Origin: Gemmatimonadota bacterium
GTDB taxonomy: Bacteria > Gemmatimonadota > Gemmatimonadetes > Gemmatimonadales > Gemmatimonadaceae
Direction: 5' to 3'
Length of the DNA stretch: 48,179 bases
Assembly (NCBI GenBank): GCA_025358315.1
Contig: JANYKA010000047.1
Coordinates: 1 to 48,179, forward strand
Shown here: positions 1-48,179 of the stretch, in pieces
Numbering within the stretch: the first letter of the stretch is position 1
How the letters are laid out: each line of letters opens with the position of its first letter
Program-made: the position numbers and the translations under genes
Notes under the pieces: model-generated
The model's database searches: none
Told to the model about the DNA's origin: nothing
Seen by the model: only the letters and a program-made list of their open reading frames with translations

Positions 1-30
1 TGACGCTATCGCTGCGCCCGTCAGTGGTGC

Positions 31-1956
31 TCAAGATGTAGCGACGCCGTCGACGTCCGTCGGCCGAACAGATCGCAGACGCTCAATCTCCATCACAAGA
101 TTCTGGAGATCCGACGGACTCACGCCCGGGAGGTTCGACGCTTGGGCCAAAGTGGATGGGCGGCGCACGGCCAGTTTCTGACGTGACTCCGTTGAAAGGG
201 AACGCATGGTTTCGTATGGTGCATCAAGCGGCAGAACGAAGCTACTCATCTTCTTCAAACGATCGGCGGCTTCGCGTTCCCGTTTGAAATACCCGTCGTA
301 CTTGAGTTCCAACTCAACTGTGGTCAATGCGTCCGGTGGTAGATCGACGCGAATCCCAGCCGCGGAAAAGAGAGCGGTGAGCGTGACCCCTTGCCGCTTG
401 GCGAGTTCAGCGACACGCACAGAGTGGACCAATGGAGCGGTTCCGGACGGCGCGAGCAACGCCGCAACCTGTTCTGGTCGCACGCTGGTTTCACGAGCTA
501 ATGTGTGTGCCCGATCTTCGGCGGCGATGCGCGCATCATGCACACGCCGCTCCGAACCAGAGTACAATCCCATCGCTTCTGCAATCGGCCCGAGGCGGCG
601 AAGCGCATTGTCTTGACGAACAGTTAGGCGGAACTCGGAGCGCGATGTGAACAAACGATAGGGTTCATCCACGCCACGGGTGACGAGATCATCGATGAGT
701 ACGCCGATGTATGACGTTTCCCTACCGAGTACGATTGCTTCACGATCCACAGATCGTCGCGCCGCATTGATACCGGCGACGACGCCCTGAGCGCCCGCTT
801 CTTCATACCCGGTAGTTCCGTTGATCTGGCCGGCAAAAAACAAACCCTGGATCGCGCGGACTTCAAGCGACGCGAAAAGCTGCGTCGGTGGATAGTAGTC
901 ATACTCAATCGCGTAACCGGATCGGGTCATCTCGGCGCGCTCGAGTCCGGGCACCGAATGCAGCATTTCGAGTTGAACGGCGACCGGCAGCGATGTGGAA
1001 AGGCCGTTCACATACAGCTCACTGGTGTCGAGTCCTTCGGGTTCCAGGAATACCTGATGTCGTTCCGCGTTCGGGAACCGGACAATCTTGTCTTCGATTG
1101 ACGGACAATAGCGGGGTCCGCGAGCGCCAATTGCGCCCCCATACATTGCAGACTCATTGATATGATCAGCTACAATCCGCTTGGTCGGTTCGCCGGCGAA
1201 GGTTATCCAGCAAGGCAGCTGTTCGTTGTGCCGATGCGGAGCGAACACAGACCATGAATATTGAAAATCGGCAAGCTCACTTTCCTGTCGCTCAAGCGCG
1301 GAGAAGTTCACGCTACGACCATCAATCCTCGGCGGTGTGCCCGTCTTGAACCGCTCAACCGTGAGGCCGACGTCTGCCAATTGCTCTGCGAGGTGAGTCG
1401 TGGCCGCTTCGCCGGCTCGCCCACCGGTAACTTGCGTGTCGGTACCAATATGAATGCGGCCATGCAAGAACGTGCCGGTGGTGATGACCACGGACCGCGC
1501 ACCAAAGCGACGTCCCTCCATAGTCTCGACACCCGCAACGCGCGCGTCGCCAGGTGCGAACAACAACCGGCGCACCGTGCCCTGCACGATAGAGATTCCA
1601 GGATGCGCTTCGATTAACTGCCGGACAGCTCTTCGATAGAGTCCACGATCACATTGCGCGCGCGGCGCCCAAACGGCTGGACCCTTACCGCGGTTCAGCA
1701 TCCGAAACTGAATAGTTGCCAAATCTGTTGCCCGGCCCATGATGCCGCCGAGTGCGTCTACCTCACGGACGACCGTTCCCTTGGCAACCCCGCCAATGGC
1801 CGGGTTACACGACATTTGGCCGATCGTGTCAATCACGCTAGTGACAAGCGCGACGCGCGCGCCCGAACGGGCGGCGGTGACGGCGGCTTCCGTGCCCCCG
1901 TGACCGCCCCCGACGACAATGACGTCGTATATGGCTTCGACCCTTGCTTCTGTCAT
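31..1956 (-). CDS. mnmG: tRNA uridine-5-carboxymethylaminomethyl(34) synthesis enzyme MnmG (GidA)
   Basis: MnmG works with MnmE to install the cmnm5/nm5 group on wobble U34 of several tRNAs; it is a cytoplasmic FAD and NADH enzyme. The N-terminus carries the dinucleotide-binding motif VVGGGHGGTEAA, followed by the family block SCNPAIGGVAKG, and later FKTGTPPRID and GYEEAGAQG. The C-terminal helical domain is complete, ending with the conserved LPGVSPSDLQNL region. Length (641 aa) fits the family. The reading frame opens ten codons further upstream, but the ATG at 1954-1956 (MTEARVEAIYD) puts the FAD motif at the usual distance from the N-terminus. The gene is divergent from a small unknown gene. 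The first 30 bases of the window lie beyond its stop and are too short to interpret. Confidence 0.95.
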   Translation of the reverse strand: MTEARVEAIYDVIVVGGGHGGTEAAVTAARSGARVALVTSVIDTIGQMSCNPAIGGVAKGTVVREVDALGGIMGRATDLATIQFRMLNRGKGPAVWAPRAQCDRGLYRRAVRQLIEAHPGISIVQGTVRRLLFAPGDARVAGVETMEGRRFGARSVVITTGTFLHGRIHIGTDTQVTGGRAGEAATTHLAEQLADVGLTVERFKTGTPPRIDGRSVNFSALERQESELADFQYSWSVFAPHRHNEQLPCWITFAGEPTKRIVADHINESAMYGGAIGARGPRYCPSIEDKIVRFPNAERHQVFLEPEGLDTSELYVNGLSTSLPVAVQLEMLHSVPGLERAEMTRSGYAIEYDYYPPTQLFASLEVRAIQGLFFAGQINGTTGYEEAGAQGVVAGINAARRSVDREAIVLGRETSYIGVLIDDLVTRGVDEPYRLFTSRSEFRLTVRQDNALRRLGPIAEAMGLYSGSERRVHDARIAAEDRAHTLARETSVRPEQVAALLAPSGTAPLVHSVRVAELAKRQGVTLTALFSAAGIRVDLPPDALTTVELELKYDGYFKREREAADRLKKMSSFVLPLDAPYETMRSLSTESRQKLAVRRPSTLAQASNLPGVSPSDLQNLVMEIERLRSVRPTDVDGVATS

Positions 1957-1973
1957 TGGCCGAAAGCTATCCT
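1944..1973 (+). promoter_or_regulatory. candidate sigma70-type promoter with very short leader
   Basis: TTGCTT (1944-1949), an 18-nt spacer, then TATCCT (1968-1973), only 6 nt before the ATG at 1980. The match to consensus is moderate. If used, transcription would begin about at the start codon. It lies inside the first codons of mnmG on the other strand. Confidence 0.3.
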
Positions 1974-1979
1974 GCCACC

Positions 1980-2264
1980 ATGCCACTCACACTCACGCCG
2001 GGCGCTCCAACGCTATTGGTCAGGAAGGAAGCGTTCGAGGGGGCGGGCTTTACCCGCACTCAAATCGATACTTCCCTCAATCTTACTGACGAGGAATTCC
2101 GGGTCGAAGGCGAACTTATTGCTATCGGGCCGATTTACAATGACGAAGGCCTCGGCATGTTGCTCGAGGCCTTCGAAAACAGCGGACTTCGGCACTTCGA
2201 CGACTTCTTTGAAATGACCGGCAATTGGCCGGAATGGCTCTCGGTATACTTTATGGCGCGATAA
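1980..2264 (+). CDS. small conserved-looking protein of unknown function (94 aa)
   Basis: I do not recognise a family. The 94-residue product begins MPLTLTPGAP, is acidic, has no signal peptide or membrane segment, and ends NWPEWLSVYFMAR. The middle (FRVEGELIAIGPIYNDEGLGMLLEAF) has alternating strand/helix character. The ATG at 1980 is preferred over the longer frame from 1944 because the extension would run over the start of mnmG and resembles the antisense of that gene. The gene is divergent from mnmG (23 bp between the starts) and convergent with the dienelactone-hydrolase gene, with 5 bp between the stops. That it is coding is supported by position in an otherwise empty gap and by ordinary amino-acid composition. 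Confidence 0.65.
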   Translation: MPLTLTPGAPTLLVRKEAFEGAGFTRTQIDTSLNLTDEEFRVEGELIAIGPIYNDEGLGMLLEAFENSGLRHFDDFFEMTGNWPEWLSVYFMAR

Positions 2265-2269
2265 ACGGC

Positions 2270-3286
2270 CTATTTCGCCCCAAGATTCTTCTTGAGGAAC
2301 GATATCGTCAGGGGCCAGCCGTCTTTGGTTGCGGCGATATTCGCGGCTTCTTCGGCAGTATCGCGAGTGGCTTTCGGGTCGTCCTGAGCGCGAAGGAAAC
2401 CGTGAGTGGCGCCATCGTAGTTTTTCCCGACGTAGCTCTTCCCCATTGCTTTCATAAGGGAATCGAGCTGTGGCATCGCCGCGCCGATCCGAGCGTCTTT
2501 AGATCCGCTGAGGAGCATCATTGGCACCCTAATCTTCGACAGTGAGTCAACATTGACTGTCGTCGGTGTTGCGGTGGTCGTAGCGGTAGCAGGCGCTCCT
2601 CCACTCGTATACGGAAATCCATAGAATGCGACGCCACCAGAGAAGCCCTTTACGCCACCATTGATGGCGTGCATGAAGGTCGTCTGGCCGCCCCAGCAGT
2701 ATCCAATCACCGCGTATTTTTGCTGGGCGGAGGGCAGCATCATTGCATAGTTTGCTGCGGCCGTGATGGCGCGGTTGCGCTCTTCGGCATTTACCCCGCG
2801 GATGATCTTTGTTGCGGAGTCACCGCGCAGTTCCTCGCTCGTGGGGCCACCGCGGACACGCGACAGAAAATCGGGTGCGATGGCAATAAAGCCTTCGGCC
2901 GCGACCTGATCGGCCACGCCGCGAACCCACGTGGAAAGACCAAAAATTTCATGCACCACGACTACTACAGGTGCCTTGATGCGAGCCGACGGATAGACAA
3001 CCCAAGCCATCAGCGAGTCCTTTGAACCCGGCTCCCACGCAATTTTTACCCATTCGGCGTGGCGCGGACTGGCCTTCAAACGCGCCGCGGCGTTAATGGC
3101 GCTCGCCGGAAGCCCGAGCGCTCCTTGATCATGCTTGTTAGTTGCAGAAAGTGCTGGTGGGCGCGTATCAGCAGCGCTCATATGCGTCATATGGTCGTCC
3201 ACGGAGGACGGTTGTGACGGCTGCCAGCGTTGGAAAGTGCAGGCCGAAAGCAGAAGGCTGACACAAATTAACGGGCGACGCGACAT
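2270..3286 (-). CDS. dienelactone-hydrolase family lipoprotein
   Basis: This is an alpha/beta hydrolase of the DLH family (338 aa). The N-terminus has a lipoprotein-type signal with a lipobox ending LLLSAC, followed by a roughly 60-residue low-complexity linker, so the enzyme is probably anchored in the periplasm. The hydrolase core begins near residue 80. Visible elements are VVVHEIFG with the DLH glutamate, the nucleophile elbow GYCWGG with catalytic Cys, SGSKDARIG with the acid Asp, and GATHGFLR with the His. Family members hydrolyse lactones or esters; the substrate cannot be read here. The ATG at 3284-3286 directly precedes the signal sequence. Upstream lies a 222-bp AT-rich spacer that should contain its promoter. 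Confidence 0.85.
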   Translation of the reverse strand: MSRRPLICVSLLLSACTFQRWQPSQPSSVDDHMTHMSAADTRPPALSATNKHDQGALGLPASAINAAARLKASPRHAEWVKIAWEPGSKDSLMAWVVYPSARIKAPVVVVVHEIFGLSTWVRGVADQVAAEGFIAIAPDFLSRVRGGPTSEELRGDSATKIIRGVNAEERNRAITAAANYAMMLPSAQQKYAVIGYCWGGQTTFMHAINGGVKGFSGGVAFYGFPYTSGGAPATATTTATPTTVNVDSLSKIRVPMMLLSGSKDARIGAAMPQLDSLMKAMGKSYVGKNYDGATHGFLRAQDDPKATRDTAEEAANIAATKDGWPLTISFLKKNLGAK

Positions 3287-3445
3287 CTACCGAACCTCGA
3301 CTGAAATGGGTGCACGGAAAAGATATGTTCACCTGTAAACTATTGCGAGCATAGAATCGGCACTTCGTCGAATGAGCCGTCCTAATTTGGCTGGGGTATT
3401 TGACGTTCGAGGGTGTGGGTTAAAAACTACTTTAAGGCAACTTCA

Positions 3446-3485
3446 ATGGCACTACTATTATAAAAATGGCATCACTATAGCAACA
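3446..3485. repeat. short imperfect direct repeat in AT-rich spacer
   Basis: The motifs ATGGCACTACTAT and ATGGCATCACTAT start at 3446 and 3466, exactly 20 bp apart (about two helical turns). Both lie in the AT-rich 222-bp gap upstream of the DLH gene. The phasing would suit a DNA-binding protein, but no binding has been shown. Confidence 0.35.
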
Positions 3486-3508
3486 TTATAAAATCATAAG
3501 CAAGCCAC

Positions 3509-4483
3509 TTATGTCGATAACCAAGCAATTGCACGTTTTTCAGCATAATAATTTTGGGCCCACGGCTGTCCCTCTACAAAACCTACGTGGCCTCCACGTT
3601 CGCTGAACTCAAGAAAGAGACGCGGATTCGCACGCGCGATATCGCGAACGCGCTCGAGCACGCGTTTCGGCAAAAATGGATCGTCCCATGCACTCAACAG
3701 CAGTGTATCGATCTGAATCCGGTCGATGAATCCAATTGAACTCGATTTCGTGTAGTAATCGTGGGCGTCAGCAAATCCGTGCACCGGGCCGGAAACCAGA
3801 TTATCGAAATCGCGAAAGGTACGCGTACCCATCAGTTTCTCACGATCACACAGGTCGGGGTAGCGTTCCATCTTCTGCAGAGTTTTTTTGCGCAGAGTTT
3901 GGAGGAAGTGCCGCACATACACGCGCGAGAATCCGTGTTCCATAAACACCGACCCTTCTTCCAGGTCGAATGGCACGCTGATGGCCGCTGCTCGCTTGAC
4001 TTGGGGCGGCAAATTCGTCGCCTGTTCACCAAGCCATTTCAACACGACGTTTCCCCCCAGGGAAACACCGCAGATCAGTAAATGCAGATCCGGATGGGCG
4101 CGAATCAGCCCACGAACAATGAAATCGATGTCCGTGGTCTCTCCCGAGTGGTACAATCGCTGTGCGCTGTTTAGTTCTCCGTCGCACGAGCGAAACATCA
4201 TCAGGTCGCCGCTCCACCCGCGTGAGCGGGCCTCGGCCAGCATTCCGTGCGCATACTTGGCATTTATTTTTCCCTCGAGGCCATGGAGAATCAATAAATG
4301 TGGAACACCCGGGCGAATGACGCCCATCCGAGCGAGGGAAATGTGATCCCCATCCGGGGTGAGGGCCCGCTCCACCCGGTCGTGCACAGTAGGCTGCCAA
4401 CGGCCGAATTTCCCCCAGATCGTTGGAAGGTGCGGGCCCGGCAGCCACCATGCGGGGCGGAATGTTGATTTCAGCTCTGCCAT
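3509..4483 (-). CDS. YheT-family alpha/beta hydrolase
   Basis: The 324-aa product matches the YheT/ABHD1-3-like hydrolases. It has the characteristic opening FRPAWWLPGPHLPTIWGKF, the oxyanion segment ILHGLEGK, the nucleophile elbow CGVSLGGNVVLKWLG, an acid region LSAWDDPFLP, and the terminal histidine in ERGGHVGF. These proteins act as esterases or lipases on membrane-associated substrates; the exact substrate is unknown. No signal peptide is seen. The ATG at 4481-4483 gives the full family N-terminus. The gene is divergent from the ArsC-like/TerC pair across 89 bp. Confidence 0.88.
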   Translation of the reverse strand: MAELKSTFRPAWWLPGPHLPTIWGKFGRWQPTVHDRVERALTPDGDHISLARMGVIRPGVPHLLILHGLEGKINAKYAHGMLAEARSRGWSGDLMMFRSCDGELNSAQRLYHSGETTDIDFIVRGLIRAHPDLHLLICGVSLGGNVVLKWLGEQATNLPPQVKRAAAISVPFDLEEGSVFMEHGFSRVYVRHFLQTLRKKTLQKMERYPDLCDREKLMGTRTFRDFDNLVSGPVHGFADAHDYYTKSSSIGFIDRIQIDTLLLSAWDDPFLPKRVLERVRDIARANPRLFLEFSERGGHVGFVEGQPWAQNYYAEKRAIAWLST

Positions 4484-4529
4484 GATTGGATCAATTCGAG
4501 TCGGAGCGACAGCATTTCAACGCCTAGAA

Positions 4530-4559
4530 TCGGCACAAGCGGGGACGCGATCATATAAT
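4530..4559 (+). promoter_or_regulatory. candidate promoter of the arsC-like/terC pair
   Basis: A perfect -10 box TATAAT (4554-4559) is preceded after 18 nt by TCGGCA (4530-4535), a 4/6 match to the -35 consensus. The predicted transcription start is about 4566, leaving roughly 7 nt before the ATG at 4573. Confidence 0.55.
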
Positions 4560-4572
4560 AGTATGCGACCCA

Positions 4573-4956
4573 ATGTATCCGACCTCAGACCGCCCAGCCG
4601 TGGAAGTCCAGATTTTCGGCACCAACAAGAGTTCTGACACCAAGAAAGCGCTCAGATTTTTCAGTGAGCGCCGGATCAAAGTGCATTTTGTGGATTTTAA
4701 TGATAGGCCCCCCAGTAAGGGTGAACTGCAGCGCTTCTCACAGAAATTTGGTGTGACAGCCCTCATAGATAAATCGGCAAGACGATACGTAGATCTTGGG
4801 TTGGGCGCCGTGCGCTATGATGACAGCCGCTGGCTCGAGAAGCTGACCGAGGAACCGTTCGTGCTACAGCAGCCTCTCGTTCGATGGCAGCACAAGGTCA
4901 CAATTGGATTGGCCGCCGCCGAATGGAAAACGTGGGTTGAGGCTTCGAAGGCATGA
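4573..4956 (+). CDS. ArsC/Spx-fold protein lacking the catalytic cysteine
   Basis: This 127-residue protein has the ArsC/YffB/Spx thioredoxin-like fold. A strand-turn motif (IFGTNKSSDTKKALRFF) starts at about residue 13, followed by VHFVDFNDRPPSKGELQRF and the ARRYVDLGLG segment. In YffB and ArsC the loop reads like KNCDT or CSTC with a nucleophilic Cys. Here the corresponding position is Ser (KSSDT), and no cysteine is visible elsewhere. Arsenate reduction by the usual thiol chemistry is therefore unlikely; a binding or regulatory role is inference. Its stop overlaps the start of the TerC gene (ATGA, 4953-4956), so the two are probably translated together. Confidence 0.75.
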   Translation: MYPTSDRPAVEVQIFGTNKSSDTKKALRFFSERRIKVHFVDFNDRPPSKGELQRFSQKFGVTALIDKSARRYVDLGLGAVRYDDSRWLEKLTEEPFVLQQPLVRWQHKVTIGLAAAEWKTWVEASKA

Positions 4957-5945
4957 TACTGCCGTGGGCGGGATTTCTTGCGCTTGTCTTGCTCTTGCTC
5001 GCGCTTGATCTGGGTGTGTTTAACAAGAAAGCACACGCGCCATCGATCAAAGAAGCGCTGGGCTTCGCCGCTTTCACGGTGGCCTTGGCACTGGGCTTCG
5101 CAGGGTTTGTGTACGTTGCGTACCAAAGTCATTGGCAGGGACTCGGCACCGCTGTGGACGCGGTCGATCATCAGGTTAATGGCGGGCGTCTTGCCGCCGT
5201 GAAGTTTCTGACAGGTTACGTGATCGAGTTGAGTTTGTCGATGGACAATGTGTTCATGATCGCTCTGATTTTCCAACACGTGAAGGTGCCGCCCGCGTTG
5301 CAGCACCGCGTATTGTTTTGGGGAATTCTTGGCGCCCTGGCCATGCGCGGGGCGATGATCGGGGCCGGCGCTGCCCTCGTGGCACGGTATCACTGGATTC
5401 TGCTATTGTTTGGTGCGTTTCTCGTGTTCACGGCAGTGAAGATGTTGCTCGCGCGCGAAAAAGAAAAAACACCGAACGACGCTTTTATCGTCCGATGGCT
5501 CAATAAACATTTCCGGGTGACCAAGGAGTTTCACGGGACGAAATTTCAAATCGTCCAAAAAGGAAAACGCTATTTCACGCCATTGGTTGTCGCGCTGGTG
5601 CTGGTCGAAAGTACAGATCTGCTGTTCGCGGTGGATAGTATCCCTGCGATATTCGCGATCACGACGGACGCGTTTTTGGTATTCACGTCAAATGTGTTTG
5701 CGATTCTCTGTCTTCGGTCGCTGTATTTCGGATTGGCCGGCATGATCCAGCGGTTCAAGTACCTCAACGCGTCGCTGGCTGTGGTGCTCGGATTTGTCGG
5801 GGTAAAAATGCTGCTCGGCGACCGGATGCGCGATGCTCTTGGTACCAACGCGAATCTGTGGACGCTTGCCGTGATTTCCTTGATTTTAGCAACCGGCGCT
5901 GTCGCCAGCATTGTGAGCGACGCGAAGGCAACGAAGCGCAGTTAA
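4953..5945 (+). CDS. TerC/Alx-family integral membrane protein
   Basis: The 330-aa polytopic membrane protein has the TerC hallmarks: a first helix from WAGFLALVLLLLALDLGVFN, the acidic motif ELSLSMDNVFMIALIF in the membrane, and a second symmetric motif VLVESTDLLFAVDSIPAIFAI. Alx/MntP-like relatives export Mn2+ or respond to alkaline pH; other members are linked to tellurite resistance and to metal loading of exoenzymes. The conserved aspartates in the SMDN and FAVDSIPA motifs are present. It follows the ArsC-like gene with a 4-nt overlap, implying co-translation. Its tail overlaps the convergent aminopeptidase gene by 4 nt. No yybP-ykoY-like leader is seen. Confidence 0.9.
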   Translation: MILPWAGFLALVLLLLALDLGVFNKKAHAPSIKEALGFAAFTVALALGFAGFVYVAYQSHWQGLGTAVDAVDHQVNGGRLAAVKFLTGYVIELSLSMDNVFMIALIFQHVKVPPALQHRVLFWGILGALAMRGAMIGAGAALVARYHWILLLFGAFLVFTAVKMLLAREKEKTPNDAFIVRWLNKHFRVTKEFHGTKFQIVQKGKRYFTPLVVALVLVESTDLLFAVDSIPAIFAITTDAFLVFTSNVFAILCLRSLYFGLAGMIQRFKYLNASLAVVLGFVGVKMLLGDRMRDALGTNANLWTLAVISLILATGAVASIVSDAKATKRS

Positions 5946-8551
5946 TGTCGCCAGCGAGCGTTGATACGCACCGTCCGCTCAAGTTCGTCGGCGTTTTGCA
6001 GGACCTTCTGACGCAGGTCTTTGGGAAGGGCAGGATGGTCCGCGAGGAACCGGTGAACAATCTGCAAGGCCGCGTCACTTCCCTGGCCGCCGAGAAACGC
6101 ACCGAGCCAGCTGCCCAGAAAGAAAATCCGACGGTTTGCCTGAATGTAAGGAAGTGAGTCCAGTGCAGCGCGAAGGAATGGTAGGGTAAGCGCTTGATGC
6201 TCGACGGCGTTGAAGGTTCCCAAGCTCCCTGATGCCCACTCCTCATTGAGATTCTTGTCGGCAAAGTAGCGGGTGAAATACTCATGCTTTATCGTCGCTG
6301 ATGGGCGAGCTGCACCGGCGATGAATGCGCGTCGTCGTCCATCGGGTGTGGTATCACGCCTCACCTGGGTTTCCAAGGCGGTTGACGCATCAGAGGCACC
6401 GACGACCAGAAGGCGATTCACAATTTCCCAACGTGTCGGATCACGCAGCGGCTCGCCGGCAATAGAATCGACGGACAGTAGCGAGTGCACTTTAGAAAGT
6501 CCGTCGATTGTTGTCGCAAGTTGAATAAATGTGTCGAGAAAACCTTTTCGAATCCCATAGGACTTTCGGGTGTCATGCGCACCGTCCCACAGTACGCGCT
6601 CGGCGACCTTGCGTATAGGATCGCGATCGACGTCCGGCAAATACGCGCGGCTCGTACGATCCAAACGGCTCAAGAGTATTGGCAAGAGTTGCTCATCACT
6701 CTCTCTGGGAAGCTCGGCGAGCACGAGTTTGGCGAATTGCGCCGGATCCATACGCGCCTCGCGGACCTGATCCCAGAGTGCACTCCAAAGCATGGCCCTC
6801 AGGAATGCATCACGGACCCGTCCGATTTCACCGGACTCCAATGTGCGGACGCTCGCACTGTCGAGTACGGTCAGAAAGTATCCGTAATCTTCGAAGTTCG
6901 GAAATACAAATGTTGGCGACGGCAATCCGCGGGCAGCGACAATGTTCGTAATTGGATTGGTGAGTTCGACCGCCAATGTGATGGGTTTCTGATCTCCATA
7001 GGCAAGCAAAATTTGAGTTTTCATCGGCCACGGTTCGGGTCCCGAAAGGTTTTGGGCCGGGTGTTGTACAAGTATGAGTTGGTCAATTTTTCCATCGCGC
7101 GACGTGATCTGCGTTTCGACCAGTGGCATACCAGGGCGAAGCATATAATTCTTGCCGAAGGCATCTAGCGGCGTGCCAGCGGCAGTACCGATAGATGAAA
7201 GCAGATCCTGCCAAGTGGCATTCGCATACGCATGAGCTGTGAGAAAGTGCTGAATTCCGGATTGAAAAGCAGGTTCGCCGACAAGGTAATTCAACTGTTT
7301 CAGCACCGATGGCGCTTTGTTGTAAACGATCGCGCCATAGGCACTCTTCGCCTGATCGAGATTGTCGAGTTCTTGCCAAAGCGGCGTGGTGCCAGTGGTT
7401 TGATCAACGCCATAGGCAGCGGGCTTATTGCCGAGATGAAAACTTTTCCATGCATCGCTAGTGGGCTCGAGGTCGTTCAGCGCCTTGGCCGCCATATAAG
7501 TAGCGAATCCTTCTTTCAGCCAGAGATCGTCAAACCACTTCATGGTGACCAGGTCACCAAACCATTGATGAGCGACTTCGTGGAGAATGGTTGAGAAGCG
7601 GCCGAGTCGGCGCGGCAGCGTCGGGTGCTCTCGGAAGATGAACCGATCTTCATTATAGAAGACGGCACCTGGGTGTTCCATTCCTCCAAACGGAAAGGCT
7701 GGCGCTAATAGGAAATCGAATTTCTCGAATGGATAGGCACGTCCGAAGTACTGCTCCATCCAGCCAATTGCCCGATGATTGAGTGCGAGCAAACTGTCGA
7801 GATCGGCCTCGCGGGCTCGCGACCGGCGTGCGTAGACGTTGATGGAGCGTCCGTTTACGACAGAACTGGCGCGGTGCCACGGTCCGGCGGCGAAGGCAAT
7901 CAGGTATGTACTTAGCGGCCTGGTCTCAGTAAATCGGGTGGTCACCCGATCGCCGGACGTGTCTGCCTTGGCGACGGATCCATTTGCGAGTACCGTCCAA
8001 TTGCGGGAAGCCGTCAGCGAAAAGGAGACTCGCGCCTTCAAATCCGGCTGATCAAAACAGGGAAAGAGTTGGTTGGCGTCGGCAGGAACGAGCAAGGTGT
8101 ACAGATAGTCGCTTCCGTCGGACGCGTCGCGGGTCTTGATGATGCTGGTGCCACTAGCCGCGATGTCGGCTACAAATTCAGCAACGACACTATTTTCACC
8201 ATTTCGCAGTAGCCGGACCGGCACTCGAATATGAGCGCCATTGAAAACGTCCGGGTTGATCTCACGGCCATTTGCAAGAACATGGGTCAGGCGGCGCCCG
8301 CGAAAATCGATGATCGCATCGCTGCCGCCGATGTGTTGAAAGTGGATTTCGACGCGTCCAAGGGCCGAATCCAGGGCGGTGACATCCAGCCAGAGATCGT
8401 AACGGACATCGCGGATGGTCTGGCTGCGTAACTTGGCGAGTTCAAGTGAGACGCCATGAGCGGTAAGTCGCGTCGGAAGTGATTGAGCAGGGAGACGAAC
8501 CCCAACCAACAAAAGGAGTAACCGAATGGAAGCGGTAGAGAGACGGCTCAC
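5942..8551 (-). CDS. exported M1-family zinc aminopeptidase
   Basis: This 869-aa gluzincin carries an N-terminal signal (SIRLLLLLVGVRLPAQS). The substrate-recognition motif is GGMEHPG near residue 290, a variant of GAMEN. The zinc site HEVAHQWFGD lies near residue 325, and the third zinc ligand Glu follows in LWLKEGFATYM. After the catalytic domain come a beta domain and an alpha-helical C-terminal domain typical of APN/ERAP-type enzymes, with an ARMDPAQFAKLV-like helical array. It would trim N-terminal residues from peptides in the periplasm or outside the cell. Translation starts at a GTG (8549-8551), chosen because it directly precedes the signal peptide. The stop overlaps that of terC by 4 nt. 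Confidence 0.93.
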   Translation of the reverse strand: MSRLSTASIRLLLLLVGVRLPAQSLPTRLTAHGVSLELAKLRSQTIRDVRYDLWLDVTALDSALGRVEIHFQHIGGSDAIIDFRGRRLTHVLANGREINPDVFNGAHIRVPVRLLRNGENSVVAEFVADIAASGTSIIKTRDASDGSDYLYTLLVPADANQLFPCFDQPDLKARVSFSLTASRNWTVLANGSVAKADTSGDRVTTRFTETRPLSTYLIAFAAGPWHRASSVVNGRSINVYARRSRAREADLDSLLALNHRAIGWMEQYFGRAYPFEKFDFLLAPAFPFGGMEHPGAVFYNEDRFIFREHPTLPRRLGRFSTILHEVAHQWFGDLVTMKWFDDLWLKEGFATYMAAKALNDLEPTSDAWKSFHLGNKPAAYGVDQTTGTTPLWQELDNLDQAKSAYGAIVYNKAPSVLKQLNYLVGEPAFQSGIQHFLTAHAYANATWQDLLSSIGTAAGTPLDAFGKNYMLRPGMPLVETQITSRDGKIDQLILVQHPAQNLSGPEPWPMKTQILLAYGDQKPITLAVELTNPITNIVAARGLPSPTFVFPNFEDYGYFLTVLDSASVRTLESGEIGRVRDAFLRAMLWSALWDQVREARMDPAQFAKLVLAELPRESDEQLLPILLSRLDRTSRAYLPDVDRDPIRKVAERVLWDGAHDTRKSYGIRKGFLDTFIQLATTIDGLSKVHSLLSVDSIAGEPLRDPTRWEIVNRLLVVGASDASTALETQVRRDTTPDGRRRAFIAGAARPSATIKHEYFTRYFADKNLNEEWASGSLGTFNAVEHQALTLPFLRAALDSLPYIQANRRIFFLGSWLGAFLGGQGSDAALQIVHRFLADHPALPKDLRQKVLQNADELERTVRINARWRH

Positions 8552-8702
8552 GACTGATATCCGGAGTTGATGGTTTGACGCGAACAGGGAACGTGCGTGA
8601 AGAGCATCAAATGAGCAACAGTCTGGTTGCAGAATACCCTGCTATTATGGTAGGTTAATTGATCTGGCGACTGATAGTTGGTTCAACTTCCTAAAAGATC
8701 TC

Positions 8703-8720
8703 GAATACTGTATAGTGTTC
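8703..8720. promoter_or_regulatory. imperfect palindrome upstream of the wHTH/NTase pair
   Basis: GAATACT-GTAT-AGTGTTC has arms that match at six of seven positions. It sits 57 bp before the wHTH gene in a strongly AT-rich spacer (about 8640-8776). This is the place expected for an autoregulatory operator of a toxin-antitoxin-like operon; binding is inferred only. Confidence 0.35.
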
Positions 8721-8776
8721 AATGACAATAGATTACGTTTGTAAAAATTCTATTTTCTAGAAATAAATAAATAATA

Positions 8777-9307
8777 ATGAATAACAGACAGAGGTCCACT
8801 AGACCAATAGATGTTGTTGTGGCACTTCAGCTTACGATAACACCAGAGGCCTTGTATGCAACATTGGCACAATCTGTTGGCATAAGTGTCAGCGAGGCTC
8901 ACTCATCGGTAGCCAGGCTCAAGCTTGCAGCACTTTTAAGACCTGAAAAGCGTTCCATAGCAAAGAGCAGTTTGATGGAATTTCTCAAATACGGGCTACG
9001 CTATGCTTTTCCGCCACAGTTCGGTCCGCAAGCAATTGGGGTGCCCACGGCACATTCTGCACCACCTCTTTCACTCCGGCTTGCCAGCTCAGAGCCAGTA
9101 GTCTGGCCGCACGTGAACGGCACACTACTCGGAATGTCGCTAATCCCCCTTTGTTCGTCAGCGCCAAGGTTGGCGGCGACAAATCCGCCCCTTTATGAAC
9201 TCCTCACACTGGTCGATTCTCTGCGAATCGGTCAATCCCTGGAGCGTAGTTTTGCCGAACAAGGGCTCTTCGAAAAGCTTGGCGTATCGGGCGGAACGGT
9301 CAAATGA
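8777..9307 (+). CDS. winged-HTH protein, first gene of a toxin-antitoxin-like pair
   Basis: The 176-aa product begins with a predicted winged helix-turn-helix (residues about 12-60: PIDVVVALQL...TLAQSVGISVSEAHSSVARLKLAALL). A conserved block follows, FLKYGLRYAFPPQFG and GVPTAHSAPPL, then a helical tail YELLTLVDSLRIGQ. I recall proteins with this block order next to AbiEii-like nucleotidyltransferases, where the HTH partner is annotated as a regulator; this is from memory of the family. It overlaps the next gene by 4 nt (ATGA). The DNA just upstream is unusually AT-rich and there is no Shine-Dalgarno sequence before the ATG, so the module may have been acquired. A role as antitoxin or repressor is inference. 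Confidence 0.7.
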   Translation: MNNRQRSTRPIDVVVALQLTITPEALYATLAQSVGISVSEAHSSVARLKLAALLRPEKRSIAKSSLMEFLKYGLRYAFPPQFGPQAIGVPTAHSAPPLSLRLASSEPVVWPHVNGTLLGMSLIPLCSSAPRLAATNPPLYELLTLVDSLRIGQSLERSFAEQGLFEKLGVSGGTVK

Positions 9308-9993
9308 GCGATCGCCAGACACCAAGCCTGCTGCGCTTGGAAGAGGTCGTGCGAACGGTCTCGCCCTTGGCCAATCGCCTTGTATTCACCGGAAGTGCGA
9401 CCGTGCCACTCTTGGTGGAGCAGTCGACAGGCCGAACCGAGGACGCGGGAGCACCGATTACGGCGATCAGCTACAGCTCTCGGGATCGCATACGGCCGGA
9501 GCTCCGGAACCTGGGCTTGGAGCCGGCAATCCGCCGCGGATCCGCCGAGGGCTGGCGGACTCTCGGTGGACAGGCATTCGAGATTACTGCGCACGAAGAT
9601 GACGAGGCCAAGTACAGCAATCCGTGGTTCGCCTATTCACTGGACTGCACGACGACCGCCCAACTCACACCGGAGCTTTCTCTTCGAATTGCCGGAGCAC
9701 CGGCGTTTCTCGCTGCGGCTTGGTGGGATGCGCTACACTCCGACGGATCAGTAAACGATCTCGCCGATGTGGTGACACTGGTGTACGGCCGCCCGTCGAT
9801 CGTCGACGAAATCGCCGTCGCGCCTCTCGATGTGCGGATCTTTTTGGCAGGCGTTGCTAGCCGGTTTCTTCAGCACCCCGAATCGGATCTGAAGATTCTC
9901 GATGCGTTGCCGAGGGCGGCACGACTGCCAGGGGCAGTGGATCGTGTATCAGAGCGCCTTGCACGAATCACCCGCCTTGGAGATGACATGTGA
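9304..9993 (+). CDS. AbiEii-like nucleotidyltransferase homologue with degenerate active site
   Basis: The 229-aa product aligns by eye with the small nucleotidyltransferases that follow the wHTH gene in similar pairs. It has the P-loop-like strand LVFTGSATVPLL (residues 25-36), the FEITAHEDDEAKYSNPWFAYSL block, LRIAGAPAFLAA, and SVNDLADVVTLVYGRP. In active relatives GG or GS is followed about 12-20 residues later by DVDV, which binds Mg-NTP. Here that stretch reads EDAGAPITA, so at most one Asp survives. The usual ATKLEAF helix is also altered to AAAWWDAL. Nucleotide transfer is therefore doubtful; the protein may be an inactivated toxin or may have a new role. It is translationally coupled to the wHTH gene. 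Confidence 0.65.
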   Translation: MSDRQTPSLLRLEEVVRTVSPLANRLVFTGSATVPLLVEQSTGRTEDAGAPITAISYSSRDRIRPELRNLGLEPAIRRGSAEGWRTLGGQAFEITAHEDDEAKYSNPWFAYSLDCTTTAQLTPELSLRIAGAPAFLAAAWWDALHSDGSVNDLADVVTLVYGRPSIVDEIAVAPLDVRIFLAGVASRFLQHPESDLKILDALPRAARLPGAVDRVSERLARITRLGDDM

Positions 9994-10069
9994 TTGAGGC
10001 GGGACACCAGCAACGCTTCTACTTCCGTAACACGCACGGCATCTGTGCGCCACCTCTCATATTAGGTAG

Positions 10070-12244
10070 ATGCTTCCGATCTTTCTTTTTGCACAGGCCG
10101 TAGCGGCAATTATTCCGGCAGACACCGCGACCTATTGCAACGCGGCGGTGCGTGCACTGGTCGTCGAGGCGGCGCGGATCAACCACCGCGTGCCACCAAC
10201 ACTGGGGCGCTACCGTGCGAACCTCGAGAGCGAGATCTCTGTTGGCTCACATGACGGCGGCGGATCGGAGATGTCTGCGTCGATCGAACAAGTGGCCAGC
10301 ACGCTGACGTGGACGCGCACGGGAGAGTTTGAGCAGCGGGTGATCGGGTATCGCGCCCAGACACTCGGCGTAAACTTTGCAACGATTGGATTCATTCGTA
10401 ATTCCTGGGCCGTGCCATCGCTCTATGGGAACCGGTTGGCTTTGCTCTTTGGACGCGACACGGCGCGCGGCGGGATCGTCGGTGCAAATGCGCGCCAGAC
10501 GACTTTTGCCGTGCATCCGTTGGCGGATGATCGCGAGCGCGTCTACCGGTATAGCGGCGGGGACACCGTTGAAAGTTTGCAGGTGGGTGATCGGAAAATC
10601 CGGATCGTGCACATTGAGGTGATTCCGAAAGAGAAGTTACCTCCCCGGACCATTCTATTCAGCGGTGAAATCGATCTGGACGTGGACCGGATGAATGTTG
10701 TACGAATGCGCGGTGCGTTTGCATCGTCGGGAGAGCCGGATAGCCCATTGAGCGCGCTGCTTGGTCCGGCGAGGTTGCAGGGCATCGTGTATGTCGAACT
10801 GGTAAACAGTGAAGTGAACCAGCAATACTGGTTGCCCTCGTACCAGCGTTTTGAAGCGCAGGCAATGGCGCCCGTTATTGGCGATGCCAAGGCTGTCTTT
10901 CGCATTGTGTCGCGGTTTCGAGATTACCAGATCAGTGCGCCGGACAGTGTGGCCGGTTCGGCAAGCGTGGTGCGGGAGGACACGTTGCGAGCACAACCAC
11001 ACATTCTCCGGATTGCCGAGGCGGATTCGCTCGCACGGTTCAACGCGTGGCGCTCGGATATTGGTACGGCGACTGCCTCTGCAACGAGTGATGATTTTGC
11101 GGACGTCGCACCTCCCCGTTGGCGCACTTCCGGCCCACCGGTGATCACCCTGCAAACCGAACGGGCGACGGACTTGATTCGCTTCAATAGAATCGAAGGG
11201 TTATTCACCGGGCTCGGCGTGAGCGCGCGTTTTCGCGATGCCGCACCCGGGTTGACCGCACGAATAGTCGCCGGATATGCCTGGAACGAGCGGACGGTTC
11301 GCGGCCGCATCTCCGCTGAACTGCGCCGCAACGCTTGGACGTATGCGGTTCGCGTTGGACGATCGCTTGATATCACCAACGATTTTCGCGTGCCGTTGGA
11401 CTCCGGGTCGAGCTTTGGCGCGTTATTCGGTTTCGATGACTACGACTACGTGGATCGGTATAGCGCCGGCATCGCGGCTACCCGTTCCATTGCGGGAAAT
11501 TCGATTCGTGTTCGACTTGAGAGCGGTTGGGCGCAAGACAGAAACACGGTTGCCCTGTTGATGCGTGGACCGATAGTCTCCACCCACTTTCTGCCCAACC
11601 GAGGGGTAGACGCCGGGTCGTATGCGCGCACGGCGGTCACGGTGGAGTGGCATCCCGATGCGGCGGCGGAGTTTATGCGGCCAGGAACTGGCGCCGCTCT
11701 GAGTTATCTCCGCGGTGACGGTGATCTGAAATTTCAACGCGTGGAATTGCGGCTCAGTACACGCCAAAACAAAGGCAGATGGACTTTTGCCGGTCGGTTC
11801 GATGCAGGGGCACTGGTCGGCGACCGTGTCCCACAGCAATTGTTCGAGCTAGGAAGATCAGAAAATTTGGCAGGCTATGGGTACAAAGAGTTTGCTGGCG
11901 ATCAAGCCGCTGTGCTGAGGGGTCTGGCGATGTATCGATTGAACCTGCTGAACGCACCGATTCGTCTGACCACGCGACTCTGGCTTCCCTCACTGTCTCC
12001 GGCGCTCTTTGTCAGTGCGCAGACCGGCTGGACGGGTGCGTCGGATGCTGCGGCTCGGGCGGCAATTCAGCGTCTCGGGACAACCGTGGACGGATCGCCG
12101 GTTTCCGTTGTCACGGGAAATGCCCGCGCTTCGGTGAACACTGGGTTCCGACTTTTTGGGGGCGCACTCGGCATTGGCGCGGCGCGGCCAATAGACAGGG
12201 CCGGTCCGTGGAGACTGCAAATTGACCTGAGGCAACTCTTTTAG
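10070..12244 (+). CDS. outer-membrane beta-barrel protein, DUF5686-like
   Basis: The 724-aa product has a short hydrophobic N-terminus (MLPIFLFAQAVAA). A soluble N-terminal half of mixed strands follows (residues about 20-350), including the motif TILFSGEIDLDVDRMNVVRMRGAF. From about residue 360 come alternating amphipathic strands with aromatic girdles (ARIVAGYAWNERTVRGRISAEL, WTYAVRVGRSLD and others). It ends in LRQLF, with the terminal Phe typical of BAM substrates. The arrangement recalls the DUF5686/carboxypeptidase-regulatory-like barrels of Bacteroidota, but the match is by architecture only. Function is unknown. Its stop overlaps that of the convergent murB gene by 4 nt. Confidence 0.6.
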   Translation: MLPIFLFAQAVAAIIPADTATYCNAAVRALVVEAARINHRVPPTLGRYRANLESEISVGSHDGGGSEMSASIEQVASTLTWTRTGEFEQRVIGYRAQTLGVNFATIGFIRNSWAVPSLYGNRLALLFGRDTARGGIVGANARQTTFAVHPLADDRERVYRYSGGDTVESLQVGDRKIRIVHIEVIPKEKLPPRTILFSGEIDLDVDRMNVVRMRGAFASSGEPDSPLSALLGPARLQGIVYVELVNSEVNQQYWLPSYQRFEAQAMAPVIGDAKAVFRIVSRFRDYQISAPDSVAGSASVVREDTLRAQPHILRIAEADSLARFNAWRSDIGTATASATSDDFADVAPPRWRTSGPPVITLQTERATDLIRFNRIEGLFTGLGVSARFRDAAPGLTARIVAGYAWNERTVRGRISAELRRNAWTYAVRVGRSLDITNDFRVPLDSGSSFGALFGFDDYDYVDRYSAGIAATRSIAGNSIRVRLESGWAQDRNTVALLMRGPIVSTHFLPNRGVDAGSYARTAVTVEWHPDAAAEFMRPGTGAALSYLRGDGDLKFQRVELRLSTRQNKGRWTFAGRFDAGALVGDRVPQQLFELGRSENLAGYGYKEFAGDQAAVLRGLAMYRLNLLNAPIRLTTRLWLPSLSPALFVSAQTGWTGASDAAARAAIQRLGTTVDGSPVSVVTGNARASVNTGFRLFGGALGIGAARPIDRAGPWRLQIDLRQLF

Positions 12245-13185
12245 AAATCGCCTATGAATCCGATTTCAGGCTCAAGGTGGTGATTGAACTGTTCGTGCAC
12301 GGACTGCTGCGCCAAGGTGATGAGGGCGCGTACGTCAGCGGCGGTAGCGCCGCCAAGATTGATAATAATATTGGCATGAATATGGGAAATTTGCGCATTG
12401 CCAATGCGGTGCCCCTTGAGCCCACATTGTTCGATTAGGCGTCCGGCGCCAACACCTTCGATCTTCTGAAAGATGGACCCGGCACTTGGGTAATGTTCAA
12501 GCCAGGGATGCCGTGAACCCCGCCAGCTTAAATTCTCCTGCATAATGCGTTGCAGTGTGGCAGGGTCCTCCCGAGCCAGGCGAAAGGTGACCGCTAGCGC
12601 CACATCACCGGAGCCATGCAACCGGCTGGTATCGTATCCGAACCGCATGGCTTCACGGTCGACGGTGATGCGTTCACCAGCCGCCGTCAGCAATTCAACT
12701 GATTCGACGACATCGGCAATGAACATTGTTCGGTCGCGGTCCGGGGCGGGCGAAAGAAAATGCAAGTTTTGCCAGACCGCTCCGCCAACGGTGCTCGGAA
12801 TGCCCACATAATGCTCGAGGCCGGAAAGCCCACGGGCCACGGTGATTCTGATGAGTTCAGCCATGACAAGACCGCTTTCGGCCCGCACGGCACTCGCCGA
12901 CGGGAACTCCAGTTGCGCCGCGGTGTTCCGAATCACGAGGCCGCGAAAACCTCGGTCGCCGACAAGAACGTTCGCGCCGAGGCCGAGTACAAAGAAGGGG
13001 GTGCCGACCGCATGGGCGGTTGTAATGGCGCTGGCGAGGTCATCTGCTGATGTGGCATCGTACAGTACGTCGGCCGGGCCGCCGATTTTGAACGTGGTCA
13101 GTGGTGCCAGTGGAACCAACTGGTGCAAGCGCTCCGCGGCAAGCGTGGTGCGCAGTTCGCGAAACAGTTCGTCGGGTGTCATCAC
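12241..13185 (-). CDS. murB: UDP-N-acetylenolpyruvoylglucosamine reductase MurB
   Basis: MurB reduces UDP-GlcNAc-enolpyruvate to UDP-MurNAc with NADPH and FAD in cytoplasmic peptidoglycan precursor synthesis. The 314-aa product shows the opening LAPLTTFKIGGPADVL, the FAD-site FVLGLGANVLVGDRGFRGLVI, the GLSGLEHYVGIPSTVGGAVWQN block, the catalytic Ser region in HYPSAGSIFQKIEG, LIEQCGLKGHRIGNAQISHIHANIIINLG, and the terminal catalytic Glu in HHLEPEIGFIG. The start is a GTG at 13183-13185 or the ATG immediately after it (13180-13182). The gene is divergent from the M16 protease pair with only 15 bp between starts, so the promoters must lie inside each other's genes. Confidence 0.94.
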   Translation of the reverse strand: MMTPDELFRELRTTLAAERLHQLVPLAPLTTFKIGGPADVLYDATSADDLASAITTAHAVGTPFFVLGLGANVLVGDRGFRGLVIRNTAAQLEFPSASAVRAESGLVMAELIRITVARGLSGLEHYVGIPSTVGGAVWQNLHFLSPAPDRDRTMFIADVVESVELLTAAGERITVDREAMRFGYDTSRLHGSGDVALAVTFRLAREDPATLQRIMQENLSWRGSRHPWLEHYPSAGSIFQKIEGVGAGRLIEQCGLKGHRIGNAQISHIHANIIINLGGATAADVRALITLAQQSVHEQFNHHLEPEIGFIGDF

Positions 13186-13200
13186 CGACCGGAGAGTGCA

Positions 13201-14610
13201 TTGATCATCGCATGGGAAATCAACAAGCGGCTGCGCATCCTCGCCAGCGCCACGGTCTTCATTGTTTCGGTGGCCGCACCACTTTTAGCGCAACGCGCGG
13301 AATTGGAACGGGCGATTCAGCGGCGCGTGATGCCGAATGGTTTGGAAGTCATCGTTGTCGAAAACCACGGCGTTCCCCTTGTGACGGTTGAGGTCACGGT
13401 GCGGAATGGGTCGTTCACCCAGTCGCCGGAGTACGCAGGGCTGGCGCACTTAAACGAACACATGTTTTTCAAGGCAAACGACGCATATGCGGAACCGGAT
13501 GCGTACATCCAGCGCGCTTCCGAGCTGGGGGCGGTCTTCAATGCGACAACCAAGGAAGAGCAGGTGAACTACTTCCTCACCCTCCGTAGCGACTCGCTGG
13601 AAGCCGGGATGCAGTTTCTGGTCGCCGGGTTTCTCGCGCCGCACTTTCGGCAGGATGAGCTGGAGCGCGAGCGCCAGGTCGTGATCGGCGAATACGACCG
13701 TAATGAGTCGCAGCCCGGCTTCAAACTGGAAGAAGCGATGGGCAAGAAACTCTGGACGACTGAATGGAGCCGGAAGAATGTGATCGGCGACCGGCAGGTG
13801 ATCGCCACCACGACGCCTGAGAAAATGCGGTACATCCGCAATCTCTACTACGTACCGAACAATTCCGTGCTGATTGTCTCCGGCGATGTAAATCCAGTGG
13901 ACGCGTTCGCGATGGCGACGAAAGTGTTCGGCGTCTGGAAGCGCGGTGATGATCCGTTTGCCAAGGTGCCGATACCGCCGATCGCACCGTTGACCAAGAA
14001 TGATGCTGTTATCGTCGAAGAGAATGTGAACGCGGTGACCGTGCTCATCCAGTGGCAGGGACCGAGCGTGCGAAAGGACGAAGCGGCGACGTTTGTAGCG
14101 GACGTGTACTCGGATGTGCTGAACAATCAGCAGTCACGGTTTCAGCGTCGGCTGGTGGACAGCGGGTTGTGGGAGGGTGTAATTGTGAATTACTACACGC
14201 TGAACAATATCGGGCCCATCACCATCAGTGGACAGACATCACCGGGCAAACTGCGCGAAGCCATCACCGCGCTGTTGTCGGAACTCAAAGAGACCGTGAA
14301 ACCCGGATACATCTCGCAGGACGAGCTCGACGCGACGAAAGCCAACCGCGCGGTGACGACCCAGTTTGGTCTTGAACGCAGCTCGGAATCATCGCACACG
14401 ATCGGTTTTTGGTGGAGCGTGTCCGGGCTCGAGTATTATATGAAGTACAACGACGAGATGGCCAAACGCACTGTTGCGAACCTGAATAGCTACGCCAATA
14501 AATACATTGTTGGAAAGCCGCATATCGTCGGACTGATGATGACCGCCGAAGATCGCCGCAGGCTCAAACTTACCGATGCGGAACTCGCGGCCATGGGGAT
14601 GAACCAGTGA
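13201..14610 (+). CDS. exported M16 zinc protease, catalytic subunit
   Basis: This 469-aa M16 (insulinase/mitochondrial-processing-peptidase-like) protease has the inverted zinc motif HLNEH in LAHLNEHMFFKAND and the downstream Glu in the ERERQVVIGEYDRNE helix. A second M16 domain follows in the C-terminal half. The start is taken as TTG at 13201, which follows GGAGAG at a good Shine-Dalgarno distance and begins right before a signal peptide (INKRLRILASATVFIVSVAAPLLAQ). Longer frames run into murB. It is the first of two M16 genes and overlaps the second by 4 nt (GTGA). The pair probably forms a periplasmic peptide-degrading complex, by analogy with other two-gene M16B systems. Confidence 0.88.
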   Translation: MIIAWEINKRLRILASATVFIVSVAAPLLAQRAELERAIQRRVMPNGLEVIVVENHGVPLVTVEVTVRNGSFTQSPEYAGLAHLNEHMFFKANDAYAEPDAYIQRASELGAVFNATTKEEQVNYFLTLRSDSLEAGMQFLVAGFLAPHFRQDELERERQVVIGEYDRNESQPGFKLEEAMGKKLWTTEWSRKNVIGDRQVIATTTPEKMRYIRNLYYVPNNSVLIVSGDVNPVDAFAMATKVFGVWKRGDDPFAKVPIPPIAPLTKNDAVIVEENVNAVTVLIQWQGPSVRKDEAATFVADVYSDVLNNQQSRFQRRLVDSGLWEGVIVNYYTLNNIGPITISGQTSPGKLREAITALLSELKETVKPGYISQDELDATKANRAVTTQFGLERSSESSHTIGFWWSVSGLEYYMKYNDEMAKRTVANLNSYANKYIVGKPHIVGLMMTAEDRRRLKLTDAELAAMGMNQ

Positions 14611-15914
14611 GAGGCGGATTTCTGGCGACACTGCTGGTCCTTGGTACTGCCAGCGGTTCCGGATTGGCGTACGCACAGCGCGATACGGCTACCACGTCAT
14701 ACGAAGTGAATGGCGTGAAAGTCATACAACGCCGGACGAATACATCGATCGTTGTGGCAAATCTGTATCTGCTGGGCGGCGTGCGGCAGTTGACCGTGCA
14801 GAACGCTGGCATTGAGGCGTTGTTGCTTGAGGTCAGCGATCGTGGCACCGCGAAATACCCGAAGGCGGTGCTCCGTCGTGCGATGGCTCGCACCGGGAGC
14901 GGCATCGCGATCTCGCCAAACGACGACTGGACATTGGTGGGTGTACGAACCACCACCAGTGAACTCGATTCCACTTGGTCGATTTTCGCGGATCGGTTGA
15001 TGCACCCGACACTCGACTCCACAGAGTTTGAGTTTGTCCGTGGCCAACTCCTGTCGGGACTCCGGCAGCGGACGGATAGCCCTGATGCCACCCTCGACTA
15101 TCTCGCGGACAGCATTTCCTATGCCGGTCAGCCCTACGCGCTGTCACCAGTTGGTACTCCAAAATCAATTGCCTCGATCACTCTTAGGCAGCTCAAGACG
15201 TATCATCGCGAACAATTTGTGACGTCCCGAATGTTGCTTGTTGTTGTCGGAGACGTCTCCCGCTTGACAATTGAAACACTGGTGCGCGCGACGATCGGCA
15301 AACTTCCCGTAGGAACGTACGCGTGGAGTATGCCGGTGATCAGTGCCCTGTTGCCCGGAGATGTCGTGTACGCCAGACGGCCACTGCCGACCAATTATTT
15401 GCAGGGCTATATGGCGGGACCGCCGGCAAATTCTCGTGATGCTCCCGCGCTGCGGGTCGCCGCAGCGATTCTTTCCGGGCGATTCTTCTCGGAAATCCGT
15501 TCGCACCGCAACCTGTCTTATGCGGTAAACGCCAGTTTCCGCGATCGCGGCCTTACGTCGATGGGATTGTATGTCACCACCACGGCACCGGATACAACGG
15601 TTGTCCTGATGAGAAACGAAGTCCGTGCGCTGCAGCAACACACCATCCCGACGGAAAATCTGCGTCCACTCGTCGCGCAGTTTATCACCGAATATTTCCT
15701 CGACAACGAAACGAGCACGGCGCAAGCTGATTTTCTCGCGCGGGCGCAACTGTATCGCGGAGATTTTCGCTTAGGCGAACGCTTTGTTGACGAGTTGCGC
15801 GCCGTCACCGGCGCAGATGTGCAGCGGGTCGCACAACAGTATCTGAAAAATGTACGATGGGCGTACGTGGGCGACCCGGCGTTGATCCGGCGCGAGCGTC
15901 TTACCTCGTTCTAG
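14607..15914 (+). CDS. exported M16-like peptidase, non-catalytic partner
   Basis: The 435-aa product has a signal peptide ([24 protein letters not shown]). It shows M16 architecture: [25 protein letters not shown], a second-domain motif [24 protein letters not shown], and a C-terminal [18 protein letters not shown] region. The zinc motif is absent: where the catalytic subunit has HLNEH this protein has [10 protein letters not shown]. Pairs of one HxxEH subunit and one lacking it, with an R/Y-type substrate-holding role, are known for M16B proteases. The GTG start lies inside the end of the upstream gene (GTGA overlap), so the subunits are probably made together. It ends with a 14-nt tail-to-tail overlap with hisIE. 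Confidence 0.86.
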
Positions 15915-16497
15915 CGCGCAATTCGCTGCGCACGCCGTCGAGCGAACCGCCGACGGCGTGCAATGCCACCAGCATATGGTATAGCAGATCGGCAGCCTCT
16001 TCGGTTGCGCGCGCCGCGTCCCCGTCTGCGCAGGCAGTGACAAACTCACTGGATTCTTCACCGATTTTCTTGAGGCGAAGGTTCCGATCACCGAGCAACT
16101 TGGCGGTATAGCTGACAGTGTCGGATGGCGGCAGCACAGACCTACTGTCGATCAGTGCATCAAGTTCGCCGAGTGTATCGGCGGCCACTTCACCAAAGCA
16201 GGTCACGGCGCCCGTGTGACATGCCGGTCCGGCTGGAATCACACGGGCAAGGATGGTGTCGCCATCGCAGTCTGCGGTAAGTGAAATCACTTGTTGCGTA
16301 TTTCCGCTCGACGCGCCCTTATGCCACAGTCCGCGAGTCCGTGAGTGATAATGCATTTCCCCAGTGGCAAGCGTGCGTTCCAATGCCTCCCGGTTCGCAA
16401 ATGCCTGCATCAGCACCTGCCCGGTTCGTGCATGTTGGGTGACCACACTGACGAGGCCGCTGCCCTTCTCAAAGTTGAGTGCGTCGAGATTCAACAT
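15901..16497 (-). CDS. hisIE: bifunctional phosphoribosyl-AMP cyclohydrolase / phosphoribosyl-ATP pyrophosphatase HisIE
   Basis: The 198-aa fusion carries out steps 2 and 3 of histidine synthesis. The HisI domain (about residues 1-115) shows [31 protein letters not shown], and the zinc/Mg residues in TADCDGDT and GPACHTG. The HisE domain follows, with [21 protein letters not shown] and the [12 protein letters not shown] helix. The ATG at 16495-16497 ([12 protein letters not shown]) is chosen; the longer frame overlaps hisN and encodes no family sequence. This is the last gene of the his operon, 46 nt after hisN, the only real gap between its structural genes. Confidence 0.94.
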
Positions 16498-16543
16498 GGC
16501 CCTGCCTTTCGAAAACGGGTGGTAAGAGGTACGACAAATGCCT

Positions 16544-17320
16544 TCATGAATCGATGCCAAGTTGGGCGCGAACGCTGACGGCAAGCGCAGAATTCGTGGC
16601 GATGGCATGACCGCCGAACGCCGTCGGCACGCCGAGGAGATCGGTAAAAACGCCTCCGGCCTCTTCGATGATCGGCTGGAAGCAGGCTACGTCCCAAAGG
16701 TTGGCTCGTGGATCGACCATCACATCGGCGCGGCCGGTGGCGACGAGCAAATAGCCAAAGCAATCCCCCCACGTGCGATATACGGCGGCACTGTCGGCGA
16801 GGGCGTTCCACAACGGAACATCCAGGAACGGGCCAAGCACGCGATCATCGGTGATGAGCACCGTTGCTGAACGGACATCGTCCACGGCGCTCACCGCGGC
16901 ACGGACATTATTATTCCACGCGCCACATCCGCGCGCGGCGCTGATCGTTTCGTCCACCGCCGCGAAGCAAGCGGCTCCGGCCAGAATGAGTTCGTCCTCA
17001 ACAACGGCAACGAGTGATCCCCACAACGGAACGCCGCGTACGAAGTTCTTGGTACCGTCGATTGGATCGAGCACCCAACGCCGGCCACTGGTGCCTGCCC
17101 GTTCCCCAAACTCCTCACCAAAAATCCCATCATTAGGAAATCGTTTACTGATCCAATCACGAACCGCCCGCTCGGCTCCGCGATCGGCTTCGGTCACCGG
17201 GCTGCCATCACCCTTGAGGTCCACGGCAATATTGGTGCGATAGTGCTGCAAGGCGATGCGGCCGGCGAGCCGGGCAGCTTCTTGCGCTGCCTGCATGAGC
17301 GCTTCGAGAGATTCGCTCAC
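16544..17320 (-). CDS. hisN: histidinol-phosphatase HisN, inositol-monophosphatase family
   Basis: This 258-aa Mg-dependent phosphatase shows the IMPase motifs [21 protein letters not shown] (first metal Glu), [15 protein letters not shown] (DPIDGT) and a C-terminal [15 protein letters not shown] (WD motif). In the his operon it should dephosphorylate L-histidinol phosphate, since HisB here is only the dehydratase. HisN-type phosphatases in his operons are known; the specific activity is inferred from context. The start is a GTG overlapping the hisF stop (GTGA, 17317-17320). Confidence 0.9.
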
Positions 17321-18081
17321 GCGACCATCCGTACGGATTGGCCGGCGTCGCGCAGGGCGCGCTTGAGCGCGCCCACCGTACTGACCCCGTCGTGGAGTAT
17401 CCCCGCGACGAGCACCGCATCGGCCGCGCCCTTGGCAATGGCATCACATACGTGCGATGCCACTCCGGCACCGCCACTGGCAATCACCGGTACCGTGACG
17501 GCTGACGCGACTGCATGGGTGAGCGCGAGGTCGTAACCGTTGCGGGATCCGTCCTGGTCAATGCTGGTGAGAAGAATCTCACCGGCCCCTTGGGCAACGC
17601 AGCGGTGTGCCCATTCGACGGCGTCGAGTTCGGTGCGGTGCTTCCCTCCCGATGTATAAACGCGCCACGAAGTTCCATCGCGCTTGGCATCGATACTGGC
17701 CACAATACACTGTGCGCCAAAACGTGCCGCGCCTTCACTTAGAATTTCCGGCGAATGTACCGCCGCTGAGTTCACACTTACCTTGTCGGCACCGGCGCGA
17801 AGGGCCGCGGCAATATCGTCCACTGTGCGAATTCCCCCGCCAACCGTCAATGGTATGAACAGCCGTTCTGCAGTGCGCCGGACGAGATCGAAGAGTGTGG
17901 CTCGCGCGTCAAGCGTCGCCGCGATATCGAGAAAGGTGATCTCGTCAGCGCCGTCAATTTCGTAATGTTGCGCGAGTTCGACGGGGTCGCCAACATCGCG
18001 CAACCCTTCAAACTGCACTCCTTTCATGACCCGTCCGTCCCGCACGTCGAGACAGACAATAACACGGCGGGACAGGCTCAC
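17317..18081 (-). CDS. hisF: imidazole glycerol phosphate synthase cyclase subunit HisF
   Basis: HisF is the cyclase (beta/alpha)8 subunit that, with HisH, converts PRFAR to IGP and AICAR. The 254-aa product shows [21 protein letters not shown] with the catalytic first Asp, [52 protein letters not shown] with the second catalytic Asp, and VIASGGAG. The GTG at 18079-18081 is used because it overlaps the hisB stop (GTGA) and gives the standard N-terminus; the open frame further upstream is antisense-like extension within hisB. Confidence 0.95.
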
Positions 18082-18623
18082 GCGTGTTCCACAGAAACGG
18101 TGCCCTTGGTACTCATCACGGTGCCGCCGTCGGCCAGGGCCTGTTTGAGCGAAAAACCGAGCGCCTTGAATGCTGCTTCGACAATATGATGACGATCCTC
18201 GCCCCGTAGCACTCGAAGGTGAAGCGTAAACTTTCCCGCATCGCAAAAGGAACGCATCCAGTGGTCGTAGAGTGAGCTCGGCAGCGGACCTTGATAGAAC
18301 GGACGGCCGCCGACATCGATCACTGCCTGCACGAGCGCGTCGTCCATCGGCACCGTGTGTTCGCCGTAACGCGCCGCACCGGCCGGGACGGCCGCGGCAA
18401 TCGCTGAACCGACGGTGAGGCCAACGTCTTCAATGATATGATGGCGCAAGTCACCGGAGGCGGCGACTGTGAGATCCAGGCCGCTATACTTTGCCAGCGC
18501 CACCAGCATGTGATCAAGAAAAGGCACGGACGTTGCAACGTGGGCGACACCGGAGCCCGGCGTGACCTCGACACGGATGCGGGTTTCGGCAGTGTTGCGT
18601 TCCACGATTTTTGATGACGTCAC
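18078..18623 (-). CDS. hisB: imidazoleglycerol-phosphate dehydratase HisB
   Basis: This 181-aa monofunctional dehydratase (step 6) has both Mn-binding repeats. The visible motifs are RNTAETRIRVEV, VPFLDHMLVALAKYSG, LRHHIIEDVGLTVG, VPMDDALVQAVIDVGGRPFYQG, and, in the second half, GEDRHHIVEAAFKALGFSL. The HHxxED/HHxxEA pairs are intact. The phosphatase half found in enterobacterial HisB is absent, which agrees with a separate hisN. The start is a GTG overlapping the hisA stop (GTGA, 18620-18623). Confidence 0.95.
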   Translation of the reverse strand: MTSSKIVERNTAETRIRVEVTPGSGVAHVATSVPFLDHMLVALAKYSGLDLTVAASGDLRHHIIEDVGLTVGSAIAAAVPAGAARYGEHTVPMDDALVQAVIDVGGRPFYQGPLPSSLYDHWMRSFCDAGKFTLHLRVLRGEDRHHIVEAAFKALGFSLKQALADGGTVMSTKGTVSVEHA

Positions 18624-19333
18624 TGCGCGAACTCCTCCGCGACGATGCGCGGGTCGAGTGTTCCGGTGTAGAGTGCCATTCCTATTACAACGCCTGCGAT
18701 ACCGCGCTCGTCAAGCGCCCGAAGATCGGCCATCGTGGCAATACCTCCTGACGCATAAACAGGCCATGCGCTCGCTTCCGCCACGTCTTCCATGAGCGGG
18801 AGGTCCGTACCCTGCAGCAATCCTTCGCGGTGAACGGCCGTGACGAGAAGGCCGCCAAGGGCGAGACCGTTCATGTCATCGACGACATCGAGAATCGTGC
18901 GGCGGAGTTGACGCGACCATCCGCGGGTTACCACGTTTCGTTCCCGCACGTCTGCCGCGACAATGAGGCGTCCCGGGAATGCAGCCGCGGTCTCTTCGAG
19001 CCAAGCTGGCTCTTCGAGTGCCCGCGTGCCCACGATGACCCAATCCGCACCGTCCTCAACTAGTGCGCGAATGTCGTCGTCGGTGCGAACGCCACCACCG
19101 ACCTGCATCGGACAAACATTATCGGATAGCAGATCGTGGACCACTTGCCGATTGGATCCACGTGCCGTGGCGGCATCGAGATCGACGATATGTAGCCGAT
19201 GAAAACCATGATTGCTCCAATCACGGGCGACGTCACGCGGCCGTTCGAGGCGAATGCTCTCGTGGGCATAATCACCGCCGATCAGTTGCACGACGTGCCC
19301 GTCACGCAAATCCAGCGCCGGAATCGCTAACAT
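18620..19333 (-). CDS. hisA: ProFAR isomerase HisA
   Basis: This 237-aa (beta/alpha)8 isomerase carries out step 4, an Amadori rearrangement of ProFAR to PRFAR. Motifs are MLAIPALDLRDGHVVQLIGGDY with the catalytic Asp, LHIVDLDAATARGSN, MQVGGGVRTDDD, DWVIVGTRALEEP, LIVAADVRERNVVTRGW, LLVTAVHREGLLQGTD and VYASGGIATMADL. The ATG at 19331-19333 overlaps the end of hisH by 7 nt (ATGTTAG). A longer upstream frame lies inside hisH and is not family-like. In the GLLQGTD segment HisA enzymes usually have D-x-DGT(M/L); here the preceding residues are HREG, a small departure worth noting. Confidence 0.92.
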   Translation of the reverse strand: MLAIPALDLRDGHVVQLIGGDYAHESIRLERPRDVARDWSNHGFHRLHIVDLDAATARGSNRQVVHDLLSDNVCPMQVGGGVRTDDDIRALVEDGADWVIVGTRALEEPAWLEETAAAFPGRLIVAADVRERNVVTRGWSRQLRRTILDVVDDMNGLALGGLLVTAVHREGLLQGTDLPLMEDVAEASAWPVYASGGIATMADLRALDERGIAGVVIGMALYTGTLDPRIVAEEFAQ

Positions 19334-19917
19334 GTCCGCAAAAACTCCTCTATGAATCGCACACCTGGTGCCGAGCTTTTCTCTGGATGAAATTGCACAC
19401 CAACCACATTTCCGGTCCGGACGGCTGCGGGAAAACGATCGCCATCGTGTGTCGACCAAGCGGTCACTACTCTTGGATCGGTTGGACGACAGACGAAACT
19501 GTTGGCATAGTATGCGGTCCGCAGGCCGGAACGCGTGAACAGCGTATCATTGACGTCTTCAATATCATTCCAGCCGATTTGCGGCACGTGTTGTGCCTGT
19601 AGTCGCTCCACCCGGCCACCGAAAATGGCGAGTCCGTTCCCTTCACCCTCGTCGCTCGATTCGAACAAGAGCTGCATGCCGAGGCAAACCCCGAGACAGG
19701 GCAACCCTGCTTGCAGGGCCGACCTCATTGTATCGTGGGCCGCGGCCATTGCGGCGGCGGCGGGAGCAAAGGCGCCGACGCCCGGAAGTACCAGCACGTC
19801 TGTCTCCAGTGCCAGCGCCGGATTGCTGACAAGCGTCACTTCCCGACCCTCGCCACACAATGATTTAGTGAGCGAGTGGAGGTTCCCGGCACCGTAGTCG
19901 AACACGGTAATACGCAC
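19327..19917 (-). CDS. hisH: imidazole glycerol phosphate synthase glutaminase subunit HisH
   Basis: HisH supplies ammonia to HisF. The 196-aa class I amidotransferase shows FDYGAGNLHSL at the N-terminus, VLPGVGAFAPAAAAM, the nucleophile elbow LGVCLGMQLLFESS (catalytic Cys), MGWN-like QIGWNDIE, and QFHPEKSS with catalytic His and Glu. The start is a GTG at 19915-19917 that follows the hisC stop without any spacer (TAAGTG), implying re-initiation by the same ribosomes. Confidence 0.95.
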   Translation of the reverse strand: MRITVFDYGAGNLHSLTKSLCGEGREVTLVSNPALALETDVLVLPGVGAFAPAAAAMAAAHDTMRSALQAGLPCLGVCLGMQLLFESSDEGEGNGLAIFGGRVERLQAQHVPQIGWNDIEDVNDTLFTRSGLRTAYYANSFVCRPTDPRVVTAWSTHDGDRFPAAVRTGNVVGVQFHPEKSSAPGVRFIEEFLRTC

Positions 19918-20979
19918 TTAAAGATTCTCCAAGCCGTCACCAATGACGGTGAGGACCCGTTCCATGATCGGCCAAGGCCCGGCCGTGATGCGCATGGCAT
20001 CACCAAGTCCCGGTAAGTTTCGAAACGCACGAATCCCGATTCCGTTCGCGCGGAGCCGAGCCGTGAGCACAACAGCATTTGGTGAGGGGATCAGTATAAA
20101 GTTTGTCGCCGATGGCAGTGGGTTGAGCCCCATCATGGAAAGTGCATCAGCAAGGCGAATTCGATTCGCAACAGCTTCAGCAGCCCGTTCGACCACCCAC
20201 CCCGCATCGTCCGTCATTGCTGTGACGGCGGCGCGTTCGGCAAAACTATTCAGCTTGTACGGACCGCGAGACCGTTCGATCGTTTCGATAATCGCTGGCG
20301 TCGCGGTCCCATATCCCACTCGCAACCCGGCAAGTCCGTATGCCTTGGAGAACGTCCGGCACACCAGTACGCGCTCAAGTGACGGTGCTTCGGACAGCAG
20401 TCCGGGAACTCCGGCGAACTCGGCATATGCCTCATCGACGATGACTAACCCGGGTGCGTGTGCAATCACTTTGCGTATCGCATCGGTCGGGGTTGCAGTA
20501 CCGGTCGGGTTATTCGGTGTGCAGAGATAAATAATTCGGGCGCCGGTCGCCAGAAGCGCATCGGCATCCATTGCGTGGTCCGCGGTCAGTGGAACAGGCA
20601 CGGGCCGGACATTGTTAATGCGCGAAAATACCGGGAGCATTACAAAGGTGGGATCAGGATGCGCGATCGTATCGCCGGGTGCCGCAAAGGCGCGTATAGC
20701 GCAGTCCAGCACATCGTCAGATCCATTTCCCGTAACGACGCATTCCGGTGCTATTCCCGCGCGGCCGGCGACGGTGCGCTTGAGTGATTCGCCATATAGA
20801 TCGGGATAGCGCGCGGCGCCTGTTCCCGCAGCGGCACGAAGCACGGCTGACGCTGCCGGTGGTGTACCCCACGCGTTGGTGTTGTCACTGAGGTCGATTT
20901 CCACGTCGGTGCCCGAGGTATACCGCGGGATCGTGTTGAAGCCGTCACGGGCGAGTTGATCGGCACTGCGTTGGGTCAT
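19918..20979 (-). CDS. hisC: histidinol-phosphate aminotransferase HisC
   Basis: This 353-aa PLP enzyme converts imidazole-acetol phosphate to histidinol phosphate. It shows ARYPDLYGESLKRTVA, VTGNGSDDVLDCAIRAF, PDPTFVMLPVF, YLCTPNNPTGTATP, VIVDEAYAEFAG (Asp that contacts PLP), CRTFSKAYGLAGLRVGYG with the PLP lysine, and a C-terminal FRNLPGLGDAMRITAGP with the substrate-carboxylate Arg. The ATG overlaps the hisD stop (ATGA, 20976-20979). Confidence 0.94.
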   Translation of the reverse strand: MTQRSADQLARDGFNTIPRYTSGTDVEIDLSDNTNAWGTPPAASAVLRAAAGTGAARYPDLYGESLKRTVAGRAGIAPECVVTGNGSDDVLDCAIRAFAAPGDTIAHPDPTFVMLPVFSRINNVRPVPVPLTADHAMDADALLATGARIIYLCTPNNPTGTATPTDAIRKVIAHAPGLVIVDEAYAEFAGVPGLLSEAPSLERVLVCRTFSKAYGLAGLRVGYGTATPAIIETIERSRGPYKLNSFAERAAVTAMTDDAGWVVERAAEAVANRIRLADALSMMGLNPLPSATNFILIPSPNAVVLTARLRANGIGIRAFRNLPGLGDAMRITAGPWPIMERVLTVIGDGLENL

Positions 20980-22283
20980 ACGGATTTCTCCTGCCAGTGA
21001 CGGGCTGCCGCAGCATGAGCGGGCAAACCCTCCGCATCGGCCAGTGTACCCACATCACTTGCCAACGCCGCGGCTGCACTTCGGCTCACGCGTTGCCAAG
21101 TGGTCCATCTATAGAAGTCTATTGTTGACAATCCAGAATAACTCCGCGCCAAGCCGCCTGTTGGGAGAACATGATTGGCACCGGTGAGGTAATCGCCAAA
21201 TGCAACACTGCTGTATGCGCCAATGAAGACTGTGCCGGCGTTCCGCACCCGGTCAGCCACGGCTTCAGCATCACTGCATACAACAAGCACGTGTTCGGCG
21301 GCGAAATCGGCGGCGAAGTTTAACGCATCCTTGAGTGCTGGAACAACAATGAGGGCTCCCCGACTTGCCAATGACTGCCGGATGATTGCCTCCCGCGCGG
21401 TGCCGGTGACAAGAGCAGCAAGTCGGCCCTCCACACGCTCTGCGAGCAACGCGCTGGGAGTCACAAGCACAACAACTGCCATCGGATCGTGCTCGGCCTG
21501 CGCCAACAATTCGCGTGCGATGACGTCAATGTCCGCCGCCTCGTCGGCGATCACAAGCAGTTCACTCGGACCGGCTGGCGCATCTATCGCTACCACGCCG
21601 GCCACTTGCAGCTTTGCTTCGGCAACCCACGCGTTACCCGGACCAACAATGCGATCGACCCGCGGTACAGTTGCGGTGCCGTAGGCCATCGCGGCAATGG
21701 CACCGGCGCCGCCGAGCGCGAATACCCGGTCGGCACCGGAGAGCTCTGCGGCAGCGAGTAGCACTGGAGACGGCGCGCCATCTGGCGCCGGGGGTGAACA
21801 GACGATGACGTCATCAACACCCGCCACGCGTGCCGGCACGACACCCATCAACAGACTACTGGGATAGGTTGCCCGTCCACCGGGAGCGTAGACACCAACG
21901 CGGTGCAGCGGCGTAGCACGACGACTGATCGTCACGCCGTCTGTCGTGGTGAATTCGCGATCCACCGGCCGGAAAACTTGGTGGGCACTACGAATGTTGC
22001 CGACAGCACGATCGAGCGCTTTTCGCAGTTTCGGATCAAGCGATGCCAGCGCGGATCGCCAGCGTACGCGGGGGATTTCGAATGTCTCAAGCGCCACGCT
22101 GTCGAACTCGAGGGCGAGTGCGCGCAGCGCTGCGTCGCCTTCAATTCGCACGCGTTGCAGTATAGCCGCGGTGGCGGTGCGAATCGCGTCGTCGGTACTG
22201 GTCGCGCGATCAAACAGAATTGCGTACTGAGCCGCCGTGAGCTCCCCGTACGTTCCACGTATGGCCAGGGAAATGGCCTTCAT
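20976..22283 (-). CDS. hisD: histidinol dehydrogenase HisD
   Basis: HisD oxidises histidinol to histidine in two NAD-dependent steps at a Zn site. The 435-aa product has the family blocks VGVYAPGGRATYPSSLLMGVVPA, ALGGAGAIAAMAYGTATVPRVDRIVGPGNAWV, DAPAGPSELLVIADE, LLAQAEHDPMAVVVLVT (QAEHD Zn ligands), AEHVLVVCSDAE, VFIGAYSSVAFGDYLTGANHVLPTGGLARSYSGL and the terminal EGLPAHAAAA. The ATG overlaps the hisG stop (ATGA, 22280-22283). Confidence 0.95.
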   Translation of the reverse strand: MKAISLAIRGTYGELTAAQYAILFDRATSTDDAIRTATAAILQRVRIEGDAALRALALEFDSVALETFEIPRVRWRSALASLDPKLRKALDRAVGNIRSAHQVFRPVDREFTTTDGVTISRRATPLHRVGVYAPGGRATYPSSLLMGVVPARVAGVDDVIVCSPPAPDGAPSPVLLAAAELSGADRVFALGGAGAIAAMAYGTATVPRVDRIVGPGNAWVAEAKLQVAGVVAIDAPAGPSELLVIADEAADIDVIARELLAQAEHDPMAVVVLVTPSALLAERVEGRLAALVTGTAREAIIRQSLASRGALIVVPALKDALNFAADFAAEHVLVVCSDAEAVADRVRNAGTVFIGAYSSVAFGDYLTGANHVLPTGGLARSYSGLSTIDFYRWTTWQRVSRSAAAALASDVGTLADAEGLPAHAAAARHWQEKSV

Positions 22284-23146
22284 GCCATCAACCTCTCAAT
22301 CCGCGTGACGAGAATACCTTCGCCACCGAGTCGCTTGAGCTCGGCAAGTGTGCGGTAGATGGTCTCGGCCGGGGCAACGGCGTGGACAGCGACCATCGTC
22401 CCGCCATTCATCAGGTCGATGATCGTTGGGCCTGAAATGCCTGGTAAAACGCGCTTCACATCATCGAGCTTTGCCCGCGGGACGTTTGCCATCACGTATC
22501 GTTGTCCACGCGCCGCCAAGACAGACTGAAGCGAAATCACCAGTTCATCGAGAGCGCGAGCACGTGCGCTCGGCACTGCGCGGTCGGCACGGGCCGTGAT
22601 GAGCCGCGCACTCGATTCAAGTACCGTGGCCACTTCACGCAATCCGTTGACACGCAGCGTGGAGCCGGTCGATGTCAGGTCAACGATAATGTCGGCAATC
22701 CCGAGGTGCGGTGCGATTTCGACGGCTCCGGAAATCGGGACGATCTCCACGGCCCGACCGGCGGACGCAAAAAACGCCCTGGTAAGTTTTGGGAAGACTG
22801 TGGCCACACGTACTCCTGCACCGATGTCCTCCAGTGTCCGCACATCACTGTCATCGCGTACCGCGACGACGATGCGGCAGCTCCCGAATGCGAGATCAAG
22901 CCGGGATTCAAGTCCGCGCTCGGACTCACTGACCAGATCCCAACCAGTGATGCCGGCATCGGCGGCGCCATCGGCGACGAATTCGGGAATGTCTTGGGCG
23001 CGCACAAAAATCGCTTCGAACTCCCCCCCCAGCGAAGCGGTGAGCGCCCGCTCGCTGGATGCACGTACCTCGAGACCGGCGTCGGCGAGCAATTCCCGGC
23101 ATTCCTGATTGAGTCGGCCTTTGTTTGGCAGCGCTATGCGAAGCAT
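22280..23146 (-). CDS. hisG: ATP phosphoribosyltransferase HisG, long allosteric form
   Basis: HisG catalyses the first, committed step (ATP + PRPP). At 288 aa it is the long form. The catalytic domains contain LRIALPNKGRLNQEC, ADAGITGWDLVSE, GSCRIVVAV, RVATVFPKLTRAFF, SGAVEIAPHLGIADIIVDLTSTGSTLR, and a C-terminal ACT-like domain (about residues 210-288: RYVMANVPRAKLDDVKRVLPGISGPTII, MVAVHAVAPAETIYRTLAELK). This domain gives histidine feedback inhibition in long HisG enzymes, so no HisZ is needed. It is the first structural gene of the operon and lies 40 nt after the attenuator terminator. No clear Shine-Dalgarno precedes the ATG at 23144-23146. Confidence 0.95.
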   Translation of the reverse strand: MLRIALPNKGRLNQECRELLADAGLEVRASSERALTASLGGEFEAIFVRAQDIPEFVADGAADAGITGWDLVSESERGLESRLDLAFGSCRIVVAVRDDSDVRTLEDIGAGVRVATVFPKLTRAFFASAGRAVEIVPISGAVEIAPHLGIADIIVDLTSTGSTLRVNGLREVATVLESSARLITARADRAVPSARARALDELVISLQSVLAARGQRYVMANVPRAKLDDVKRVLPGISGPTIIDLMNGGTMVAVHAVAPAETIYRTLAELKRLGGEGILVTRIERLMA

Positions 23147-23186
23147 GGTATGGTCGGTCTAAGATTAAGGGTTAATAACAGCTAAG

Positions 23187-23213
23187 AAAAAAGCCCGTCC
23201 AGTCTGGACGAGC
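23187..23213 (-). terminator. his attenuator: intrinsic terminator before hisG
   Basis: On the minus strand GCTCGTCCAG pairs with CTGGACGGGC (one U.G pair) and is followed by six T residues (23192 to 23187). The hairpin lies between the leader-peptide stop and hisG. Upstream, GTCGGGC within the leader codons (23283-23289) is complementary to GCCCGAC (23220-23226) just before the terminator. GCCCGACC can also pair imperfectly with the terminator's 3' arm (GGACGGGC). A competing antiterminator fold is therefore possible; that fold is inference, while the terminator and leader are directly visible. Confidence 0.88.
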
Positions 23214-23219
23214 CGAAGG

Positions 23220-23295
23220 GTCGGGCGGTGAAATCTCGGAGTGGCGCTACACCGGCATCCGGAAACACGCGACGATCCCCCGGCCCGACGGGCCG
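23220..23295 (-). promoter_or_regulatory. candidate pause hairpin and antiterminator segments of the his attenuator
   Basis: CGGCCC-GAC-GGGCCG (23281-23295) is a perfect inverted repeat lying directly after the His codons. It would form a hairpin if ribosomes do not cover it. Its minus-strand segment GTCGGGC can instead pair with GCCCGAC at 23220-23226. This is the layout expected of mutually exclusive 1:2 and 2:3 pairings, though the exact folds need a folding calculation. Confidence 0.5.
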
Positions 23296-23333
23296 TGGTG
23301 GCGATGCACGTGATGGATGGTGGTAAGGCGCAT
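23247..23333 (-). CDS. hisL: histidine operon leader peptide (28 aa)
   Basis: A 29-codon frame including the stop runs from ATG (23331-23333) to TAG (23247-23249). It begins MRLTTIHHVHRHHGPSG and contains five histidine codons within the seven-codon stretch HHVHRHH (codons 7-13). It is followed after 33 nt by a rho-independent terminator and then hisG. This is the classical arrangement for attenuation: ribosomes stalling at His codons when charged tRNA-His is scarce would favour antitermination. The frame is too short for most gene finders. A candidate promoter lies 7 nt upstream of the ATG, so the leader mRNA may be leaderless. Confidence 0.9.
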   Translation of the reverse strand: MRLTTIHHVHRHHGPSGRGIVACFRMPV

Positions 23334-23340
23334 GGAATCA

Positions 23341-23369
23341 AGCCTAGCGACGACGCGGCCTTTCGTCAA
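23341..23369 (-). promoter_or_regulatory. candidate promoter of the his operon
   Basis: On the minus strand TTGACG (23369-23364), a 17-nt spacer, and TAGGCT (23346-23341) precede the hisL ATG by 7 nt. The -35 matches 5/6 and the -10 matches 3/6. Transcription would begin at or next to the start codon. It lies in the short gap before the divergent dsbA-like gene. Confidence 0.5.
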
Positions 23370-23379
23370 ATTTGTATGG

Positions 23380-24108
23380 ATGCGACTCTCTCAACGATAC
23401 TCAGCCCCGATCCTGGCAACCTTTCTGCTTGCTTGCAGTCCGACCACCAAGACTGGCGCCGACCCGGACGCGGCGGCGGTGGCGTATCGTGAGGGCGATG
23501 CGCAGGCTCCGGTCAAGATGATCTACTTCGACGATCTCGTTTGCGAAGATTGCCGCACCTTCTCCCGCAGTGCTGCGGAGCCGCTCCGCACGACCTGGGT
23601 TGGCGGCAAGAAAGTACAACTGACCGTGATCGATCTCGCTTGGCACCGCGGCAGTGTCGCGGGATCGGCAGCTATGACTTGTGCCATAGAACAAGGCCAT
23701 TTTTGGGACATGCACGAGTTGTTGTTTGAGCGTCAAGACAGCTGGAAGCGCGAGAGCGATATTCCGGCCGCGCTGCAGAAGTATGCCACCGAATTAAAGC
23801 TTGACACGGCGAAATTTGCGACGTGTGCGGCACGAAAGGACCACCAAAGGCGACTCGACGCCGCAGACGATGCGGCACGCCGTCACGGAGTACGGGGAAC
23901 TCCGGCTTTCATTATTAATGGCAAGGCCTTCTTTGGTGCTCAGGACTGGTCGTGGATGGAGCGGGTTCTCACGGCATATGCGGCTGGAATGCCCGATTCT
24001 GCACCCCCGCCCCCAATGGGAATTCCCACCAAGAAAGTGGTGGATTCGGCCCGTTTGAAGGTGATGGAAGACTCTGTGGCAAGATTGAGGGGAAAGCCTA
24101 AGTCTTAG
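23380..24108 (+). CDS. DsbA-family thioredoxin-fold lipoprotein
   Basis: This 242-aa product has a lipoprotein signal (MRLSQRYSAPILATFLLACS, lipobox LLAC). A DsbA-like domain of the DSBA/DsbG-like thioredoxin_4 type follows. The redox motif is CEDC (in FDDLVCEDCRTFSRS, about residue 55), the helical insert contains FWDMHELLFERQDSW, and the cis-proline segment is GVRGTPAFIING. It would act in disulfide chemistry in the periplasm; direction (oxidase or isomerase) cannot be told. The start is the ATG at 23380, which gives an ideal signal peptide; the longer frame would overlap the his leader. A proline-rich tail (APPPPMG) precedes a short helix. Confidence 0.88.
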   Translation: MRLSQRYSAPILATFLLACSPTTKTGADPDAAAVAYREGDAQAPVKMIYFDDLVCEDCRTFSRSAAEPLRTTWVGGKKVQLTVIDLAWHRGSVAGSAAMTCAIEQGHFWDMHELLFERQDSWKRESDIPAALQKYATELKLDTAKFATCAARKDHQRRLDAADDAARRHGVRGTPAFIINGKAFFGAQDWSWMERVLTAYAAGMPDSAPPPPMGIPTKKVVDSARLKVMEDSVARLRGKPKS

Positions 24109-24149
24109 GAGCGCGTGATAGGGAATACATATTTGCGTTTCGACCGCAT

Positions 24150-24165
24150 TGTGAATAATTTCACA
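24150..24165. promoter_or_regulatory. CRP/FNR-family type binding site upstream of the cupredoxin gene
   Basis: The 16-mer TGTGAATAATTTCACA is a perfect palindrome and contains exactly the half-sites TGTGA-N6-TCACA of the CRP consensus. Its centre is about 82 bp before the cupredoxin ATG. A TATTCA box (24193-24198) downstream could be the -10, with no good -35, as expected for an activated promoter. The regulator itself is not in this window. Confidence 0.6.
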
Positions 24166-24239
24166 TTGGTCAGAAAACTGCTCCAAATCGCGTATTCAAT
24201 TACTTTCATTTAGTAGTTCGGTCCAGGAGGACTACAGCA

Positions 24240-24740
24240 ATGCGGTTTATTAATTTGGCGCTCATGACGAGCGCTGTTGTGCTCGGCGCTTGCGCTGGTA
24301 GCGATAAGAAGCAGGACGCGGCTCCGGCCACGCCTGCTCCTGTAGCCGCGACAGCGGCAACCCCGACGAGCGGAGCCGCCGGTACTGCGGCGCCGATCAC
24401 GGGAAAGACAGTTGAAGTGAAAATGATGGGCGATGCAACCGGCTATCGTTTCGAGCCCGCGAACATCACGGTGAAAGCCGGCGACGGCATCAAGTTCGTC
24501 GTTGTCTCAATGATTCCACACAATGTTGCGTTCGATGCTGCAACGATTCCCGCCGACGTAAAGGCGCAGCTGGACGCCAACTTTGGTGCAGGCAGAGCGT
24601 CGGAGTTAAGCAGCACTTTGATGACGGCGATCGGAGATTCGTTCACCCTCTCGCTCGGTAGCATTAAGCCGGGGACGTACGCCTTCTATTGCACTCCGCA
24701 CCTTGCAATGGGCATGAAGGGCACGATCACGGTTCAGTAG
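24240..24740 (+). CDS. plastocyanin/azurin-like blue-copper lipoprotein
   Basis: This 166-aa lipoprotein (lipobox VLGAC) has an Ala/Pro/Thr-rich linker and a type 1 copper domain from about residue 55. The copper ligands can be followed: His in SMIPHNVAF, Cys and His in YAFYCTPH, and Met in LAMGMKGTITV. The length of the loop between Cys and Met fits plastocyanin-like proteins. It should carry electrons in the periplasm. A strong Shine-Dalgarno (CCAGGAGG) precedes the ATG, and a CRP-type site and then an intrinsic terminator bracket the gene, so it is probably monocistronic. Confidence 0.9.
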   Translation: MRFINLALMTSAVVLGACAGSDKKQDAAPATPAPVAATAATPTSGAAGTAAPITGKTVEVKMMGDATGYRFEPANITVKAGDGIKFVVVSMIPHNVAFDAATIPADVKAQLDANFGAGRASELSSTLMTAIGDSFTLSLGSIKPGTYAFYCTPHLAMGMKGTITVQ

Positions 24741-24761
24741 GCGCAAATAGCACACTCTCGA

Positions 24762-24798
24762 ACGGGCGCCCGCATTTCCGGGGCGCCCGTTTTGTTTC
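24762..24798 (+). terminator. intrinsic terminator after the cupredoxin gene
   Basis: ACGGGCGCCC (24762-24771) pairs perfectly with GGGCGCCCGT (24781-24790) around a 9-nt loop and is followed by TTTGTTTC. It is 22 bp after the stop codon. Confidence 0.85.
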
Positions 24799-24853
24799 CA
24801 CCTTTCTACCCTGCCCCGGCTTGCCGCACGTGGGGCAATAGCTTGCTGAAACG

Positions 24854-26506
24854 ATGTCGCTTCGCACGATTGTCGCCACCCCTCCCTCACGGGCCGAATG
24901 GCTCGGTGCTCGGGCTTCACTTGCCGTGCGGCGCAGTGGACGACTCGCCGTGTTCGGCGTGGCGGCGTTTGGAGTAGTGTTGATCGGCCTGCTATTGCTG
25001 CCGACACTAACCGGCCGCACTCTATCACCTGAACCACTGTCAATTCAGCGCCTCGACACCCTAGTGCTTCGCCAGCGTGCCGACTCGACGCATCTCGTGC
25101 TGACCGGCGTCAACGCATCACTCGATGTCGCATTGCTGCGAGCGGAATCCATGGTTAGCGAATTATCACGTGTGACAGAGTTTGAGCGTCAGCGTCGTGA
25201 TTCAGTCCATTCCCTCGTGTCAGCGCTTGATGATCTGTTGGACCGTGCCACAAAAGCACCGCTCGCACCGTCGTATCGCGCGCTCGCAGAGGCACAAGCG
25301 CTGAACGGAGATGCACGCATTCCCTCACTGGTCGATTCTATCGATGCGATCGACCGCGACCGCACAGCCCTCGACCCGACAAGTGCTGAACGGGTCTTTG
25401 CCGACCTTACGAATCGTGCGAACGCAATCGGACAATCTATTCGCGAGATTGCCACGAAACGCCGAGCCCAACTCGTCCGTAGTATGTCGGCAATTCAATC
25501 ATCGTCCGCGCCGGATTCCGACGTCGAAGTCAGTCGGCTCCGACTGGCTCGAGATTCGGCACGACTGCACGTAGCGACCGCCGATTCCACTTTCACGGTG
25601 GCGCGGGTCACCAATAATGCGGCCGACGCACGTGAGACGACGATACGTTCCGCGACGAGAACTCGCGTTCCTCTGCTAGCGATTCTGGTCGCTGCGACCG
25701 TGATAAGTTTGCTGGTTGGTTTCTCAATCACCTTCGCTGCCGAACTTGGTCATGCAACCATTGCGTCTGCACGCGAAGCGGAATGGGCGACCGGCGCCCC
25801 GGTAGTTGCGACAGTGCATGTGAGCACACGGCGCGTTGCTGGTGCGCAAGAAACCGGAGGCATTGATCCATTTCGCATGTTGTTTCTCGCGCTGACGGCC
25901 ACCGGCACCCGGACCCGCACCGTTGCGGTCAGCGGCGATGATCGTGGGGTAGTGGCGACCGTCGCCGGCCGGCTGGCTCTCGCCGCCGCCGCAGACGAGC
26001 GGGCCACTTTGGTCGTGGACGTCGATGCGGAATCGAGTGCGGCGGCCGCGTACTATGCGCAACCACCTGAACCCGGTTTCTCTGATGCGTTGGCCGGCGT
26101 CCGGCTATGGCGCGAAGTAGCGCATCCGGTTGGTGCGAGCAGCCGGCTGGCAATTGATGTCGTTCCCGCGGGTTCAGTTCGCCGAGAAACACTCGACGGC
26201 GATGCGTGGGCTCTGGGGCGTGACGAGTTCGCACGGTTCCGCGGTGAATACGACTTTAGCGTACTTGTTGCTCCCAGTGGAGCGGAGCTCGTCGCGGTTC
26301 GCGGGCTGATGGATGACATGCCAACCGTCTTGTGTGCTCAGATTGCGCGCACCGCGATGTCAGAACTGCACGCGTTGGCTCAGCGGTTACGAGATGGTGG
26401 GGTGGCTGTCCATGGCGTAGTCTTGTGGGATGGGGACTCCCCGACTGTGGCGACTCGTGGCGAATTGATGGCTGGAGCTGCCGGTAATGTCAAAGTCCAG
26501 AGTTGA
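24854..26506 (+). CDS. Wzz/BY-kinase-like membrane protein with degenerate nucleotide-binding domain
   Basis: The 550-aa product has a membrane segment at residues about 29-52 (RLAVFGVAAFGVVLIGLLLLP). A long Arg/Asp/Ser-rich helical periplasmic region (60-270) follows, then a second membrane segment (VPLLAILVAATVISLLVGFSITFA). The cytoplasmic domain is laid out like a bacterial tyrosine kinase. The P-loop position reads SGDDRGVVAT instead of GEGKS/T. The Walker A' strand TLVVDVDAES keeps D-x-D, but the Walker B-like strand reads YDFSVLVAPS without Asp. No tyrosine cluster follows. It looks like a polysaccharide co-polymerase whose kinase half has lost catalysis. No polysaccharide genes are adjacent. 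The assignment rests on topology and spacing. Confidence 0.6.
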   Translation: MSLRTIVATPPSRAEWLGARASLAVRRSGRLAVFGVAAFGVVLIGLLLLPTLTGRTLSPEPLSIQRLDTLVLRQRADSTHLVLTGVNASLDVALLRAESMVSELSRVTEFERQRRDSVHSLVSALDDLLDRATKAPLAPSYRALAEAQALNGDARIPSLVDSIDAIDRDRTALDPTSAERVFADLTNRANAIGQSIREIATKRRAQLVRSMSAIQSSSAPDSDVEVSRLRLARDSARLHVATADSTFTVARVTNNAADARETTIRSATRTRVPLLAILVAATVISLLVGFSITFAAELGHATIASAREAEWATGAPVVATVHVSTRRVAGAQETGGIDPFRMLFLALTATGTRTRTVAVSGDDRGVVATVAGRLALAAAADERATLVVDVDAESSAAAAYYAQPPEPGFSDALAGVRLWREVAHPVGASSRLAIDVVPAGSVRRETLDGDAWALGRDEFARFRGEYDFSVLVAPSGAELVAVRGLMDDMPTVLCAQIARTAMSELHALAQRLRDGGVAVHGVVLWDGDSPTVATRGELMAGAAGNVKVQS

Positions 26507-26644
26507 CTTTGTATTACCGGGTGAAGAAAGCAGGACGAACAGCACCAGCGGAGAACAGTAGATTGTAGGGTGCGGATCCGTGATGTCACGGCTACTTCAG
26601 GTTGCCTTCCCGCATGACTCGTAGCATAGGGTGGTATCGCCGAG

Positions 26645-27265
26645 ATGAACGGTTACTCAGATCGCATCAACCACGCGTTGGCATTTGCTGCGAAGCACCA
26701 CGACATTCAGGTGCGAAAAGGCACGCGAAATCCGTATGTCACGCAGCCGGCGAATATCGCCGTGATTTTGACGAGCTATCGTCAAGATGTCGATACGGTT
26801 GTCGCCGGCGTATTGCATGATGTGATCGATGATTGTGTCCGCGGTGGTTGGACTCGTGAAATGCTCAGCGATCGGATCAGTGACAAATTTGGTGAGGGGG
26901 TACTCGACACTGTGATTTCCGTCATCCCGCGGAAATTTGACGACGACGGAAATGAGTTTGACAAGGAGGAACGGCGCGGTGATTTCCTCTCACGCCTGGC
27001 GCAGGCGAGCGAACAGGCCCGCTGGGTATGCGCAGCGGATCAGGTGCACAACGGCAGCGCAATTCTTGCCGACTTGCACCGCACCGTTGACGCGGATTCT
27101 GTCTGGAGCCGTTTCTCCCTCGGTCGCGATGGCACGATTCGCGCGTACCGATCGGTCTATGATCGGTTATCGGAAGTCGGCTTCATCGCACCGATTCTTG
27201 ATGAGTTGCGTGAAGTGGTGGTCGCACTCGAGCGGTTCCATCACCCACCCATTTCCGCACAGTAA
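26645..27265 (+). CDS. HD-domain protein related to (p)ppGpp hydrolases (MESH/SpoT type)
   Basis: This 206-aa protein aligns with the HD hydrolase domain of SpoT/MESH1. It has INHALAFAAKHH, a VRKGT...PYVTQP segment, VVAGVLHDVIDDC (HD pair), and CAADQVHNGSAIL with the later Asp. In active relatives the first metal ligand is the His of YxxHP; here it is Gln (YVTQP, codon CAG). The HD pair and the later Asp remain. No synthetase, TGS or ACT domain is present. It may be an altered alarmone or nucleotide hydrolase, or inactive. It is convergent with ispG, 14 bp between the stops. Confidence 0.75.
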   Translation: MNGYSDRINHALAFAAKHHDIQVRKGTRNPYVTQPANIAVILTSYRQDVDTVVAGVLHDVIDDCVRGGWTREMLSDRISDKFGEGVLDTVISVIPRKFDDDGNEFDKEERRGDFLSRLAQASEQARWVCAADQVHNGSAILADLHRTVDADSVWSRFSLGRDGTIRAYRSVYDRLSEVGFIAPILDELREVVVALERFHHPPISAQ

Positions 27266-27279
27266 CCCAGCCGTCTCGT

Positions 27280-28578
27280 CTACACGGCCTTCGGATAGCG
27301 ACGCACCACGTATTCATCGAGGATGGCCAGAAATTCTGGCACTATATGGTCGCCTTTCAACGTCACGCTGAGCCGACCATCCACATACACCGGTGCTTTC
27401 GGCTCTTCTGCTGTTCCTGGAAGTGAGATTCCGATGTTGGCGTGCTTCGACTCGCCTGGCCCGTTCACCACGCATCCCATCACCGCGACCTTCATGTCGA
27501 CTACACCCGGGTGGTGTTCTCGCCAGCGCGGCATTTGTTCGCGCAAATACTGTTGAATATCCTCGGCCATTTTTTGAAAAAAAGTACTCGTCGTCCGGCC
27601 GCATCCCGGGCACGCGGTCACTTGAGGAGCGAAGGCGCGCAGGCCGAGTGACTGCAGTATTTGTTGCGCGACCTGTACTTCTTCCGTGCGATCACCGCCG
27701 GGACGCGGCGTGAGTGAGACACGAATGGTGTCGCCGATACCTTCTGCCAGTACGAGTGACAACGCTGCTGTGGTCGAAACTATTCCTTTTGTTCCCAACC
27801 CCGCCTCGGTAAGGCCGAGGTGCAACGGGTAATCACACCGCGCCGCGAGCCGGCGATAGCACTCGAGCAAATCCTGCACTTGGGAGATCTTCGCAGAAAT
27901 GATAATGCGGTTGTGTGGCAATCCCGTCTCTTCGGCGAGCAACGCCGACCGCAGTGCGCTCTCAATCATCGCCTCCATATAGACGTCTTTCGCATCGACG
28001 GGGCTCGCGAGGCTGGCATTGTCGTTCATCATCGACGTCAGTAGATCCTGATCCAGCGATCCCCAATTCACACCAATGCGCACGGGCTTGTCGTTGTCGA
28101 TTGCTACGCGGATAATCGTGCGGAAGTTCTCATCCCGATGCCGGCTTCCGACATTGCCCGGGTTAATCCGGTACTTCGCGAGTGCGCGTGCACACTCCGG
28201 GTATTTCACCAGCAGCAGGTGACCGTTGTAATGAAAGTCGCCAATGATCGGAACGGTCACGCCGAGGTCGGCAACGCGCGCAATCATTTCCGGCACCGAT
28301 TGCGCGGCTTCATCGTTATTGACCGTAACCCGGACGAGTTGCGAGCCGGCCTGTGCAAGCGCCGCCACTTGTTGCGCGGTTAATGTGGCGTCTGCGGTGT
28401 CGGTATTGGTCATCGACTGGACGACGATTGGCCAAGTCGAACCGATGGCGACGTCGCCAACCATCGTAATAGCGGTTTTTCTGCGTTCTCGGAAAACCAC
28501 ATCGCCCTCTGGTGGTGAACGTTCCAAAGCTACTCGCGGAGCGCGTCTGATCGCAGGGGTCTTGGCGTTGTCGGCCAA
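27280..28578 (-). CDS. ispG: 4-hydroxy-3-methylbut-2-enyl diphosphate synthase IspG (GcpE)
   Basis: IspG carries out the penultimate MEP-pathway step, reducing MEcPP to HMBPP with a [4Fe-4S] cluster. The 432-aa product shows [56 protein letters not shown], ATAIGLGxLL-like [13 protein letters not shown], and the cluster cysteines in TACPGCGRT and [10 protein letters not shown]. The glutamate of NGPGE is present. The reading frame supports a TTG start at 28576-28578; the next Met lies too far inside. It is divergent from the small membrane-protein gene (52 bp). Confidence 0.94.
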
Positions 28579-28630
28579 TGAGGCGAACTTTCCAGCACGA
28601 ATTGTCGTTCCCTACCCTGCCCATAGACAC

Positions 28631-29074
28631 ATGAAAGACTCAATGCCTCCCAACGAAACCGTGCCTACTGCTTCGGCGTTGCCTCAGAACCATGGGTTCG
28701 TCCGCCGCCACTGGGGAAAACTCACACTGTTAACGTTCGTCGTGGTGCCAGCCCTGGTGTTCACCATTTGGGCAGGGGTCACTCTGAATTTCAGTTACTC
28801 GCAGGGCAATCGGGTGGGATACGTGCAAAAGCTCTCGAAAAAGGGATGGCTGTGTAAAACGTGGGAAGGTGAGCTTGCCCAAGTAAACATGCCGGGGGCA
28901 ATGTCACAGATTTTTGTTTTCACGGTGCGTAACGACTCGGTTGCAGCGGCAATTCAGAAATTAGAGGGCGGTTTGGTTGCCCTCGATTATGCGGAACATC
29001 GTGGCGTCCCAACCAACTGTTTTGGGGAGACAGGTTACTTCGTGAATGCTGTCAGGAGAGCAAGCGGGCACTAG
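28631..29074 (+). CDS. small membrane-anchored protein of a conserved uncharacterised family
   Basis: The 147-aa product has one N-terminal membrane segment ([23 protein letters not shown]). A conserved-looking motif follows, [29 protein letters not shown], and then a small beta-rich domain with [15 protein letters not shown] and two further Cys. I recall proteins with this YSEGxRxGxVxKLSxKG...KTWEGEL signature from Bacteroidota and related phyla, sometimes misannotated as 6-phosphogluconate dehydrogenase; that memory is the only support. The ATG at 28631 is chosen because the longer frame is antisense to ispG. Function unknown. Confidence 0.75.
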
Positions 29075-29267
29075 CGCGTTACCTCGGCGTCTTGGTCCAG
29101 TGAGCTATTGCCAATTTTCCCAAGACGTCCTACTTTCTCGAAACTTCGGGCTGTCGGCACGGCTTGGAAACGCGGGAGCGGCGTGGTCCAGGCGTCCTGC
29201 GGACAGAACAGATTGTCAGGGTACGGCGCGTTCCGCTCCCTGCATCAATCATCACACGGGAGTAGGA
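29075..29267 (+). promoter_or_regulatory. 193-nt gap likely holding the promoter and 5' leader of the cold-shock gene
   Basis: I see no coding frame that holds up here. Cold-shock genes often have long structured 5' leaders that act as thermosensors, and the spacing would allow one. No cold-box sequence could be verified by eye. Confidence 0.3.
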
Positions 29268-29480
29268 ATGGGCACAATAGGAAAGGTGAAGTGGTTCAAC
29301 GATGCGAAGGGGTTTGGTTTCATCACGCCAGATGACGGGCAAAAAGACTGCTTTGTGCATTACAGCGCCATTCAAGGGAATGTCTTCAAGTCGCTCGCCG
29401 AAGGGGATGCGGTTGAGTTTGACATCGTGCAGGGCCAGAAAGGTCCGGCGGCGGAGAATGTGACCAAAATTGGCGGCTGA
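29268..29480 (+). CDS. cold-shock domain protein (CspA family)
   Basis: The 70-residue OB-fold protein contains both nucleic-acid-binding motifs, KGFGFIT (RNP1) and DCFVHYSAI (RNP2-like, with Cys-Phe-Val-His). The VKWFN start and the [14 protein letters not shown] end are family-typical. It binds single-stranded RNA or DNA as a chaperone. The ATG at 29268 follows GAGTAGG; the longer frame upstream is not family sequence. It is convergent with the next HTH gene (35 bp apart). Confidence 0.95.
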
Positions 29481-29515
29481 GTTCGTTCGCTGAACCAGAC
29501 ACTGGCGGGGCACCT

Positions 29516-29923
29516 TCAGAAGCCTGTGGTGTCCTGCTCCGTTTTGGGGTGAATGTAAGGCGGCCGCCCACGCTCCGGCGGTACCGTTTGCTCAACGATG
29601 TCAGCTATGGATTGCTGCATCGCAGATCGCAAAGGGTTGATGTTGAAGCTCAGCATGCCGAAGCGACCAAACGGGATTTCGCCTGAGACAGACTCACCAA
29701 GTTTAATCGCAAGGTCGAGGCCGCGGGCAATCGGGATGCCAAGATCACGTTTGAGAAGCAGGGCGACCGCGATCAGTTCAAGAACGTGAGCCGAAATGCG
29801 GCGACTCTTGCCGCGAGCACCATGCGGTACCAGGTGTCTCGCCTCTCGCGACAGAATGTTATCGAGCGCTTTTGTATCGACCCCAAGTGTTGCAGCAGCT
29901 GCTGTCGTTGTGAGTTTTTGCAA
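29516..29923 (-). CDS. small HTH-domain protein of unknown role
   Basis: The 135-aa product begins with a MerR/excisionase-like helix-turn-helix (LTTTAAAATLGVDTKALDNILSREARHLVPHGARGKSRRISAHVLELIAVALLLKRDLGIPI). A less structured tail ends in a Pro-rich segment. It resembles DNA-binding regulators that sit on their own promoters. The start is a TTG at 29921-29923 preceded by GAAGGATAA, a good Shine-Dalgarno. Immediately upstream is a perfect inverted repeat, suggesting autoregulation. No target gene can be named. Confidence 0.65.
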   Translation of the reverse strand: MQKLTTTAAAATLGVDTKALDNILSREARHLVPHGARGKSRRISAHVLELIAVALLLKRDLGIPIARGLDLAIKLGESVSGEIPFGRFGMLSFNINPLRSAMQQSIADIVEQTVPPERGRPPYIHPKTEQDTTGF

Positions 29924-29946
29924 TTATCCTTCTAAAAGAGGATAAT
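29923..29946. promoter_or_regulatory. perfect inverted repeat at the start of the HTH gene
   Basis: ATTATCCT and AGGATAAT (8-bp arms, 29923-29930 and 29939-29946) are separated by 8 nt and abut the TTG start of the HTH gene. The right-hand end of the element also contains the ribosome-binding site. It is a candidate autoregulatory operator, or an mRNA hairpin that hides the ribosome-binding site. Confidence 0.5.
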
Positions 29947-30328
29947 ATTACTATATCAACCAATTGCATGTATTTCAACTATTTAGGGATATATGAAAAC
30001 TAATGTTTCGTAATATTCCACACCTTGGCCAGTGAGATATTTCCGTCTCTGTTTTCACAATTGCGAGGCATAATCTGCCGTCCGTCTTTAGGGCATCGCC
30101 TATTCAATAAAGGTTTTTAATTGGAAAGACATAGACGATTAGGTGCTTCACAGACCTCGTCATAAAAATACTCAGCTGATTTTTCAGCGTCGCAGAGCGA
30201 CATGCCGCTTACCGCTGCGCTACAGCACTACAAAGCTGCGGCAATGAGGCCGCTACGACCCGGATTGCGAAGTGATTGCGGTTGCATTACCATATGCACT
30301 TACGTGCAATAGCTAGCTTCCGGGGGGC
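29947..30328. other. gene-free AT-rich stretch upstream of the sulfur cluster
   Basis: About 380 bp without a convincing gene. It contains a small hairpin GCTGA-TTTT-TCAGC (30175-30188). It also has a half-site cluster just before the cytochrome gene: TTGCA (30282-30286) and the palindrome TGCAC-TTAC-GTGCA (30295-30308). The latter is a candidate operator for the downstream ArsR-family regulator. A tRNA D-arm-like string on the minus strand near 30190-30235 does not complete to a tRNA. Confidence 0.5.
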
Positions 30329-31315
30329 ATGTTCGTGGGCGCATCCACCTTGAGAATTGCGCGAGCGGTAATGGCACTTGGGGCCGTAGCCTCGCTCATT
30401 GCTTGCGGCACCACCGGCACCACCGGCACCACCAAGGAGCCGGCCACCGGTGCGGCCTCCGTCGCAACGCATTTCACGGAAGCGAATTGGAAGGCGCCCC
30501 GTGAGGCCGACATTCCAAACGACTCGCTCGGAGCGTCGATCAAGCGGGGTCTCTACCTCATCCGCTTTACGCCAGAGAGCCTGCCCGCGTACGCCACCAC
30601 GCGCATGCGCTGCACGAGCTGCCATCAGGACGACGGGCTTAAGGCAAGTGCCGCGCCGCTCAGTGGGTCGCACGCCCGGTTCCCAAAATACATGCCGCGT
30701 TCAGGCGCCGTCATCGCCCTCGCCGATCGTGTGAATTACTGTTTCACGCGTTCACTTGCCGGCAACGCAATCCCCGTTGGCAGCCGAGAGATGGTCGATA
30801 TCCTCGCATATCTTGCCTTCATATCTCACGACGTCCCCGTTGGCAGAAAGACGGCAGGAACCGATGGCCTTATCTCAATGCAGGTTACGTTGGAAGGCGA
30901 CACCACACGGGGCCGCGATGTGTTCGAGAAGACGTGCATTGTGTGCCACCTGAAGGACGGCGGGGGCAACGGTCCGATTCCCGCGCTGTGGGGGCCTATG
31001 TCGTACTCGATCGGCGCATCGATGGCACGTGAGGAGCGCGCCGCCAGCTTCATCTGGCACAACATGCCGCAGTCGGCACCGGGCACGCTGACACCGCAGC
31101 AGGCTTTCGACCTCTCTGCCTTCATCAACGCGCATCCTCGCCCCGACTCACCCGGCAAGGAAAGGGACTGGCCGATGGGCCGTGCGCCTAAGGATGTACC
31201 GTATGGCACGCAGGGGCACGAAGCGTTCAAACCACCGCGTCAGCTCCTGCCGCGCGCGAATCCCCAAGGTGCGCTTGTCCCGAAGCCGGCCGTGCTTGGC
31301 CGCGTGAATCGGTAG
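30329..31315 (+). CDS. TsdA-like dihaem c-type cytochrome (thiosulfate dehydrogenase family)
   Basis: The 328-aa exported lipoprotein (VASLIACG) carries two haem c sites, CTSCH (about residue 93) and CIVCH (about residue 208). The N-terminal half closely follows the TsdA pattern: RCTSCHQDDGLKASAAPLSGSHARFPKYMPRSGAVIALADRVNYCFTRSLAGNAIPVGSREM. The C-terminal half ends with the DWPMGRAPKDVPY/GHEAF segment typical of related dihaem cytochromes. TsdA oxidises thiosulfate to tetrathionate or runs in reverse. A (GGCACCACC)x3 run just after the lipobox encodes GTTGTTGTT. It is followed 7 nt later by soxC, whose Shine-Dalgarno overlaps its stop. Confidence 0.82.
   Translation: MFVGASTLRIARAVMALGAVASLIACGTTGTTGTTKEPATGAASVATHFTEANWKAPREADIPNDSLGASIKRGLYLIRFTPESLPAYATTRMRCTSCHQDDGLKASAAPLSGSHARFPKYMPRSGAVIALADRVNYCFTRSLAGNAIPVGSREMVDILAYLAFISHDVPVGRKTAGTDGLISMQVTLEGDTTRGRDVFEKTCIVCHLKDGGGNGPIPALWGPMSYSIGASMAREERAASFIWHNMPQSAPGTLTPQQAFDLSAFINAHPRPDSPGKERDWPMGRAPKDVPYGTQGHEAFKPPRQLLPRANPQGALVPKPAVLGRVNR
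30407..30433 (+). repeat. 9-nt tandem repeat, three copies, in the cytochrome gene
   Basis: GGCACCACC is repeated three times in perfect tandem, coding for Gly-Thr-Thr repeats in the linker after the lipidated Cys. Copy number could vary between strains without changing frame. Confidence 0.8.
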
Positions 31316-31322
31316 GAGATCA

Positions 31323-32624
31323 TTGAACATAGACGAAAGAATTCCGCCTGCTCACGACCCAATGACCCGCGATACCGCGATGCCAGACGCACTCACACGT
31401 CGTGAGTTACTTGCCGGGGTCGCTTGCGCCATTGGCGGCGTTGCGCTCGCTGGCCTCCCCACTGTTGCGCTTTCGCAGCAACCAGACCCGCAGACGATAC
31501 CGATGGTGCCCGCGGACGCCACAAAGCTTCAGGGCGCGCCAACATCGGCCGTCGGCAATCGCTCGGCGTTTGTGAAACCTGTACGCACACCAGTCGGCGA
31601 GGTCACGGGCAATTCGTTTGCACCGTTAGAACAGCTTACCGGCACGGTCACACCCGCCGACCTGCACTTCGAGCGTCATCACGCGGGCGTGCCACTCATC
31701 GACCCTTCGCGTCACCAATTGCTTGTGCACGGGCTCGTAGAACGTCCACTCATTTTTACCACGGATGAGATCAGGCGCTTTCCCCAGGTCACGCGCACGT
31801 GCTTCATCGAATGTTCGGGCAACGGCCGCTCGGCGTTCCGCGAGCCGAAGCCAGAGATGACACCGCAGAAGGTTGCGGGGCTGACCAGTAATACCGAATG
31901 GACGGGTGTCCCACTCAAGGCTCTTTTCGCCGAAGCCGGTGTGCGCGAGGGTGCCAGTTGGTTCTTGGCCGAGGGCGGGGACGCCTGCGTGATGACGCGC
32001 TCGATTCCCGTGGCCAAGGCGATGGACGACGCGCTCGTGGTTTGGGCCCAGAACGGCGAACCGCTACGCCCCGAGCAGGGCTTTCCGCTTCGTCTCCTGC
32101 TTCCCGGTTGGGAAGGCAATACAAATGTGAAGTGGCTCCGCCGCATCGAACTCGGGACGCGGCCCTGGATGACACGATGGGAAACGTCCAAGTACACCGA
32201 CCCACTCCCCGACGGTACGGCGCGCCAGTTCAGCTTCGAAATGGACGCCAAGTCCGTGATCACTTCGCCAGCCCACCCGCAGGTGCTGACAAAAGGCTGG
32301 TGGCCGGTGAGTGGGATAGCGTGGACCGGGCGCGGCAAGATTATGCGCGCAGAGGTCAGCACTGACGGTGGCCACAGCTGGCACGCGGCCGAGCTACAGG
32401 AGCCGGTACTCTCCAAGGCACACACGCGTTTCACGCATATGTGGAAGTGGGACGGCCGCGAGACGGTGCTGCTCTCCCGAGCGACCGATGAAACGGGATA
32501 TGTTCAGCCGACGCGCAGCGAACTCATAAAGGTGCGCGGCATCGGCACCGATTTTCACTTCAACCCGATCGCTGGGGCACGGGTGACACCCGACGGCCGC
32601 GTCTTCTTCCACGGAGCGACCTGA
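31323..32624 (+). CDS. soxC: SoxC-like molybdopterin sulfite/sulfane dehydrogenase
   Basis: This 433-aa sulfite-oxidase-fold enzyme carries a Tat signal (LTRRELLAGVACAIGGVALAGLP). The Moco cysteine lies in TRTCFIECSGNGRSAF, followed by NTEWTGVPLKALFAEAGV, DACVMTRSIPVAKAMDDALVVWAQNGEPLRPEQGFPLRLLLPGWEGNTNVKWLRRIELG, and a C-terminal Ig-like dimerisation domain (SGIAWTGRGKIMRAEVSTDGG). In Sox systems SoxC with SoxD removes electrons from sulfane sulfur bound to SoxY; SorA-like relatives oxidise sulfite. The TTG at 31323 is chosen because AGGAG precedes it at 4 nt. The next gene encodes its likely cytochrome partner, 1 nt after the stop. Confidence 0.88.
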   Translation: MNIDERIPPAHDPMTRDTAMPDALTRRELLAGVACAIGGVALAGLPTVALSQQPDPQTIPMVPADATKLQGAPTSAVGNRSAFVKPVRTPVGEVTGNSFAPLEQLTGTVTPADLHFERHHAGVPLIDPSRHQLLVHGLVERPLIFTTDEIRRFPQVTRTCFIECSGNGRSAFREPKPEMTPQKVAGLTSNTEWTGVPLKALFAEAGVREGASWFLAEGGDACVMTRSIPVAKAMDDALVVWAQNGEPLRPEQGFPLRLLLPGWEGNTNVKWLRRIELGTRPWMTRWETSKYTDPLPDGTARQFSFEMDAKSVITSPAHPQVLTKGWWPVSGIAWTGRGKIMRAEVSTDGGHSWHAAELQEPVLSKAHTRFTHMWKWDGRETVLLSRATDETGYVQPTRSELIKVRGIGTDFHFNPIAGARVTPDGRVFFHGAT

Positions 32625-32625
32625 A

Positions 32626-33228
32626 ATGCCGCCGGCGCTGACACGGGTCCTGGCGGGTACCCTCGTGCTCGCGGCAATTGCGTGCACGCGCGACCACGGC
32701 AGTGCTATGAGTGGAGATCATCCAGTCGCGACGCGCTACGGACTGGGGCGCACGGCATCTTCCGCTGAGGTCGCAGCGCTTGATATAGATGTGGCGCCTG
32801 ACGGCCACGGCCTTCCACCGGGCCGCGGTACCGCCGCACAGGGCGCCTCGCTTTTCGCACAGAAGTGCGCGAGTTGCCATGCTACACAGGGTCAGGGGAT
32901 GCCGCCCGCGTTTCCGGCCCTCGTGGGGCGCGACCCGAAAGGGGAAGGCTTCCCCTTCGCGAACGATTGGCGCATCACGAGGACGATTGGCAATTACTGG
33001 CCGGAGGCGACGACCATATTCGACTACGTGCGGCGCGCTATGCCACACACCGCGCCAGGGTCGCTTACCAACGACGAGGTGTACGCGCTCACCGCGTTCC
33101 TGCTCGCTGCCAATCAGGTGATTTCCAGAGATGCCGCGCTCGATTCAGCGTCTTTGAGCCAGGTGAAAATGCCGTACCACGACAAGTTCGTTCGCGACAA
33201 CCGTCGCGGCGGTAACGAAGTGAAATGA
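32626..33228 (+). CDS. SoxD-like monohaem cytochrome c lipoprotein
   Basis: This 200-aa lipoprotein (LVLAAIAC) contains one haem site, CASCH, near residue 84. The lead-in YGLGRTASSAEVAALDIDVAPDGHGLPPGRGTAAQGASLFAQKCASCH is characteristic of SoxD and SorB-like cytochromes. A distal Met ligand is probably one of those in the RRAMPHTAPGSLTNDEVYALTAFLL region. It should accept electrons from the adjacent SoxC protein. It starts right after soxC and ends close to the yeeE-like gene, forming one operon. Confidence 0.83.
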   Translation: MPPALTRVLAGTLVLAAIACTRDHGSAMSGDHPVATRYGLGRTASSAEVAALDIDVAPDGHGLPPGRGTAAQGASLFAQKCASCHATQGQGMPPAFPALVGRDPKGEGFPFANDWRITRTIGNYWPEATTIFDYVRRAMPHTAPGSLTNDEVYALTAFLLAANQVISRDAALDSASLSQVKMPYHDKFVRDNRRGGNEVK

Positions 33229-33287
33229 CGTTCCACCGGACGCCCGTCGGCATCCGGCACCGATTCCACCGTTCCGAGGAGGACCTG

Positions 33288-33827
33288 ATGGCTCTTTCCA
33301 CCACCCAAACGCTACCGGCAGTCTCGACTGGCTCGACGCCGGTACCGCCATGGGCAAAGTTCGGCATTCTGTTTGGACTCGTCAGCGCAGCTTCCATTTT
33401 TCTTTGGGGGCCGATCGGCGTGAGCGGTACGTACCCGCGGTTTGTCGGCGCAGTCTTGCGCGTTGTCTCGCCGGCCTACGCAGCGGCGAATCCGTATCTC
33501 GTGAAGATGGGTTCTTTGTTGAGTCCCGAGACGTACCTGGTGGTTGGACTCCTGATCGGCGGGTTTCTCTCGGCTCTGCTGAATCGCGAGCAGAAGCCGA
33601 CGCTGGAGATGGTGCATTCCGGCGAGAAATCCGTCAGCGCGCGCTATCGTGATGCGTTCATAGGCGGCGTACTTATTGTCTTCGGCGCGCGCATCGCCGG
33701 TGGCTGCACAAGTGGGCACATTATCTCTGGCATTACGCAACTCTCCGTAAGCGGGATGATATTCGGCGCCGGTGTGTTCGCGACCGGCATTGGCACCGCG
33801 AAGTTGCTAAAAAAGGGAGGGCGCTGA
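33288..33827 (+). CDS. YeeE/YedE (TsuA-like) half-transporter, first half
   Basis: The 179-aa integral membrane protein has about four segments and the YeeE-type cysteine motif GGCTSGH near residue 143, with an upstream IGVSGTYPRF motif. YeeE/TsuA proteins import thiosulfate using Cys relays. Here the family is split between two genes, this and the next. The start at 33288 is supported by a strong Shine-Dalgarno (GAGGAGG) 5 nt upstream, although an in-frame ATG at 33225 overlaps soxD. Context in a thiosulfate-oxidation operon supports uptake of thiosulfate or related sulfane ions. Confidence 0.85.
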   Translation: MALSTTQTLPAVSTGSTPVPPWAKFGILFGLVSAASIFLWGPIGVSGTYPRFVGAVLRVVSPAYAAANPYLVKMGSLLSPETYLVVGLLIGGFLSALLNREQKPTLEMVHSGEKSVSARYRDAFIGGVLIVFGARIAGGCTSGHIISGITQLSVSGMIFGAGVFATGIGTAKLLKKGGR

Positions 33828-33828
33828 A

Positions 33829-34368
33829 ATGACCGGACTTTATGCCTTGCTCGTGGGCGTGGCGATGGGCGTGCTGATTCAGCGCGTGCGTGCCTCCAGC
33901 CCTGGCGTTATCGCGCAGAATCTGCGCCTCGAGAACATCTCGATCATCAAGTTCATGGCGACGACGATCGCTGTCGGGATGGTGCTGGTGTATCTGCTCA
34001 ACCTCGCGGTTCCAATGCACTTTGACATCAAGCCGACGTACGTCGTTGGCGTGCTGGTCGGCGGGCTTGTCTTCGGTGTCGGCTTCGCTATCGGCGGTTA
34101 CTGCCCCGGGACGTGTGTTGTCGGCCTCGGCGAAGGACGCAAGGATGCTATCTGGGCTATCCTCGGCGGGGTCGTCGGCGCACTGGCTTTTACTCTGGTA
34201 TACACGACGATCATCGCGCCGATGAACACGTTGATGAATCTTGGCAAGATCACTTTAGCCGACGTGCTACACCTGCCGGCCGTCGTTGTTGCGCTGGTGC
34301 TTGGCGCCATTTTCGCGGCGGTGGTCACGTTGTTGCCCACGACGTTCACGTCAAGGAAGAGCGCTTGA
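33829..34368 (+). CDS. YeeE/YedE half-transporter, second half
   Basis: The 179-aa membrane protein complements the preceding gene. It begins MTGLYALLVGVAMGVLIQR and carries the motif IGGYCPGTCVVG near residue 91, which includes two Cys, with further hydrophobic segments at 105-130 and 147-170. The two halves are 1 nt apart and probably make one transporter. It is the last gene before the operon terminator. Confidence 0.85.
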   Translation: MTGLYALLVGVAMGVLIQRVRASSPGVIAQNLRLENISIIKFMATTIAVGMVLVYLLNLAVPMHFDIKPTYVVGVLVGGLVFGVGFAIGGYCPGTCVVGLGEGRKDAIWAILGGVVGALAFTLVYTTIIAPMNTLMNLGKITLADVLHLPAVVVALVLGAIFAAVVTLLPTTFTSRKSA

Positions 34369-34387
34369 CCTGCTTCCGCACAAATGG

Positions 34388-34421
34388 AAAGTGCGCGACG
34401 GAGCAATCTGTCGCGCACTTT
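34388..34421 (+). terminator. intrinsic terminator after the sulfur operon
   Basis: AAAGTGCGCGAC (34388-34399) pairs with GTCGCGCACTTT (34410-34421) as a perfect 12-bp stem, 10-nt loop, ending in TTT. It lies 20 bp after the second yeeE-like gene and separates it from the ArsR gene. Confidence 0.85.
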
Positions 34422-34479
34422 CTGATGATGGTGCGGCAGTGCCGCAATCGGAAAACCTCTCTCACTTGTTTGCGAGCCC

Positions 34480-34833
34480 ATGCAGCCACGCTCTAGCACC
34501 CGGGCCCGCCGGGAATCCACTCCGGAACTATTAGCTCTCGTGGCCGAACGCTTTCGCGCGCTGGCCGAGCCCGCCAGACTGCAACTCCTGCACGTGCTTG
34601 AGGATGGCGAGCGGACTGTGTCCGAGCTTGTCGAAGCGACCGGCATGGGACAGGGAAACCTGTCCAAGCACTTACAACAACTGCACGTGAAAGGGTTTGT
34701 GAAACGGCGTCGCGATGGCCTGTTCGTGTATTACGCTCTGGCCGATACCGATGTGCTCAAGCTGTGCGAAATCATGTGCAGTCGACTCGAGGCCGATGTA
34801 ACCGCCACGCACAAGGTCGTCCGTGGGCGCTGA
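34480..34833 (+). CDS. ArsR/SmtB-family transcriptional regulator
   Basis: This 117-aa winged-helix repressor has AERFRALAEPARLQLLHVLEDGERTVSELVEATGMGQGNLSKHLQQLHVKGFVKRRRDGLFVYYALADTDVLKLCEIM. Two Cys appear in the last helix (LCEIMCSRL), spaced by three residues. ArsR proteins of the BigR/SqrR type sense persulfides through Cys pairs, but there the Cys are far apart in sequence. Here the pair is within one helix, so metal or thiol sensing is both possible. Its position after the sulfur operon suggests it controls that operon; a candidate operator lies at 30295-30308. Confidence 0.85.
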   Translation: MQPRSSTRARRESTPELLALVAERFRALAEPARLQLLHVLEDGERTVSELVEATGMGQGNLSKHLQQLHVKGFVKRRRDGLFVYYALADTDVLKLCEIMCSRLEADVTATHKVVRGR

Positions 34834-34851
34834 GTGCGACGCCCGAAGTGT

Positions 34852-36255
34852 TCAGAACCCGAGCGTGCGCCTGGCCGCTTCCAACTGCGCCCGCACCGCC
34901 TGACCACCTGTTCCGCCAGCAATTTCGCGATGCGCAATTGATTTTTCGGCTGTCAGTTCTTCAAGAACATCGCGCTCAAACTGCGGATGCGCCTGCTGAA
35001 ATGCCGAGAACGGCAAACCGGTGAGCTCAACATTCAGCTCCTCCGCTTGTCGCACCAGCGATCCGACCGCACCGTGCGCCTCGCGGAATGTCACACGTTT
35101 GCGCACGAGGTAGTCAGCCAGGTCAGTGGCCATCATCGTGCTTGTGACCGCGCTGCGCATCCGCGTCGTATTGAACGTCAGTGATTCCAATGAACCCGCC
35201 ACGGCTGGCAACAATAAGAGCATGGCGTCTACTGCGTCGAACAGGGAACGCTTATCTTCTTGCAAATCCTTGTTGTAGCCGCTTGGCAGCCCCTTGATGG
35301 TCGCGAGCAATGCGACAAGATCGCCCAATACCCGAGCACCGGAACCGCGCGCGAGCTCCAGTGCATCGGGGTTTCTTTTTTGCGGCATCATGGAAGAGCC
35401 GGTTGAGAACGCATCTCCGTAACGAACAAAACCGAACTCGCTCGATCCGAACAGGATCAAATCCTCGGCGAGGCGCGAGAGGTGCGCGCCCAACATAGAG
35501 AGAGCGAAAAGCGTGTCAGCAACAAAATCCCGGTCGCCGACGGCGTCGATGCTGTTTGCCGAAATTTCCGCAAAGCCGAGCTCGGCTTGAATGCGTGATC
35601 GATCCACGGCGAATGCGGATCCGGCGATGGCGCCAGAGCCGAGCGGTAGTACGTTGGCGGCGCGTTTTGCCACTGAGAGTCGGGCACGGTCACGCTCGAG
35701 CGGCCAGAAGTGTGACAACATCCAGTGCGCGCCGCTCACCGGCTGGGCCCGTTGCAAGTGAGTATACGCAGGCATGATCACGCCCTCGATCGATTCGGCC
35801 TGTGTGATCATCGCGCGTTGAAGTGTTTGCACCAGTCCGTCGACCTTAGCGATGGCGTCTATTGTCCAGAGTCGGGTGGCCGTCGCGACTTGGTCGTTGC
35901 GGCTACGGCCCGTGTGCAACCGTGACGCGACATCGCCCGACTCGGTATGCAATAGCCGATCGATCATGGTGTGTACATCTTCATCGGAGGCGATGGGTTC
36001 CTCGCCTGCGCCGATTCGTTTCGCTACCGCATCGAGACCGGTGACGATGCGATGGCATTCATCGGGCGTGAGGACTGTTGCATTGACGAGGGCAGCGGCC
36101 CATGCTTTTGAGAGGCGGATATCAAAAGGCCAGAGACGAAAATCAACGCCGATCGATCGATTGACGGCGTCGAGGGCGGGGTGGGGGCCGCCGGCAAAGC
36201 GTCCTCCCCAAAGTTTGTGTGCACTGGCTTCGCCGTCGGCGCTGCCGTCGCTCAT
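34852..36255 (-). CDS. argH: argininosuccinate lyase ArgH
   Basis: ArgH cleaves argininosuccinate to arginine and fumarate, the last step of arginine synthesis. The 467-aa product shows HKLWGGRFAGGPHPAL, SGDVASRLHTGRSRNDQVATATRLW, YTHLQRAQPVSGAHWMLSH, and the signature GSSMMPQKRNPDALELARG with the catalytic Ser, plus GLPSGYNKDLQEDK. The ATG overlaps the argG stop by 4 nt (ATGA), so it is the second gene after argG. Confidence 0.96.
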   Translation of the reverse strand: MSDGSADGEASAHKLWGGRFAGGPHPALDAVNRSIGVDFRLWPFDIRLSKAWAAALVNATVLTPDECHRIVTGLDAVAKRIGAGEEPIASDEDVHTMIDRLLHTESGDVASRLHTGRSRNDQVATATRLWTIDAIAKVDGLVQTLQRAMITQAESIEGVIMPAYTHLQRAQPVSGAHWMLSHFWPLERDRARLSVAKRAANVLPLGSGAIAGSAFAVDRSRIQAELGFAEISANSIDAVGDRDFVADTLFALSMLGAHLSRLAEDLILFGSSEFGFVRYGDAFSTGSSMMPQKRNPDALELARGSGARVLGDLVALLATIKGLPSGYNKDLQEDKRSLFDAVDAMLLLLPAVAGSLESLTFNTTRMRSAVTSTMMATDLADYLVRKRVTFREAHGAVGSLVRQAEELNVELTGLPFSAFQQAHPQFERDVLEELTAEKSIAHREIAGGTGGQAVRAQLEAARRTLGF

Positions 36256-37460
36256 CGCTTGGCGAGCTCGAGATCTTTCAGTGCGCGCACGCGTTGCGAG
36301 AGTCCGAAGAGGCGAATGAATCCTGCGGCATCGCTTTGCTCATACACATCGTCTTCGCCAAAGGTGACGAAGCGCTCGTCGTAGAGCGCCTGATCGCTCT
36401 GACGACCGGCGATGGTGACGGTTCCACGGCAGAGTCGTAAAGTGATGGTGCCGGTCACGCGCTGTTGCGTGATGTTCACGAACGCATCATAAGCCTCGCG
36501 CTCTGTCGTCCACCAGCGTCCTTCGTATACTAGATCGGCGTAGCGGGGCGCAATCAAATCTTTAGCGGCGAGCGTGCGGCGATCAAGCACGAGCATTTCG
36601 AGTTCGCTATGCGCCGTGTAGAGCAGGGTACCGCCGGGCGTTTCATAGACGCCGCGGGATTTCATTCCGACCAAGCGGTCTTCGACGATGTCGGCGCGGC
36701 CGACGCCGTGCTTGCCGCCAATCTCATTGAGCATGGTGAGCAATGCGACGGGATCGAGCGCGATCCCGTTCACCGTGACCGGTGTGCCACTGTCAAATCC
36801 AATCGTTACATCTTCCGGCATGGCTGGTGCATCGGCGGGATCGGTCGTCAACATAAACAGATCTTTCGGCGGCACGCTGTTGGGATCTTCAAGCACTCCG
36901 CCTTCGTGCGAAATGTGCCAGATGTTTCGATCGCGTGAATAGATCTTGGCGGCAGTGGCCGAGACGGGGACGTGGTGTGCGGCCGCGTACGCCAGCGCAT
37001 CTTCGCGACTCTTGATGTCCCATATCCGCCACGGTGCGATCACGGGAAGATCCGGAGCGAATGCCATATATGTGAGCTCGAAGCGAACTTGATCGTTGCC
37101 TTTGCCGGTGCAGCCGTGCGACAGCGCATCGGCACCGACGCGACGGGCCACTTCGACCTGCTTTTTGGCAATCAATGGCCGGGCCATTGAAGTACCGAGC
37201 AGATATTTGCGATTGTAGATCGCGCCAGCCCGGAGAGTGGGCCAGATAAAATCTCGGACATATTCTAGTCGCAGATCTTCCACGAAGCACTCTGATGCGC
37301 CCGAGGCAATCGCCTTTTCGACTACGCCTTTGAGTTCTTCTTCTCCCTGGCCAATGTCGGCGGCGACGCAGACGACATTGGCGTCGTAATGTTCGCGCAA
37401 CCAGGGCACAATAATTGAGGTGTCGAGGCCGCCGGAATAGGCGAGCGCGATGGTACGCAT
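36252..37460 (-). CDS. argG: argininosuccinate synthase ArgG
   Basis: ArgG joins citrulline and aspartate using ATP. The 402-aa product has the PP-loop LAYSGGLDTSIIVPWL, followed by CVAADIGQGEEE, KYLLGTSMARPLIAKKQVE, SHGCTGKGNDQVRFE, and VRYDGVGxxD-like regions. The ATG at 37458-37460 gives the standard N-terminus and follows GGAAGGAGC; the longer frame has no family sequence. A candidate promoter lies at 37515-37543. Confidence 0.96.
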   Translation of the reverse strand: MRTIALAYSGGLDTSIIVPWLREHYDANVVCVAADIGQGEEELKGVVEKAIASGASECFVEDLRLEYVRDFIWPTLRAGAIYNRKYLLGTSMARPLIAKKQVEVARRVGADALSHGCTGKGNDQVRFELTYMAFAPDLPVIAPWRIWDIKSREDALAYAAAHHVPVSATAAKIYSRDRNIWHISHEGGVLEDPNSVPPKDLFMLTTDPADAPAMPEDVTIGFDSGTPVTVNGIALDPVALLTMLNEIGGKHGVGRADIVEDRLVGMKSRGVYETPGGTLLYTAHSELEMLVLDRRTLAAKDLIAPRYADLVYEGRWWTTEREAYDAFVNITQQRVTGTITLRLCRGTVTIAGRQSDQALYDERFVTFGEDDVYEQSDAAGFIRLFGLSQRVRALKDLELAKR

Positions 37461-37514
37461 CTTAAAGAAAGCTCCTTCCGTGGGGATCTGAATTTGCGTA
37501 GGAACGGCTCCGCA

Positions 37515-37543
37515 AATTAACCACATAAATATGCGTTCGCAAG
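37515..37543 (-). promoter_or_regulatory. candidate argG promoter with ARG-box-like site in the spacer
   Basis: On the minus strand TTGCGA (37543-37538), a 17-nt spacer, and TAATTT (37520-37515). The spacer contains CGCAT-ATTT-ATGTG (37536-37523), a 5-4-5 imperfect palindrome in the ARG-box style. About 50 nt of leader would precede argG. Box matches are moderate. Confidence 0.4.
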
Positions 37544-37566
37544 GGAACGGGCTTCCTTGCCAGAAA

Positions 37567-38022
37567 CTACCGTTTCGCGAGGGCGAGAAGGCGCTTGGCG
37601 ATGCGTTCGCGAGCGGCTTCAGAGCGGCAGATCAGGAGGATGGTGTTTTCACCGGCAATCGTACCGAGAACATCCGGGTTGCCTTCGGAATCGATTGCTT
37701 CTGCGATTGGTTGTGCCCCGGCGACGACGGTCTTGACGACAATCAACTCGCCAACGACGTCGAGGCGTGCGAAGAGTTGCGGAAAAATTGACGCAAGGGT
37801 GGCGCGTCCTTCGTCTGGGGATGCGGCGGCGGCGGACGTGTACCGAATACCGGCGGGCGACGGAATTCTGGCGATGCGGAGGTCCCGCATGTCGCGCGAT
37901 AATGTGGATTGAGTGACGTCCAGTCCCCGTTCGGCGAGCAGTTGTCTCAGTTCTTCCTGGCTGCCGATTGGACGAGTGGCGATGAGTTCCTGAATCATCC
38001 TTTGTCGTTCCTGCTTGTTCAT
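37567..38022 (-). CDS. argR: arginine repressor ArgR
   Basis: This 151-aa repressor has an N-terminal winged helix (MIQELIATRPIGSQEELRQLLAERGLDVTQSTLSRDMRDLRIARI, the last part being the recognition region). The C-terminal hexamerisation and arginine-binding domain contains VVGELIVVKTVVAGAQPIAEAID, VLGTIAGENTILLICRS. It lies between argG (same strand) and argC (divergent), and is expected to bind the palindrome at 38108-38127. Arginine acts as co-repressor in the family. Confidence 0.95.
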   Translation of the reverse strand: MNKQERQRMIQELIATRPIGSQEELRQLLAERGLDVTQSTLSRDMRDLRIARIPSPAGIRYTSAAAASPDEGRATLASIFPQLFARLDVVGELIVVKTVVAGAQPIAEAIDSEGNPDVLGTIAGENTILLICRSEAARERIAKRLLALAKR

Positions 38023-38084
38023 TCGCGTGGTCTCCTCGGGTCACGCAGAGGATAGCCCAGCGGGACGCGGAAGGTAAGGCACAG

Positions 38085-38127
38085 TTGACAGTGGTTGAGT
38101 GAGAACTTATGCATTAAACAATGCATA
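38085..38127 (+). promoter_or_regulatory. argC promoter overlapped by ArgR-type palindrome
   Basis: A perfect -35 TTGACA (38085-38090), a 17-nt spacer, and -10 TATGCA (38108-38113) precede the argC ATG (38121) by 7 nt. The 20-bp perfect palindrome TATGCATTAAACAATGCATA (38108-38127) covers the -10, the predicted start and the start codon. It resembles ARG boxes in having dyad symmetry around a 4-nt AT-rich centre. Bound ArgR would block initiation; ArgR binding is inferred from position and neighbouring argR. Confidence 0.65.
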
Positions 38128-39083
38128 GAACACCAATTGGGGTGCTCGGGGCAAGCGGCTATGCCGGCCGCGAGCTTTGCGCGCTCATTGCCCGGCATCC
38201 ACGGATGTCTCTGGCTTTTGCCGCCGCTAATGAACAGCGTGGCAAAACCGTGGAACTCAACGGCGGACGCACGGTCACGTTTATCGCCACGGACGATGCG
38301 CCGCTCGGTGACGCCGAGATCGTCTTCAGTGCCATGCCACACGGCGCGTCAAAGGTGTGGGTCGAAAAGTCGCGCGCAGCCGGCGCCAAGGTTGTAGACC
38401 TGTCTTCGGATCTTCGTGTCGGGAACGACGGCAACAATATTCCGTACGGATTGACGGAACTGCGGCGCGAATCCATACGCGGCGCGAGCGTGGTCGCCAA
38501 TCCGGGTTGCTATGCGACAGCGATTCTGCTCGGCCTCTTGCCACTCGTCGAAGCTGGGCACGTGGAGTCTGGAGCGACGATCAGTGTGAGCGCCGCGAGC
38601 GGTGTGACCGGCGCGGGGCTTAGCGCGCGCACGGATCTGCTATTCGGTGAAGTTACCGAAAACTTCCGCGCCTATTCCGCAGGCAATACACACCGCCATC
38701 TCAACGAAATGCGAGCTGTGCTTGGCGAACTCTCGTGTGACGCCGATCTATTGTTTACGCCACACCTTCTTCCCGTTGCCCGCGGAATTCTCGCGACGAT
38801 TACCGTGCCATTGTCGCACGCCATCACCGATCCGGTGGCCCTGTATCGCAAGCGATTCGCTGGCGAGCCATTCGTGGAGATTGTTGAAAGCCTTCCGGAG
38901 TTGCGGCACGTGAACCATCGCAACGTCGCGCGCATTACGGCCATACAGGCGGAACAGGTGCGTCGCCCCACCCTGGTCGTGATATCGGCCATCGACAATC
39001 TGATGAAAGGTGCCGCCGGGCAAGCCATGCAGAATGCAAATCTGATGCTGGGTTTCGACGAGACACTGGGGCTTCCATCGTGA
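38121..39083 (+). CDS. argC: N-acetyl-gamma-glutamyl-phosphate reductase ArgC
   Basis: ArgC reduces N-acetylglutamyl phosphate to the semialdehyde with NADPH. The 320-aa product has VLGASGYAGRELCALIARHP, KVVDLSSDLRV, VVANPGCYATAILLGLLPL with catalytic Cys, SAASGVTGAGLSART, and NTHRHLNEM with the catalytic His, plus FTPHLLPVARGILATI. The start codon lies inside the ArgR-type palindrome, with the predicted mRNA beginning at or just before it, so translation may be leaderless. It overlaps argB by 4 nt. Confidence 0.96.
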   Translation: MHRTPIGVLGASGYAGRELCALIARHPRMSLAFAAANEQRGKTVELNGGRTVTFIATDDAPLGDAEIVFSAMPHGASKVWVEKSRAAGAKVVDLSSDLRVGNDGNNIPYGLTELRRESIRGASVVANPGCYATAILLGLLPLVEAGHVESGATISVSAASGVTGAGLSARTDLLFGEVTENFRAYSAGNTHRHLNEMRAVLGELSCDADLLFTPHLLPVARGILATITVPLSHAITDPVALYRKRFAGEPFVEIVESLPELRHVNHRNVARITAIQAEQVRRPTLVVISAIDNLMKGAAGQAMQNANLMLGFDETLGLPS

Positions 39084-39874
39084 TACGGGTGGTCAAGATT
39101 GGCGGTCGTGCACAGCGTGACCCCGGGTTGCCGGCCGTACTCGCCGCGGCCGCGCACGCGCACGCGGCGTCACCGGGAAGCGACGACGGGCTGTGTATTG
39201 TGCACGGTGGCGGCGACGAAGTTTCGGCGTTGCAGCGCCGACTCGGATTGGAACCGCTGTTTCGGAGTGGGCGACGGGTAACCAGCACCGACGATTTGGA
39301 AGTCGTTCGTATGGTGCTTTCTGGGACAATCAACAAGCGTCTGGTGGCCGCACTACTGTCGCATGGCATACGTGCGGTCGGCATCTCCGGTGAGGATGGG
39401 CGACTGTTCACGGCCCAAGTGACGGATGGCGCACAGATGGGTCGCGTCGGCGGTAATGTCACGGTGGATGCCACGATCGTGCGCGTGTTGCTCTCCGGCG
39501 GATTTGTTCCAGTGATCTCCCCACTGTCGCGCGATGCGGACGATGCGGCCGGCGCGGGACTCAATGTGAACGGGGACGATGCGGCCGCGGCGCTCGCGGT
39601 GGCACTCGGTGCCAATGAACTTGTTTTCGTTGCCGATGTGTCTGGTGTAATCGAAGACGGCGTGGTGATCTCGGAACTTGATGCCACTGGTGTGCGCGGG
39701 CTCATCGCGCGTGGAGTGGCAGCGGGCGGAATGGTTGCCAAGCTCGAAGCCGGACTCGCCGCGTTGCAGGGTGGCGTCTCGGCCGTTCGGATCTCGACGC
39801 TGGACGGGATTACGGACGGTGCCGTCGGAACACGATTAATGCTTTCACTTACCGCGACTCGAGGTGCGACATGA
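39080..39874 (+). CDS. argB: acetylglutamate kinase ArgB
   Basis: ArgB phosphorylates N-acetylglutamate. The 264-aa amino-acid kinase shows VVKIGGRAQRD, IVHGGGDEVSALQRRLGLEPLFRSGRRVTSTDDLEVVRMVLSGTINKRLVAALL, AVGISGEDGRLF, NVNGDDAAAALAVALGANELVFVADVSGV, and GGMVAKLEAGLAALQGG (usually GGMIPK). The GTG start overlaps argC (GTGA). LysZ, acting on LysW-linked aminoadipate, has the same fold, but the neighbourhood here is arginine-specific and no lysW is present. Confidence 0.92.
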   Translation: MIRVVKIGGRAQRDPGLPAVLAAAAHAHAASPGSDDGLCIVHGGGDEVSALQRRLGLEPLFRSGRRVTSTDDLEVVRMVLSGTINKRLVAALLSHGIRAVGISGEDGRLFTAQVTDGAQMGRVGGNVTVDATIVRVLLSGGFVPVISPLSRDADDAAGAGLNVNGDDAAAALAVALGANELVFVADVSGVIEDGVVISELDATGVRGLIARGVAAGGMVAKLEAGLAALQGGVSAVRISTLDGITDGAVGTRLMLSLTATRGAT

Positions 39875-41058
39875 CGCCGGCAACTTCTGCTCCTCCCGCC
39901 ACTGATGCGTTGCTTGGTGTGTATCGTCGCGCGCCAATGGAATTCGTGCGCGGGGCCGGTGTTGAATTGTTCGACTCAGAAGGGCGTGCGTATCTCGATT
40001 TCGTTGCCGGCATTGCGGTCAATGCGTTGGGATACGGTGACGCTGGTCTGGAACGTGCGATGCGCGATGCGATTGACGGGGGCCTCGTGCACGTATCGAA
40101 TCTTTATCGCACAACACCGGGCGAACGGCTCGCGGAAAAGCTTGTGGAACGCACGTTTGCCGATCGGGTGTTCTTTTGCAATTCTGGTGCGGAAGCAAAT
40201 GAGGGCGCGTTCAAGATGGTGCGTCGTTGGGCGCGTACGACCGGCGGTACGGCGAAACATGAGATTATCGCGCTACGCGGCGCGTTTCACGGTCGGCTGT
40301 TTGGCACACTGGCAGCTACGGACCGTCCATCTTATCGCGCGCCATTTCGTCCGTTGGCTGGCGGGATCTCGATCATCGAACGCGATCTGAGCGAAATCGA
40401 CGCGGCGTTGAATGCCGAAACCGTGGCAGCAGTGATCGTTGAGCCGGTGCAAGGCGAGGGTGGGGTCCGAGTGCTCGACGGCGCATTTTTGCGCACGCTT
40501 CGTGAAATCACCCGCGCGCGTGGTATCGCCCTGATTCTTGATGAGATTCAGTGCGGATACGGGCGCACTGGAACATTTCTCGCACACGAGCAACATGAGT
40601 TTGTGCCGGACGTACTCACCGTCGCCAAACCAATGGCCGGCGGATTGCCAATGGGTGCGATTCTCGCGACGCAGGCGATCGCGCAGACGCTGCAACCCGG
40701 AGACCACGGCACTACGTTTGGCGGGGGGCCGTTTGTCTCGTCGGTAGCCCTCCACGTGTTTGACCGGTTGAGCGATCCAGCATTGCTAACCAGTGTCACT
40801 ACAAACGGTGCTTGGCTCGGCGCGGCCTTGCAGCGCCTGGCCGCCGAATCTCCAAAAATCCGGGCGGTGCGGGGGATTGGGTATATGTGGGGTATTGACG
40901 TGGTTGATCCGGCGAAAGACATCGTGGCCCGGGCGCTCGACCTTGGCCTGTTGATCTGCTCGGCAGGGGATCACACATTGCGCCTCCTCCCACCGCTCGT
41001 GATGGATCGCTCACAGCTGGCACGGGGAGTGAAATTGTTGTCCGAGGCGATCGGATAG
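39871..41058 (+). CDS. argD: acetylornithine aminotransferase ArgD
   Basis: ArgD forms N-acetylornithine with PLP. The 395-aa class III aminotransferase shows [92 protein letters not shown] (Asp to PLP), and [15 protein letters not shown] with the PLP lysine. It ends [19 protein letters not shown]. The start overlaps argB (ATGA). argJ/argE and argF are not in this window. Confidence 0.95.
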
Positions 41059-41182
41059 GGCAAAAATTACCAAAGGGTCGGTTTTTTGATGGGGTGCCTC
41101 TAGCGGGTCGCTGGGGCGCCCCTTCATCGTTCCGCAGGCGATGCAACCGTAAACTGTCCACTTAAACGATCAACAACTTTTC
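41059..41182 (+). other. spacer after argD with a possible terminator hairpin
   Basis: GGGGTGCC (41091-41098) can pair with GGCGCCCC (41115-41122) around a 16-nt loop. The T-rich tail after it is weak (TTCATCG), but a T6 run lies just before it at 41082-41087. Termination here is possible but not convincing; the next gene must also have its promoter in this gap. Confidence 0.3.
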
Positions 41183-42775
41183 ATGCGATATGCAACCCGG
41201 ATCGCCGCGCTTGCGGCATTTCTGCTCGGAGTCAACGGCGCAGCGGCACAATCACCGTTGCCGGCGAAAAGCGCTACGCCCTCACTGGTTGTGTTCATCA
41301 CAATCGATCAGATGCGCGCCGACTATTTCGCACGGTTTGGCCCCCAACTGACCGGCGGATTAAAGCGCTTGCACGATGGCGGAGCCTTCTTCGCTCAGGG
41401 CTTTCAAGATCATGGAATTACTGAAACGGCTCCCGGCCACGCGTCCATCATGTCCGGTCGGTTTCCGGTGCACACTGGGATTGTGATGAACAGTCAAGGA
41501 GTGAACCAACGCGGCACGCCGCTGATTGGCGCGGCGGATGTGGGTGCTTCTCCGGTGCGGTTCATCGGCACGACGCTCACCGATTGGATGCGCGCTGCCG
41601 ATCCAACAATGCGCGTGTTGTCGGCGTCGCGAAAAGATCGCGGCGCCATCTTGCCAATCGGCCGGGTGAAAGCAGACGTGTACTGGTACGCACCATCGAA
41701 CGGAACATTCACGACGAGCCGCTATTACGCGGATACGTTGCCGACATGGGTGCAGCATTTCAATGCACGAAAGTTTGTGCAATCACATATTGGTTCGGCG
41801 TGGACGCCGCTCAGAGAATCGTCTGCCTATCCGGAGCCCGATAGCGTCGCTATCGAAAACGGCGGTCACGATTACTATTTCCCGCATCAGTTCAGAGACT
41901 CGTCGGCGACCCGGGCTTTTGTCGAATTTCCGTGGATGGATGAGATGACCGCGGCCTTCGTGCTGGCCGGTGCTCGGGAGATGCAGTTGGGGGAGAGTCG
42001 CTCGCGCACCGATCTATTGGCAGTCTCGTTCTCTACGCTCGATGCGATCGGACACCGGTACGGGCCCGACTCGAAGGAGTTGCACGATCACATCCTTCGT
42101 CTCGACGCGATGCTTGGCGCCTTCCTCGATTCACTCGATGTGCGGGTAGGAAAGGGCCGTTATGTGGTTGCATTAACGGGCGATCATGGAATGAGCCCGT
42201 ATCCGACACTAAAATCGCCCAACTATCCGAACGGCGGTGCAAAAATCGTCGCCGTTGAGGCGATCTGGCAGAACTTCCTGTCGCGACTTAAAGCGCTGGG
42301 CGTCGACAGCACGGCACTCGCGTTCGAAGATGGTGTGGTGTTCGTGAATAAGCCGGAGCTGTTCGCGAAAGCCGGTGTGAATGCTGACTCGGCATTCACC
42401 GGTCTCGGCGCCGAGATCTTTCGGCTTCAGGGAGTGCAAAGCGCCGACCTGATCACCAAAATTGCCAAGGCTGACACGGTCCACGACAAAATCGCACGAC
42501 GCTGGTTGCACATGTTCACCCCCGATGGGCCGGCGCGGTTGATCGTTTCTCTCACGCCGTACAGTTATTGGCAATCGAAAACCTACGCAACGCATGGGTC
42601 GCCAAACGATGCGGACGCCAACGTGCCGATCCTCTTTTGGGGTGTTGGCGTGAAGAGCGGACAATACTCGACTATCGTTCGCACCGTGGATATGGCACCG
42701 ACCCTGGCCGCGATTTTGCACATCAAGCCGCTAGAACAGCTCGACGGACATGCGCTCAAGCAGGTGGTGCGGTGA
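41183..42775 (+). CDS. exported alkaline-phosphatase-superfamily enzyme, PafA/NPP-like
   Basis: The 530-aa product has a signal peptide (MRYATRIAALAAFLLGVNGAAAQS). The metal and nucleophile motifs of the superfamily follow: FITIDQMRADYFARFGPQLTGGLKRL (first Asp), ETAPGHASIMSGRFPVHTGI with the nucleophilic Thr in TAPGHA, FSTLDAIGHRYGPDS (Asp and His ligands), ALTGDHGMSPYP (Asp-His ligands) and a late THGSPNDADANVPILFWG (His). The Thr nucleophile and the sequence style fit PafA-like phosphatases or NPP-type phosphodiesterases in the periplasm. The exact substrate is not known. Confidence 0.87.
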   Translation: MRYATRIAALAAFLLGVNGAAAQSPLPAKSATPSLVVFITIDQMRADYFARFGPQLTGGLKRLHDGGAFFAQGFQDHGITETAPGHASIMSGRFPVHTGIVMNSQGVNQRGTPLIGAADVGASPVRFIGTTLTDWMRAADPTMRVLSASRKDRGAILPIGRVKADVYWYAPSNGTFTTSRYYADTLPTWVQHFNARKFVQSHIGSAWTPLRESSAYPEPDSVAIENGGHDYYFPHQFRDSSATRAFVEFPWMDEMTAAFVLAGAREMQLGESRSRTDLLAVSFSTLDAIGHRYGPDSKELHDHILRLDAMLGAFLDSLDVRVGKGRYVVALTGDHGMSPYPTLKSPNYPNGGAKIVAVEAIWQNFLSRLKALGVDSTALAFEDGVVFVNKPELFAKAGVNADSAFTGLGAEIFRLQGVQSADLITKIAKADTVHDKIARRWLHMFTPDGPARLIVSLTPYSYWQSKTYATHGSPNDADANVPILFWGVGVKSGQYSTIVRTVDMAPTLAAILHIKPLEQLDGHALKQVVR

Positions 42776-42791
42776 AGGTAGCTGTCACGGA

Positions 42792-43403
42792 ATGAAAAAG
42801 GCTCCGCACGCCGCGCTCCATCACGCGCTTGACGAGGCACAGTTTGGCTTCGCCCGAACGCTGGATTTGCGTGCGGCATTGCCTACGGGCGCCGAGGCGG
42901 TACGTCGGGCCGAGCCGTGGCTACGGGAACGCCAGGTTGCGAATGCGGGCACGGTGCTGGTCATCACCGGGCGAGGAAATAACAGTGCTGATGGCGTTCC
43001 GGTCGTGCGCAATTCCATTCGGAGATTACTGACGGCATTGAAACGCAAAGGCGTTGTGGCCGAAGTGAAGGAACACACGCCAGGTTCTTACGAAGTGACG
43101 CTCGCATCGTTTCGGGCAATGTTCGAAGCGCCCCGGCGTACACGCGACCATTCGGCCGCACTGCGCGCCGACCCGGCCGCCCTCGCCGCCCTCGATGTGG
43201 CAACCCGGGATGCCCTTCGTCAGTTGGCGGAATACGCGCTCGATTCGCTCGGCGCACCGCGCTCTGAACCTTTTGTCCGCGACGAGATGACTCGGCAGTT
43301 TACTTTGCTTTCGAGCGCCATCGCGCCCGAGGAAACAGATCGCGAAAGCCGTTTGCAATTTCTGATTACATCGGCGCAGCATGCGTTCGACGACCACGAC
43401 TGA
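42792..43403 (+). CDS. Smr-domain protein (MutS2 C-terminal-type nuclease fold)
   Basis: The 203-aa product has an N-terminal Smr-like domain: LDLRAALPTGAEAVRRAEPWLRERQ, then VLVITGRGNNSADGVPVVRNSIRRLLTALKRKGVVAEVKEH. The DLR and TGRG positions are the usual hallmarks (often LDLHG and GxGxHS). The H of LDLHG is replaced, and the last segment lacks the usual HS. A helical C-terminal half (about 110-203) has no recognised motif. Smr domains nick branched DNA or act on RNA; activity here is uncertain. The ATG at 42792 is chosen; the frame upstream overlaps the phosphatase end. Confidence 0.72.
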   Translation: MKKAPHAALHHALDEAQFGFARTLDLRAALPTGAEAVRRAEPWLRERQVANAGTVLVITGRGNNSADGVPVVRNSIRRLLTALKRKGVVAEVKEHTPGSYEVTLASFRAMFEAPRRTRDHSAALRADPAALAALDVATRDALRQLAEYALDSLGAPRSEPFVRDEMTRQFTLLSSAIAPEETDRESRLQFLITSAQHAFDDHD

Positions 43404-43427
43404 CGTCTCCCCCCGACCCCGAGATCG

Positions 43428-44339
43428 ATGCCGAAAGAAGCTGCGGTTCTGGAATTGCGCCCGCTCGGCCGCACCGGCCGCGCCACATCTATTCTGTCAT
43501 TGAGCACGCGGCGTCTCGCGGCCGCCGGGCAGAAAGAAGCTGTGCGCGTAGTCCAGGAGGCCATTGATCACGGTGTGAATCTGATCGAGCTGGGATGGGA
43601 GTTCGGCGAGGGTCGCACCGAACGATGGCTCGGCCTTGCTCTCAAAAACGGATACCGGGAGCGGGTGACGCTCGTGTGGCAGTGCGGTGCCCATATTCGC
43701 GACTACAAAACGGCGATGAAACAGGTTGATGAGTCGCTAGGGCGTCTCAAAACAGACATCCTCGACGTGTGGTCATTTAACGAAGTGATTTACGACAATG
43801 ACCCGGATTGGATGTACGACCATGGCGGGCTCGACGCCGCACAGGAAGCGCGAGAGCAGGGGAAAACGAGATGGATTGCGTTTAGCGGTCACAAGTCTCC
43901 GCACATTCATGTGAAGTTGCTGCAGCGCGGATTTACCTGGGACGTGATCATGATGCCGCTGAACCCTTTCGATGCAACCTTCCGATCGTTTGAAAAACAA
44001 GTGCTACCGGAGGCCGTGCGTCGAGGGATTGCGGTCATCGCGACGAAGCCAATTGCTGGGGGTGCGATTGCCAGCTCGCGCATCGTCAAACCGGAAGAAG
44101 CGCTCCGATACTGTTTCTCACTTCCCGTAAGCTCAGTGCTGTGTGGGATGGAGAGCTTGGCGATACTTAAAAAAAATCTGAAATTGACAGTTGACTTCAA
44201 ACCATTTCATGCCGGTGAAATGGATGCCCTGCGGCAGAAAGCACGTGGTGTAGCTGGCGACGGACGTTTTGAGCGATACAAGACGACGCAGGAGTTCGAC
44301 GGGCAGCCGGGTCGTGTTGCTCACGGGTATCTCAAGTAG
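43428..44339 (+). CDS. aldo/keto reductase homologue lacking the catalytic tetrad
   Basis: The 303-aa AKR-fold protein is easily aligned over its length: LRPLGRTGRATSIL, a Rossmann-like barrel with ALKNGYRERVTLVW, MKQVDESLGRLKTDILDVWSF, GGLDAAQEAREQGKTRWIAFSGH, VIMMPLNPFDATFRSFE, GIAVIATKPIAGG and RYCFSLPVSSVLCGMESL. All four catalytic residues of AKRs are replaced: Asp by Glu54, Tyr by Phe59, Lys by Gln85, His by Asn118 (close relatives read DNCWEY, MTKV and VHEVI at these places). The replacements are conservative in shape. It probably binds a nicotinamide cofactor or ligand without the usual reduction; that is inference. Confidence 0.85.
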   Translation: MPKEAAVLELRPLGRTGRATSILSLSTRRLAAAGQKEAVRVVQEAIDHGVNLIELGWEFGEGRTERWLGLALKNGYRERVTLVWQCGAHIRDYKTAMKQVDESLGRLKTDILDVWSFNEVIYDNDPDWMYDHGGLDAAQEAREQGKTRWIAFSGHKSPHIHVKLLQRGFTWDVIMMPLNPFDATFRSFEKQVLPEAVRRGIAVIATKPIAGGAIASSRIVKPEEALRYCFSLPVSSVLCGMESLAILKKNLKLTVDFKPFHAGEMDALRQKARGVAGDGRFERYKTTQEFDGQPGRVAHGYLK

Positions 44340-44396
44340 GATGACCGCCGCGCCAGTCCAACTGCAGTTCGACGTAAAACACTTGGTGAGCCGCCC

Positions 44397-45272
44397 GTGA
44401 ATTCGGTGATTGCTTTTGCCGCTTTCGCCGCGGCGTGGTGGGTAATTCGAGGCGCGATCGGGCGCCGTGAGGAGCGGACGTTCGTCGCCGAGTACCGTCG
44501 CGACGTCAATGGAATTATTGTCGGTGCCGAACCGATCGTGCTGACGGGGAAGCGCCGTGGGGCGGTGCTGCTGTTGCACGGGTACAACGATTCGCCGCAG
44601 TCACTGGCCTCGGTCGCAGACGCGTTGCATGCTCGGGGATGGAGTGTGCACGTGCCGCTACTCCCGGGGCATGGACGGACGTTGCGCATCTTTGCGGAAT
44701 CGCGAGCCGAAGGATGGGTGCACGCGGGGCGAATGCATTTGAATGCATTACAGGCGTCCCATTCCGAGGTTGCGGTCGGCGGATTGTCGATGGGTGGTGC
44801 CATCGCGATGGTGCTTGCGGCAAAGAACCCTGACGTCCGTGCCGTGGTGGCGTTTGCTCCGTATTTGCACGCGTCAATGCCGCTGCGGTTGTTGCGCGTG
44901 TTGGCGCCGATCGCGGCGTTGGGCGCACGCTACCTGGCTTCTGGTGGTGGCCGATCGGTTCATGATCCCGTGGCATCTGATGCGATGATCGCCTATCGCC
45001 GATCGACACCACGGTTGCTGATTGAACTCGACCGAATCGTACGTATGGCGCGGGCATCGTTGCCGCGAGTCGTCCAGCCGGTACTGGTGATTCAGTCGCG
45101 CGAAGACAACCGGATTCCCCCCGCGTCGGCTTCGGAATCATTTGAGAGCATCGGATCACGGGACAAGACGCTGCACTGGACGTCCGGCAATGGACACGTG
45201 GTGACGGTGGATTATGGTCACGAGGCGCTTGAACAGCTGGCGGCTGATTGGCTGGAAACGCGGCTCGCCTAG
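44397..45272 (+). CDS. alpha/beta hydrolase (carboxylesterase/lysophospholipase-like)
   Basis: The 291-aa product has an N-terminal hydrophobic helix (VIAFAAFAAAWWVIRGAIG), which may anchor it. The hydrolase motifs are VLLLHGYNDSPQSLASVADALHARGWSVHVPLLPGHGRT, the nucleophile elbow VGGLSMGGAIAMVL (Ser), QSREDNRIPPASA (Asp) and SGNGHVVTVDYGHE (His). This resembles the carboxylesterase Est30 and monoacylglycerol lipase group. The start is a GTG at 44397. Confidence 0.85.
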   Translation: MNSVIAFAAFAAAWWVIRGAIGRREERTFVAEYRRDVNGIIVGAEPIVLTGKRRGAVLLLHGYNDSPQSLASVADALHARGWSVHVPLLPGHGRTLRIFAESRAEGWVHAGRMHLNALQASHSEVAVGGLSMGGAIAMVLAAKNPDVRAVVAFAPYLHASMPLRLLRVLAPIAALGARYLASGGGRSVHDPVASDAMIAYRRSTPRLLIELDRIVRMARASLPRVVQPVLVIQSREDNRIPPASASESFESIGSRDKTLHWTSGNGHVVTVDYGHEALEQLAADWLETRLA

Positions 45273-45290
45273 AGGCGATTGGCGCGTCCG

Positions 45291-46307
45291 TCAGGGCAAC
45301 GTCGGAAGTATCCTGGTCTCACCGGGCGCGAGTACCCAAAGTTGGCTCGGGGCATGTCCGTTGGCCGACCAGCGGGCGCGAAGTCGCACCGGCGGCTCGT
45401 CGACCGGCTCGTCCGTGAGCGCGAATGTGCCCCAATGCATCGCGATCATCACCGGTGGCGAATGGGAATGGGACGCGGCCATCGCTTCGTACGCGTCGAC
45501 GGCTTCCTCAGGATCGAGATGTACCGGACGCATGAACCAGCGCGGGTCGTACGCGCCAATCGGCATCAATACCGCATGGAATGGACCGCACTGCTCGGCA
45601 ATTCTTGCAAAATCCGGATGTAGCGCCGTGTCACCGGCGAAATAGACCCGAAACCCGCCAATGGTGATCACCCAGCCACACCACAGTGTCCTGTTTCGGC
45701 CGGTGAGCGACCGGCCGGAAAAGTGTCGTGCTGGAACACAGGTCACGTGTGCGGTGCCAATGGTCGCGCTGTCGTACCAGTCGCATTCGATGATAGAGGT
45801 GGCACCGTGTGCGCGCACCAGCGCACCGATGCCAAGCGGAACACACCAGGCGGCCTGCGGAAAGCATTCCACGAGTTCCCGCACCGTGCCGATGTCGAAG
45901 TGGTCGTAGTGGTCGTGAGACTGGAGCACAAGGTCAATGGGTGGCAGTGCGTCGAGGGCCACACCTGGCGGCATCAGCCGGCGCGGCCCCGCGAACGGCA
46001 CGGGTGACGCGCGGTCGCCCCACATGGGGTCCGTGAGGATATTGAGGCCACCCATTTGGAGCAGAAACGTGGAGTGCCCGATCCAGGTAACGCGGCATTC
46101 ATTTGCATTTGCTCTCGGTTGTCGAATCTCCGGTTTGCATTGCGCAAGTGATGCGTCGCGCGATGCCGCGCCGAACCGGCCGTGCCGGACGCGGTCGAGC
46201 ATCCAGCGCAAGAAGCTGCCAAATCCGTGCTCGGTGGGACCAGGCCACGGATTGCGGAAGCGTCCCTCCGATGTGCGGTGCGGGGCACGCGTGACATTCT
46301 TCATCAT
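45291..46307 (-). CDS. metallo-beta-lactamase-fold hydrolase, NAPE-PLD/UlaG-like
   Basis: The 338-aa product begins MMKNVTRAPHRTSEGRFRNPWPGPTEHGFGSFLRWML, matching the NAPE-PLD family's FRNPWPG lead-in. The core has VTWIGHSTFLLQMGGLNILTDPMWGDRASP, the metal motif SHDHYDHFD (HxHxDH), PLGIGALVRAHGATSIIECDWYDS, GFRVYFAGDTALHPDF (Asp ligand) and MIAMHWGTFALTDEP (His). Such enzymes hydrolyse phosphodiesters such as N-acyl-phosphatidylethanolamine, or act on lactones; the substrate here is unknown. The start at 46305-46307 (tandem ATG) is chosen; the frame upstream overlaps the YggX-like gene. Confidence 0.85.
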   Translation of the reverse strand: MMKNVTRAPHRTSEGRFRNPWPGPTEHGFGSFLRWMLDRVRHGRFGAASRDASLAQCKPEIRQPRANANECRVTWIGHSTFLLQMGGLNILTDPMWGDRASPVPFAGPRRLMPPGVALDALPPIDLVLQSHDHYDHFDIGTVRELVECFPQAAWCVPLGIGALVRAHGATSIIECDWYDSATIGTAHVTCVPARHFSGRSLTGRNRTLWCGWVITIGGFRVYFAGDTALHPDFARIAEQCGPFHAVLMPIGAYDPRWFMRPVHLDPEEAVDAYEAMAASHSHSPPVMIAMHWGTFALTDEPVDEPPVRLRARWSANGHAPSQLWVLAPGETRILPTLP

Positions 46308-46391
46308 CGAAGATGATAGTGGGCATGCACGTCCGGTTCCAGCGGAGACCGTGCCGTAGCTTGGTGTCGCGAGGGTGTCTAGATTCACGGT

Positions 46392-46670
46392 ATGGCATTG
46401 CTCACCTGTGCCCGCTGTGGCAAAGAGAAGGAGGCATTCGACCGGGCCCCATTTCCTGGTGCGATCGGTGCGCGGATTCTCGACGGTACGTGCCGAGACT
46501 GCTGGGCGGACTGGCTCAAGCAGCAGACGATGCTGATCAATCATTACGGATTGAACGTGATGGATCCACAAGCACGGCAATTCCTGATGCGGAACATGGA
46601 GGCATTTCTGTTTCGTCAGGGCGCACAGGATGATGTTGACACGACGAAGCAGGGCACGATTACCCACTGA
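46392..46670 (+). CDS. YggX-like Fe(II)-trafficking protein with an added Cys4 motif
   Basis: The 92-aa product matches YggX from residue about 18 on: FPGAIGARILDGTCRDCWADWLKQQTMLINHYGLNVMDPQARQFLMRNMEAFLF. The N-terminus replaces the usual CxF... start with CARCGKEKEAF, and CRDC appears at residues 34-37. Together these make CxxC-N24-CxxC, a zinc-ribbon or Fe-S-type arrangement not in the standard YggX sequence. YggX is linked to protection of Fe-S clusters from oxidants; here the extra Cys suggest a bound metal. It is divergent from the MBL-fold gene (84 bp). Confidence 0.78.
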   Translation: MALLTCARCGKEKEAFDRAPFPGAIGARILDGTCRDCWADWLKQQTMLINHYGLNVMDPQARQFLMRNMEAFLFRQGAQDDVDTTKQGTITH

Positions 46671-46692
46671 CGTGTGGGTTGATGACCGGCGC

Positions 46693-46720
46693 TTGACATT
46701 AGTATTGATTTGATACTAAT
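46693..46720 (+). promoter_or_regulatory. NrtR-like promoter/operator: 23-bp palindrome over a promoter
   Basis: Perfect -35 TTGACA (46693-46698) and a -10 candidate ACTAAT (46715-46720) with 16-nt spacing. Between and over them lies ATTAGTAT-N7-ATACTAAT (46698-46720), a perfect inverted repeat with 8-bp arms. The nrtR-like ATG is 10 nt after the -10. This is an ideal autoregulatory operator for the following gene. Confidence 0.65.
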
Positions 46721-46730
46721 TACGGATCTC

Positions 46731-47423
46731 ATGCGCGCCCGTGTTCCTGCGCCTTCGCGCGCCCGCCGATCGTCCGCCGTCTCGCTCGATATCGTGATCT
46801 GCACACCACACGGCCGCTGCCTCGCCGTGCTGTTGGTGCCGGCTGGTGCGTCGATGCGCGAACGCTGGATGTTGCCGTGGACGACGCTGACGGATGAGGC
46901 GGCACTCGATGGAACGGCGATCACGACCGCTGGGTCCGCTGCCGGCGCGCGACCAGCGTGGGTCGAACAGATTGGCGCGTTCGGTGACGGGAAGCGCCAC
47001 CCTTCCGCAGCGACGGTCTCTCTCGCGTATGTGGCCGTCACACCGGAGCGTCAGCGGGCGCTGCCCGCTGGCGCCGCATGGTTTGCCGTTGACGAGCTGC
47101 CGCCGGTCGCCCCGCGCCAGCGCACGATGATCGAGACAGCCGTCACCACCCTGCGGGTCCGTATGGACTCGTCGCCGATCGCGTTCCGCCTGCTGCCACC
47201 GACGTTCACCCTGACAGAACTGCAGGAAGTGTACGAACTGTTGTTGGGCCGCCGAGTGCACAAGGCAAGTTTTCGCCGGTCGTTGCAGGCGGCCTGGCTC
47301 GTGGAACCCACGGACGAATGGCGCAGCGAAGGGCGAGGGCGCCCCGCCCAGCTCTACCGGTACGCCCCCCGGAAGCGCCGCGGCGGGCGCCGCGGCGTCC
47401 GGTTTGAACTGCTCGGCGGCTAA
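46731..47423 (+). CDS. NrtR-like regulator: degenerate Nudix domain plus winged helix
   Basis: The 230-aa product has an N-terminal Nudix-fold domain (SLDIVICTPHGRCLAVLLV, WMLPWTTLTDEAALDG, WVEQIGAFGDGKRHPSAATVSLAYVAV) and a C-terminal NrtR-type winged helix (LLPPTFTLTELQEVYELLLGRRVHKASFRRSLQAAWLVEPT, GRGRPAQLYRYAPRK). In NrtR relatives the Nudix helix has an REL-EETG box; here the same place reads ITTAGSAAGARP, so hydrolysis is lost and only ligand sensing can remain. NrtR proteins control NAD and related genes in response to ADP-ribose; no NAD genes are nearby. The ATG at 46731 follows the operator closely. Confidence 0.8.
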   Translation: MRARVPAPSRARRSSAVSLDIVICTPHGRCLAVLLVPAGASMRERWMLPWTTLTDEAALDGTAITTAGSAAGARPAWVEQIGAFGDGKRHPSAATVSLAYVAVTPERQRALPAGAAWFAVDELPPVAPRQRTMIETAVTTLRVRMDSSPIAFRLLPPTFTLTELQEVYELLLGRRVHKASFRRSLQAAWLVEPTDEWRSEGRGRPAQLYRYAPRKRRGGRRGVRFELLGG

Positions 47424-47471
47424 TCGCTGCAGATTGAGACAGAACGGTGACACCAATTCCTGTTCTGGGGT

Positions 47472-47480
47472 ATTAGTATT
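47472..47480 (+). promoter_or_regulatory. second ATTAGTATT half-site upstream of the 108-aa gene
   Basis: The 9-mer ATTAGTATT is identical to the left arm of the operator before nrtR. It lies 40 bp before the next gene's start and is followed by a second TTAG. A full palindrome is not seen, so it may be a weak or half operator. Confidence 0.4.
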
Positions 47481-47519
47481 AGTTGCAATGTGTACCTAAC
47501 GTCAAAAGGAGGAGCACCT

Positions 47520-47846
47520 ATGCTCGCCTACCTGGACGCGCTGGTCGCTGCAGTATCCCGGCATGACACGCGGGACATCGAACGACTGCTCGCGCATCCG
47601 CTGGCCCGCATTCTGACTGGCGAGGCGTACCGTGAGGCGCAGATGGCGGCCGGCGACAGGACGTCGGCCGTCCCGCTTCGGCTGTTGCAGCTACGGCATC
47701 AGACTGCCCAGTTATTGGGCGACCGCGTCACCGCTGCCGAAGCCATTGCGTTTCGCTCTGCGGTGCTGCCGCTCGCACCACTGCCACAACGTCCGATGGA
47801 ACGCCGCGTGCCGGCCCGACAAATGGAACTGCCGTTATCGGCGTAG
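47520..47846 (+). CDS. small protein of unknown function (108 aa), next to the NrtR-like gene
   Basis: I do not recognise a family. The 108-aa product is Ala/Leu/Arg-rich with predicted helices (MLAYLDALVAAVSRHDTRDIERLLAHPL, AVPLRLLQLRHQTAQLLGDRVTAAEAIAF) and a basic, Pro-rich tail ending RQMELPLSA. It has no signal peptide. The ATG at 47520 is preceded by AAGGAGG at a good distance, which decides the start over the longer frame. It follows the NrtR-like gene and shares the ATTAGTATT motif, suggesting shared control. Its end overlaps the convergent dipeptidase gene by 12 nt. Confidence 0.7.
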   Translation: MLAYLDALVAAVSRHDTRDIERLLAHPLARILTGEAYREAQMAAGDRTSAVPLRLLQLRHQTAQLLGDRVTAAEAIAFRSAVLPLAPLPQRPMERRVPARQMELPLSA

Positions 47847-48179
47847 CCGGCCAATGGCCTCGAACGGTGTGTTTAGTAACGGGTACTCGCGCCAGTGTTC
47901 ATAATCGAAATGCCACCACTCTGACGGGTTCACCGTAAAACCCTGCCGTTCCATTACCCGCCGCAACAAATCTCGCGTCCACCGTTGCAATGCAGTCCCG
48001 CCAGGATATTGAGCGTACGAGCGCTCCGAAAATTCGTCATAGCCGCCGGTCATCCGAACCGCAGCCCCAGTGGACAGTTCATACAGTGTGAGATCGACCG
48101 CTGCGCCACGATTGTGTTTGGACCCCGTGGCCGGATTCGCAACGAAGCCGCGCTCGGCGCCGGTGGTCGCGTCCCAGAA
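47835..48179 (-). CDS. D-Ala-D-Ala dipeptidase (VanX/DdpX-type), 5' end outside the window
   Basis: This is a partial gene: the frame stays open to the window edge at 48179, so the N-terminus is missing. The visible C-terminal 114 residues contain ATGSKHNRGAAVDLTLYE, where SxHxxGxAxD holds the first zinc His and the Asp, and NPSEWWHFDYEHW, where EWWHF supplies the catalytic Glu and the last zinc His. VanX/DdpX enzymes hydrolyse D-Ala-D-Ala, either in vancomycin resistance or for nutrient use. No vanH/vanA genes are in view, so a housekeeping role is as likely. Confidence 0.88.
   Translation of the reverse strand, partial: FWDATTGAERGFVANPATGSKHNRGAAVDLTLYELSTGAAVRMTGGYDEFSERSYAQYPGGTALQRWTRDLLRRVMERQGFTVNPSEWWHFDYEHWREYPLLNTPFEAIGRLRR

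Follow-up and report, generated by a model that had tools for sequence, protein, structure and literature searches.

The histidine operon of Escherichia coli and Salmonella is preceded by hisL, which encodes a leader peptide with a run of His codons and contains a terminator before the operon and hairpins that compete with one another. The hisL leader has six pairing segments. Outside the Proteobacteria, his attenuators have been predicted in the Firmicutes, in Erysipelotrichaceae/-ales, Peptostreptococcaceae and the Bacillus cereus group (PMC9413887; cited, like the other PMC sources, from excerpts of the text), and His leaders have been described before hisS/hisZ in bacilli (PMC2965389). In 2010, the authors of the latter work knew of leader-peptide systems only in Proteobacteria and Actinobacteria. 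Actinobacteria are the subject of PMC1262725. In Sinorhizobium meliloti, the trp leader RNA is reported to have the leader peptide's ATG at its very 5' end (PMC7298713). In Corynebacterium glutamicum, the AroR leader, with Phe-Tyr-Phe codons, lies before the aroF operon (Neshat et al. 2014, cited in PMC11802643).

The element described here lies upstream of hisG in a 48,179-nt stretch of DNA from a Gemmatimonadota bacterium (the window, meaning the whole stretch that was analysed). It is very probably an attenuator of his operon transcription that is mediated by the ribosome and works on a leaderless leader mRNA. At the level of sequence, the grounds for this reading are the leader ORF, its run of His codons, promoter-like elements, the hairpins, the conservation of these features and the coevolution of an outer pairing between segments 2 and 3 (2:3). 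From these we infer the start site, the stalling, the termination and the response to histidine. The leader ORF, the terminator and hisG are all on the minus strand (Table 1). Unlike hisL, the element consists of four segments and its promoter placing predicts a leaderless mRNA, the comparison being one of layout rather than of aligned sequences. The likeness to hisL noted in the first-pass annotation holds for the His-codon leader, the terminator before the his operon and the competing hairpins (PMC9413887, excerpts), while the layout is a simple four-segment one and the antiterminator pairing is another than the annotation had proposed. With the His leaders of Firmicutes and bacilli the element shares a leader, a terminator and an antiterminator outside the Proteobacteria. 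It differs from them in phylum and in its predicted leaderless layout, which the excerpts of PMC9413887 and PMC2965389 do not mention, as far as a comparison by description can tell.

Table 1. Features of the his leader and operon, and of the sister leader in the same genome. Positions are those of the window, except in the last line.
Feature	Position	Strand	Basis
-35 element, TTGACG	23364..23369	-	sequence; pattern match in own genome; 133 of 160 leaders with TTGAC similarly placed relative to the start codon
Predicted -10 element, TAGGCT, 17-nt spacer, 7 nt before the leader ATG	23341..23346	-	sequence and the pattern in relatives
Leader peptide ORF, 28 codons and TAG, MRLTTIHHVHRHHGPSGRGIVACFRMPV	23247..23333	-	sequence; corresponding leaders in relatives
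Control codons, 5 His in 7 (HHVHRHH)	23295..23315	-	sequence; relatives; shuffles
Segment 1, GGCCC, partner of segment 2	23290..23294	-	helix 1:2 paired in 97.9% of cells, 38 leaders
Segment 2, CGGGCCGGGGG, partner of 1 or 3	23277..23287	-	pairing and alignment analyses of leaders
Segment 3, CCCTTCGGCTCG, antiterminator partner, whose 3' half forms the beginning of the terminator 5' arm	23209..23220	-	pairing analyses of leaders
Predicted intrinsic terminator (segments 3:4) and T tract	23187..23214	-	terminator scan; 155 of 160 unique leaders; compensatory changes
hisG, long form with HisG_C domain	22280..23146	-	Pfam PF08029
Rest of presumed operon: hisD, hisC-like, hisH-like, hisA-/hisF-like, hisB, hisN-like, hisIE	15901..22283	-	Pfam families
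Sister leader before DAHP synthase in the same genome, MPTRPATNLSYYYRLPGSGDGGGR	G000:C209:10072-10250 (L300, L326, L378)		covariance-model match

Most of the features that had been read from the letters of this region were found again. The frame of 28 codons, in which five of seven consecutive codons encode His, is present, on a strand that the first-pass annotation had left unnamed. The perfect inverted repeat reported right after the His codons is GGCCC-GTC-GGGCC, directly 3' of the last of them. The hairpin with T tract placed before hisG was recovered by a terminator scan, and 40 nt separate its end (23187) from the hisG start (23146). The scan returned two terminator-like sites in the 801 bases scanned, against a mean of 0.4 in shuffles. 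As had also been stated, HisG is of the long form. Both its catalytic and its C-terminal domain are present by Pfam, the latter confirmed by PF08029. The Pfam-based order after hisG is hisD, an aminotransferase (hisC-like), a glutamine amidotransferase (hisH-like), two His_biosynth genes (hisA-/hisF-like) flanking hisB, an inositol-monophosphatase-family gene (hisN-like) and hisIE. Order and spacing suggest that these genes are co-transcribed, and are the source of the gene names beyond the Pfam families. A DsbA-like thioredoxin-domain gene is divergent from the his leader (23380-24105, plus strand). Position 23380 is its likelier start, since the ORF extended to 23317 would run into the his leader and its promoter.

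The leader is widespread in the family. HisG was found in 76 of 99 family genomes (81 match rows), and 70 of the match rows were read. Two of these loci have too little upstream DNA (L033, and L014, whose visible part has a His run), which leaves 68 testable loci. The first-pass annotation had held that close relatives lacking a His run or a terminator upstream of hisG would speak against its reading. A His-run leader precedes hisG in 67 of the 68, a weak one (L070) among them, and the sole exception, L045, has none upstream of hisG. Terminators, too, are present, in 155 of 160 unique leaders (see below). The comparative data support the his attenuator reading, and the annotation's observation is confirmed as real and its reading as right in substance.

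In the wider phylum, where HisG matches occur in 212 of 298 genomes, 71 further loci were read, two of them cut short (L083, L101). Among the 69 testable loci, 47 carry the leader, one more (L115) carries a weak one and 21 do not carry it. These 21 comprise 12 loci whose HisG-like match is short, covering about 190-225 of 288 residues, four of another class (f11), one of family f3, and L104, L105, L113 and L093, the last of which has a hairpin but no His run. Judged by eye, several of the 12 short-HisG loci look to follow a hisZ-like frame. A simple scan reaching up to about 3.5 kb found no clear leader farther upstream in 12 loci with short-form or leader-free hisG (L142-L153). Within family f2, the short-HisG loci that were read (L122, L123, L125-L129, L131, L132, L134) have no leader. 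In genus g45 of the same family, which has the long HisG (L082-L086), the leader is present in four of five loci, i.e. wherever upstream DNA suffices. The contrast looks as if the his operon and its switch had been exchanged.

In a further set of 80 loci from named records, which overlaps the family and phylum loci, the scan recovered 76 leaders. Of the remaining four loci, three are truncated by a contig end, and L178 has the same upstream sequence as L022, which does have a leader. By its nearest relatives the window's genome is one of the Gemmatimonadota, and L156, titled Gemmatimonadetes bacterium, has a HisG 98% identical to that of the window. The named loci include leaders outside the Gemmatimonadota (within L180-L231), 20 of myxococcal type and four from Candidatus Eisenbacteria MAGs. 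Nineteen of the myxococcal records are titled Corallococcus, Myxococcus, Pyxidicoccus, Archangium, Hyalangium or Myxococcaceae, among them a Myxococcus xanthus strain (L229). The twentieth (L192) is titled Comamonas, a title that does not fit, its leader resembling those of Myxococcus. Nor does the title Candidatus Kuenenia fit L223, whose leader is the same as that of the Gemmatimonadaceae locus L140. HisG of the 24 loci of myxococcal type or from Eisenbacteria is 66-70% identical to that of the window, which falls inside the range of the window's own family (mostly 63-81%). The promoter pattern described below accompanies 19 of the 20 leaders of myxococcal type, 15 of them starting with GTG, and two of the four from Eisenbacteria.

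The leader set comprises 191 rows. With the two weak leaders (L070 and L115) dropped and identical leaders merged, 160 unique leaders remain. TTGAC, with a TA-hexamer 16-19 nt further on, occurs before 133 of these, and the pattern as scanned is absent from 27. The start of TTGAC lies 34-40 nt from the start codon in 128 of the 133 (mode 36), and the end of the -10 element lies 5-10 nt from it in 126 (mode 7). In shuffled upstream DNA, TTGAC fell within the searched region in 94 of 8000 cases. Transcription usually starts about seven nucleotides after the -10 element, so that with this geometry the transcript would begin on the start codon or within a few nucleotides of it. Among the 133 leaders with the promoter pattern, 5 have a Shine-Dalgarno-like 4-mer before them. 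The promoter placing and the missing Shine-Dalgarno sequence together predict a leaderless leader mRNA, and in the window the leader ORF is predicted to start at the 5' end of the transcript or within a few nucleotides of it. In the window's own assembly (2.8 Mb, 82% complete), the promoter-plus-ATG pattern occurs eight times, two of the matches being attenuator leaders. Six other ORFs with the same promoter-to-ATG spacing (G000 contigs C45, C133, C227, C231 and C267; L374, L375, L377, L379-L381) may be leaderless; the reversed pattern, as a control, gives four matches.

This predicted layout resembles that of S. meliloti trpL, whose RNA is reported to begin at the leader ATG and whose leader RNA and peptide act in trans (PMC7298713, excerpts). 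There, Trp codons precede trpE(G) and trans roles are reported, whereas here His codons precede the his operon. It is conceivable, if rather unlikely, that the terminated leader RNA or the peptide is the main product in this case as well, acting in trans, with attenuation secondary. A GPTGRG-like stretch recurs in many leader peptides, but the segments that encode it, 1 and 2, are paired, which suffices to explain why it is conserved, and the ends and lengths of the peptides vary.

A terminator was found automatically in 155 of the 160 unique leaders, and the other five (L010, L029, L049, L220, L228) each show a GC-rich hairpin by eye. These five, together with L038 (N bases, leader frame not closed), were left out of the pairing analyses, which cover 154 leaders. 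A hairpin followed by a T tract is the mark of intrinsic termination, and its presence in those 155 leaders makes it very unlikely that the leader mainly controls translation, with stalling freeing or hiding the hisG start while transcription is not stopped. Such control would suit a hisG that starts only 40 nt past the hairpin and the occurrence of Shine-Dalgarno-like 4-mers before just 24 of 160 hisG starts; however, the hairpin in the window does not extend to the hisG start.

The attenuator reading also calls for alternative pairings. In an alignment of 38 leaders, helix 1:2 and the terminator are 98% paired, and 13 cells are changed on both sides, a number reached in 0 of 500 shuffles. 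Further pair types in these two helices are less striking, with 44 of 500 shuffles as high. Helix 1:2 forms a predicted hairpin adjoining the control codons and would compete with the antiterminator. For the latter role, the complementary segments GTCGGGC/GCCCGAC had been proposed in the first-pass annotation. The segments exist, but the helix makes no contact with the terminator, and it was rejected as the antiterminator because it lies upstream of the terminator and both form together in folds. The pairing that does reach the terminator is that of CGGGCCGGGGG with CCCTTCGGCTCG. Its core, ACGGGYCG with CGGCCCGT, is 92.8% paired in the 38 leaders, versus 27-46% when slid, and shows no covariation (372 of 500 shuffles as high). 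In 153 of 154 leaders, the 2:3 duplex claims five or more nucleotides of the terminator 5' arm, and a shuffled segment 2 gives an equally good duplex in about 7% of shuffles. As predicted from these pairings, the antiterminator would exclude the terminator.

Beyond the core, the segment 2 of each genome tends to pair on with the stretch just before its own terminator. Among 108 representatives under 70% identity, the energies of this outer 2:3 pairing sum to -2234 kcal/mol for each genome's own partners versus -1938 (sd 33) for permuted ones (z -9.0; 0 of 20,000 permutations). Reversed and reverse-complement controls are flat (z -0.85 and -0.56). The signal is a shift spread over many genomes; a genome's own pairing is the best of all in 1 of 108 cases and within the best 5% in 16. 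When each genome is compared with its nearest relatives alone, 71 to 73 of 108 pair more strongly with their own partner (Wilcoxon p 3e-4 to 1e-5), and the reversed control in this comparison is not significant. The outer pairing of the window itself is ordinary (rank 0.46).

In the proposed attenuator, transcription would start at or next to the leader ATG, as the promoter geometry indicates, and a ribosome would load on the bare 5' end and trail the RNA polymerase. With ample charged tRNA-His, the ribosome would reach the stop codon and either cover segment 2 or let 1:2 form, and the 3:4 terminator would then form before hisG. When histidine is short, the ribosome would stall in the His run, the long 2:3 helix would take part of the terminator 5' arm, and the polymerase would continue into the his genes.

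Ribosome positions were compared by folding the nascent chain left free by the ribosome and counting the leaders in which half or more of the terminator arm is sequestered. A ribosome placed at the first His codon gives 154 of 154 such leaders, and one at the middle His codon gives 153. The count is 65 for the last His codon, 49 for the stop codon and 105 when no ribosome is present. The corresponding counts for 770 shuffled leaders are 559 (first), 562 (middle), 528 (last) and 543 (none). With shuffles already at about 70%, the measure is a weak one. Real leaders lie above the shuffled ones at the first and middle His codons, below them at the last and level with them without a ribosome. Since only the first and middle positions exceed the control, it is the early and middle His codons that look effective. 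Termination without translation is not predicted, because the state without a ribosome stands at the shuffled level. Of the two folding states that the first-pass annotation had envisaged, the antiterminator can pair with part of the terminator arm in nearly every leader, as given above, but a simple equilibrium comparison favours the terminator, which is the lower in energy at every ribosome position in all but at most 2 of 154 leaders. Antitermination would therefore have to be kinetic. Equilibrium folding was rejected as proof of switching, given the favoured terminator and a sequestration at or below the shuffled level in some states.

In the window, none of the Rfam families scores as high as its gathering threshold. 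Neither a T-box nor the Rfam His leader family gives a covariance-model match in the window or among the four weaker matches of the leader (to E 10), and the element is not assigned to the His leader family for want of such a match. A weak match to RF00519 (23 bits, with 41 needed) was taken for a resemblance between terminators. With the weaker matches not being T-boxes, it is highly improbable that another his control, such as a T-box, acts here.

The window holds two clusters of at least five His codons in seven, that of the his leader and one at 30408 on the plus strand, in the frame of a short repeat within another gene. In 200 dinucleotide shuffles, the mean number of such clusters is 0.085, and 15 of the 200 have at least one. 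The fold of the leader region alone is only mildly unusual (z -1.39). As the local fold is unremarkable alone, it is the relatives that decide, and the strength of the case comes from them. Despite the second cluster and the modest fold, a chance meeting of a His-rich ORF with an unrelated terminator, or with one that serves another transcript, is hardly credible when the arrangement recurs in most long-HisG relatives and in other phyla and its outer pairing coevolves.

A covariance model built from the his leaders matched 81 of 98 family genomes at an E value of 0.01 or lower, the weakest matches being near noise. Fourteen weaker or isolated matches were read. L308 is a his leader that lies where a contig ends, L311 and L312 fall in coding sequence, and the other 11 represent a second kind of leader (L300-L307, L309, L310, L313) with the same promoter, segment 2 and terminator and with Tyr-rich codon runs. 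The copy in the window's own genome has three Tyr codons and passes a looser scan only. A stricter scan, requiring an aromatic run, a -35 element and a terminator (loci among L314-L373), finds Tyr/Phe/Trp-rich leaders at 20 of 30 DAHP synthase loci and at 10 of 30 for the aromatic hydroxylase family PF00351. These loci are the best-scoring 30 matches of each family rather than a random sample, and most genomes have several DAHP synthase matches. The same scan finds none at 22 trpE loci, none at 15 ilvB-like loci and none in 120 base-shuffled upstream stretches. Nor does a convincing Trp leader precede trpE in the 22 loci; they contain ORFs with 2 to 4 Trp codons, none of them accompanied by the pattern of promoter and terminator. 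The aromatic sister elements hint that attenuators of this design control a wider regulon. Like AroR, these elements place a leader with aromatic codons before a DAHP synthase operon (PMC11802643, excerpts). They differ from its Phe-Tyr-Phe in being Tyr-rich, and have an aromatic hydroxylase as a second target. No report of a Tyr leader attenuator was found among the open-access papers listed, and we consider the aromatic sister family the more novel lead.

Two loci of family f2 (L236, L237) have Leu/Val/Ile-rich short ORFs before leuA, one with TTGACA upstream, and these are possible further leader peptides. In the window's own genus, a leuA-type match was found in 1 of 16 genomes (own included), and 3 of 26 relatives have an ilvB match above the cut-off. 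This genus may lack branched-chain amino acid synthesis or have a divergent form of it.

The first-pass annotation had thought ribosome-mediated his attenuation outside the Proteobacteria to be notable. For the phylum this stands, in that no report of a his attenuator was found among the open-access papers listed under the name Gemmatimonadetes, and an earlier prediction for Gemmatimonas could be contained in Lopatovskaya et al. 2010 (cited in PMC4833913). Outside the Proteobacteria in general it is not new, because his attenuation was predicted in Firmicutes (PMC9413887, excerpts) and leaders before hisS/hisZ were described in bacilli (PMC2965389, excerpts). We lean towards the view that the Gemmatimonadota own one leaderless attenuator cassette for histidine and the aromatic amino acids, whose his form is common to the Myxococcaceae and Candidatus Eisenbacteria along with hisG, by transfer or old descent. 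The cassette would consist of the promoter, a start codon at the transcript end, a codon run, a TGRG-encoding segment 2 and a GGCCCGT-type terminator. Its targets would be the his operon and, with Tyr/Phe/Trp-rich leaders, DAHP synthase and a phenylalanine-hydroxylase-like gene. If this is true, Tyr-run control of a gene making tyrosine from phenylalanine would be a new target of leader-peptide attenuation.

The 28-codon leader is easily missed by gene callers, and no Rfam family matched in the window. The element would extend leader-peptide attenuation of his genes to the Gemmatimonadota, the Myxococcaceae and Candidatus Eisenbacteria. In these bacteria, translation would need to initiate on a bare 5' end with the ribosome still keeping pace with the polymerase, and in Myxococcus xanthus, a tractable host, the timing of leaderless initiation relative to attenuation becomes directly testable.
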